A DNA stretch of 38,089 nt. Origin: a virus. Of this stretch, positions 1 through 38,089 are shown in pieces; within the stretch, counting starts at the first letter, position 1; each line of letters starts with the position of its first letter. The stretch spans positions 1 to 38,089 of IMG/VR virus record IMGVR_UViG_3300030103_001648. One strand, given 5' to 3'. Below the pieces are notes generated by a model. That model was not told where the DNA came from. It saw only the letters and a list, made by a program, of their open reading frames with translations, and searched no databases. The position numbers were made by a program, and so were the translations under genes.

Positions 1-19
1 ATTTTTCTAGGAGTTAAAC

Positions 20-1105
20 ATGGTTGAACAAACAGGATTGCTTGGTAACTTTGGTCAGAATATGCAGCGTGGGTTTGGCCGTTTAGGTGATGCGATTACC
101 GGCAAAGACCCAAACGCCAGAGATCAGTTAGCAATCGCCTTGATGAGCTTGTCTGGCAACCCACAGCAAACACAAGCGTTGCAACAACTTGCGGCGAATA
201 GGATACAGCAACGCCGACAGAATGAAACAAATAACAAGACTGTTGCGTTTATAAAGAATATCAATCCAGAAATAGGTGCCTTAGTTGAGGCCAACCCTGC
301 CCTTGCGCCTACTGCGTTACAGCAAATAATGAGAGCAAGAATGTCTGGCGGTGCAGATAACTCAACTGCATTGATGAAAAACTTTGCATTTTTACGTGAA
401 CAATTCCCAGATATGCAGCCAACAGATTTGTTGCAAATGGCTAGAGGCGGAACAAACGTAAATATTACTAATCAGTTGGGTGGTGAACAAGCCGGTGGTT
501 TGCCTAACACTGACGCAGTTAAAGAATTAGACAAAAAATATACAGCAGAGCTACTTAAATGGCAAACGAATGAACGAGCCGATTCACAAAAGTTAATTGA
601 ACAGCTAGATGCTGTTGCTAATGAGCTAAATACTAGCGGTTTTAATTTATCTGGGCCAATTCTTAATCTTATTCCCGACTATGCAAAAGCATTTACAAAA
701 GGCGGTCAAAGAGCAATTAGCACAAGAGAGGCTGTTGAAGAAGTTGTGCAAAGAAACTTAAAGGCAATTCTTGGCGGTCAATTTACAGAGCGTGAAGGGG
801 AAAAACTTGTAAAAAGAGCATTTAACCCTGCATTGGATGAGTCAGAAAACCTATTACGTGTTCAAAGATTACTAGCCCAGTTAAAAACTGCCTATGCCTC
901 AAAAACTGAAATGGCTAACCATTTTAATGAAAATGGTACGCTCGCAGGGTTTGATGCGGCCAAGATACCCAAAATTGGTGATTTCTTTGATGTTTTAGGT
1001 GATTTTGAAAATGAACAAGGTAATTCATCCAAAACAAGCTCCAGTAATCCAAACGTAACACATAGGTTTAATCCTCAAACCGGCAAAGTGGAGCCTGTCA
1101 AATGA
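20..1105 (+). CDS. Probable phage ejection (internal virion) protein
   Basis: This 361-residue, mostly helical and Gln/Asn-rich protein has no motif I can name. The ATG follows an AGGAG ribosome site at 10-14. Its last four bases overlap the start of the next gene, so the two are translationally coupled. The position just ahead of another probable ejection protein and a portal gene, together with the low-complexity helical composition and the Ser/Asn-rich end (TSSSNPNVTH), fits the internal virion proteins of podoviruses that enter the cell with the DNA. That role is inferred from context only. It is the first gene in the window, so whether module A's terminase lies upstream cannot be seen. 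Confidence 0.5.
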   Translation: MVEQTGLLGNFGQNMQRGFGRLGDAITGKDPNARDQLAIALMSLSGNPQQTQALQQLAANRIQQRRQNETNNKTVAFIKNINPEIGALVEANPALAPTALQQIMRARMSGGADNSTALMKNFAFLREQFPDMQPTDLLQMARGGTNVNITNQLGGEQAGGLPNTDAVKELDKKYTAELLKWQTNERADSQKLIEQLDAVANELNTSGFNLSGPILNLIPDYAKAFTKGGQRAISTREAVEEVVQRNLKAILGGQFTEREGEKLVKRAFNPALDESENLLRVQRLLAQLKTAYASKTEMANHFNENGTLAGFDAAKIPKIGDFFDVLGDFENEQGNSSKTSSSNPNVTHRFNPQTGKVEPVK

Positions 1106-2553
1106 GCGTTGTTGTTGATGCAGGCAATGGTAAAGTTATTGAATTTCCAGATGAGGCAACTGCAAATGCTTATTTTGCAGAACAGCAAGCAAAGCCTAGA
1201 TTTGGAACCTTAAAAGAAAACATATTTGGTGAAGGTGAAATAGACACTCCTGGCGAATACGTTGGGGATTTAATAAATTCAGCAGGCGCAGGGGCTTTAC
1301 GAGGCGTAAGGGGAATACTTAACCTCCCAAGCGACGTTGGCCAATTCACAAGCAATCTTACAAGAAAAGCTATCGGCAAAGAAGCATTGCCAAGAACAGT
1401 AAAAGCCGGTGATGCCGTTGATGCTTTGGTTGGCGAAGATCGAGTAAATTATGTAAGCCCTACCACTGGCGGTAAATACATGGGCACTATTGGAGAGTTT
1501 GCAACAGGTGCCGTTGGTGGTGGCCCTGCCGCGTTACGTACTGCCGTTACAGCCGGTTTAGGAAGTGAATTTTTAGGACAAAAGGCTGAAGGTACCGCAT
1601 TTGAGCCTATCGCAAGAATAGTTGGTGCCTTTGCTGCTCCCGCTAGTCTAAGCGCAGTAAGCGGAATAAAAAACAAAACCTTTCAAGCATTTACAAAAAA
1701 AGCTGTTGAAACGCCTTCACTGGAAAATTTAAGAATTGCAAAAAATGCAGCATACAAAGTAGTCGATGATTCAGGTGTAAAGTTTACCGTAGATGAAATA
1801 GATAATTTTGTGGCAACTGCAAAATCAAAACTTGATGATTTTAATTATGTTCCAGACGTGGATAAACAAACAAAAGCTTCCCTGCAAATTTTAGAAAGTC
1901 AATTAGGCAAAGAGCTTACTATAGGAAAGTTAGATAAGCTACGCCAAGGTTTATATAAAAGATATACGGCGGCTCCAAATGAGCAAGGCATTAAATCAAT
2001 GATTGATGATATAGATGATTTGATTGAAGCTAAAGAGCCTGCAAATAAGCTCATGGAAGCAGCAAGAACCGCAAATAAAAAATATAAAAAGTCTGAGCTA
2101 TTCGATGAGGCTATGACAAAAGCGCAAGATCAAACAGGCTCATCTGGTTCTGGTGGTAATTTAGTAAATAATTATAGAGCAGCAATTAAGCAAATAATAA
2201 ACAGCAAAAGAGATAGTCGGTTTTTTGATGAAAAAGAAATAGAAGTTATGAGGCAATTAGTAAGGGGCGATTTACCAGATAACGCATTACGTCTGGTTGG
2301 AAAGCTTGCCCCAACAGGTAATGGCTTAATGACATATCTCAACATTGGAGCAGTTGCGCTTGAACCAACAATGCTTGGAGTAACTATAACTGGCGCTTTG
2401 TCAAAGCAAGCATCTCAGGCCAGAACAAAGAACGCAATTCAAGCAGTCAGAAAAATGCTTGCAACAGGTGTGCCGCCAGAAAAACGAGGATTAATCACCG
2501 ACAAAGATATTCGTATATTGTTGGGTCTACAAGCAGATGAGGAACAGCAGTAA
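1102..2553 (+). CDS. Probable phage ejection (internal virion) protein
   Basis: This is a 483-residue protein. Residues about 1-30 (VVVDAGNGKVIEFPDE) resemble the short beta-like opening of many podovirus internal virion proteins. Residues about 58-190 are Gly/Ala-rich and amphipathic (SAGAGALRGVRG, GAVGGGPAALR), which suits a protein that crosses or inserts into membranes. The rest is charged and helical. The ATG overlaps the stop of the gene before, and the portal ATG overlaps this gene's stop (TAATG), so these genes form one operon. The function is inferred from composition and from lying directly before the portal. I see no lytic transglycosylase signature. Confidence 0.5.
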   Translation: MSVVVDAGNGKVIEFPDEATANAYFAEQQAKPRFGTLKENIFGEGEIDTPGEYVGDLINSAGAGALRGVRGILNLPSDVGQFTSNLTRKAIGKEALPRTVKAGDAVDALVGEDRVNYVSPTTGGKYMGTIGEFATGAVGGGPAALRTAVTAGLGSEFLGQKAEGTAFEPIARIVGAFAAPASLSAVSGIKNKTFQAFTKKAVETPSLENLRIAKNAAYKVVDDSGVKFTVDEIDNFVATAKSKLDDFNYVPDVDKQTKASLQILESQLGKELTIGKLDKLRQGLYKRYTAAPNEQGIKSMIDDIDDLIEAKEPANKLMEAARTANKKYKKSELFDEAMTKAQDQTGSSGSGGNLVNNYRAAIKQIINSKRDSRFFDEKEIEVMRQLVRGDLPDNALRLVGKLAPTGNGLMTYLNIGAVALEPTMLGVTITGALSKQASQARTKNAIQAVRKMLATGVPPEKRGLITDKDIRILLGLQADEEQQ

Positions 2554-4550
2554 TGGAAATGCAACCTAAAACCGAACAAGAAATATCTGCAATTGTCCAA
2601 GACGCGATGCAAAACGCAGTTGATTTTGTTGAAAGTGAAATAAGCGAAATAAGGCTAAAAGCGCAACGGTATTACGATGGAGAAGTAGACATTGGCTATG
2701 AAGATGGCAGAAGCAAAATCGTAAGCAGCAAAGTAAGGGATGTAGTTCGCGCTACTAAGCCAAGCATAATGCGTGTTTTTATCAATCATGAGTTTAACAG
2801 ACTTAACGGCTACCGTGTTTTAAGTGATGCAATCCATGACGCGCTTGTGAAAAAGCAGGGCATTATCAAGGCGTATCACAAGGAATACCCAACAGCAAAA
2901 ATATACACATTATCAGACCTTTCTGAAGATGAGTTAAGCTTACTTACAAGCGACCCAGACGTTGAAGTGCTAGAGCAAAGCATGGAAATGCGTATGGAAA
3001 TGGATGAGTTTGGCGTAGATGTTGAGGCACCAATATTTGCAGTCAAACTTAGCCGCAAAGAAATGAAAGGCGATCTATGCATAGAAAGCGTACCGCCAGA
3101 GGAATTTTTTGTAAATCGAGATGCTAGAACAATAGAGGACGCATACATTGTAGCGCACAGAACTGATATGCGTGCCGGTGATGTGATTGCAATGGGCTAT
3201 GATCCAGATACAGTTTTTAACCTTGATGGTTTAACAAGCGGATCAGAAATAACAGAAGCAGAGGTGCAAGCGCGTCAAGGGTATGATGAAGATTTTGCAG
3301 ATGACGATGAGCAAGACCCTGCAATGAAAAACATTACCATAACAGAAGCTTATATGCGTATGGACGTTGATGGTACTGGCATACCTGTTTTGCATAAGTT
3401 TTTGTTGGGTGGCACTGCATATGAATTATTAGACTTTGAGCCTTGCGATGAAGTGCCAATGGTAAAGCTAGAAGTAGACCCAGAGCCACACTCGTTTTAT
3501 GGACGTAGCCTTTGTGAGCTTATTGCAGATGACCAAGACGCAAGCACAGCGATCTTGAGGGGCATTTTGGATAATGTTGCCCTTACAAACAACCCTAGAC
3601 TTGGTTTTCTCGAAGGTAGTGTGAACGTTGAAGACCTTATGAACGCTGAGATTGGCGGCTTGGTTAGAATGAGGCAGCAAGGCAGCATACAAGATTTAAG
3701 CATACCATTTACAGCAGGCCAAACATTAGGCGCATTGACATACTTAGATAGGCTTGTAGAGCAAAAAACAGGCGTTACGCAAAACATGGCTCTTAACCCT
3801 GATGCGATGCAGTCCACAACCAAAGCAGCCGTTACAGCAAGTGTAGAGGCAGCAGCAGGCCAAGTTGAAGTTATGGTCCGTAATCTTGCTGATGGGCTAA
3901 GAGACTTGTTTAAAATTATTCTGCGTATCATGCACAAGAACTTTAACGAAGAAAAAATGATGCGTATGAATGGTCAGTTTGTGCCAGTTGATCCTAGAGT
4001 TTGGGATTTATCAATGGACGTAAGCGTAAACGTTGGCTTGGGTACTGGACGCGAAGATGAAAAGGTAGCCGCCTTACAGCAAGCACTAACAATGCAGACC
4101 CAAGTATATCAGCAATATGGCCCTATGAATGGGTTGGTTAGCCTTACAAACATACGCAATACAATTACTGACATGATGGCAACAGCCGGTGTGCGTAACT
4201 CAGATAGATACTTTGCGCCGATTAACCAGGAGATCGAACAGCAAATGTTGGCGTTACAACAGCAACAACAAGCTATGATGGCGCAACAGCAACAAGACCC
4301 TAACGTTGCATATCTACAGGCCGAGCAAATGAAAGCCCAAGCTAAGATGCAATCTGACATGGCGAAGCTACAGTTAGACGCAACCAAAGCAGCCGCAGAA
4401 GATGATTTAAAACGCGATCAGATGGCGCAAGATTTACTTGTTGATGCGGCCAAGGTAGCGGGTCAGTACGGAACAGCCGTTGATGTAGCCAGAGTTAAAG
4501 CAGAACAAGACAAGCTTAGAACCGTAGCAGGGATTGCCCAACAACAATGA
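2553..4550 (+). CDS. Portal protein, P22-type (module A)
   Basis: This 665-residue protein should form the ring at the capsid vertex through which DNA is packaged and ejected. Its length is close to the about 725 residues of P22 gp1. The opening (helical, then YYDGEVDIGYEDGRSKIVS and RDVVRATKPSIMRVF), the central block with PHSFYGRSLCELIAD and the long Gln/Met/Ala-rich helical end (about 560-640) match the usual layout of P22-like portals. It is followed by a small gene, a scaffold gene and a capsid gene, which is the classic portal-scaffold-coat order. It overlaps both neighbours by a few bases. A second, unrelated portal lies at 22402-23940, which is unexpected on one phage genome. Confidence 0.82.
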   Translation: MEMQPKTEQEISAIVQDAMQNAVDFVESEISEIRLKAQRYYDGEVDIGYEDGRSKIVSSKVRDVVRATKPSIMRVFINHEFNRLNGYRVLSDAIHDALVKKQGIIKAYHKEYPTAKIYTLSDLSEDELSLLTSDPDVEVLEQSMEMRMEMDEFGVDVEAPIFAVKLSRKEMKGDLCIESVPPEEFFVNRDARTIEDAYIVAHRTDMRAGDVIAMGYDPDTVFNLDGLTSGSEITEAEVQARQGYDEDFADDDEQDPAMKNITITEAYMRMDVDGTGIPVLHKFLLGGTAYELLDFEPCDEVPMVKLEVDPEPHSFYGRSLCELIADDQDASTAILRGILDNVALTNNPRLGFLEGSVNVEDLMNAEIGGLVRMRQQGSIQDLSIPFTAGQTLGALTYLDRLVEQKTGVTQNMALNPDAMQSTTKAAVTASVEAAAGQVEVMVRNLADGLRDLFKIILRIMHKNFNEEKMMRMNGQFVPVDPRVWDLSMDVSVNVGLGTGREDEKVAALQQALTMQTQVYQQYGPMNGLVSLTNIRNTITDMMATAGVRNSDRYFAPINQEIEQQMLALQQQQQAMMAQQQQDPNVAYLQAEQMKAQAKMQSDMAKLQLDATKAAAEDDLKRDQMAQDLLVDAAKVAGQYGTAVDVARVKAEQDKLRTVAGIAQQQ

Positions 4551-4783
4551 GCGATATTCGTATAACGGCTGAAGAAGCCAAAAGGTTAAAAAACGATACT
4601 GCATTTAAGCAGTTTGTTGAGAATGTTCGAGAGCGTCAAAAAGATGTTTTCGCAACTAGCGATGCCAAAGATATTGAGGCACGCGAAGAAGCGCACGCAG
4701 TTATTCGTGCATTAAATTTAATTGAAATGAACCTTGACGCTGCAATTGCAGCAGAGACATTTTTAGATTTAAGAAAGGGTTAG
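4547..4783 (+). CDS. Small conserved-type phage protein between portal and scaffold
   Basis: This 78-residue soluble helical protein starts with an ATG that overlaps the portal stop (ATGA) and ends four bases before the scaffold gene. I do not recognise a domain. It is charged, with no signal peptide or membrane segment. Its fixed place between portal and scaffold suggests a minor role in head assembly, but nothing in the sequence shows which. Confidence 0.6.
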   Translation: MSDIRITAEEAKRLKNDTAFKQFVENVRERQKDVFATSDAKDIEAREEAHAVIRALNLIEMNLDAAIAAETFLDLRKG

Positions 4784-4787
4784 TACC

Positions 4788-5768
4788 GTGAACGACACAG
4801 CTAACACAATTGATGCTGCCGTTGAGCAGCTTATACAAGTACCAGATACTAGTACTGAAGATGCTACAGAAGAAGTAGTAGAAGAAACATCAGAGGAAGA
4901 AGTTGTTGAGCCAACTGAGCAAGAAGCTGAGAGCGAAGAAACTTTAGAATTTGATGATGAAGAACTGTCAGATATTGATTTTGACAGCGACGATGTAGAA
5001 GAAGTCCTAGAGGAAAGCACTGAAAAAGACAGTCTCCACACCGTTAAAATCAACGGCAAAGAGGAGAACTGGACACTGGATCAGCTTAAGCAATCCGCAG
5101 CCGGGCAAGGTTACATCAACCAGAGGATGCAAGAGGTTGCAAAGCTTGAAAAAGCTTACAAAGAGCAAGCTACTGCCCTCGCCCAACAGCAACAACAACA
5201 ATTGGAGTTTTTTCAAAAAGCGCAACAAACTGGTTTCTCAGAGCCTACCCCACCGTCAAAGGATTTGTTTGAGTCCGATCCAATAGCTTTTATGCAAAGC
5301 AAGTTGGAATACGACGAGGCAAAGGCTGAACACGATACCAAAGTGCAACAATTTCAGCAAATGCAAAAGCAGCAAGAACAACAGCAGCAACAGCAATTGC
5401 AGGCGTTTACCCAACAGCAAACTCAATTACTTTCAGAAAAGTTACCTGATATTGCAGACCCAGAAAAAGGCGAAGTGATAAAAAAGGGCTTGATGGAAGT
5501 AGGAGAGCACTATGGGTTTTCGCAACAGGAATTGGAAAGCGTGCGAGATCATAGGTACATACTAGCAATGTATGATGCCATGCGTTTTCGTAAGCTTTTG
5601 CAAAAGCGCGGCAAAGCCACCTCTAAAAAGCAGAGCATTGCCCCAGTGAAAGCCGGTGCGAAGAAAATGCCGAATGTTGGGAAAGCTAAAGCACGTAAGC
5701 AAAAACAAGACCGCTTGCGTAAAACCGGGTCAATTGATGATGCAGTTGATCTAATCCTAAACAGTTAA
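4788..5768 (+). CDS. Scaffolding protein (module A)
   Basis: This is a 326-residue protein with a GTG start. Residues about 15-85 are extremely acidic (runs of Glu/Asp). Residues about 120-215 are a Gln-rich helical, probably coiled-coil stretch, and the end (about 275-310) is very basic (Lys/Arg). An acidic, helical body with a basic C-terminal helix is the usual build of phage scaffolds, where the basic end grips the coat protein. It lies directly before the major capsid gene, 22 bases apart. The role is inferred from composition and gene order. Module D has its own scaffold at 24200-24919. Confidence 0.75.
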   Translation: MNDTANTIDAAVEQLIQVPDTSTEDATEEVVEETSEEEVVEPTEQEAESEETLEFDDEELSDIDFDSDDVEEVLEESTEKDSLHTVKINGKEENWTLDQLKQSAAGQGYINQRMQEVAKLEKAYKEQATALAQQQQQQLEFFQKAQQTGFSEPTPPSKDLFESDPIAFMQSKLEYDEAKAEHDTKVQQFQQMQKQQEQQQQQQLQAFTQQQTQLLSEKLPDIADPEKGEVIKKGLMEVGEHYGFSQQELESVRDHRYILAMYDAMRFRKLLQKRGKATSKKQSIAPVKAGAKKMPNVGKAKARKQKQDRLRKTGSIDDAVDLILNS

Positions 5769-5790
5769 GCCTTTTGAAAGGAAATACAAA

Positions 5791-7061
5791 ATGGCACAAC
5801 CAAGTAACACGTTCGACAGCTTAAGCACATAGGCTGTTGTGTCTGGTAACAGGCACTAGCAACGGCGTGAATTGTCTGGGAAGCCCTTAGAGTCGATAAC
5901 ACTACAACGTAACTGGCAACGGTAAGCGTGAATGTTTAAAAAGGTATCGAATTGGGTAATCAGCAGCCAAGCGTCTTAGGGATAAGATGAAGGTTCAACG
6001 ATCAGGCATATGAGACTAGAACAGTCAATAAAAGCCCACGAGTGCGCCGCCCCTTAATACAAGGGTGAAGATATGATCTGGACTAGCGTGAAAGCGTTAG
6101 AAAATTAGGGTAAACTCCTAGTTGGTAACATAACGATGATGCTGTTGGCATAAAAGAAGACCTTCAGGACGTTATTTATAACGTTTCGCCTGAAGAAACA
6201 CCATTTCTAACGAAGTGTCGCAAAACTACTGCGTCCAACACTTTGCATGAATGGCAAACAGATAGCCTAAGATCAAGTGCTGCAAACGCACATATCGAAG
6301 GTGATGCAACTACTGCTGAAGCTCGAACAGCAACAACACGTTTGAGCAACAGAACGCAAATCTTTAAAAATGCGGTAGTCGTTCCAGACACAGACGAAGG
6401 TTTGGACAAGGCCGGTAGAGCGCGTGAAATGGCATTCCAAGTGTTAAAAATCTCTAAAGAGCAAAAGCTTGATGTAGAAAAAGCTCTTTTTGATAATAAC
6501 GCTAAAGTAGATGGTAATGCTACTACTGCCCGCGAAATGGCCGGTGCTCCTGTTTGGATGACTTCAAACGTCAACTTCCAATCAGGCAATTCTGGCGCAA
6601 ACCCCAACGGTACTGGCACCAATGCGCGTACTGATGACGGCACAGCGACAGCTTTTAGCCAGACTAAATTCGACGATGTGATGCAAAGCATTTGGGAAAA
6701 TGGTGGGACTCCAGGTACTTGTTACCTCTCTGCTTTCCAAATGAATAAAGCATTGGCGTTCACTGGTAATAACAACCAGAGAGCCAACGTTGTTGCAGAT
6801 GGTGAGCGTGTGATTAACTCACTGTCAATCTACCTAACTCCTTGGGGTCAAGTTGCTTTCCAACCATCTAGAGAAAACCGTTCTCGTGACGTTTTCATCA
6901 TGCAAGATGATATGTGGGAAGTGGCAGTTCTTAGACCGGCAAAGAATGTTGAGTTAGCCAAAACCGGCGATAATTCAACAAGACAGGTTGTCCAGGAATT
7001 AACACTTGTCTGCAAAAACGAAGCCGCTTCTGGCATCATTGCTGACAACACTACGTCATAA
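5791..7061 (+). CDS. Major capsid protein, DUF5309/SU10 type; gene split by a group I intron (join 5791..5821, 6136..7061)
   Basis: Read straight through, the ATG at 5791 (ribosome site GAAAGGAAA at 5776-5784) gives only 13 codons before a TAG. Joining 5821 to 6136 gives one open frame of 318 residues with the junction FDS-YDAVGIKEDL, followed by DVIYNVSPEETPFLT. That is the expected N-terminus of DUF5309/SU10-type HK97-fold capsid proteins as I know them (typically NTF-x-YDA-x-G-x-EDL-x-DVIYN-x-SP-x-TPF). The rest of exon 2 is a normal capsid body ending in TAA at 7059-7061. An open frame can also be called from 6243, but that lacks the true start. Splicing must occur for any capsid protein to be made. 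The gene follows the scaffold and precedes a strong hairpin. Confidence 0.88.
5822..6135 (+). ncRNA. Group I self-splicing intron, probably subgroup IA, no ORF
   Basis: This 314-base intron sits in the capsid gene. P1: exon bases 5814-5821 pair with the guide 5832-5839, with the expected U-G pair at the splice site (5821 with 5832). The conserved elements are in order: P (AATTGTCTGGGAAG, from 5870), Q (AATCAGCAGCCAAG, from 5958), R (GGTTCAACGATCAGG, from 5992) and S (AAGATATGATCT, from 6068). P4 is 5876-5879 with 5960-5963. P3 is 5863-5867 with 6045-6049. P7 is 6000-6004 with 6074-6078. P8 is 6051-6055 with 6061-6065. P9-type hairpins follow S. An extra hairpin (6014-6017 with 6023-6026) between the P7 and P3 strands points to subgroup IA. 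The last base, 6135, is the required G. It is too short to encode a homing endonuclease. Confidence 0.92.
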
Positions 7062-7063
7062 TT

Positions 7064-7089
7064 TGTAGGGGCGGTTCGCCGCCCCTATA
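7064..7089 (+). terminator. Strong hairpin after capsid gene (module A)
   Basis: The stem TAGGGGCGG / CCGCCCCTA (7066-7074 with 7079-7087) has a TTCG loop and two further outer pairs. It starts three bases after the capsid stop. No T tract follows on either strand, so it may act as an mRNA end stabiliser or a partial terminator rather than a full intrinsic terminator. Confidence 0.6.
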
Positions 7090-7125
7090 CTATACAAGTA
7101 CAAAATACTCTTAGGAGGCAGAACA

Positions 7126-7389
7126 GTGAAAGTACAAGTAAACTATAGGTCCATGTCTACGTCGCAAGGCATTAAGCGTAATGGTGATATAGTAGACCTA
7201 CCGCAAGCCGAAGTAGACCAGATATTAGAATTTAAACCTGGCACTTTAATTGAAGTAGATGTTCCGGCTGTTTTCAAAACAGCAAAGCCAAAAGCTAAAA
7301 CAAAGAAACGTGCAAGAAACGCAAACGGCACGCTAAAAGCTGATGATCCAAGCACACCAGACGTGAACGAGGCTTGGGAAGATGGCTAA
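7126..7389 (+). CDS. Small protein with LKADDPSTPD-NEAWE C-terminal tail
   Basis: This 87-residue protein starts at GTG 7126, with AGGAGG nine bases upstream deciding the start. Residues 1-50 look like a small beta-rich domain. Residues 52-68 are Lys-rich (KPKAKTKKRARN). The end, residues about 70-86, reads TLKADDPSTPDVNEAWE. The same tail ends the otherwise different protein at 19874-20116. It stands between the capsid gene and the membrane-protein cluster, so a head-completion or virion-associated role is possible but unproven. Its stop overlaps the next gene. Confidence 0.65.
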   Translation: MKVQVNYRSMSTSQGIKRNGDIVDLPQAEVDQILEFKPGTLIEVDVPAVFKTAKPKAKTKKRARNANGTLKADDPSTPDVNEAWEDG

Positions 7390-7678
7390 TAATCAAATAG
7401 GCGAAAAGGTAACGTTTGACGGCGATCAAATGATTATCAAGCGTACCTTTGATGCGTCTGGCATGATCCAAGATGCTGAGTATGCGCGTCAAACTTCACC
7501 TAACGCCATAGGCAGCGATTACAAGCATATCGGCAACATTGAGCCTGCCCTAGTCACCAACTGGCTACGCGAAGCGGGTGTTGATTGGAGCGATACCCAC
7601 GCTGTTCAAGAAGTCATCAAAGTTAAGCTTATGGATGGCGAGTTTGCCAAGCTGCGCAATTGGGAGGGGTCTTGGTGA
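7382..7678 (+). CDS. Hypothetical phage protein
   Basis: This 98-residue soluble protein has an ATG that overlaps the end of the gene before by eight bases. It has no signal peptide or membrane helix. The middle part (IEPALVTNWLREAGVDWSD) is amphipathic and helical. I recognise no family with certainty. It lies right after the capsid-side genes and before the membrane cluster in the same rightward operon. Confidence 0.6.
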   Translation: MANNQIGEKVTFDGDQMIIKRTFDASGMIQDAEYARQTSPNAIGSDYKHIGNIEPALVTNWLREAGVDWSDTHAVQEVIKVKLMDGEFAKLRNWEGSW

Positions 7679-7872
7679 GCGAAGATAAACGAACAGTTGC
7701 CTCTGCCCATACACGCATTGATGGATTGGAGAAAGAGGTTGTGGAAATTAAAACCGAAATGAAAATACAGCTTAAAGACTTGTATAACCGCATAAAGCGT
7801 ATGGAAGCCATTATGATCTGCATAACTGGTGCAAGCTTGCTGTTGCTACTTAGAATGACGTTTCTGAGCTAG
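7675..7872 (+). CDS. Coiled-coil plus membrane-anchor protein, XhlA-like (possible holin accessory)
   Basis: This is a 65-residue protein. I chose GTG 7675 because GGGAGGGG lies just upstream and the start overlaps the preceding stop (GTGA). A TTG at 7660 in the same frame is less likely. Residues about 8-45 form a charged coiled coil (RIDGLEKEVVEIKTEMK). Residues about 46-62 are one hydrophobic helix at the C-terminus. This layout is that of XhlA-like phage membrane proteins found in lysis cassettes, and the endolysin lies further along the same operon. Lysis function is inferred. Confidence 0.6.
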   Translation: MSEDKRTVASAHTRIDGLEKEVVEIKTEMKIQLKDLYNRIKRMEAIMICITGASLLLLLRMTFLS

Positions 7873-7876
7873 GACA

Positions 7877-8353
7877 ATGGACCCGGTTAGCTGCGTAGCT
7901 TTAGCAACAGGCGCATTTAAGGCTCTCAAGGGTGCAGTGGCGGCAGGCCGTGATTTTCAAGATATGACAAGCCAACTGTCTACTTGGGGCAAGGCTTTCA
8001 GCGATTTTAACGAAATAGAAAAGCGAGAAAAAGACCCACCATTTTGGAAAAAAACTTTCCGAGGTTCTGATGAAGAAACAGCAATTGAGATTTTCGCCAA
8101 TAAGAAAAAGATGGAGCAAATGAGGGCTGAAATCAAAGATCATATCAGTTGGACGTATGGCCCTAGCGCATGGAAAGAAGTTCTGCAGATTGAAGCTCAG
8201 ATGCGGAAACAACGCAAAGATGAGCTTTACCGCAAGCAAGAGCAAATAGACAACCTCATAAACTTTGCCATTGGCGCGGTTATTTTTGTTTTAAGCGGCG
8301 GTATTTTGTTTGTTGCGTTTTACTTTTTGGGCAAATGGCAAGGCCGTTGGTGA
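7877..8353 (+). CDS. Membrane-anchored hypothetical phage protein
   Basis: This is a 158-residue protein. Residues about 1-25 are mildly hydrophobic and small-residue rich. Residues 28-125 are charged and helical, with KDPPFWKKTFRGSDEE and FANKKKMEQMR. Residues about 128-152 form one strong membrane helix (IGAVIFVLSGGILFVAFYF). I have the impression of similar proteins in other marine phages but cannot name a domain. It sits in the run of membrane proteins ahead of the endolysin and overlaps the next gene (TGATG). Confidence 0.6.
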   Translation: MDPVSCVALATGAFKALKGAVAAGRDFQDMTSQLSTWGKAFSDFNEIEKREKDPPFWKKTFRGSDEETAIEIFANKKKMEQMRAEIKDHISWTYGPSAWKEVLQIEAQMRKQRKDELYRKQEQIDNLINFAIGAVIFVLSGGILFVAFYFLGKWQGRW

Positions 8354-8529
8354 TGTGGTTTCTTATATGGATATCATTCTCAACTGGCGGTGGCTTGGAA
8401 TACTACCAGGTAGGCAATGTTTATACGTCAAAAGATGCGTGCCTTGCAGAAAAATCAAAAGCAAAAACTTTAGTAACAGCAGCAACACAAGCGGTTCACT
8501 GTTTTGAAGCTATTAGAGAGAAAAAGTAA
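8353..8529 (+). CDS. Small exported protein with a Cys pair
   Basis: This is a 58-residue protein. ATG 8353 overlaps the stop of the previous gene (TGATG). An in-frame ATG at 8335 would lengthen it by six residues. The N-terminus (MWFLIWISFSTGG) is a hydrophobic signal or anchor. The exported part has a DAC motif, a Lys/Ala helix and a second Cys 20 residues later, which could form a disulfide in the periplasm. The 72-residue protein encoded at 10552-10770 on the other strand has the same plan. The function is unknown. Confidence 0.55.
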   Translation: MWFLIWISFSTGGGLEYYQVGNVYTSKDACLAEKSKAKTLVTAATQAVHCFEAIREKK

Positions 8530-8668
8530 ATGGGTGCTTTACGACGAAAACGGCAAAGTGGTGGTCATAACAAAAGATCGAGGAATTGCCTTAAAGATAG
8601 CGAGGAAAGCCAATGACAGAGTTCGACAAGGCAGACAAAAACGGCAACGGAGTTATAGAGCCAAGTGA
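8504..8668 (+). CDS. Possible small overlapping gene
   Basis: A third frame here encodes LYDENGKVVVITKDRGIAL and then KIARKAND, which reads like a real small protein. A TTG at 8504 (giving MKLLERKSK) or a GTG at 8534 could start it. The stop is at 8666-8668. It overlaps both neighbours, by 26 bases on the left with the TTG and by 56 bases on the right. The competing frame from ATG 8530 gives only a 28-residue Arg/Ser-rich peptide and looks less protein-like. No clear ribosome site is seen for TTG 8504, hence the modest confidence. Confidence 0.4.
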   Translation: MKLLERKSKWVLYDENGKVVVITKDRGIALKIARKANDRVRQGRQKRQRSYRAK

Positions 8669-8993
8669 GTGGGAAGCATTGGAGCTTTACAACAGACGCA
8701 AAGAGATAGATGACGCTGACAAACGTAGAGACAGCCAGCGAAACATGGCCTGGTTTTCTTTGTTGGGCCTCCTACTCTATCCGTTTGCAGTCTTACTCGC
8801 TAGCGCCATCGGCCTTGACCAAGCAGCCGAAATTATTGGCGCTATGGCGTCCATTTACTTTGTTAGTATTGCGGCTTTAGTTGGCGCATTTTTTGGTTTT
8901 TCTAGCATGGAAAGTAAAAGCGCCACCAAGAAAACAAGCACTGGCATGACAACTAGTTCAGAAATCTCAAGCGAAAAATTCAAAGGAGACTAA
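8613..8993 (+). CDS. EF-hand membrane protein (holin-like context)
   Basis: This is a 126-residue protein. Residues 8-19 (DKNGNGVIEPSE) are a complete EF-hand calcium loop, with D8, N10, N12, G13, I15 and E19 at the canonical places. A charged helix follows. Two membrane helices lie at about 46-68 and 78-97, then a Ser/Thr/Lys-rich tail. It is inside the membrane-protein run before the endolysin, so a holin-type or lysis-timing role, possibly calcium sensitive, is a fair inference. Nothing proves pore formation. Confidence 0.65.
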   Translation: MTEFDKADKNGNGVIEPSEWEALELYNRRKEIDDADKRRDSQRNMAWFSLLGLLLYPFAVLLASAIGLDQAAEIIGAMASIYFVSIAALVGAFFGFSSMESKSATKKTSTGMTTSSEISSEKFKGD

Positions 8994-8994
8994 A

Positions 8995-9168
8995 ATGGGT
9001 AAAGGAATGAAGCATTACTTGCGTAATGGAACAGAACATAAAGGTAATATGCATAAAATGGCAGACGGTACTTTGCATACTGGTGTTAGGCACACTGCCA
9101 ATAGCAAACGCTTGTTTCACCTTAACGAACTTAGCAAAACAGCCAAAAAGAAAGCGATGAAAAAATGA
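8995..9168 (+). CDS. Small basic protein, MGKGMKHY type
   Basis: This is a 57-residue basic, His/Lys-rich protein (MGKGMKHYLRNGTEHKGN). The ATG follows AAAGGAGAC at the end of the gene before, a clear ribosome site. From memory, similar short proteins with a Lys/His-rich opening and a LxxLSKxAKKKA end occur beside packaging and lysis genes in marine podoviruses. No function is known to me. Its stop overlaps the ATG of the next gene. Confidence 0.65.
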   Translation: MGKGMKHYLRNGTEHKGNMHKMADGTLHTGVRHTANSKRLFHLNELSKTAKKKAMKK

Positions 9169-9623
9169 TGACATTACTAGGCAGCTTGCTTGGGTTTGGC
9201 ACGTCGTTTTTACCAGAGGTGCTTAACTATTTTAAGGCAAGCCAAGATCACAAGCATAACTTAGAGCGTATGCAAGTTGAAATGGACATGATGACCAAGC
9301 GCAATGAGCTAAAGCTAAACATCATAGATAAGCAAGCGGAGATTAAAGAAACAGAGGGGTTATACAAGCATGATTCAATGGATTCTGGGGGTTTTGTCAA
9401 CGCATTACGTGGAAGTGTCAGGCCTGTTATTACTTATTGTTTTTTTGCTCTTTTCGTCTCCGTACAAGCGGTAGTGATGCTCAAAGTAATGGCCGAAGGT
9501 GGCAACTGGCAAGACGCCATACCGCTTATGTGGACAGCAGAAACGCAAGGCTTGTTTGCTGCAATAATGAGCTTTTGGTTCGGCAATCGAGCCGTGAGCA
9601 AATATTACGGAGTGAAGAAATGA
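9165..9623 (+). CDS. Holin-like membrane protein, 3TM GTA_holin type
   Basis: This is a 152-residue protein. The N-terminus (LLGSLLGFGTSFLPEVLNYF) is an amphipathic or hydrophobic segment. Residues about 25-70 are a charged coiled coil (NLERMQVEMDMM, IIDKQAEIKE). Residues about 80-150 contain SVRPVITYCFFALFVSVQAVVML and then LFAAIMSFWFGNRAV. The RP-x-ITY and FWFGNRA signatures are those of the 3TM GTA_holin family. The likely role is a pore or membrane lesion at lysis. It lies two genes before the endolysin. Confidence 0.7.
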   Translation: MMTLLGSLLGFGTSFLPEVLNYFKASQDHKHNLERMQVEMDMMTKRNELKLNIIDKQAEIKETEGLYKHDSMDSGGFVNALRGSVRPVITYCFFALFVSVQAVVMLKVMAEGGNWQDAIPLMWTAETQGLFAAIMSFWFGNRAVSKYYGVKK

Positions 9624-9886
9624 GTGACTTAAAGGTGCCTCTAGCCCTTGTTGTGGCAATCATCATGCAGACTGTTGGGGGCGTCTGGTGGATTAGCAGC
9701 CAGATGCACAAGATTTACCACCTCGAAGATCAAGTAAAAGAAAACAACGGCTGGATTGACCAACTATACGGCGATACCGAAGCTCTCATTAAGTTTGCAG
9801 AATTTACAGAAAATAAGTGGGCTGAGAGTTATGAAGCAGATGGCTATACCCGGCAATGGGGAACAAAAGCAGTGGAGTTAGATTGA
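9620..9886 (+). CDS. Small single-helix membrane protein, possible spanin-like
   Basis: This is an 88-residue protein. The frame is open further upstream, but ATG 9620 overlaps the preceding stop (ATGA) and follows AGTGAAGAA, so the longer form is rejected. Residues about 6-26 are one membrane helix (VPLALVVAIIMQTVGGVWWI). The rest is a charged periplasmic-type helix ending in an acidic tail. Its place between a holin-like gene and the endolysin would suit an inner-membrane spanin, but the coiled part is short, so this stays a guess. Confidence 0.6.
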   Translation: MSDLKVPLALVVAIIMQTVGGVWWISSQMHKIYHLEDQVKENNGWIDQLYGDTEALIKFAEFTENKWAESYEADGYTRQWGTKAVELD

Positions 9887-10425
9887 TGAAAGACAATTGG
9901 GAAATGTTCTTTGATATGCTGATAAAGCATGAAGGTGGCTTTACGGACGATCAACGCGACAACGGTAATGCCAAAGGCGATGGACACGGCAATGAAGGTT
10001 CTACAATGTTAGGCGTTACTGCCTGGAATTGGGCAAAGTACACCGGCAAGCCTGCGCCTAAAGATGTGATGAAAGCACTGACAAAAGAAGATGTGAAGCC
10101 GCTATACAAGCAAAACTATTGGGATGTAATAAAGGCAGATCATTTGCCAAGCGGTGTTGATATTTCTTGTGCAGATTTATGCGTAAACGCAGGGCCAAGC
10201 AGAGCCGCAAAAATATTGCAAAAAGCAGTTGGCGCTACGGCAGACGGTAAAATAGGAAAAATGACAATTGCAGCCGTGCATGATCGAAAGCCTCAAGAAG
10301 TGTTAGACAACTACTACTACGGCAGGCAAAAGTTTTACGAAAGTTTAGACGATTTTAAACATTACGGAAAAGGTTGGACAAGGCGCAACAAAGAAACGCT
10401 AGAGTTGGCCTTGTCTATTGTATAA
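9886..10425 (+). CDS. Endolysin, glycosyl hydrolase family 108
   Basis: This 179-residue enzyme should cleave peptidoglycan glycan strands at lysis. Residues 12-19 (LIKHEGGF) carry the HEGG motif with the likely catalytic E16. LGVTAWNW follows at about 45-52, then the helical GH108 core. The C-terminal part (about 100-140, CVNAGPSRAAKILQKAVG and DGKIGKMT) is the PG_binding_3 type peptidoglycan-binding domain. The length is normal for the family. There is no signal peptide, so a holin from the upstream membrane genes is expected to release it. The start overlaps the preceding stop (TGATG). Confidence 0.9.
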   Translation: MKDNWEMFFDMLIKHEGGFTDDQRDNGNAKGDGHGNEGSTMLGVTAWNWAKYTGKPAPKDVMKALTKEDVKPLYKQNYWDVIKADHLPSGVDISCADLCVNAGPSRAAKILQKAVGATADGKIGKMTIAAVHDRKPQEVLDNYYYGRQKFYESLDDFKHYGKGWTRRNKETLELALSIV

Positions 10426-10427
10426 AA

Positions 10428-10451
10428 AAGGGGGCACCTCACTACCCCCTT
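10428..10451. terminator. Terminator hairpin between convergent gene blocks
   Basis: AAGGGGG (10428-10434) pairs with CCCCCTT (10445-10451) across a 10-base loop. Read on the - strand it is followed by a run of T, so it should end the leftward early transcript. It also lies just behind the endolysin stop and can end the rightward one. The 100 bases up to 10551 hold nothing else I can name. Confidence 0.75.
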
Positions 10452-10551
10452 AGTATCTGGTCATTTCATCCGTAAAAATAAAACCCAGACTGCTATGGTT
10501 TGAGCAGGAGTTTGAACGAAAAATGCTCGGCACTCATAGCTTACGATATTA

Positions 10552-10770
10552 TTAAGGTCTTTTCATTGGTTTAACTAATTCATTAGAAGCAACTTGTGTT
10601 CCTTTGCAATACACATGCACGTTTTTGTGCGTTGCATAAGGAACAAATGTATTTCTAATCTTTGCTTTGTTTTCGCTACAGGCATCATAGCTTGGGAACA
10701 TTAACGGATATTCTATTGTTTCTCCGTTAATACAAAAACTTAAAATCATAAATGTCCAATACTTAATCAT
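10552..10770 (-). CDS. Small exported protein with a Cys pair
   Basis: This is a 72-residue protein with ribosome site GGAAGG before its ATG. The N-terminus (YWTFMILSFCINGETIEY) is a signal or anchor. The exported part has a DAC motif and a second Cys 24 residues on (VHVYC), then a short polar tail. The order of features and the words IEY, DAC, KAK and VH-x-C match the protein at 8353-8529, so the two look like distant copies on opposite strands. It is the last gene of the leftward block. The function is unknown. Confidence 0.6.
   Translation of the reverse strand: MIKYWTFMILSFCINGETIEYPLMFPSYDACSENKAKIRNTFVPYATHKNVHVYCKGTQVASNELVKPMKRP
10625..10637 (+). promoter_or_regulatory. Copy of the TTGTGCGTTGCAT element, inside an opposite-strand gene
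   Basis: These 13 bases are identical to the element at 21835-21847 and have the same + orientation. Here they lie within the 72-residue - strand gene and would drive antisense RNA against the end of the leftward block. A shorter likeness (GCGTTGCAT) in coding sequence near 11043 shows that chance copies occur, so this may not be functional. Confidence 0.3.
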
Positions 10771-10807
10771 AGGTTTACCTTCCTTTTGTTTTTATTTATT
10801 ATTGTTT

Positions 10808-10835
10808 TGGGGTAGTTTCCTCAATTGCTACCCCA
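10808..10835 (-). other. Hairpin at the end of the 122-residue gene
   Basis: TGGGGTAG (10808-10815) pairs with CTACCCCA (10828-10835), with a 12-base loop. The right arm includes the stop codon of the leftward gene above it. On the - strand it is followed by A-rich, not T-rich, sequence, so it is more likely an RNA stability element than an intrinsic terminator. Confidence 0.4.
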
Positions 10836-11196
10836 CGACACATTCTTCTCTGGGCAATCTGAATCTTGCTATACAGTTATTAACTGTTGTTAAATCATCT
10901 CCTAAAATATCTGCAATATCTTCTGGTAATAAAGAATACTTTGTAAGCATTTTATTTATTGTAAATGCTTTTGCTGATACCTTTACTTTTTTATTTCTTT
11001 TACGTCCTCCTCTGCCCATTGTGTTCATTTGACTTATTTTACTGCGTTGCATTGTGTTGCCACTGCGCCCAGTATTAATTTGTTTTTCTTGTTTTGTTGC
11101 TTTGATATTCATCATCATCCCTATTTCTTTTTCGGATGGCGCTCTTCCAAACGCTTTGACAAAGCTATCAACAGTTAATTCTACAGTCTCAATCAT
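10828..11196 (-). CDS. Hypothetical basic protein with a helix-turn-helix-like end
   Basis: This is a 122-residue protein. Residues about 1-30 are acidic and helical (VDSFVKAFGRAPSEKEIG). Residues 32-75 are very basic and rich in Asn, Gly and Ser (GRGGRKRNKKVKV). Residues about 80-116 (INKMLTKYSLLPEDIADILGDD, then LTTVNNCIARFRLP) look like a helix-turn-helix, so DNA binding is plausible. The ATG overlaps the stop of the 59-residue gene before it (TAATG). I do not recognise a family. Confidence 0.6.
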   Translation of the reverse strand: MIETVELTVDSFVKAFGRAPSEKEIGMMMNIKATKQEKQINTGRSGNTMQRSKISQMNTMGRGGRKRNKKVKVSAKAFTINKMLTKYSLLPEDIADILGDDLTTVNNCIARFRLPREECVVG

Positions 11197-11375
11197 TAGA
11201 TATTGTACCCCTCTTTTCTAAGTTTTGTTGTAAAGTCTTTTAGTTCTTGTTGTGCTAGCTTTAATTCATTAATGATGCTTGGTCTTGCATCAGGTTGATA
11301 ACGTTCATCTTGCAACCGATCAACTTGTGTACGCAAGTACTTTAACATCTCTTCTTGAATTTGATTTAGTTTCAT
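11196..11375 (-). CDS. Small coiled-coil hypothetical protein
   Basis: This is a 59-residue protein that a 60-residue cut-off misses. It is almost wholly charged helix (MKLNQIQEEMLKYL, then ELKLAQQELKDFTTKL). AGAGG lies nine bases before the ATG. The stop overlaps the next gene's start (TAATG), which supports it as a real, co-translated gene. It begins just after the terminator at 11391-11414, so it needs read-through or its own start of transcription. The function is unknown. Confidence 0.6.
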   Translation of the reverse strand: MKLNQIQEEMLKYLRTQVDRLQDERYQPDARPSIINELKLAQQELKDFTTKLRKEGYNI

Positions 11376-11390
11376 AGCTGCCTCTAAATA

Positions 11391-11414
11391 AAAAAAGCAA
11401 GCCCGAAGGCTTGC
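11391..11414 (-). terminator. Intrinsic terminator, leftward
   Basis: GCAAGCC (11397-11403) pairs with GGCTTGC (11408-11414). On the - strand the loop is TTCG and a run of six T follows (11391-11396). This is a textbook intrinsic terminator and ends the transcript that carries the 121-residue protein at 11490-11855. Confidence 0.85.
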
Positions 11415-11489
11415 CTAGTTACACAACATAAAGAGGAAGTAAACTTTTGCTGTGTCTCTATTATCTTATACTGTCCAATAGTGTGCAAT

Positions 11490-11855
11490 CTAAAACGGTG
11501 CTTTATTTTGTGGATCAGATATTGCAAACGACATGTATGGTTTATCCCCTTTAATCTTGCGCCAACCTGCTAATCGTTTGTTGTGCTTGGGATCAGTCCA
11601 AGGTGATTGCTTATCATCTGTTTTATATATTGACCCAGTGTAATCTGGTGCACCATCTTTATCATTATCATTTGGAAATATAGCGCCAATCTTTTCATAC
11701 ACTTCCATGATTTCCTTACCTTCACGTGAAGTTCTACGAATGACTGCGAGTTTTGTACTGCGCCCACCATTGTCTACATTACCTTGAAGTAATAGTTCCA
11801 TATCATCGAACGGTGCAAATGCTGCGCCCTTATTAGTATCGTCATATTCTGCCAT
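11490..11855 (-). CDS. Hypothetical protein, possibly DUF736-like
   Basis: This is a 121-residue protein. Ribosome site GGAG lies nine bases before the ATG. The end reads RLAGWRKIKGDKPYMSFAISDP, which recalls the GWKK...KPYLSVKLDDP pattern of DUF736 proteins. The front has a beta-rich stretch (RSTKLAVIRRTS). A small beta-barrel nucleic-acid-associated role near recombination genes is possible. The family match is from memory of the pattern only. It is transcribed alone between a hairpin at 11884-11911 and the terminator at 11391-11414. Confidence 0.6.
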   Translation of the reverse strand: MAEYDDTNKGAAFAPFDDMELLLQGNVDNGGRSTKLAVIRRTSREGKEIMEVYEKIGAIFPNDNDKDGAPDYTGSIYKTDDKQSPWTDPKHNKRLAGWRKIKGDKPYMSFAISDPQNKAPF

Positions 11856-11883
11856 GCTTCTGGCTCCTTTATCTTAAATTAAG

Positions 11884-11911
11884 TGGGCGGTTCTTGAGGA
11901 CACCACCGCCC
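11884..11911 (-). terminator. GC-rich hairpin downstream of erf-like gene
   Basis: GGGCGG (11884-11889) pairs with CCGCCC (11906-11911) with a 16-base loop. It lies between the Erf gene stop and the next leftward gene. No clean T run follows on the - strand, so it is probably an attenuating or stabilising hairpin rather than a tight terminator. Confidence 0.45.
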
Positions 11912-11967
11912 TTTAGTGTAGAAAAACGGATTGTCAAAAGCTGTAAAGTTATCCGCATCCTCAAGAA

Positions 11968-12423
11968 TTATGATGCCGACTTATGCCACGTCTGCGTTCG
12001 ACTTTTGGTCTTCTCACTTGCCGTGTCAGCCAACGAATTTGTTTGTGTAGTAGATTGATTAGCATCATCATCTTCGGATGGAAGATTAAGTAATGACATA
12101 ATCCCATAGCGTCTTGCGTATGTAACTGCACTGCCAAGACCTTGCATATCATTCTTAGCTAATACAAGTGGGACGCTAGATTCCATTGACCAATCAGGAA
12201 AATCTTGATGATAAATTGCAGTTGCAACAAATGTTCCCAGTTCATTTGATCCGACTTGCTGACTCAGAAAGAAACCATTGTTAGCAAGTGGCTGAGTAAC
12301 AGCTTCTATGCACCCTTCAAGAGTAACATAGCGGCTGCGGAAATGTGGGTTAGTACCCTCTTTCTTTGGTGGTTGTATTTCTGATCTTGCTTTGATTAAC
12401 AAGCCAATAATATTTTTAGTCAT
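11968..12423 (-). CDS. erf: Erf-family single-strand annealing protein
   Basis: This 151-residue protein anneals complementary single strands during phage recombination and genome circularisation. The N-terminal part has NPHFRSRYVTLEGCIEAV. The hallmark GSAVTYARRYGIMSLLNL stands at about 97-114, as in the Erf superfamily. A Ser/Thr-rich acidic tail follows (about 115-151). Its ATG overlaps the exonuclease stop (ATGA), so exonuclease and annealing protein are co-translated, the usual pairing of a Red-like recombination system. A lambda-beta type protein is ruled out by the TYARRY motif. Confidence 0.85.
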   Translation of the reverse strand: MTKNIIGLLIKARSEIQPPKKEGTNPHFRSRYVTLEGCIEAVTQPLANNGFFLSQQVGSNELGTFVATAIYHQDFPDWSMESSVPLVLAKNDMQGLGSAVTYARRYGIMSLLNLPSEDDDANQSTTQTNSLADTASEKTKSRTQTWHKSAS

Positions 12424-13205
12424 TTTACATTCCTCTTTGTTATGCGTAAGCTACCGCGCTTGTCGCGCTTTACTGATAGTTGATCACAGTAAACCTCACG
12501 CTCGTTTTCTGCAATCATATCCTTCAAGTTTTTCTTTGCTGTTTCAAATTGTTTGTGATCGGATTCTTTATTAATGTAAGTAACGGCTGCGTCGATAAAC
12601 CTGTTGTCGTATGTTGCGTCACGTGCAACCATTTCGTCCAACGGGATTTTGTCAATCGAGAGCGAGGGCGTATCGACACCAATCGGCTCCTCATTGCGAA
12701 GAACGTAACCCCAGAAGTCTGACACCACCGCCCACATTGAATTGAAATACTCTTTATCATAGCTAATACACACCGCTTCCCATTTGCTGTTACCAAAAAT
12801 TACTGAGAGATAGCACTCTGATACACCAGACATATGCATGTATAATTGCATCTGTGGCATGTATTTTTTTACCATATCATTCATGCTGTTAAATGCATTG
12901 GTATGTTTAGCCTCAATGATTGCACTGTAACTCAAGTTATTCCACATAGCATCAACAGTACCTTTGACAGAAACAATACCAATTTCATCTTTAAATTCTG
13001 ATTGATGGCATGATAGTACACAGTCAAAGCTTTTCTCAAACCATTGCAGATTGAAGTCTTCAGTATGAACACCAAGCTGCACTGCTAGATTGTCAGATAA
13101 ATCTTCTGATTCAATAAGACCAGTTTTGATTTGCCACAATTGTAACCAATTGCCTTGCATAATCTGGACACAATCACTGCCCCCGATAAAACCTTTTCGG
13201 TTCAT
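12420..13205 (-). CDS. YqaJ-type viral recombination exonuclease
   Basis: This 261-residue enzyme is expected to chew one strand from DNA ends to feed the Erf annealing protein. I start it at ATG 13205 because GGAGGAAGTAATG gives a strong ribosome site. An ATG 12 bases upstream lacks one. The visible YqaJ motifs are GGSD (8-11), GVHTE (45-49), D85 in GTVDAM, E98-A-K100 (IIEAK), and QMQLYMHM (118-125). These are the metal-binding and lysine residues of the PD-(D/E)xK fold. The same ribosome-site string stands before the DUF932 gene. Confidence 0.85.
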   Translation of the reverse strand: MNRKGFIGGSDCVQIMQGNWLQLWQIKTGLIESEDLSDNLAVQLGVHTEDFNLQWFEKSFDCVLSCHQSEFKDEIGIVSVKGTVDAMWNNLSYSAIIEAKHTNAFNSMNDMVKKYMPQMQLYMHMSGVSECYLSVIFGNSKWEAVCISYDKEYFNSMWAVVSDFWGYVLRNEEPIGVDTPSLSIDKIPLDEMVARDATYDNRFIDAAVTYINKESDHKQFETAKKNLKDMIAENEREVYCDQLSVKRDKRGSLRITKRNVK

Positions 13206-13260
13206 TACTTCCTCCATTATTATTGTTTGATACTACTGCTTATGTGCAGCTTTATCAAGT

Positions 13261-13605
13261 CTAATTTTTTAGAATATCCATTGCATCTTTGTATTTTTTG
13301 ACAAGTTCATCATGTAATTTTTGAGAGTCACCATACATAGTAATTGCATCAAGATATGCTTGTCGGTGTGGTTCAAGCTCTGCTTCAGTAAGATACCCAA
13401 AGTGTACCAGTGATGCAGCACCACGACCCCATAACCAGTTCTCACCAACAGGTTCCTTGTTTCGTATACGATCAGCATTTATTTTATATGCATCTGGTTG
13501 CCATGATGTATTAGAACCAAATTCTTTTTTTAATACTGGATGTGATTTGCGATTTAAACTTGCAGACCACACATCATTTGATGCAGACTTGCTTACTGAT
13601 TTCAT
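13261..13605 (-). CDS. Hypothetical phage protein
   Basis: This 114-residue soluble protein is basic at the front (SLNRKSHPVLKKEFG), with an aromatic central part (GENWLWGRGAASLVHFG) and a charged helical end (about 75-114). I recognise no domain. Its start overlaps the stop of the previous leftward gene by four bases. It ends 55 bases before the exonuclease start, so it probably belongs to the same early transcript. Confidence 0.6.
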   Translation of the reverse strand: MKSVSKSASNDVWSASLNRKSHPVLKKEFGSNTSWQPDAYKINADRIRNKEPVGENWLWGRGAASLVHFGYLTEAELEPHRQAYLDAITMYGDSQKLHDELVKKYKDAMDILKN

Positions 13606-13802
13606 AATTGTCTTAACCTCGAATTTACACCTAAATTGTAAATCATGCTTTCTTTTAAGTGATATAAACTTTTATGAACCTTTTGAAGAGCTTTTGCAGT
13701 TCCTTTATCTGGGTTACAATCATTAATTATTTCTTCCAATTGATCTATAATGTAATGCATACAAACTCTATCATCTATACAACAGTCATCATTTTCTTTC
13801 AT
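13602..13802 (-). CDS. Small hypothetical protein
   Basis: This 66-residue helical protein has an acidic front (MKENDDCCIDDRVCM) with three Cys and a Lys-rich middle. It overlaps the next gene by four bases and touches the previous one at a single base (13802), consistent with tight co-translation in the leftward operon. There is no recognisable family. The Cys cluster could bind metal, but spacing alone does not show it. Confidence 0.55.
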   Translation of the reverse strand: MKENDDCCIDDRVCMHYIIDQLEEIINDCNPDKGTAKALQKVHKSLYHLKESMIYNLGVNSRLRQL

Positions 13803-14086
13803 TACGCCCTCCGCATTGGTTTGGTACGAAAGAATCCATCGTATTGTGGAAATTCTTCCATAAACTTTCTTGAATACAAAGCAATGTAATCATTACTTAT
13901 TTTGTAATCATCATCGCTGAATGTTTCGATTGAAGTTTCCCAACGGATTCTATTTGCAATCATCCATGCAGACAATCTATTGTGTCCTTTGCGTATTGCC
14001 ATGAACGTAAACTTTTTAAACAGTTCATATACTTTTGGGTTGTCGGTATGAAATTTTTCAAACCTTGCAGTCAGTGAGTTTTCCAT
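13802..14086 (-). CDS. Conserved-type phage protein with RIRWET motif
   Basis: This 94-residue soluble helical protein reads VYELFKKFTFMAIRKG, then RIRWETSIETFSDDDYKISN, then YIALYSRKFMEEFPQYDGFFRTK. I recall this pattern (RIRWET...ND...YYARLFM...P-x-Y-x-GFF) as a recurring hypothetical protein in phage early regions. Its function is unknown. It overlaps the nuclease gene by 29 bases and is followed directly by the next small gene. Confidence 0.7.
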   Translation of the reverse strand: MENSLTARFEKFHTDNPKVYELFKKFTFMAIRKGHNRLSAWMIANRIRWETSIETFSDDDYKISNDYIALYSRKFMEEFPQYDGFFRTKPMRRA

Positions 14087-14408
14087 TAGCTTCCTCTAAT
14101 AGTTGTTGAAATTTATCTCCTGTCATTATGACAAGCGTTTGCGGAGTTCCTCTCCGTCTTTTATAAAAGGCAATGTCTCTGCCTTCTAATACTGCGAATG
14201 GACTTGGGAAGTTAGATTTATCTCTGTACTTTACTTCACCTATTAATTCTTGTCCGTTGATTTCGAGTTTAATATCCCCTGCATACTCTCCTCCCAAGCT
14301 GCCCGAGAGGGGTTGCCTTTTCGCTTTGATTGGCGCTTTGATTTTATTGAGCCATTCGACAAACCACTTTTCGTGATAGGTTCCTTTGTTCTTGTTTTGA
14401 TTTGCCAT
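14058..14408 (-). CDS. PD-(D/E)xK-type nuclease or resolvase-like protein
   Basis: This is a 116-residue protein. Ribosome site GAGGAAG lies five bases before the ATG. E13, D45 (in GEYAGDI) and E58-V-K60 (in LIGEVKYRDK) form an E-D-ExK set. PLSGSLGGEYAGD is the typical loop of small phage nucleases of the VRR-NUC/Holliday resolvase type. The likely role is cutting branched DNA in recombination or before packaging, alongside the Erf/YqaJ pair. Its first 166 bases overlap the end of the zinc-finger-like gene in another frame. Confidence 0.75.
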   Translation of the reverse strand: MANQNKNKGTYHEKWFVEWLNKIKAPIKAKRQPLSGSLGGEYAGDIKLEINGQELIGEVKYRDKSNFPSPFAVLEGRDIAFYKRRRGTPQTLVIMTGDKFQQLLEEANGKLTDCKV

Positions 14409-14557
14409 CTGTCTTCCTCATAACAATTCAAACATACATACCAATGTTTATTCATTGTTCTTGCATGATTGTTTTTAAGTATTGCAACGAACCATTCGGT
14501 TTTTATATCGCAAGCAATACAAGTTATATATCTCTTACCTTTTTTTGACTTCGACAT
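14243..14557 (-). CDS. Small zinc-ribbon-like protein
   Basis: This is a 104-residue protein starting at ATG 14557 (MSKSKKGKRYITC). The frame is open further upstream, but that part overlaps the XRE gene. Two CxxC pairs, C13/C16 and C42/C45, should bind one zinc. The part after residue about 50 is Lys/Ser-rich and lies over the nuclease gene in a different frame, a 166-base overlap. Either the tail is real and overlapping, or this gene has lost its original stop. The role is unknown. A nucleic-acid or host-protein contact is the usual guess for such ribbons. Confidence 0.55.
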   Translation of the reverse strand: MSKSKKGKRYITCIACDIKTEWFVAILKNNHARTMNKHWYVCLNCYEEDRWQIKTRTKEPITKSGLSNGSIKSKRQSKRKGNPSRAAWEESMQGILNSKSTDKN

Positions 14558-14774
14558 CGTAACCCAAAGCATCCAACCAACACATGAATAAGAAACCTGA
14601 TGGGATGCGTTTATGTTGTTCCCATTTGTGAACCAACGATTCGGTACAGCCAATGACATCAGCCAATTGAGATTGGCTTAATCCCGTTTCGTGCCTTGCT
14701 TCTACTAACATTTTTATTATCAGATCGTAGTTGCTTGGCAATCGTAGCTGCTTGTTGTCTACGTTCTTGCTCAT
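14535..14774 (-). CDS. XRE-family helix-turn-helix protein
   Basis: This is a 79-residue DNA-binding protein. Residues about 18-75 are one Cro/CI-type domain: LIIKMLVEARHETGLSQSQL, then ADVIGCTESLVHKWEQHKRI, the recognition helix being about 43-55. It is the size of a Cro-like repressor with no dimerisation domain. It sits in the middle of the leftward operon next to a second HTH-like gene, so autoregulation of the early block is likely. The palindrome at 16422-16435 is a candidate target. Its stop overlaps the zinc-ribbon gene. Confidence 0.8.
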   Translation of the reverse strand: MSKNVDNKQLRLPSNYDLIIKMLVEARHETGLSQSQLADVIGCTESLVHKWEQHKRIPSGFLFMCWLDALGYDVEVKKR

Positions 14775-14940
14775 GAATAGCGTTTAAAACTTTGCTTGCA
14801 GTTAAATATCTAAGTTCTGTTTTCATTCCTATTGTTCGATAATATGTTGACGTTGGAATCTCAGCCAAGCGAAATGCTTTTAATAAATTAACATCACGCT
14901 TGACCGCTTCATCTTTTAGATACTGTAAATAAGATTTCAT
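14659..14940 (-). CDS. Small helix-turn-helix-like protein
   Basis: This is a 93-residue protein. Residues about 18-55 (LLKAFRLAEIPTSTYYRT, then TASKVLNAI) have the shape of an XRE-type helix-turn-helix. The rest is basic. It overlaps the XRE gene by 116 bases in another frame, which is long. Either the true stop is used and both genes are read, or the last third is not under selection. The DNA-binding role is inferred from the pattern. Confidence 0.55.
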   Translation of the reverse strand: MKSYLQYLKDEAVKRDVNLLKAFRLAEIPTSTYYRTIGMKTELRYLTASKVLNAIHEQERRQQAATIAKQLRSDNKNVSRSKARNGIKPISIG

Positions 14941-14955
14941 ACTGCATGTATGCAG

Positions 14956-15216
14956 TTAAAAATCTATTTGGTCAACCTCAGTTGTGATTATACCAAGCCC
15001 ACCACATTCTGAGCACTCAACTTTCTTCACATCAACGACACCAATATCCCGATTGAAATTATGAGGGCGAGGTACATTTACCTCAACCTCACCATCACCA
15101 TCACAACTTTCACAGAAAGCAAGGGCTTTATGTTTTGTTTTATAAAAGACATCATCAAAGATTTTGCTCAGCATTATCTCCATTGCCATTGCATGATTAA
15201 TAGGGGATGTTGTCAT
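14956..15216 (-). CDS. DnaJ-type zinc-finger protein, small
   Basis: This is an 86-residue protein. I start it at ATG 15216, with GGAG about seven bases upstream. The frame is open further upstream, but that part would overlap another gene. C35/C38 in CESCDGDG and C68/C71 in CSECGGLG are two CxxCxGxG repeats as in the DnaJ zinc domain, here just one pair of arms without a J domain. Such mini zinc fingers in phages may bind host proteins or replication factors. The role is unknown. It overlaps the gene before by 20 bases. Confidence 0.65.
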   Translation of the reverse strand: MTTSPINHAMAMEIMLSKIFDDVFYKTKHKALAFCESCDGDGEVEVNVPRPHNFNRDIGVVDVKKVECSECGGLGIITTEVDQIDF

Positions 15217-15409
15217 CGATCTGCTCCATTCTACATTCTTGATAGTTTTCTTCCCATGCTTCAATAGCGCGAGCAACAAACTTATCTTTATCAAATTTAG
15301 AATTAAGTGCTTGCAGTTTATCAGCAAGCTCTTCAATGTGAGTAGGCCAATGCATCATTGGCGCTATCTCATCTGCTATGAATTCATAGTCTTTCTTAGT
15401 CATTGGCAT
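15197..15409 (-). CDS. Small conserved-type phage protein (MTKKDYEFIAD)
   Basis: This is a 70-residue protein. GGAG seven bases before the ATG supports 15409 over the ATG two codons later. The opening TKKDYEFIADEIAP and the later FDKDKFVARAIEAWEE recall a family of short phage early proteins that begin M-T-x-KDY. It is helical, with no metal-binding motif. The function is unknown. It overlaps neighbours on both sides, as is usual for this operon. Confidence 0.65.
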   Translation of the reverse strand: MPMTKKDYEFIADEIAPMMHWPTHIEELADKLQALNSKFDKDKFVARAIEAWEENYQECRMEQIDDNIPY

Positions 15410-15557
15410 TTTGTTGCTCCACTAATTCCTCCATTGAAATAAAAAACTTTACATGAACAAACCCACCTTGCATTGATGATATAGCATAATCATGTGGACA
15501 AGTTTTGAGCCACTGTAATAGTGACTCAATATTTTTAACTTGAACTGTGATCATCAT
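15396..15557 (-). CDS. Small hypothetical protein
   Basis: This is a 53-residue protein starting at ATG 15557, preceded by GGGAG. A second ATG follows at once. The frame stays open upstream, but that part lies inside the DUF932 gene in another frame and is not taken. The content is a short mixed helix/strand protein (VKNIESLLQWLKTCP). There is no known domain. The start overlaps the DUF932 end by 23 bases and the end overlaps the next gene by 14 bases. Confidence 0.5.
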   Translation of the reverse strand: MMITVQVKNIESLLQWLKTCPHDYAISSMQGGFVHVKFFISMEELVEQQNAND

Positions 15558-16398
15558 AGAACTCCCAGTGTTTACTACGCATTGCTGATGCAATAGCTGC
15601 TTCTCTGTTATATCTTGCAGTATGCGGTGAGCGTAACTCCTGAGTGTGAGTTGCCCAGTAAGTAAGGCAATTGTACAGCGCCCACTTGTTACGCCCAAGC
15701 TCTCGACATTCATTACCCCAAATCTCAAGCAACTTTTCAAGTTGCCTTTCATTTGTTTTTGTAACTTGTGTTTGTCGGGTGAATGCTTTTGCTATTGTGT
15801 TCTTGAAGAACTTTTCAGCCATTGGTGTAGTAACTGTTGTTTGCATGTAGCTTTGCCACCGTTCTTTTTGTGACATGAAATGATGAAGACCGTTAGTAAT
15901 CTTTGCTGCACTGCCTTCGACATTGATCGATGTAGTATGCTTGTAACGAGTACGAGCAACTACATCTGGTGTGGTGCAGCCGTTCAAGCACCATAGTCTA
16001 AGACCACTAGCTGCTTGTGAGAATGACCATGATCCATCATAGCTGTTGAAAAAATCAACTTTGAATTTAACATAGTCACCAACTGTAGGCTCAACAACCA
16101 AATCATTAAATAGTATTTCACCTCTGAGTTTACGACCATCTTCAAGTACCTTTACATTACATTTATAATCATCAGATAGATTGGCTGATGAAACACTATC
16201 TAAAATAGAATTTACAACATCATCGTGACGAACCATTTTATAACGTGATCCATGCACACCCAATGATTGATTGGTATCAGTACGAACTACATGTTGAGAG
16301 CCTTTGATCTCTTCACCATGTTGATCGAACACTGGTTGCATTTCAACATCAAATTCCCAGTAATTAGCCAACTGGTTTGGCGTTAGATAATCAAGCAT
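15535..16398 (-). CDS. DUF932 (phage/plasmid-like) protein
   Basis: This is a 287-residue protein. I chose ATG 16398 (MLDYLTPNQL) because GGAGGAAGT stands just before it. The open frame runs 13 codons further up with no ribosome site. The body reads LGVHGSRYKMVRHDDVV, LRGEILFND and GSWSFSQAASGLRLWCLNGC, the typical core of DUF932 proteins that are widespread on phages and plasmids. Their biochemical role is not settled. Many are linked to replication or early takeover. It is the first gene after the leftward promoter region. Confidence 0.8.
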   Translation of the reverse strand: MLDYLTPNQLANYWEFDVEMQPVFDQHGEEIKGSQHVVRTDTNQSLGVHGSRYKMVRHDDVVNSILDSVSSANLSDDYKCNVKVLEDGRKLRGEILFNDLVVEPTVGDYVKFKVDFFNSYDGSWSFSQAASGLRLWCLNGCTTPDVVARTRYKHTTSINVEGSAAKITNGLHHFMSQKERWQSYMQTTVTTPMAEKFFKNTIAKAFTRQTQVTKTNERQLEKLLEIWGNECRELGRNKWALYNCLTYWATHTQELRSPHTARYNREAAIASAMRSKHWEFYDDHSSS

Positions 16399-16421
16399 TA
16401 CTTCCTCCTTGCTTGTTGTTG

Positions 16422-16435
16422 GTGCACATATGCAC
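16422..16435. promoter_or_regulatory. Palindromic operator-like site GTGCACATATGCAC
   Basis: The arms GTGCA and TGCAC are exact inverses around CATA. It lies about 24 bases upstream of the DUF932 start and 27 bases downstream of the predicted -10, a typical place for a repressor. The XRE-type protein at 14535-14774 could be the binder. This is inference. Confidence 0.5.
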
Positions 16436-16462
16436 AAGTTAAACCTATACTGTACAACAATT

Positions 16463-16492
16463 ATTGTAAAGAAAATTATTATCTATTGTCAG
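16463..16492 (-). promoter_or_regulatory. Sigma70-like promoter for the leftward early block
   Basis: On the - strand CTGACA (16487-16492) and TACAAT (16463-16468) are 18 bases apart, each close to the sigma70 consensus. It points to the DUF932 gene and the operon behind it. Confidence 0.55.
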
Positions 16493-16518
16493 TATAAGAA
16501 TGAGATTGATGAACTATT

Positions 16519-16544
16519 TGTGTGCAAAAAAGCTGCTGCACACA
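16519..16544. other. Hairpin in the non-coding stretch 16438-16792
   Basis: TGTGTGC (16519-16525) pairs with GCACACA (16538-16544), loop 12 bases. The surrounding 355 bases hold no gene I can support. Confidence 0.5.
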
Positions 16545-16590
16545 CACAGTATGAAGCCCACCTCGCGGCTTGGCGTTGGTTCCTTGAGTG

Positions 16591-16645
16591 CACTTCGTTT
16601 ACCAAGTCACAATAGTTCTCTGTTTCTCGTTTACACTTCGTTTAC
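16591..16645 (+). repeat. Direct repeat CACTTCGTTTAC, two copies
   Basis: Identical 12-base copies lie at 16591-16602 and 16634-16645, each with T-rich surroundings. A further direct repeat, GCGAGCGAA at 16720-16728 and 16729-16737, follows in the same non-coding stretch. The function is unknown. Confidence 0.6.
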
Positions 16646-16661
16646 TCGAACAAGAGTATAA

Positions 16662-16699
16662 GGCTGTGTCCGCCAGTCACAAAGTGCCTGGCAACAGCC
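16662..16699. other. Three-part stem-loop in non-coding DNA
   Basis: GGCTGT (16662-16667) pairs with ACAGCC (16694-16699). Inside it GCCAG (16672-16676) pairs with CTGGC (16688-16692), and inside that CAC (16678-16680) pairs with GTG (16684-16686). There are fourteen pairs in all. It looks like a structured RNA or protein-binding element. Confidence 0.55.
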
Positions 16700-16746
16700 G
16701 TTGTTCTTTAACCCAGTAAGCGAGCGAAGCGAGCGAAAAATTTTTT

Positions 16747-16777
16747 GGGAGGCCTTTCAGCCTCCCTCCTTTTTCTT
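16747..16777. terminator. Terminator downstream of the 171-residue gene
   Basis: GGGAGGC (16747-16753) pairs with GCCTCCC (16760-16766). On the + strand a T-rich run follows (16767-16777). On the - strand an A-then-T stretch follows. It lies 26 bases beyond the stop of the leftward gene at 16793 and can act in either direction. Confidence 0.65.
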
Positions 16778-16792
16778 AAAGGTGTCGGTAGT

Positions 16793-17308
16793 CTATTTGA
16801 CTACCTTAATACCTTTATTCGCTAAGCGTTCTGCTCTGCTCATCGGTTTCTTGACTGCCTTTCTTCCTGCGGAATAAGGCTGCCAAGCTTCGCCTGTTTC
16901 AGTCTTGAAGACCTCACAACAAATATTGTGTAAGGCTTGCATGTCTGCCTCTTCAGTCTGTCTGACTTCGAGGCGTTCGGCTGCCGCGTCAAGAATAGCT
17001 CCCGCGTTCGCTACGTGTTTCTCAACTGCGTCTTCAGCCTCAATAACTTTCGTCTGCTCTTGCATTACATAAAAACGAATGCCGTTATAATTATCCGAGC
17101 CATTAAGCAGAAAGTAGGTAGCTGAACATAACTGTCGAGCAAGAGCCTTTGCTGTCCTGTCATTTGTTCCAAATGCAGTTACCAAAAGCTCTACTGCTTC
17201 GGTTGCCATATCAAATATAGCTGTGCCACCTACGTTATCGGATGTTATTGTTGCCTCAACGCCATTAACTTCGTCAAGAGCTTTAGTATCAACTTTAGAA
17301 TTTGCCAT
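16793..17308 (-). CDS. Orphan hypothetical protein in hairpin-rich surroundings
   Basis: This is a 171-residue soluble, Ala/Glu-rich helical protein. AGGAG stands eight bases before the ATG. Residues about 80-130 look like a long charged helix (KVIEAEDAVEKHVANAGAIL), and the end is basic (RKAVKKPMSRAERLANK). I recognise no family. Its bases are richer in G+C than those of the other leftward genes. It is walled off by a terminator on one side and a hairpin island on the other, so it is probably transcribed on its own. A small regulator or DNA-packing role is possible but not shown. Confidence 0.6.
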   Translation of the reverse strand: MANSKVDTKALDEVNGVEATITSDNVGGTAIFDMATEAVELLVTAFGTNDRTAKALARQLCSATYFLLNGSDNYNGIRFYVMQEQTKVIEAEDAVEKHVANAGAILDAAAERLEVRQTEEADMQALHNICCEVFKTETGEAWQPYSAGRKAVKKPMSRAERLANKGIKVVK

Positions 17309-17349
17309 TTTGTATCTCCTATATTAGCCATTATCTAAATTAATTTGAA

Positions 17350-17772
17350 CCTGCCGAGGGAGTGGCAGGACAATTGCGTCCAGAAGCGTCGAGCAAGAGC
17401 CATACGCGCAGCAAGGCTGCGCTCAAGTAAACTGCAATAGCAATAAACTATGGCGGTGACCATCAAGAACAATTACGGAAGGTTCATTCAAACCCGAGCG
17501 TTATGGCGCTCGGAACGCTAAAGTGTATGAAAGCCGTCATTGTACTTGTTGGACACTTGCCGTTGCTTCACAACGCCATTGACCTGCTACTCCCGAACAG
17601 GTCAAATACCCCCCTCAAGGGGGGGTGGTATACTCGTTTGCCTCAAGCAAACTCATTCCTTCATAAGTTTGGAGTATGAGGTCTTGCGCTAAAGACCTCA
17701 GGACAAGTCGATACTCACCCTTCGGGTCGAGACACCCTTGTGGCTCGATTCATGAGTAGCGCGGTTTCGCGC
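17350..17772. other. Hairpin island, non-coding
   Basis: At least nine short stem-loops stand in 423 bases with no usable open frame: 17350-17355/17364-17369, 17406-17412/17416-17422, 17494-17500/17507-17513, 17579-17586/17598-17605, 17608-17614/17620-17626, 17636-17641/17647-17652, 17677-17685/17692-17700 (nine pairs), 17727-17731/17744-17748 with an inner CAC/GTG, and 17759-17763/17768-17772. The word CTCAAG recurs at 17422, 17614, 17642 and 17829. It could be a structured RNA, or a packaging or replication site. I do not know which. Confidence 0.6.
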
Positions 17773-17821
17773 AAAAAAGAGAGCGAAGCACAATAAACGC
17801 GCGAAATGGCCCACCCCCTGT

Positions 17822-17911
17822 CAACATGCTCAAGGTATGAGTGACGCCACGTAACTTGTGTAATGACGTACGGTAATGACTTGACACACTGTTGACAAAA
17901 CGAGCATGTTG
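17822..17911. promoter_or_regulatory. Inverted-repeat element ahead of terminase genes
   Basis: CAACATGCTC (17822-17831) and GAGCATGTTG (17902-17911) are exact inverses 70 bases apart. Between them are two GTAATGAC copies (17860-17867, 17873-17880) and two TTGACA words (17881, 17892). Runs of G follow. This suits an operator/promoter set or a packaging (pac/cos) or origin site close to the terminase small subunit gene. No good -10 can be fixed. Confidence 0.45.
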
Positions 17912-17991
17912 GGGGGGATCATAGGGGGGGTTATCCAGACGGAAAGCACTTTACTCCATGTTTATAAAGGTACATGTAACTCGGGTCTATA

Positions 17992-18366
17992 ATGAACATA
18001 GAAAGTAGAAAACTAACGCCTAAACAACTAGCTCTGGTGGATACGCTTGTAGCAACTGGGTGTTCAGTAAGAGCCGCAGCAGAACAAGCAGGGTATGCTA
18101 TAGGTGAATCAGGAAGGGTAAGCGCATCCAAGGCTTTAGCTCAACCACATGTGCAACAGTATATGATGCAACGTGTTGGGGAGCAGTTAGGTATGAACGC
18201 TACGGTTGCAGCTGCGAAGGTATTGAAGTTAGCCACTGGTGCTCGGTCTGAGCATGTACAGCTAGAGGCGAGCAAAGACATTCTTGATAGAGCAGGGTTC
18301 AAACCAATAGATCGATCTCAGGTACAAGTTGCTGGGGACATCAAGGTCAGCATTGATCTGGGTTAG
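17992..18366 (+). CDS. Terminase small subunit
   Basis: This is a 124-residue protein. Residues about 8-50 (LTPKQLALVDTLVATGCSVR, then AAAEQAGYAI) are the helix-turn-helix DNA-binding part seen in many phage small terminases. A helical oligomerisation part (about 55-105) follows, with LEASKDILDRAGF. It recognises the packaging site and brings the large subunit to the DNA. No strong ribosome site precedes the ATG. It leads module D, about 2 kb ahead of the large subunit, and directly follows the inverted-repeat element. Confidence 0.75.
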   Translation: MNIESRKLTPKQLALVDTLVATGCSVRAAAEQAGYAIGESGRVSASKALAQPHVQQYMMQRVGEQLGMNATVAAAKVLKLATGARSEHVQLEASKDILDRAGFKPIDRSQVQVAGDIKVSIDLG

Positions 18367-18437
18367 TACGGGGGGGCAAAAACTGCAATACATTATGTTG
18401 CTAGTAGTCTACCACTCTCATTTTTCTTAAAAACAAT

Positions 18438-18447
18438 TTGTGCGTGG
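18438..18447 (+). promoter_or_regulatory. Candidate phage promoter element, copy 1
   Basis: TTGTGCGTGG, preceded by AA, is nine of ten identical to the element at 21835, 25360 and 37337. It lies in the 142-base gap before the small basic protein genes, 71 bases before the ATG at 18509, and is followed by an A/T-rich stretch. Confidence 0.5.
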
Positions 18448-18508
18448 TTAAAAATATTTTTTTAGTGTAGGGGTCGATATATGTTTAATTGGCTAAAGAG
18501 ATTTTGGT

Positions 18509-18829
18509 ATGGCAAGGTTCAAGACTCCTTCATGGCAGAGGAAAGCGGGTCAGAATCCCGAAGGTGGTTTAAACGAGGAGGGTCGGCGCAGCGCAAAAGC
18601 GCAGGGGTCAAATCTAAAGCCCCCAGTAAAGTCGGGGGACAATCCAAGAAGAGCAAGCTTTCTAGCAAGGATGGGCAACGCAAAGGGTCCAGAAAAGGAC
18701 GAGAAGGGAAAGCCAACACGGTTACTTCTAAGTCTAAGGGCGTGGGGAGCAAGCAGCAAAGTAGACGCAAGGGCGAAAGCAAGAGCAATAAGCAGAAGAA
18801 ACAAAGCTAAGAAGAAAAGGACAGCATGA
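18509..18829 (+). CDS. DUF6321-like small basic phage protein
   Basis: This is a 106-residue very basic protein. The sequence TPSWQRKAGQNPEGGLNEEG, then NPRRASFLARM, is the DUF6321 pattern as I know it from marine phages. The end is Lys/Arg-rich. The frame from 18481, which overlaps it, is a shadow full of Ser/Lys runs and is rejected. The role is unknown. The charge suggests DNA or capsid contact. It is the first of a chain of small basic genes between the two terminase subunits. Confidence 0.75.
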   Translation: MARFKTPSWQRKAGQNPEGGLNEEGRRSAKAQGSNLKPPVKSGDNPRRASFLARMGNAKGPEKDEKGKPTRLLLSLRAWGASSKVDARAKARAISRRNKAKKKRTA

Positions 18830-18972
18830 TGCCAATGGGTAAAGGAACATACGGTGATAAGGTTGGAAGACCTAAGAAAAAGAAAAAGACGTTACTTTCG
18901 TCAAAGCAGAAAACGTTACCATCTTCTTTGAAAAGAAAGATAGTGAAAGCTAAGTCTGGTAGTTCTTATTAA
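18829..18972 (+). CDS. Small basic protein (MPMGKGTYG)
   Basis: This is a 47-residue protein. ATG 18829 overlaps the preceding stop (TGATG). A second in-frame ATG stands three bases upstream. It opens with PMGKGTYGDKVGRPKKKK and is Lys-rich throughout. Such short MGKGTYG proteins recur in marine podoviruses as far as I recall. There is no known function. It is too short for most gene callers. Confidence 0.6.
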   Translation: MPMGKGTYGDKVGRPKKKKKTLLSSKQKTLPSSLKRKIVKAKSGSSY

Positions 18973-18973
18973 A

Positions 18974-19147
18974 ATGGCTAAGAAGAAAAAGAGTTTACTT
19001 AAACTGACTAAACGTCAGGAGCAAACTATGAAGCGTCATAGTGAACATCATACTTCTAAGCATATGAAGGTAATGAGAACTGCAATGTTAAAAGGCTCTA
19101 CTTTTGGTGAAGCTCATAAATTAGCTAAGAAAAAAGTTGGTACATAA
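18974..19147 (+). CDS. Small basic protein
   Basis: This is a 57-residue Lys/His-rich protein (KKKKSLLKLTKRQEQTMKRH) with a helical end. The ATG is one base after the preceding stop, and its own stop overlaps the next ATG (TAATG). This tight packing supports a real gene. A similar plan is seen in small proteins encoded next to terminases of marine phages. The function is unknown. Confidence 0.6.
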   Translation: MAKKKKSLLKLTKRQEQTMKRHSEHHTSKHMKVMRTAMLKGSTFGEAHKLAKKKVGT

Positions 19148-19317
19148 TGGCGGTTAATGCAGCAGGTAATTATACTAAGCCTAAGATGCGTGCTAGTTTA
19201 TTTCGTAGGATAAAAGCAAAGGCTACTCATGGTACTGCGGCAGGGCAGTGGTCGGCTCGAAAGGCGCAGTTATTAGCCAAAGAATATAAGAAACGCGGTG
19301 GAGGATACAGATCGTGA
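19147..19317 (+). CDS. Small basic protein (GQWSARKAQLLAKEYK)
   Basis: This is a 56-residue protein. The sequence GNYTKPKMRASLFRRIK and later GQWSARKAQLLAKEYKKRGG form a conserved-looking basic helical unit that I have seen in many marine phage and virus small proteins. The function is unknown. Its stop overlaps the GTG of the next gene (GTGA). It is missed by a 60-residue length limit. Confidence 0.65.
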   Translation: MAVNAAGNYTKPKMRASLFRRIKAKATHGTAAGQWSARKAQLLAKEYKKRGGGYRS

Positions 19318-19550
19318 GAGCACCGCAGCGTTCTTTGCTTAACTGGGGCAAGCAGAAATGGAGAACTAAATCTGGTAAGAAGTCTAGTGAAACTGGTGAA
19401 CGCTACCTTCCTAGCAAGGCTATTGCTGCTCTTAGTGATGCTGAGTATCGCGCTACAACCAGAGCCAAACGAAAGGGTAAGGCAAAGGGTAGGCAGTTTG
19501 TGGCTCAACCGAAAAAGATTGCTAGGAAAGTAAGGAGATACAGATCATGA
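19314..19550 (+). CDS. Small basic protein (KWRTKSGKKSSETGERYLP)
   Basis: This is a 78-residue protein with a GTG start that overlaps the preceding stop. The middle, WGKQKWRTKSGKKS then GERYLPSKAIAALSDAEY, is a pattern shared by small basic phage proteins of unknown role. The end is Arg/Lys-rich. It belongs to the same chain of basic genes as its neighbours and is co-translated with them. Confidence 0.65.
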   Translation: MRAPQRSLLNWGKQKWRTKSGKKSSETGERYLPSKAIAALSDAEYRATTRAKRKGKAKGRQFVAQPKKIARKVRRYRS

Positions 19551-19864
19551 GTAAAGAGACAGCACCGTTTAAAAGAAAAGCACAAAGTTTGATAAAGCAA
19601 ATAAATCAAGACTTATCAAATATGAAACTTACAAGCAGTGAAGTTTTGCAATATAAGTTTAAGCCTGACCCTAATCTTTCAAAAGCGCAACAAAAGAAAA
19701 GACAGCCCGATTCGACTTCTATGTTTTCTGATGCAAAAATTTTATTAAGAAGAGGTATTGCTAAATTAAAAGGAAAACCATCTTCTTCTGATCTTGTTAA
19801 GCAAAGAACTACATTGCTTAATCATTTAAATAAAATAAAAGAATTTGAAAAAAGTAGACCATAG
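19547..19864 (+). CDS. Hypothetical basic helical protein
   Basis: This is a 105-residue protein. The ATG overlaps the previous stop (ATGA). It is helical and Lys/Ser-rich with no membrane part or known motif. It continues the run of small basic genes before the terminase large subunit. No function can be given. Confidence 0.6.
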   Translation: MSKETAPFKRKAQSLIKQINQDLSNMKLTSSEVLQYKFKPDPNLSKAQQKKRQPDSTSMFSDAKILLRRGIAKLKGKPSSSDLVKQRTTLLNHLNKIKEFEKSRP

Positions 19865-19873
19865 GACATAACA

Positions 19874-20116
19874 ATGGGATGGATAATAGCAAATTCTGGT
19901 GAAGATTATGATGGAGAAACTCATGAGCTTGCTGGAACTACATACACAGGCAAGACAAGAACTTCTGAGTCTCGAAGACTTGTATGGGTTGTAGGTCAAC
20001 CTTTAAGCAAAATACTTGAAAAGCCTAAGAAAAAGAAACGTGCTAGGGATTCTAAGGGTAGGCTAAAGGCTGATGATCCTTCTACACCAGATATAAACGA
20101 GGCTTGGGAACAGTGA
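19874..20116 (+). CDS. Small protein with LKADDPSTPD-NEAWE C-terminal tail
   Basis: This is an 80-residue protein. The ATG follows a weak AGGACA ribosome site. Residues 1-50 form a short beta-like domain (WIIANSGEDYDGETHELAG). Residues about 51-60 are KKKKR, and the end reads RLKADDPSTPDINEAWE, the same tail as the protein at 7126-7389 in module A. The front parts of the two proteins do not resemble each other. The tail may be a capsid-targeting or interaction tag. This is inference. Confidence 0.65.
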   Translation: MGWIIANSGEDYDGETHELAGTTYTGKTRTSESRRLVWVVGQPLSKILEKPKKKKRARDSKGRLKADDPSTPDINEAWEQ

Positions 20117-20313
20117 GTTTTGTTAATGCGCTAAAGCAAGAAGATTTAAATGCTTTGAGAGAAGCTGTTAGAAAAATACATTTTAAATATTTTCCAGAAA
20201 AGCATGGTTCATCTTTTGTTACTAATGCAATGGTTGATCAGATTATTGATTGGTATGGACCTGAGGTTGTGGAAAAATCTATGAAGGTATTGGTAGATAA
20301 AGGTCTAAGATGA
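20113..20313 (+). CDS. Small hypothetical protein before terminase large subunit
   Basis: This is a 66-residue protein. I take GTG 20113, which overlaps the preceding stop (GTGA). A TTG at 20104 is in frame but less likely. It is helical and soluble, with VDQIIDWYGPEVVEKSMKVL. Its stop overlaps the ATG of the terminase gene by four bases. Its fixed place suggests a helper in packaging, but no domain is visible. Confidence 0.6.
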   Translation: MSFVNALKQEDLNALREAVRKIHFKYFPEKHGSSFVTNAMVDQIIDWYGPEVVEKSMKVLVDKGLR

Positions 20314-21833
20314 TTGATTTTAAGTACAAGCCTGACGGTGAAGTGCTAAAATCCTTTATGAAGGATAATACTTTTTTTCGTGGGATAAGGGGGCCAGTTG
20401 GTAGTGGCAAAAGTGTTGGCTGTTGTGTCGAGGTATTTCGTAGAGCGTTACAACAAAAGAAAGGGCCAGACGGCCTTAGAAAGTCTAGATGGGCTATTAT
20501 CCGAAACACAAACCCACAGTTACGAACTACAACTATTAAAACATGGCTTGACTGGTTCCCAGAGTCCAACTGGGGAAAGTTCACATGGTCAGTCCCCTAC
20601 ACTCACAATATTAAAAAGGGTGACATCGATCTTGAAGTAATCTTCCTTGCCCTTGATCGTCCAGAAGATGTTAAAAAATTATTGTCCCTTGAGTTAACAG
20701 GCATCTGGATAAACGAGGCAAGGGAGATACCAAAGAGTATTATCGATGCATGTACTATGCGTGTTGGTCGTTTCCCAAGTATGAAAGATGGGGGTCCAAG
20801 TTGGACAGGGGTTATTGCAGATACTAACGCGCCAGAAGAAGATCACTGGTGGCCTATAATGTCTGGTGAAGTTCCAGTGCCAGACCATATTCCTAGAGAA
20901 CAAGCTAACATGTTAGTTAAACCTGACAATTGGCAATTTTTTACGCAACCACCTGCTATGTTAGAAGTACGTGATGAAGATGGAGAAGTAAAAGACTACG
21001 AATCAAATAAAACTGCTGAAAACAAAAAGCATATGATGCAGAATTATTATTATAATTTGTTACGCGGTAAAACAAAAAGTTGGATCGATGTCTATGTTAT
21101 GAACAGGCTTGGAACAATCCAAGATGGAAAACCTATTTATCCCATGTTTGCATCTGATGTTCATATTTCTAAAGAAGAAATTGCAGTAGCAGCTAATGCT
21201 CCATTGTATATTGGCTTAGATTTTGGATTAACGCCAGCAGCAACATTAGGTCAAAAAATTCGAGGGCGTTGGTTAGTTCAGTCAGAAGTTGTAGCTTTTG
21301 ATATGGGAATCGTACGTTTTGCAGAAGTTCTTCGTGAGGAAATATCTACCCGATTTTCTCAATGTTCTGATGTATATATTTATGGCGACCCTTCTGGCGA
21401 CTTTAGAGCGCAGACTGATGAATCTACACCTTTTCATATTCTGCGTGGCGCGGGCTTACGGGCTTACCCTGCTCCGAGTAACTCCGTTGATCTTCGACTT
21501 GAATCCGTTTCCTCCCAACTTGGAAAGATGGTTGAAGGCAAGCCTGCGTTTTTAATTGATAGGCGGTGTCAACAGTTGATAAAAGGTTTCGAAGGTGGTT
21601 ATCAATATAAACGTATGGAAGTTAGTGGTGAACGATACGCAGATAAACCTGATAAAAATATGTATTCTCATATTCATGATGCTCTACAGTACATGATGTT
21701 AGGCGCAGGTGAAGGAAGAGCGTTGTTAAATAGTCAAAAACCTGCGCGTACTATTGTAGCAAGTCGTAACTTTGATGTATTTAAAAAACAGAACACAAAA
21801 CAAAAAAGACAAGGTTTGTGGGCTAGAATGTAA
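20310..21833 (+). CDS. Terminase large subunit
   Basis: This 507-residue protein is the packaging motor and nuclease. Walker A is GPVGSGKS at 28-35. Walker B is GIWINEA at 131-137 with the catalytic E136. The nuclease part shows acidic residues in IGLDFG (about 302), YGDPSGD (about 356) and HIHDALQYM (about 452), the RNase H-like triad pattern. The length is normal for podoviruses. It is preceded by the small basic genes and followed by a promoter-like element and the T7-type portal. No terminase for module A is seen in the window. Confidence 0.9.
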   Translation: MIDFKYKPDGEVLKSFMKDNTFFRGIRGPVGSGKSVGCCVEVFRRALQQKKGPDGLRKSRWAIIRNTNPQLRTTTIKTWLDWFPESNWGKFTWSVPYTHNIKKGDIDLEVIFLALDRPEDVKKLLSLELTGIWINEAREIPKSIIDACTMRVGRFPSMKDGGPSWTGVIADTNAPEEDHWWPIMSGEVPVPDHIPREQANMLVKPDNWQFFTQPPAMLEVRDEDGEVKDYESNKTAENKKHMMQNYYYNLLRGKTKSWIDVYVMNRLGTIQDGKPIYPMFASDVHISKEEIAVAANAPLYIGLDFGLTPAATLGQKIRGRWLVQSEVVAFDMGIVRFAEVLREEISTRFSQCSDVYIYGDPSGDFRAQTDESTPFHILRGAGLRAYPAPSNSVDLRLESVSSQLGKMVEGKPAFLIDRRCQQLIKGFEGGYQYKRMEVSGERYADKPDKNMYSHIHDALQYMMLGAGEGRALLNSQKPARTIVASRNFDVFKKQNTKQKRQGLWARM

Positions 21834-21834
21834 A

Positions 21835-21847
21835 TTGTGCGTTGCAT
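21835..21847 (+). promoter_or_regulatory. Candidate phage promoter element, copy 2
   Basis: TTGTGCGTTGCAT starts two bases after the terminase stop, 58 bases before the next ATG, and is followed by a T-rich stretch. It matches the copies at 18438, 25360 and 37337. The spacing and position suit a promoter for a phage RNA polymerase. Confidence 0.6.
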
Positions 21848-21892
21848 TTTTTTCTTTTCTCTGCTTTTGGGAAAATAACTTAGGAGATTATT

Positions 21893-22402
21893 ATGTGTTT
21901 CAGAAAAAGGAAAAAGGCTGCTCCTGTTGAAGAGCCTAAAGCTGAAGAACCAAAAGTTGAAGAAACAAAGCCAACAAGTGAAGCAGCAACTGTTGTTGAT
22001 AAAGCTCCAACTCTTTCTGAAGAAATACAAGAAGATAAAAAACGTATTTCTGAAATAGAAGAACAGGCCGAAAAACCTGCAAAGTCAATTGACGAACAAC
22101 AAAAAGAAATGTTTGTTGATGCTTCATTAGCAAAGGTACAAGCAGAAAAAGATTTAGAAAAAGAACGTCAAAAACAATTAGAAACAGAGCGTCAGCGCAA
22201 AGCAAATGAAGCGCAGATTGCTGAACGTCAACGCAGACAAGAAATTCGTCAGAAAGAAAGAGAGCGTTCTCTTTTAAAAACAATGAGTGATGAACCATCT
22301 GATGCTGCAAAACGTAGAAGAACAAGACGAGCGGGTCGTGGTCGTAGAAGTTTATTATCTTCTGTAGCAGGTGGCATGGGTTTTTATAGCAGGTTTACAT
22401 AA
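21893..22402 (+). CDS. Coiled-coil protein with GRGRRSLL end
   Basis: This is a 169-residue protein. It has a short basic front (MCFRKRKKA), an acidic Pro/Glu/Lys-rich stretch to about 60, a long charged coiled coil (about 85-125), and an Arg-rich end with GRGRRSLLSSVAGGMGFYSR. The last motif recurs at the end of proteins before portals in T7-like marine phages, as I recall. A ribosome site (AGGAG) lies upstream. The role is probably in the head or connector, but unproven. Its stop overlaps the portal ATG. Confidence 0.6.
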   Translation: MCFRKRKKAAPVEEPKAEEPKVEETKPTSEAATVVDKAPTLSEEIQEDKKRISEIEEQAEKPAKSIDEQQKEMFVDASLAKVQAEKDLEKERQKQLETERQRKANEAQIAERQRRQEIRQKERERSLLKTMSDEPSDAAKRRRTRRAGRGRRSLLSSVAGGMGFYSRFT

Positions 22403-23940
22403 TGATAACTGATCCAATTGCAAAAAATTATCTTAGTCGTTATGAACGGTCAAAGTCAAAACGTACAAATTTTGTTGATGTTTTTGAAGAGTGTTATGAA
22501 TATGCTTTACCTCAAAGGGAATCATTTTATTATGAAGTATCTGGGCAAAGACGTGATGATAAAATTTTTGATTCTACTGCTGTTGTTGCTGTTCAAGAGT
22601 TTGCAAGTCGGCTTCAGTCTGGTTTAGTTCCTAACTTTGCAAGGTGGGCTGATTTAACTGCTGGCTCTGAAGTTCCTAAAACAGAAAGAGATTCAGTAAA
22701 CAATGACCTTGATGAAGTAACCGATTATGTATTTGAGGTTCTTCAGAACTCTAATTTTTCTCAAGAAGTTCACGAATCCTTTATGGATTTAGCCGTTGGT
22801 ACTGGTGTTTTAGTTTGCGAAGAAGGCGACTCTGTAAACCCTATTAGATTTTCAGCAATTCCTTTGCCTCATGTAATTTTAGATACTGGACCTGATGATA
22901 GAATTGATCATGTGTTTCGTGAGCGTAAAAATATAAGATATGATCAGTTGCAAATTTTATACCCTAAAGGCACATTTAATGAACAAATTATTGGGTTAAT
23001 GTCTAACCAAGGAGATCAAACAACTACTGTTCTTGAGGTTGTTTGCCGTGATTATAGTCAGTTAAATGAAGAAGCATTTATTCATTATGCCATTTGTATG
23101 ACAACTAAATCTGTTTTAATGAAACGTGAAATGAAAGGCGTAGGTTCAAACCCTTTTATTTGTTTTAGATGGTCTAAGTGTGCAGGTGAAGTATATGGTC
23201 GAGGACCATTATTTAATGCATTGTCTGATATTAAAACAGTAAACCTTACTGTTGAAATGATTCTTGAAAATGCTCAAATGGCAATCTCTGGCATTTATCA
23301 AATGGAAGATGATGGTGTTGTAAATGTTGATACAATAAATTTAGTTCCCGGAACTATAATACCAAAAGCTATGGGATCAGCAGGTTTGCAGCCTATACAA
23401 GCCGCAGGTCGCTTTGATGTTGCTCAATTGCAAATTGATCGTGCTCAAACAGCTATTAAGAAAAATCTTTATAGTGAAATGCTAGGGGACCCAAATAGAA
23501 CACCTGCTTCAGCAACAGAGGTTGCAGAAAGAATGGCTGATCTTTCCAGACGTATTGGGTCAGCCTTTGGCAGATTACAGATTGAATTAGTTCAACCAGT
23601 ATTGCAACGTGTAATTTACATTCTTAAAAAACAAGGGCGCATTGAAGTACCAACAATTAATGGTCGTGAAGTCAAAATTAAATCTGTTTCTCCGTTAGCA
23701 CAGGCACAGGCTAATCAAGATATTTCTTCTGTATCTCGATTTCTAGAACTGGCTCAGTCTGCTTTTGGTCCAGAAGCAATGCAAATATTAATTAACTCTG
23801 AAATGACTGCTGCATATCTTGCTAAAAAGTTTGGGGTTCCCGACTCTTTGATTCGTGATGAAGAGGAAAGAAAAGAAATAGTTGCATTAATGCAGCAAAT
23901 GCAGCAAGTTGAGACACAAGCACAACAACCAATGGAGTAA
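22402..23940 (+). CDS. Portal (head-tail connector) protein, T7 gp8 type (module D)
   Basis: This is a 512-residue protein, close to T7 gp8 (536). The front (RYERSKSKRTNFVDVFEECY, then PQRESF) and the block DSTAVVAVQEFASRLQSGL, then VPNFARWADL, are the signature of the head-to-tail connecting protein family (PF12236). The C-terminal part (about 430-510) is Gln-rich helix. It forms the portal ring that links head and tail. It is not related in sequence to the portal at 2553-4550. Confidence 0.9.
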   Translation: MITDPIAKNYLSRYERSKSKRTNFVDVFEECYEYALPQRESFYYEVSGQRRDDKIFDSTAVVAVQEFASRLQSGLVPNFARWADLTAGSEVPKTERDSVNNDLDEVTDYVFEVLQNSNFSQEVHESFMDLAVGTGVLVCEEGDSVNPIRFSAIPLPHVILDTGPDDRIDHVFRERKNIRYDQLQILYPKGTFNEQIIGLMSNQGDQTTTVLEVVCRDYSQLNEEAFIHYAICMTTKSVLMKREMKGVGSNPFICFRWSKCAGEVYGRGPLFNALSDIKTVNLTVEMILENAQMAISGIYQMEDDGVVNVDTINLVPGTIIPKAMGSAGLQPIQAAGRFDVAQLQIDRAQTAIKKNLYSEMLGDPNRTPASATEVAERMADLSRRIGSAFGRLQIELVQPVLQRVIYILKKQGRIEVPTINGREVKIKSVSPLAQAQANQDISSVSRFLELAQSAFGPEAMQILINSEMTAAYLAKKFGVPDSLIRDEEERKEIVALMQQMQQVETQAQQPME

Positions 23941-23943
23941 TGC

Positions 23944-24216
23944 TTGAGTCAAAAAATTAATGTGGGTATTGATGGTATTAACCGTCCACAAGAAAAAGAT
24001 CGTGAGATTAGTGAAAATATAGCAACACTGTTTAATTCTATAACAGGTCAAGCAGTATTGCGTTATCTAAGGTCAATCACTATTGAAATGGTTAATGGCC
24101 CAAATGTTACGACAGAAGAATTGCGTCACATGGAAGGCCAGAGATACATTGTTGGATTGATAGAAAATAGAATTAATCATGTGCATAAGGTAAAAAAAGA
24201 TGGAACAAGAAGCTGA
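23944..24216 (+). CDS. Bbp19-like small phage protein
   Basis: This is a 90-residue protein with a TTG start just after the portal stop. The sequence ENIATLFNSITGQAVLRYL and later EGQRYIVGLIENRI fits the Bbp19 family of small proteins found between portal and scaffold genes. The role is unknown. It overlaps the scaffold start by 17 bases. Confidence 0.65.
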   Translation: MSQKINVGIDGINRPQEKDREISENIATLFNSITGQAVLRYLRSITIEMVNGPNVTTEELRHMEGQRYIVGLIENRINHVHKVKKDGTRS

Positions 24217-24919
24217 AACAGTAGAAGCCCCAGTTACTGAAACACCAGTTAGTGAAACAATTGATGATCGACCTGAGTGGTTGCCAGAAAAATTTAATAC
24301 ACCAGAAGATTTAAGCAAAGCATACTCAGCATTATCTTCCAAACTTGGTGAAAAAGAAGAAGATGTTCGTAATCGGGTAATGGAGGAGTTGCAACAACAA
24401 GCATCAGAAGGTGTACCAGAAGATGCAGGTAGTTATGAGTTGCCTGACTTTGTTGATCCAGAAGAAGCGGCTGATAACTCAATGTTGCAAGAATGGGCAG
24501 AACATTGCCACAAGAATGGATATACACATGAAGAGTTTCAAAAAGGACTTGAAATGTATATGAATGGAATGGGTCCAGAGCCTAACCTTGAAGCACAAGC
24601 AAAACTTCTTGGTGATAATGCAGAGGCTAGAATAGAAGCCGCATCATTATTTGCTAACAAGTTTTTTCCCGAAGACGCGCTTCCTGCTATTGAACGAATG
24701 TGTGAGGGTGCAGATGGAATTATTGCGCTTGAAGCTATTATGTCTCAAATGCAAGACCCAAGTGTTTCCGAGCAAGCTAATATTGCTTCTAATCTAAGTG
24801 AGGTAGAACTTACTGAAATGATGAAAGACCCAAAATATAGCAGCCACAATCAAAGAGATCAAAACTATGTAAAGATGATTGATGAGGGTTGGAAACGGCT
24901 TTATGCAGGAAGAAATTAA
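24200..24919 (+). CDS. Capsid assembly scaffolding protein, T7 gp9 type (module D)
   Basis: This is a 239-residue acidic protein. The front reads DDRPEWLPEKFNTPEDLSKA, the usual opening of T7-like scaffolds in marine phages. Long acidic helices follow (EEDVRNRVMEELQQQA). A basic end (DEGWKRLYAGRN) would bind the coat protein. It guides assembly of the module D capsid and leaves before DNA enters. Gene order is portal, scaffold, gp13-like, capsid. Confidence 0.8.
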   Translation: MEQEAETVEAPVTETPVSETIDDRPEWLPEKFNTPEDLSKAYSALSSKLGEKEEDVRNRVMEELQQQASEGVPEDAGSYELPDFVDPEEAADNSMLQEWAEHCHKNGYTHEEFQKGLEMYMNGMGPEPNLEAQAKLLGDNAEARIEAASLFANKFFPEDALPAIERMCEGADGIIALEAIMSQMQDPSVSEQANIASNLSEVELTEMMKDPKYSSHNQRDQNYVKMIDEGWKRLYAGRN

Positions 24920-24932
24920 AATATTATCACAA

Positions 24933-24952
24933 GGGGCGTTTTATATGACGCC
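24933..24952. promoter_or_regulatory. Hairpin around the gp13-like start codon
   Basis: GGGCGT (24933-24938) pairs with ACGCCC (24947-24952) across an 8-base loop holding the first bases of ATG 24945. It could end the scaffold transcript or hide the start codon. Confidence 0.45.
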
Positions 24953-25424
24953 CTTTCGTGAACATCATATACAAGAGTTTCTTAAAGTAATTCATCATGA
25001 AACTCTTATAGAACTTTACAATTTAGGTTATAAAAGCATTACTGAAGCTTTGCAAAATGTTGTTGATACAAGTGAAGCTTATATTGTTAAAGATAAGAGA
25101 GGGGTAATTCTTTTAGTTTGCGGCTTAGTTCATGATGATGAAACACCACAAATGTTTGCGTTATTTACTACGAATTTAAAAAATAACTATAAAGGATTAG
25201 TTCGAGGCTCAAAATCACTTGTTAATTTTTTTGATCAAATGCATCCAATGTTAACTATGACTATTTCAGCAAAATATGGTGACATGTTACAATGGGCAGC
25301 ATGGTTAGGATTTAAAGCAGTTGGTATGTCAGAGCATAAAAATATTACGTATGTTGAATTTGTGCGTTGCAATTCTGTAAAAAATTATGTTTCACATGAA
25401 ACATCAAGGCCCGTAATGCACTGA
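24945..25424 (+). CDS. T7 gp13-like / GNAT-fold internal virion protein
   Basis: This is a 159-residue protein. I take ATG 24945 (MTPFREHHIQEF), with AAGGGG eight bases upstream. An in-frame ATG at 24903 would add 14 residues. Parts such as VIHHETLIELYNLGYKSI, YIVKDKRGVILLVCGLVHDD and MLQWAAWLGFKAVG have the layout of GNAT acetyltransferase folds, as in gp13 of T7-like phages. The Gly-rich acetyl-CoA loop is not clear, so activity is doubtful. It lies between scaffold and capsid. Confidence 0.65.
   Translation: MTPFREHHIQEFLKVIHHETLIELYNLGYKSITEALQNVVDTSEAYIVKDKRGVILLVCGLVHDDETPQMFALFTTNLKNNYKGLVRGSKSLVNFFDQMHPMLTMTISAKYGDMLQWAAWLGFKAVGMSEHKNITYVEFVRCNSVKNYVSHETSRPVMH
25360..25371 (+). promoter_or_regulatory. 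Candidate phage promoter element, copy 3
   Basis: TTGTGCGTTGCA, preceded by AA, lies inside the last codons of the gp13-like gene, 144 bases before the capsid ATG. It has the same orientation and sequence as the copies after 21833 and 37336. Confidence 0.55.
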
Positions 25425-25503
25425 GAAGCCCGAAAGGATACCTTTGTTGATGATGCGGAGCGGATACCCGAGATGCTCGTAACTTAATAAAGGAACTGTA
25501 AAA
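25425..25503 (+). promoter_or_regulatory. Leader of the module D capsid gene
   Basis: This is a 79-base leader with AAAGGAACTG as ribosome site. It is richer in G+C than the genes around it (GATGATGCGGAGCGGATACC), which hints at a structured leader for high expression. I could not draw one clear fold. Confidence 0.35.
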
Positions 25504-26313
25504 ATGGCTAATACAATAGATCAAGCCTTTATCAAGCAGTTTGAAACCGATGTGCATCTTGCTTATCAGCGCATGGGTTCTAAATTGCGAAACACTATTC
25601 GTTCTACGAATGTGTCAGGTAATGTTGCGCGATTCCAGAAAATTGGTACTGGAACAGCGTCAACAAAATCACGAAACGGTAATGTAACTCCAATGGAGCT
25701 AACACATACTAATGTGGAAGTAACAATGGCTGATTACTATGCGGCTGAGTATATCGACAAACTTGACGAAATTAAGACAAACATTAATGAACGTCAGGCT
25801 GTTGCTGAATCTGCTGCTGCTGCTTTGGGTCGTAAGACTGATGAGATTATTACTACCGCATTAGATGCGGGTGCTAACTCAACTCAGTTACACGATACAT
25901 CGTCTGCCGTTGAAAAAGCAGATTTGTTATCTGCATTTGAAACCTTTGGGTCAGCTAACATTCCCGAAGATGGGCAACGCTATATAGCAATGTCTCCTGC
26001 AGGTTTTGCAGATTTGTTCAACATTAATGAGTTTGCATCATCAGACTTTGTTGGGCCACAAAATCTACCGTTTGCAGGTGGTATGACAATGAAAGAGTTT
26101 TTAGGTTTTAAGATTTTTTCAACGTCTGCTGTATCAGGTGGCAAAAACTTTTGTTACCATATGCGTGCGGTAGGTATTGGTGTGAACTCTGATGTTCAAA
26201 CTGAAGTCAACTATGTAGCAGAAAAAGTATCACACCTAACAACATCAATGATGTCAATGGGTTCAGTTGTTATTGATGACAACGGTGTATACGAACTGCT
26301 AGATAATAACTAA
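25504..26313 (+). CDS. Major capsid protein (module D)
   Basis: This is a 269-residue protein. The opening (IDQAFIKQFETDVHLAYQRM, then GSKLRNTIR) and the middle (NIPEDGQRYIAMSPAGFADL) match the capsid proteins of T7-like marine phages as I know them (HK97 fold). It builds the shell on the scaffold at 24200. It is followed at once by a decoration-like gene. A second capsid protein of another family is encoded at 5791-7061. Confidence 0.85.
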   Translation: MANTIDQAFIKQFETDVHLAYQRMGSKLRNTIRSTNVSGNVARFQKIGTGTASTKSRNGNVTPMELTHTNVEVTMADYYAAEYIDKLDEIKTNINERQAVAESAAAALGRKTDEIITTALDAGANSTQLHDTSSAVEKADLLSAFETFGSANIPEDGQRYIAMSPAGFADLFNINEFASSDFVGPQNLPFAGGMTMKEFLGFKIFSTSAVSGGKNFCYHMRAVGIGVNSDVQTEVNYVAEKVSHLTTSMMSMGSVVIDDNGVYELLDNN

Positions 26314-26325
26314 GGAGTGTAGATC

Positions 26326-26595
26326 ATGGCTTATAGTGCAACAAGTCTAACTCGTTTAGCGGGTGGTTCTGGTGTTACATTGTGGCATTACACAACTACT
26401 GATACTATTGCGACAGTAAACACTGCGGGTTATTTTAGTGACTCAGCAAATATGTTTAACGGCAATGATGTTATTATTGCAGTAACATCAACAGGTGGTA
26501 CACCAGCTGTAACAATTACATATGCAAATAGTGTAACTGCATCTGCAGTTGACGTTGTAGATGGGCTAACAGTTACAGCAACTGATAGCGATTAA
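26326..26595 (+). CDS. Capsid decoration-like protein
   Basis: This is an 89-residue, Thr/Ala/Val-rich, all-beta protein with no membrane part. The sequence LTRLAGGSGVTLWHYTTTDT, then IATVNTAGYFSDS, is a pattern I recall as a small protein next to capsid genes in many marine phages. It probably sits on the capsid surface. AGGAG lies nine bases upstream of the ATG. A strong terminator follows. Confidence 0.65.
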   Translation: MAYSATSLTRLAGGSGVTLWHYTTTDTIATVNTAGYFSDSANMFNGNDVIIAVTSTGGTPAVTITYANSVTASAVDVVDGLTVTATDSD

Positions 26596-26600
26596 TTGGA

Positions 26601-26626
26601 TGGGGCTTCGGCCCCACCCTTTTTTT
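26601..26626 (+). terminator. Intrinsic terminator after capsid genes
   Basis: TGGGGC (26601-26606) and GCCCCA (26611-26616) pair around a TTCG loop, followed by CCC and seven T. It should cut the very strong capsid transcript from the tail genes. Confidence 0.9.
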
Positions 26627-26637
26627 GAGGATTTTAT

Positions 26638-27231
26638 ATGGCAGTTTCGAGTACACCCGCAAGATCAGAAATAGATGTTTGCAGTAGAGCTTTAATTCTC
26701 ATAGGGGCTGATCCAATTACTTCATTTGATGATGGTAATAATGAAGCATTGATTGCCTCAAATATGTATGAAGATATTGCTAGGGCTGCACTTGTTAATT
26801 GCAGGTGGAGATTTGCTACTAACCAAGCGGTATTAAACAGATTAACGGATGTCCCAACAGGAAGATTTGATGCTGCATATCAAATTCCTAGTGGTTGGCT
26901 AATGTCACATGCGGTGACAGTTAATGACTATCCAATCGAATATCAAACTTATGGTGATAAGATTTATTCTAACTCAGCATCAACAGATGAATTAGTATTA
27001 GATTTTACATATAGAGCAAGTGAACAGGATTGGCCTTCATATTTTACAGTTGCAGTAGAATATGAACTAGCTGTTGTATTTGCTGCGGGTCTTGCAAGAG
27101 ATCAAGCATTAGCACAGCTTATGAGTCAACAAGCTTCTCAAGCTATGATAAAAGCGCGATCACTTGATAGCCAACAACAAACTACTCGTAAACTTACAAC
27201 GAATAGGTTTATAGCTAATAGGCGAACATAA
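26638..27231 (+). CDS. Tail tubular protein A, T7 gp11 type
   Basis: This is a 197-residue protein. The opening SEIDVCSRALILIGADPITS and the line VNCRWRFATNQAVLNRLTD, with YELAVVFAAGLARD later, are typical of tail tubular protein A. It forms the gatekeeper ring between portal and nozzle. GAGG stands before the ATG. Its stop overlaps the tail tubular B start (TAATG). Confidence 0.85.
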   Translation: MAVSSTPARSEIDVCSRALILIGADPITSFDDGNNEALIASNMYEDIARAALVNCRWRFATNQAVLNRLTDVPTGRFDAAYQIPSGWLMSHAVTVNDYPIEYQTYGDKIYSNSASTDELVLDFTYRASEQDWPSYFTVAVEYELAVVFAAGLARDQALAQLMSQQASQAMIKARSLDSQQQTTRKLTTNRFIANRRT

Positions 27232-29651
27232 TGCAGAAAGTAAGAGTTCCGTTTACAAACTTTCGCTTTGGTGAAGTTAGCCCATCGTTATACTCAAGAA
27301 CTGACACACAGATTTATAATCAATCTGCTCAAAAAGTAACAAACTTTTTTCTACGATCAGAAGGTGGCGTTGTTAAACGTTCAGGTTTAGAAAACATATA
27401 TCAGTTTGATATAACTGTTGACACTGCTAAAAGACAACAGAGTAGGCTGCTGCCTTTTATATTCTCTGATGATGAACAATATATTATTTCATTAGAGCAT
27501 CAAAAAATACGTATATTTCAAATAAGCCCAACAACAGGCGTTGTTTCTTTAATACAAACAATAACTCAAGATATAAATTCAGCTACATTACTTTTTGATG
27601 ATGTATATCTTCACGAATATACTTATGCTCAAGCAGGTGATGTTATGTTTATTGCGCATCAAACGTTTTCGACACAACAATTAGTTCGAACTGGTTTAAC
27701 AACATTTCAAGTTGAGTCGTTTTTGTTTGATCAAAACTCTTCAGCAACAAAGATTTATCAACCTTATTTTTCTTTTCAAACTGCAGGAATAACTCTTGAT
27801 CCATCAGCTTCTAGTGGCAATGGAGTTACACTTACTACAAGTTCTGCTTATTGGAATACTGGTACTCTTGTTACAGAAGATGTTGCAGATGGTTCTATGG
27901 TTGTTAATAACTGGTACATTGTAAAAACTATAGGAACTTCTGACTTTACTACTGTAGGCGCTCATTCAAATGCAGTTGGGCAGGTATTTAAAGCAACGGG
28001 TGTTGGAGATGGTACAAAAACAGGAAAAATAAACAAGGTCCAACAGCCTCCACAAATAGGATCAACTGTTCGATACAATAAAAATGAAATAGAAATTACA
28101 GATATACAAAGCTCTACTGTAGCAACTGGTGATATTCTTGATGAGCTTACAATAACTTTATTACCTAATTCATTAAAAACAGATAACGGATCAAATAAAG
28201 TAGAGGTAACCTTTGTTAATCATGGTATGTCAGAAGGTGATGCATTTACTATGGCTATTTCTGATAGCGTAGGTAGTATTTCTGTAAGCAATCTTAATGG
28301 CAGTAGAACAGTTACAAAAGTAATTGATGATGATACATTTACTTTTACTGCAGGTGGTTCAGCAAATGCATCGGAAAGTGGTGGAGGAACACCTACACTA
28401 ACAACCCATGCACCGACTACAGCATGGGATGAACAATCATATTCAGCCTTTCGGGGTTATCCTGCTGCTGTTACTTTTCATGAAAATAGATTAGTGTTTG
28501 GCGGTTCTTTAGCACAACCCGACTCAATATGGTTTAGCAAATCTGGACATTTTTATAACTTTGATTTAGGTGAAGCACTAGATGATCAGGCTATACATAT
28601 CACTGCATCTGTTGGTGAAATACAACAAATAAGGCATTTAGTTTCTAATCGTGACTTACAAGTATTTTCTGCATCAGCAGAGTTTTTTGTACCTGCATTT
28701 CAAAACAGACCTATTACACCACTAACAGCAAATCTAAAAAGACAAACTCCATATGGATCAGGTTTTCAACGTCCTCAAGCTATTGATGGTGCAACATTGT
28801 TTGTTCAAAAAGGTGGTGCTATTGTAAGAGAATATATCTTTAGTGATGCAGAAGCAGCGTATGTTTCCACGCCTATTTCAACTGTTTCTTCACATTTAAT
28901 TAAAACACCAATTGAAATGAATACATTATATGGTGCGCTATCACGATCTGAAAGTTATGTATTTATATTAAACAATGACGGAACGATTGCAGTATTTAAT
29001 TCTAATAGAGCGGAACAAAGAGCAGGTTGGGTTGAGTTTACTACAAATGGAAAGTTTCATTCTACAATAACTATTGATGATCGTGTCTTTGCTAATGTTG
29101 AGTATGATTTAGGTGATGGGACAACAAAGATAGTTTTATGTGAATTTAATAATTCTTTTAATACTGACATGGCAAAAACTTACAGTGGAACTGCAGGTGT
29201 GTTTGATGTATCTGGTGATTTTAATAATGGTGCAGTTTTGCATGTTATTGACGGAAATAATTATGTGGGTCAATTTACAGTAGCAAGTGGAAACATTAAT
29301 GTTTCTGCAGTAGACAATACACTAACAAGTGTTGAGATAGGATATAAGTTTGATATTGAGTTAAAGACAAATCCTATTGATGCTTCTTTAGGTAATGGTC
29401 CTATAACTGGTATACCAAGAGGTTTAGGGAGTGTTATTGTTGATTTGAATAGCACCCTGTCATGTAGTGTAAATGGAACGGCTCTTGTAATAAGAAATGT
29501 TACTGACGATTTGTCTTTGCAACAGTCTGCGTTTACTGGCAAAAAAGAATTTAGATTGCTTGGGTATAATCGTGATCCTCAAATAACAATTACACAAAAT
29601 GCACCTCTTGATTTGCAAGTCAATGGGTTAGTAGCGGAGTTAATATTCTAA
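27231..29651 (+). CDS. Tail tubular protein B, T7 gp12 type (nozzle)
   Basis: This is an 806-residue protein, about the length of T7 gp12 (794). The N-terminal FTNFRFGEVSPSLYSRTDT, then FFLRSEGGVVKRSGLENIYQ, is the hallmark of tail tubular B. Later FHENRLVFGGSLAQPDSIWF is the conserved block found in this family. A central Gly/Thr-rich beta part (about 240-400, NGSRTVTKVIDDDTFTFTAG) looks like an inserted Ig-like or beta domain. It forms the tail nozzle. Confidence 0.88.
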   Translation: MQKVRVPFTNFRFGEVSPSLYSRTDTQIYNQSAQKVTNFFLRSEGGVVKRSGLENIYQFDITVDTAKRQQSRLLPFIFSDDEQYIISLEHQKIRIFQISPTTGVVSLIQTITQDINSATLLFDDVYLHEYTYAQAGDVMFIAHQTFSTQQLVRTGLTTFQVESFLFDQNSSATKIYQPYFSFQTAGITLDPSASSGNGVTLTTSSAYWNTGTLVTEDVADGSMVVNNWYIVKTIGTSDFTTVGAHSNAVGQVFKATGVGDGTKTGKINKVQQPPQIGSTVRYNKNEIEITDIQSSTVATGDILDELTITLLPNSLKTDNGSNKVEVTFVNHGMSEGDAFTMAISDSVGSISVSNLNGSRTVTKVIDDDTFTFTAGGSANASESGGGTPTLTTHAPTTAWDEQSYSAFRGYPAAVTFHENRLVFGGSLAQPDSIWFSKSGHFYNFDLGEALDDQAIHITASVGEIQQIRHLVSNRDLQVFSASAEFFVPAFQNRPITPLTANLKRQTPYGSGFQRPQAIDGATLFVQKGGAIVREYIFSDAEAAYVSTPISTVSSHLIKTPIEMNTLYGALSRSESYVFILNNDGTIAVFNSNRAEQRAGWVEFTTNGKFHSTITIDDRVFANVEYDLGDGTTKIVLCEFNNSFNTDMAKTYSGTAGVFDVSGDFNNGAVLHVIDGNNYVGQFTVASGNINVSAVDNTLTSVEIGYKFDIELKTNPIDASLGNGPITGIPRGLGSVIVDLNSTLSCSVNGTALVIRNVTDDLSLQQSAFTGKKEFRLLGYNRDPQITITQNAPLDLQVNGLVAELIF

Positions 29652-30085
29652 TGGGTCTTCCTCTTTTTTTAGCTGCGGTTGGAACTGCTTCTTCGTTTAT
29701 CGGTCAAAGAAAAGCTGGTAAAGCTGCAGAGCAAGATGCACAGCGCCAAGCAAAACAAATGCAAATTGAAAAGATTCTTGGTGAAGCGCAAGCTGATGAG
29801 CAAATGGCAAATCGTTTTGCAAGCTATAATTATGCAATGGCAGAATCAAATGCCATGTTTCTAGGTGGTATGGAAAGTGCGCAAGAAGCATTTAGAGCAA
29901 GTCAAAGAAAAATTTTGCTTAAAGATGTTTCTACAATCTCAGGCATGAAAACTTTGCAAAGTGGGCAAGCAACGCTTGCAAGCTCAATAGAAATAGAACG
30001 AGGTAAAAATGCACGTAAGGCATCATTCTTTAATGCTTTAGGAACTGTTGGTTCGGCTGCATTTCAATATATGGCAATTAAATAG
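29651..30085 (+). CDS. Internal virion protein, T7 gp14-like
   Basis: This is a 144-residue protein. The front (LPLFLAAVGTASSFIGQR) is hydrophobic and small, then Gln/Lys/Ala-rich helix, with a Gly/Ala-rich end (FFNALGTVGSAAFQYMAIK). It is short and helical with one weak membrane segment, as for the smallest ejection protein of T7-like phages, and precedes two giant ones. Its start touches the tail tubular B stop at base 29651. Confidence 0.7.
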   Translation: MGLPLFLAAVGTASSFIGQRKAGKAAEQDAQRQAKQMQIEKILGEAQADEQMANRFASYNYAMAESNAMFLGGMESAQEAFRASQRKILLKDVSTISGMKTLQSGQATLASSIEIERGKNARKASFFNALGTVGSAAFQYMAIK

Positions 30086-30093
30086 GATTCATC

Positions 30094-33000
30094 ATGGCTA
30101 TTGTAAGACAACAAAGACAGGTAGGCATAAAACGAATCGGAGTAATTAATACAGATACTGGTGCAGCAAGAGCGTATCAAAGTATGGCTCAAGCAGGTCA
30201 AAACCTTGTAAGGAGTGCACTACCTCAACTTCAAGCAGAAGCTGAAAGACGTGGTACTAATGCTGCAAAAGAAATTAATCGTCAAAACTTAATTGAGTTT
30301 GATGCCGAGGGTAATCCAAAAGCTTTAAAAGTTCCAGAAAACTTTGGTACTATTGCTGCATCAGCATATCAAACAGTTATTGAACGTAGATTTAATGAAT
30401 CTATGGCTGAAGAAATTCAGAATAAATCTAATGAATTTGCTATAAAATACCCATTTAAAATAAATGAGTATACTGACCAAATGAGTTCTTATCTTGCGGC
30501 AATGGATAAAGCTTCTGGTGGTAGATTTAACGAGTTTATTTCTAATACTGGTCAATCTGTTATGCTTGAAACTCAAGGCAAATTACAAATAGCATCCGCA
30601 AAAAAAGCAAAAGCAGATGCTGAAAATGATGCAAAATATAATAGATTTAAAGCAGTTGAGGCATACAATAATTCCGTTGCTTTTGCAGTTACACCCGAAG
30701 CTATTATTAATTTAGGAGAAAAAGCACAAGCTGTTATTTCTGCTGCTCAACAAGAATATGCTTTAACTCAAGATCGTATTCAGTTTGAAAAAAATCTAAA
30801 AGTTGCTGATTATGGTAAAGCTGCTGCATTTACTAATTTACTTTCTAACTCTGCTAAAAATTTATCCGAATCTCAAAAAGCAATAGTAGAAGCAGCGTTT
30901 ATAAATAGAGCTTTGCTTCCTCAAGTTGAAGATGTTCGTTTAAGAGAAACTTTAAAAACTATACATAATTTAGCACCTGATAAACTTGCTGATTTACAAT
31001 CTTCTTTTCAATCAAATATTGATGCATTAGCAAATATCCAATCAGAATTTGAAAACGAATATCTTTCTTTGCCTAAGACAATTCAATCATTGGAAAGTTT
31101 TGAAGCCAATATTTTTGTTGAGGTTGGTCTAGCTGTAGATGCAGGACGTAATCTTATTGATGAAGCACCAGATACGGCCAAAGAAAAAATTTCTGATATG
31201 GTTTTGAATAAAGTTTCGAGTACATTTAAAGATAATTTGGTAAATACTTTAAAACGTTTTCCTTTAGATAATAAAATTTTTTTAAATAATTTAGAAGCTG
31301 CTTTATCCCAAGATGATGAAACATCAAAGTTAATAAATAAATTACCATCTAATAAAATAAAAAAGGATGTTGAAAATTTAATTTTAAATTTTTCATTTGA
31401 AGAACGGCAAACGATATTAAAGCAAACAAAAGCAATGCTTGATCCTCAAGCAACAGTTATTGAATTAGAGTTTGAGGCTGAACTAAAAGCTGAAAACGAT
31501 AAAAAGCTTGAGCTTTCTCAGGGCGCTGATCTTCAGTTTGTTGATTTAAATGCACAGATTGAAGCTGCTCTGGATTCTGGGAATACAGATGTTGCAGATA
31601 AATTATATCTTGAATTAATTGAAAGTGATTTTATTGGAGATATAAGTTTTTCTGTTCAAAAAGATTTTAAAAAATTACAAGCTTCTATTTCTGGTAAGGT
31701 AAATAAAGCAAATGAAACTAAAGCAAGAAAAGCAAATGCTCAACAATTTGTAAAAATCCTTGATCAATTGCGAAATGCTAAAGGTTTTCCGCAAGCTGCG
31801 GTAATACGATACCAAATAAAAAAAGCTGCAGAGCTTAATGTACATAATCACAGTGATGATAAAATAAATGGGTGGTTATCCCAAGCAGACAGTTTGTTTT
31901 CTAAATTTGAAGAAGAAGATAAAGGAAATGTTAAGTTATCAAAAGAAAGTGATGCAAGATTAATAAGAGAAAACTTAGAAGATATTGCTGATAATGGTGA
32001 TGTAATTACTATTGATCAACTTAATAAGGCTAAATCTTCTGTCAAAAAATTAGTTTTTGAAAAGAATGAAAAACTTTATTATGAGTTAGAATCTAATTTA
32101 GAAACTTCTTATGCTCGTTCTGTAGTAAATCTTGTTCATGAAAATATACGTCAACTTACAAATAATAATGGTATAGAACCAAATAGATTTGCTGTTTTGC
32201 TATCTATGTCTCAAGAAGAAATTAACTCATTACCAAAAGAAGGTGCAGAATATAAAATTGCTCAGTTATTAAATGAAGCAAGAAAACCATTTGCTGCAAA
32301 ATCAGAAGTACGTACACAGATAAATGAAATAAAAGATTTAAATTCTAAATTGTACAATACTTTTAAGGATGAATTAGACCGCAAAACAAGCATTGATAAT
32401 GTTAAAAGAAAAGGCAATGTTGCAGATTTAGATGATATTAAAGTTTATGAAAATGAAGTTTATAGAAAGTTAGCTAATCTGCAAGAAGGGCAAGCTTTAG
32501 ATTTTGATCAAATTGAGCTTAGAAATGAACGTGGTAAACTAACAGATATAGGCAATCAGATTGCTAGTGATTTTAGCAAAGGTGTTGTTGTTCCTGCAAT
32601 AAAAGATTACTTAAATCGCGCTGCAATGATGGGTGCTGTAAATAATGAAAATGTATTTAAGATATTTCAATTAGGCTCTGGTGCTGCAAGATTTGGGGAT
32701 GAGTTAAATATCTGGAATCAGCAAGGTACAGTGCAACTTAATGAAAAAACCATAGCTCGTTTGGGTGCTTCTATTTTAATGTATGAAGCAGGAAGAGCTC
32801 GAACACCTGCGGAAGCATTACCACAAATAGTTTCTAATGCTCAACAACTTGGCGGGGATATACGCAAATCAATTGAAGCAGTTATTGATAAAAAGTTGGA
32901 TGTTTGGATAAACGATACATATTCTGGCGCTGATGCTATTACACGACAAAGATTGCAGGAAGCAGCATTAGCATTTGGTTTTGATGTAACCTCTTCTAAA

Positions 33001-33777
33001 GATTTAAAAAATGCAATGGACTCATGGATTGATGTAACCTTTGGTACTGATAACATGGTGGTTGGCAATCGTATAAATGAAGATAAAGTTGTTGGTGCAA
33101 GAACCAAATATCTTAATGCTGAAGAAATGCGTAATATGGATAATGCTGCATTTCAAATGCTTTACGAAAGACTACCAAAAGAAGAACAAGTTAGATTATT
33201 TAAAGAGCTTACAACTGCTCGAACAGCAGCAGAAGTTGGCGCATTTTTAACAGGTATGAAGTTTGCGCCTACATCTACTATAAAAGATCGTCCTATGTAT
33301 GCAGAAATAGATGGTAGGTCTTTTCTCCCAAAGCTTGAATTAAAACTAAAAGAATCTCCAACCGCCCCTGCCATTTATTTTTTGTATGTAAAAACAGATA
33401 TGGGTTTACAGCAACAGTACGGTAGAGATGGCGCACCATTAAACTTAGATGCATTTGATTTTAAAACAAAAGAAGATGCTCATACTTTTACAGAAACTTA
33501 CCATACGTTTTACAGATCAGCATTACAAAATGATCCTAATGGAGCGCAGTATGGTAATACTAGTTGGATGGATGCCTTTGGGGAAATGCTTGGGCTTGTT
33601 GATCCAGAAGTAACTTATGGGCCATCACAAACTACTATTGATGCAGAGCGTGCTCTTGTATTCTCAAGGTTTCCAGAGCGAATAAATGATAATCGTGCAG
33701 AGTTTGATCGATTAGTAAAAGTTGGTGCAATTTTGCCAGAGCATGTTGATGAATTTTTGGAGTATGTAAATGAGTGA
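30094..33777 (+). CDS. Internal virion protein, T7 gp15-like (large)
   Basis: This is a 1227-residue, almost wholly helical, Lys/Glu/Ala-rich protein with no membrane helix. Its length and place after the gp14-like gene suit the core protein that forms a tube for DNA during ejection. I see no enzyme motif. T7 gp15 is shorter (747), so extra domains may be present. The last eight bases overlap the next gene. Confidence 0.7.
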   Translation: MAIVRQQRQVGIKRIGVINTDTGAARAYQSMAQAGQNLVRSALPQLQAEAERRGTNAAKEINRQNLIEFDAEGNPKALKVPENFGTIAASAYQTVIERRFNESMAEEIQNKSNEFAIKYPFKINEYTDQMSSYLAAMDKASGGRFNEFISNTGQSVMLETQGKLQIASAKKAKADAENDAKYNRFKAVEAYNNSVAFAVTPEAIINLGEKAQAVISAAQQEYALTQDRIQFEKNLKVADYGKAAAFTNLLSNSAKNLSESQKAIVEAAFINRALLPQVEDVRLRETLKTIHNLAPDKLADLQSSFQSNIDALANIQSEFENEYLSLPKTIQSLESFEANIFVEVGLAVDAGRNLIDEAPDTAKEKISDMVLNKVSSTFKDNLVNTLKRFPLDNKIFLNNLEAALSQDDETSKLINKLPSNKIKKDVENLILNFSFEERQTILKQTKAMLDPQATVIELEFEAELKAENDKKLELSQGADLQFVDLNAQIEAALDSGNTDVADKLYLELIESDFIGDISFSVQKDFKKLQASISGKVNKANETKARKANAQQFVKILDQLRNAKGFPQAAVIRYQIKKAAELNVHNHSDDKINGWLSQADSLFSKFEEEDKGNVKLSKESDARLIRENLEDIADNGDVITIDQLNKAKSSVKKLVFEKNEKLYYELESNLETSYARSVVNLVHENIRQLTNNNGIEPNRFAVLLSMSQEEINSLPKEGAEYKIAQLLNEARKPFAAKSEVRTQINEIKDLNSKLYNTFKDELDRKTSIDNVKRKGNVADLDDIKVYENEVYRKLANLQEGQALDFDQIELRNERGKLTDIGNQIASDFSKGVVVPAIKDYLNRAAMMGAVNNENVFKIFQLGSGAARFGDELNIWNQQGTVQLNEKTIARLGASILMYEAGRARTPAEALPQIVSNAQQLGGDIRKSIEAVIDKKLDVWINDTYSGADAITRQRLQEAALAFGFDVTSSKDLKNAMDSWIDVTFGTDNMVVGNRINEDKVVGARTKYLNAEEMRNMDNAAFQMLYERLPKEEQVRLFKELTTARTAAEVGAFLTGMKFAPTSTIKDRPMYAEIDGRSFLPKLELKLKESPTAPAIYFLYVKTDMGLQQQYGRDGAPLNLDAFDFKTKEDAHTFTETYHTFYRSALQNDPNGAQYGNTSWMDAFGEMLGLVDPEVTYGPSQTTIDAERALVFSRFPERINDNRAEFDRLVKVGAILPEHVDEFLEYVNE

Positions 33778-36700
33778 TCCTATTCTAGAGCTTCCTCAAC
33801 TTGAATCTTTTCCAAGAAAAACCCCAAAGATTGTTAGAACAACACCTACTTATGGTGAAACTTTTGTTGCTAATATGCAGGAATATTTTTCTGCACCAAT
33901 AAGCGGTACGATAGCAGAGGCACAAGGATTACCAGAGCGTGACTTAGGTTTTAATGTAGTTCAGTATTTAATTGATCATGGTATTGACCCAAAAAGTCCT
34001 GAAGGTCGTAGAATATCAACATATGGATTGAATGAAAGTTCAGCAGAACGTGTACGTCAATTAGTTCTTCAAGAAACTCGTAATCAAGAAATTTTTGAAA
34101 AAGCAGGATTTGTAAAAACTATTGCTTCTGATCCTATATTTATAGGAGAACTTATTACAACTGGTGGAATTATTGCTGCTGCTAGAAAAGGCACAAGAAC
34201 TGCTTTAAACAAAAGTATTATTGGAGCTACAAAAGCTCGACAATATGAGTCACTTGCTAAAAAAGGTTTTAGAATTGCTAATGCTGAAGCTGCATTTTTC
34301 GAAGGCACATCTAATATTCTTAATTTAGCTAATAATCTTGAAGGACAAACTGAAGCAGATCAAGCTGTGCTTACTGCTCTTATTAGTCAAACAACTGCTC
34401 AAGGCATAGCAAGTGTTCTTGGTTATGGTACTGGTAGATTAGTTGATAGAAAAATTAGCAAACCACAAGCAAAATCAGTTGCTGATTCCTATTCTGCATC
34501 AATAAATAATTTACGTGAACTTGCTGATGGCATTGATGCCATGCCAAAAAAACCAAGTGAAGTAAAGATGGCTGATGCTTTACCTGAGGTAAATGACGAA
34601 GACCTTCTTATGACAGGTGAATGGTTTACTAATTCAATCTTTTATCGTGCACTACCTACGCCTGTAAAAGCTGTAATGGGTGTAAGCAGCAAAGCGACAA
34701 AAGATGTTAAGCTAAGATTTATGCGTTTAGTTAATGACGGTGGCGTTATGTTTAAACTAAACCAGTTAAGTAAGTCTTTTGGTAAATCTGTTCATCAAGA
34801 AGCAGGAGAGCTTTCTGGTAAATGGGGTTCTGTTTACAATGAGATTCACGAAATTTGGGGTGAAGTATCTCCGAGTGGTAACTACAATGTAGTTGATATG
34901 CAGATTAGTGATACAATTGAGCATATTAAAAAAATGAGAGGTAAAGAAAGTTTAACATTCCAAGACTTTGGGCAGCATGTAACTGATCTTTATATAAATA
35001 ACAAAACACCTCAAACCGATGCGGAAAGCAGAGCCGTTGAAGTATTACGTTCTTACTTCGATGAATGGGACAAGATGCTTAATGACGTTGGTTTGCTTGG
35101 CGGCACTGGCACTTTAGTAAAGCGACAAGCTAACATTGAAGGCCGCATTGGTTCTATGGAAAATGTTTTCGATGATATTATTAAATCAAACCAAAATTAT
35201 TTAGAAGCACAAATAACAAAGCTTGATGAGTTTATTGAAACTATGAATAAAACTCAAAAAGCCAAAGGTTTAACTGACGCTCAAATTGCACGAAAACAAC
35301 AACTTATTGACGATAAGTCAAAGTTAAGTACTGCGTTAGAAGCATCTTATATGGTTAGAAATATTAATGATGCTATGACAATTCTTGATGATTTATCAAT
35401 TACTCCAAAGCAAAAAAGTGCAATACAAAAATTAGATAGTCATATTGCAGAAATGAGGGATCGCCTTGATAATGTAAATGCATACCTTGATGGTAGTGCT
35501 GTTGAGAAAGGTTTACGAGAAAACTATTTTCCAAGATATTTTGATAGACGCAAGATTGCAGCCAATCGTGAAACATTCGAGGAAATACTTACAACGCATT
35601 ATAGGGAACAACCTTTTATCTGGGGTTGGGATGACAAAACAAAACGATATGTTAAGAAAATGCTTGATAATGATCGAGCGTCTGCCCTTCGCAGAGCAAA
35701 AAGAACAACAGATGAAATACTAGACCTTGTTGATGATGATGGTTTAGAACAGTTTGCGTATTTTGGAAGAGGTCGATCAAAACATTTGTTGCATAAACAA
35801 TTAGATATTCCTAACAGCAAAGTACAAGAGTTTATGGTTACTGATCTTAAACAAGTGCTTGTTGCCTATAATGAAAAGATAGCTCCCAAGTATGCCTTTG
35901 CTCGACAGTTTCGTACCGAGAATGGCGCTCCTGCAACTATTGATGATGTGATTGCACAAAACACTAGAGATATGCGTAAAGAAGGCATAGACGAAGCAGA
36001 TATAAATCGCATTAACAAAGAGTTTATAGGTTCATATGACCGTATTGTTGGGCGAGTTTTGACTAAACCAGACAGTGTAACAAGTCGTATAGCTCAATGG
36101 ATGCAAACTGCTGCACAATGGACTTATCTTGGTGGTGCAGGGATTGCTGCTGTATCCGATTTTTCTAATATATTTTTAGATCATGAAATGAAAGTTATAG
36201 CAAAAGGATTGGCATCATTAGCTGATGATAATTCTGTTACTATGGCTAGAAAAGAACTTCAAAAATCAGGTGATGGCTTTGAAGTAATTGCAGGATCATA
36301 TCAAATGAAGTTTATGGAAAGCCTTAGTAGCGATCCATTTCGAAGCGGCTTAACTGATAGAATAAATAGTGGCTTTTATAAATTTAATTTACTTGCTCAA
36401 ATGACAACATTGGCAAAATCAATGGATGGTATGTTTAGAACGCATACAATTATTGAGGCAGCCGAAGCAGTTGGCAATGGTGGCGGTACAAAATTCCAAA
36501 AAGAATTTCTTGCCCGATACAATATTGATCAAGCAATGGCAAAACGTATTGCAAGTCAACCAATTGAAAAAACAAAAAATGGATTTATTCTTGGTAACAC
36601 TGATGCGTGGACTGACGATCAAGCGTTAGATGCATTTAGATCAGCATTAAGAAGTGGTGTTATGAATCGTATAATCATGGGTACACCTGCGGATAAACCA

Positions 36701-37336
36701 TTGGCAATGTCAGGAAAAACTTATCTTCCTATGCATATTGCTAAAACACTTGGCATGAAAGAAAGTAAAAGAGTAAAAGGATATGCTGAGATTGAGCATC
36801 CAATGCTTGCTATTCCATTTACCTTTTACACATACACTGTTGGTGCATTGAACAAGGTAACAACTAACTATGCACAGGGTGCAGTGCGTAATCCTGCAAT
36901 ACATTTTGCTGTTGCTATGTTCTTGGGTTACAACATTGTTAAGTTCCGTACACCAGAATGGGCGTGGAATGAAATGGATATTGAAGATAAAATTCTTAGA
37001 GCTTTTGATTTTTCTGGTTTAGCTGCAATCTACAGTGATATGTTTTATCGTTCTCTTGAAATGGGTATGGCATTTGATATTGAAAATCCATTGCCATTCC
37101 AACCAAAATTTCAAGAAGACCCTGATGCAGTTGGTGGAGTTATATCTATATTTGGTGCACCTGCTGACTATACATATGGTTTTGTAAAAACAGGGCAAGA
37201 TTTTGCAAGAGGCGAATATGGTGACGGAACAGAACAATTTGTTAGACAAATACCATTAGTTTGGAATGTGTTTATTAAACAAAGAATGAATGAAATTAAA
37301 AATGCATTAGGCGATTTTGCTAGAACGTTTGAGTAA
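33770..37336 (+). CDS. Internal virion protein, T7 gp16-like (large)
   Basis: This is a 1188-residue protein. It has an N-terminal globular part (about 1-130), a Gly/Ala-rich stretch (about 120-160) that could cross a membrane, and a long helical body. In T7 gp16 (1318) the first part is a lytic transglycosylase. Here I cannot find the Glu-containing SLT motif, so wall digestion at entry may be done elsewhere. The fit is by size and gene order. Confidence 0.7.
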   Translation: MSDPILELPQLESFPRKTPKIVRTTPTYGETFVANMQEYFSAPISGTIAEAQGLPERDLGFNVVQYLIDHGIDPKSPEGRRISTYGLNESSAERVRQLVLQETRNQEIFEKAGFVKTIASDPIFIGELITTGGIIAAARKGTRTALNKSIIGATKARQYESLAKKGFRIANAEAAFFEGTSNILNLANNLEGQTEADQAVLTALISQTTAQGIASVLGYGTGRLVDRKISKPQAKSVADSYSASINNLRELADGIDAMPKKPSEVKMADALPEVNDEDLLMTGEWFTNSIFYRALPTPVKAVMGVSSKATKDVKLRFMRLVNDGGVMFKLNQLSKSFGKSVHQEAGELSGKWGSVYNEIHEIWGEVSPSGNYNVVDMQISDTIEHIKKMRGKESLTFQDFGQHVTDLYINNKTPQTDAESRAVEVLRSYFDEWDKMLNDVGLLGGTGTLVKRQANIEGRIGSMENVFDDIIKSNQNYLEAQITKLDEFIETMNKTQKAKGLTDAQIARKQQLIDDKSKLSTALEASYMVRNINDAMTILDDLSITPKQKSAIQKLDSHIAEMRDRLDNVNAYLDGSAVEKGLRENYFPRYFDRRKIAANRETFEEILTTHYREQPFIWGWDDKTKRYVKKMLDNDRASALRRAKRTTDEILDLVDDDGLEQFAYFGRGRSKHLLHKQLDIPNSKVQEFMVTDLKQVLVAYNEKIAPKYAFARQFRTENGAPATIDDVIAQNTRDMRKEGIDEADINRINKEFIGSYDRIVGRVLTKPDSVTSRIAQWMQTAAQWTYLGGAGIAAVSDFSNIFLDHEMKVIAKGLASLADDNSVTMARKELQKSGDGFEVIAGSYQMKFMESLSSDPFRSGLTDRINSGFYKFNLLAQMTTLAKSMDGMFRTHTIIEAAEAVGNGGGTKFQKEFLARYNIDQAMAKRIASQPIEKTKNGFILGNTDAWTDDQALDAFRSALRSGVMNRIIMGTPADKPLAMSGKTYLPMHIAKTLGMKESKRVKGYAEIEHPMLAIPFTFYTYTVGALNKVTTNYAQGAVRNPAIHFAVAMFLGYNIVKFRTPEWAWNEMDIEDKILRAFDFSGLAAIYSDMFYRSLEMGMAFDIENPLPFQPKFQEDPDAVGGVISIFGAPADYTYGFVKTGQDFARGEYGDGTEQFVRQIPLVWNVFIKQRMNEIKNALGDFARTFE

Positions 37337-37346
37337 TTGTGCGTTG
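37337..37346 (+). promoter_or_regulatory. Candidate phage promoter element, copy 4
   Basis: TTGTGCGTTG, preceded by AA, begins right after the TAA stop of the gp16-like gene and 55 bases before the tail fibre ATG. This is the same spacing pattern as the copy after the terminase gene. Confidence 0.55.
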
Positions 37347-37391
37347 TCAGTTTATTTCTTCTTAGCTATGCCGATAAAAAAGGGGTAAGAT

Positions 37392-38089
37392 ATGACTATT
37401 AACCTTTCTGATAATAATCCGCGTGTGTCGTATGCTGTAGCCCAAGGCGCTACGCAAACTTCATTTACTGTATCTTTTGAATTTTTTGATAATGATGATT
37501 TAAATGTATATGTTGACGGAACGCTTAAAACAATAACAACGCATTATACAGTAAGTGGAGGTAGTGGCTCTACTGGTACTGTTACTATGTCTGTAACAGG
37601 TGCTACTGGTGGCTCAACAGTTGTTATTACGCGCGATATAGATTTAGATCGAACAACAGATTTTCCATCTTCTGGCCCATTTAACATTGGTTCTTTAAAT
37701 ACTGAACTTGATAGAATGATTGCTATCACTGCTGATTTAGAAGATTTGGCTAGTCGCGGTGTTAAACTTGCTGACTTTGACACTGCCGCCACATTAACAT
37801 TACCGCTTGCTGCTGATAGGATTAATAAAGTTCTTGCTTTTAATAGTGCAGGAAATGCACTTGTAACCCAAGAGCTTGGCACTTTTAAAGGCGATTGGGC
37901 TGCAAGCACTGCATATGTAGAACGTGACTTAGTAAAAGATACAACAACAAATGATGTATTTATTGTAAATGCAGCGCACACATCTTCGGGGTCTTTGCCT
38001 TTAACAACTAATACTAATAGCTCTAAATATGAAAAAATAATTGATGTAAGTAGCCCAGCTGGAAATCTTACTGTTGGCGGTAATATATC
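37392..38089 (+). CDS. Tail fibre protein, N-terminal part (T7 gp17 type), runs off the window
   Basis: The 232 residues seen are all in frame to the last base, so the gene is cut by the window end. AAGGGG lies before the ATG. The front (AQGATQTSFTVSFEFFDNDD, then YVDGTL) and the line RDIDLDRTTDFPSSGPFNIG, with LNTELDRM, are the T7 gp17 N-terminal tail-binding domain found in many podovirus fibres. The receptor-binding end is missing. It decides host range and attaches under the portal. Confidence 0.85.
   Translation, partial: MTINLSDNNPRVSYAVAQGATQTSFTVSFEFFDNDDLNVYVDGTLKTITTHYTVSGGSGSTGTVTMSVTGATGGSTVVITRDIDLDRTTDFPSSGPFNIGSLNTELDRMIAITADLEDLASRGVKLADFDTAATLTLPLAADRINKVLAFNSAGNALVTQELGTFKGDWAASTAYVERDLVKDTTTNDVFIVNAAHTSSGSLPLTTNTNSSKYEKIIDVSSPAGNLTVGGNI

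Follow-up and report, generated by a model that had tools for sequence, protein, structure and literature searches.

The major capsid gene of the phage analysed here is interrupted after its first ten codons and one base by a group I intron of 314 nt, which contains no open reading frame and is almost certainly self-splicing. The gene lies in the window, by which we mean the whole 38,089-nt stretch of viral DNA analysed (IMG/VR record IMGVR_UViG_3300030103_001648, positions 1 to 38,089). Its start codon is found at position 5791, and the unspliced frame runs into a TAG codon at 5830 to 5832 after only 13 codons (MAQPSNTFDSLST*), as had been stated in an earlier, sequence-only reading of this DNA. 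When the exons are joined from 5821 to 6136, a protein of 318 amino acids starting MAQPSNTFDSYDAVGIKEDLQDVIYN... is obtained, in which the residues spanning the exon junction are NTFDSYDAVGIK. The predicted spliced mRNA, 314 nt shorter, reads ...TTCGACAGCTATGATGCT... across this junction. The joined protein matches the SU10_MCP family from residue 7 to 315, covering the profile over its length (PF17236; e-value: 1.6e-81), as well as the 'major head protein' family PHROG 1328 (e-value: 1.2e-79). Stops break all three frames of the intron, and a homing-type endonuclease ORF is absent from the 314 nt. The parts of the interrupted gene and two further head genes of the same phage are as follows:

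5791 to 5821, plus strand: capsid exon 1, ten codons and the first base of codon 11, ending in U; the 5′ strand of P1 is 5814-5821
5822 to 6135, plus strand: group I intron of 314 nt, no ORF, terminal G (RF00028; empty sites in L002 and L003; same intron in L070)
5830 to 5832, plus strand: in-frame TAG stop shortly 3′ of the 5′ splice site
6136 to 7061, plus strand: capsid exon 2, the remainder of the SU10-type major capsid protein (PF17236 on the joined protein)
2553 to 4550, plus strand: SU10-type portal protein (PF23899; e-value: 9.8e-162)
4788 to 5768, plus strand: head scaffolding protein (PHROG 3927; e-value: 2.1e-45)

The borders of the intron are given by relatives in which the site is empty. 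Two viral records with capsid proteins sharing 99% (L002) and 96% (L003) identity with that of the window lack the window intron, and their flanks are joined exactly at 5821/6136. The L002 DNA reads ...TTCGACAGCT up to the junction and ATGATGCTGTT... after it, and the following 56 bases are identical to the window. Furthermore, the capsid genes of 141 distinct relatives, sharing 36-83% identity, continue uninterrupted through all three intron sites described in this study. Together with the exact junctions in L002 and L003, these genes mean that the border is not guessed from the protein, and the full-length PF17236 match and the L002 junction bear out the proposal that this join restores the N-terminus of the family. 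Three other records were set aside: the gap at this point in L089, considered as an extra intron carrier, is a run of N, the gene of L102 is uninterrupted and only divergent, and the apparent late capsid start of L227 is caused by a one-base frame error.

The Rfam group I intron model (RF00028) matches positions 5812-6100 (51.5 bits; e-value: 2e-10), barely exceeding its gathering score of 50, and is the sole Rfam family matched anywhere in the window. The last 35 bases of the intron (6101-6135) fall outside this match and were assigned by the empty site, the terminal G and P9.1. Pairing is possible for P1, P2, P3, P4, P5, the P5 extension, P6a, P7, P7.2, P8, P9 and P9.1, among which are the P3, P4, P7, P8 and P9 helices named in the sequence-only reading, and the catalytic core (P3, P4, P6, P7 and P8), including the guanosine-site helix P7, is complete by pairing. 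The borders follow the group I rule, with the terminal U of exon 1 pairing with a G of the guide sequence and the intron ending in G6135. The P1 of eight pairs with a U-G pair at the splice site, which had likewise been proposed, places U5821 opposite G5832. The length of P1 was rejected as evidence by itself; an equally long downstream partner exists for 85 of the 10,854 T's of the window. The elements of the fold are located as follows:

5832 to 5839, plus strand: internal guide sequence GGCUGUUG, forming P1 with the exon end CGACAGCU (eight pairs, terminal U.G)
5840 to 5855, plus strand: P2 hairpin, UGUCUG-GUAA-CAGGCA
5863 to 5867 and 6045 to 6049, plus strand: P3, 5′ strand CGGCG and 3′ strand CGCCG
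6000 to 6004 and 6074 to 6078, plus strand: P7, 5′ strand GAUCA and 3′ strand UGAUC
6083 to 6100, plus strand: P9 hairpin, CUAGCG/CGUUAG, with both-side pair changes in L070 and L222

The fold is further supported by covariation with two related introns, in the viral records L070 and L222, which are described below. Relative to the window, L070 has pairs in which both partners are altered in the P5 extension, P6a and P9, and in L222 both strands of P7 are altered, from GAUCA/UGAUC to GACUA/UAGUC. One pair is broken in the P5 extension of L070 and one in P8 of L222. The P4 helix of the window intron contains a bulged U that is missing from the L070 copy, a point against the self-splicing reading. 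A GACU/AGUC hairpin (P7.2) and a GGC/GCC pairing can form at 6005-6037, and from these possible extra P7.1/P7.2 stems between P7 and P3 the intron is tentatively placed in subgroup IA (IA2). The original identification, of a group I intron that lacks an ORF and interrupts the major capsid gene, is supported by the covariance model, the exact empty sites, the covariation and the existence of a second copy in the same position.

This second copy is found in L070, which derives from another metagenome and is interrupted by this intron at the identical base (RF00028; 51.2 bits); an exact-pattern scan of viral contigs for a third copy found L070 only. The window and L070 share 92.9% identity in the intron, compared with 71.1% in exon 2, 84% in exon 1 and 56% in the upstream region. 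The intron is thus far more alike than the host genes, which points to its recent horizontal movement. A 346-nt tract free of SNPs between the window and L002 spans the intron site, but was rejected as a co-conversion scar of homing because a longer identical run, of 386 nt, is found in the portal gene. None of the ORFs scanned in the left ~11 kb of the window matched an HNH, GIY-YIG or LAGLIDADG endonuclease in Pfam or PHROG, so that the claim of no clear endonuclease nearby holds for this region. The window intron is unable to home unaided. L070 has a free-standing HNH gene downstream of its interrupted capsid gene (4832-5236, minus strand; PHROG 3106; e-value: 1.4e-14). It was considered as the mobiliser of the intron and no link was found, with homologs occurring in the intronless L023, L028, L029, L051, L054 and L055, and the window lacking it.

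The intron-bearing phage is marine, podovirus-like and related to Octadecabacter virus DB2. The proteins encoded between 2.5 and 10.4 kb group with those of this virus (MW805364; capsid identity: 67.7%; shared gene order) and of L002 and L003. The left part of the window (1-11200) harbors the SU10/DB2-like portal, scaffold and capsid genes, and from 11.49 kb onwards the right part (11490-38089) harbors genes like those of pelagiphage EXVC031P, with their own terminase, T7-like portal, capsid and tail genes. A right-type capsid or terminase was found in 0/20 left-type records, and two early genes located at 11.49-13.2 kb were found in right-type records only. The absence of the tested genes of each type from relatives of the other type suggests that the record is probably a chimeric contig, or else two adjoining phages, with the join near 11.2-11.5 kb. 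The intron is located deep inside the left type and is unaffected by this join. A small gene at 7126-7389 in the left part and another at 19874-20116 in the right part encode a nearly identical C-terminus, KADDPSTPD[VI]NEAWE.

The second capsid gene bears on the reading of the intron as a decayed, non-splicing group I relic, by which the interrupted gene would be dead and the phage would use another capsid gene, such as the T7-like one at 25504-26313 (PF19821; e-value: 2.1e-60). The presence of this gene in the window and the Rfam score near the threshold would agree with such decay, but the gene appears to belong to another phage, given its absence from all 20 first-type records. Moreover, a copy that has diverged by 7% retains the helices, with compensatory changes, and exon 2 is intact and shares 96% identity with that of L002, and we consider decay very improbable. 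Still less probable is an assembly artefact, in which the intron of a foreign genome would have been inserted into the capsid gene during assembly: misassembly is possible in a window that itself resembles two phages joined at about 11.2-11.5 kb, but L070, of different metagenomic origin, has this intron at the identical base, the junction is precise and in phase with a guide sequence that fits the local exon, and the window is collinear with L002 and L003 from 2.9 to 10.4 kb.

Further group I introns are present at the start of the same capsid gene. In both L002 and L003, a different intron of 261 nt is located exactly 56 bases downstream of the window intron site (RF00028; 96 and 97.7 bits), at a position that is empty in the window:

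6191 to 6192, no strand: empty 'site 2', the location of the 261-nt group I intron in L002 and L003

A pattern derived from the kin introns additionally identified L222, in which an SU10-type capsid gene is split after ...NREDLTD, between the window intron site and site 2. The L222 intron is 989 nt long (reverse complement, about 74-1062), shares 74-76% identity with the window intron in the core and is the closest relative of the latter after L070. Its 5′ part holds an ORF of 224 residues with an HNH domain (PF01844; e-value: 1.6e-5), for whose product a search of the viral contigs found no second close copy, the match in phages being distant. Two further genes were noticed in L108, the intron-B phage: one for DNA modification, of the Mom family (PF25680; e-value: 1.1e-32), and one that is serine-recombinase-like (12134-12760 and 10431-11159).

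The five intron carriers thus comprise two at site 1, two at site 2 and one, HNH-bearing, at the middle site. A single stretch of ~20 codons in this capsid gene family has therefore received introns on at least three occasions, and the start of the gene looks like a repeated landing site for group I introns. It is possible, although on balance doubtful, that the first ~30 codons of SU10-type capsid genes constitute a hotspot, in which three sites are invaded repeatedly and independently by related group I introns, the ORF-less forms (sites 1 and 2) spreading with the endonucleases of other phages, such as the HNH form of the middle site, and competing introns being swapped among near-identical phages.

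We infer splicing of the window intron from its anatomy, its conservation and published capsid introns that splice (PMC3706429). The intron would fold within the capsid mRNA, with the guide sequence GGCUGUUG pairing with the end of exon 1. A free guanosine would be used for the cut after U5821, and a second cut after G6135 and joining of the exons would give rise to the 318-residue capsid protein. Ribosomes reading exon 1 before splicing would halt at 5830-5832 and be kept off the intron core. An in-frame stop is found 3-18 nt past the 5′ splice site in 4/4 introns checked (window, L070, L002 and L222), and a stop at this point is typical of most group I introns, where it is thought to exclude ribosomes (PMC3073962). 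If the intron splices, capsid output would depend on RNA splicing, as suggested in the sequence-only reading, while any regulation by this means is speculation. The intron is a mobile element that was most likely acquired horizontally and lacks its own endonuclease; it may have lost such an ORF, may depend on an enzyme provided in trans, or may move by reverse splicing. Help in trans, or loss of the ORF, is made plausible by the L222 intron with its HNH ORF and by published work on collaborative or trans homing, in which an ORF-less intron is combined with a free-standing endonuclease (PMC3984707, PMC2988022). Such homing would account for the spread of ORF-less introns, and for the window a matching endonuclease partner is hypothetical.

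The clustering of three invasions, with both ORF-less and HNH-bearing forms, is the interesting part of these results, and a limited literature search found no report of such a clustered triple invasion of one capsid gene start. The five carriers and the 141 empty relatives provide a natural system for the study of how ORF-less introns move, and of how an intron in the first 30 codons is tolerated by a late gene with very strong expression.

A portion of ~130 nt of the window intron core (P4 to P6, including the P5 extension) shares 77-84% identity with group I introns of Staphylococcus, Listeria, Bacillus and Vibrio phages. Those of the Staphylococcus (Kayvirus and Sextaecvirus), Listeria and Bacillus phages share the P4-P5 extension-P6 region but interrupt other genes, among them recA and lysin genes; in the lysin gene of PT1-4, the only annotated region considered, the intron match is separated from the second lysin piece by an HNH gene. 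In Vibrio phage 1.232.O (L109, MG592596), an unannotated kin group I intron (3941-4211; 83.1 bits) interrupts the major capsid gene, as in the window, but this capsid gene is unrelated and is split close to its 3′ end; a free-standing HNH gene is located just downstream. The capsid annotated in MG592596 ends at the intron, without the second exon (YLGGFGISHNNPND...). Automatic annotation truncates such intron-split capsid genes.

Splicing of a capsid-gene intron has been demonstrated by RT-PCR in mycobacteriophage LittleE (Pope et al. 2013, PMC3706429). As in the window, a group I-like intron interrupts the coding sequence close to where the mature major capsid protein begins, the last base is U in exon 1 and G in the intron, and the empty site is found in relatives. 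The LittleE intron differs, however, in its size of 819-820 bp, its LAGLIDADG-like ORF on the bottom strand and its unrelated capsid and phage, while the absence of an ORF is shared by the window intron and the tail-gene intron of BAKA (PMC3706429). Lactococcal phage Tuc2009, as cited in the same paper, also has a group I intron in its capsid gene, but differs from the window phage in its Gram-positive host and its capsid. Capsid-gene group I introns are therefore already known, and the window intron represents a well-bounded addition to this small set.
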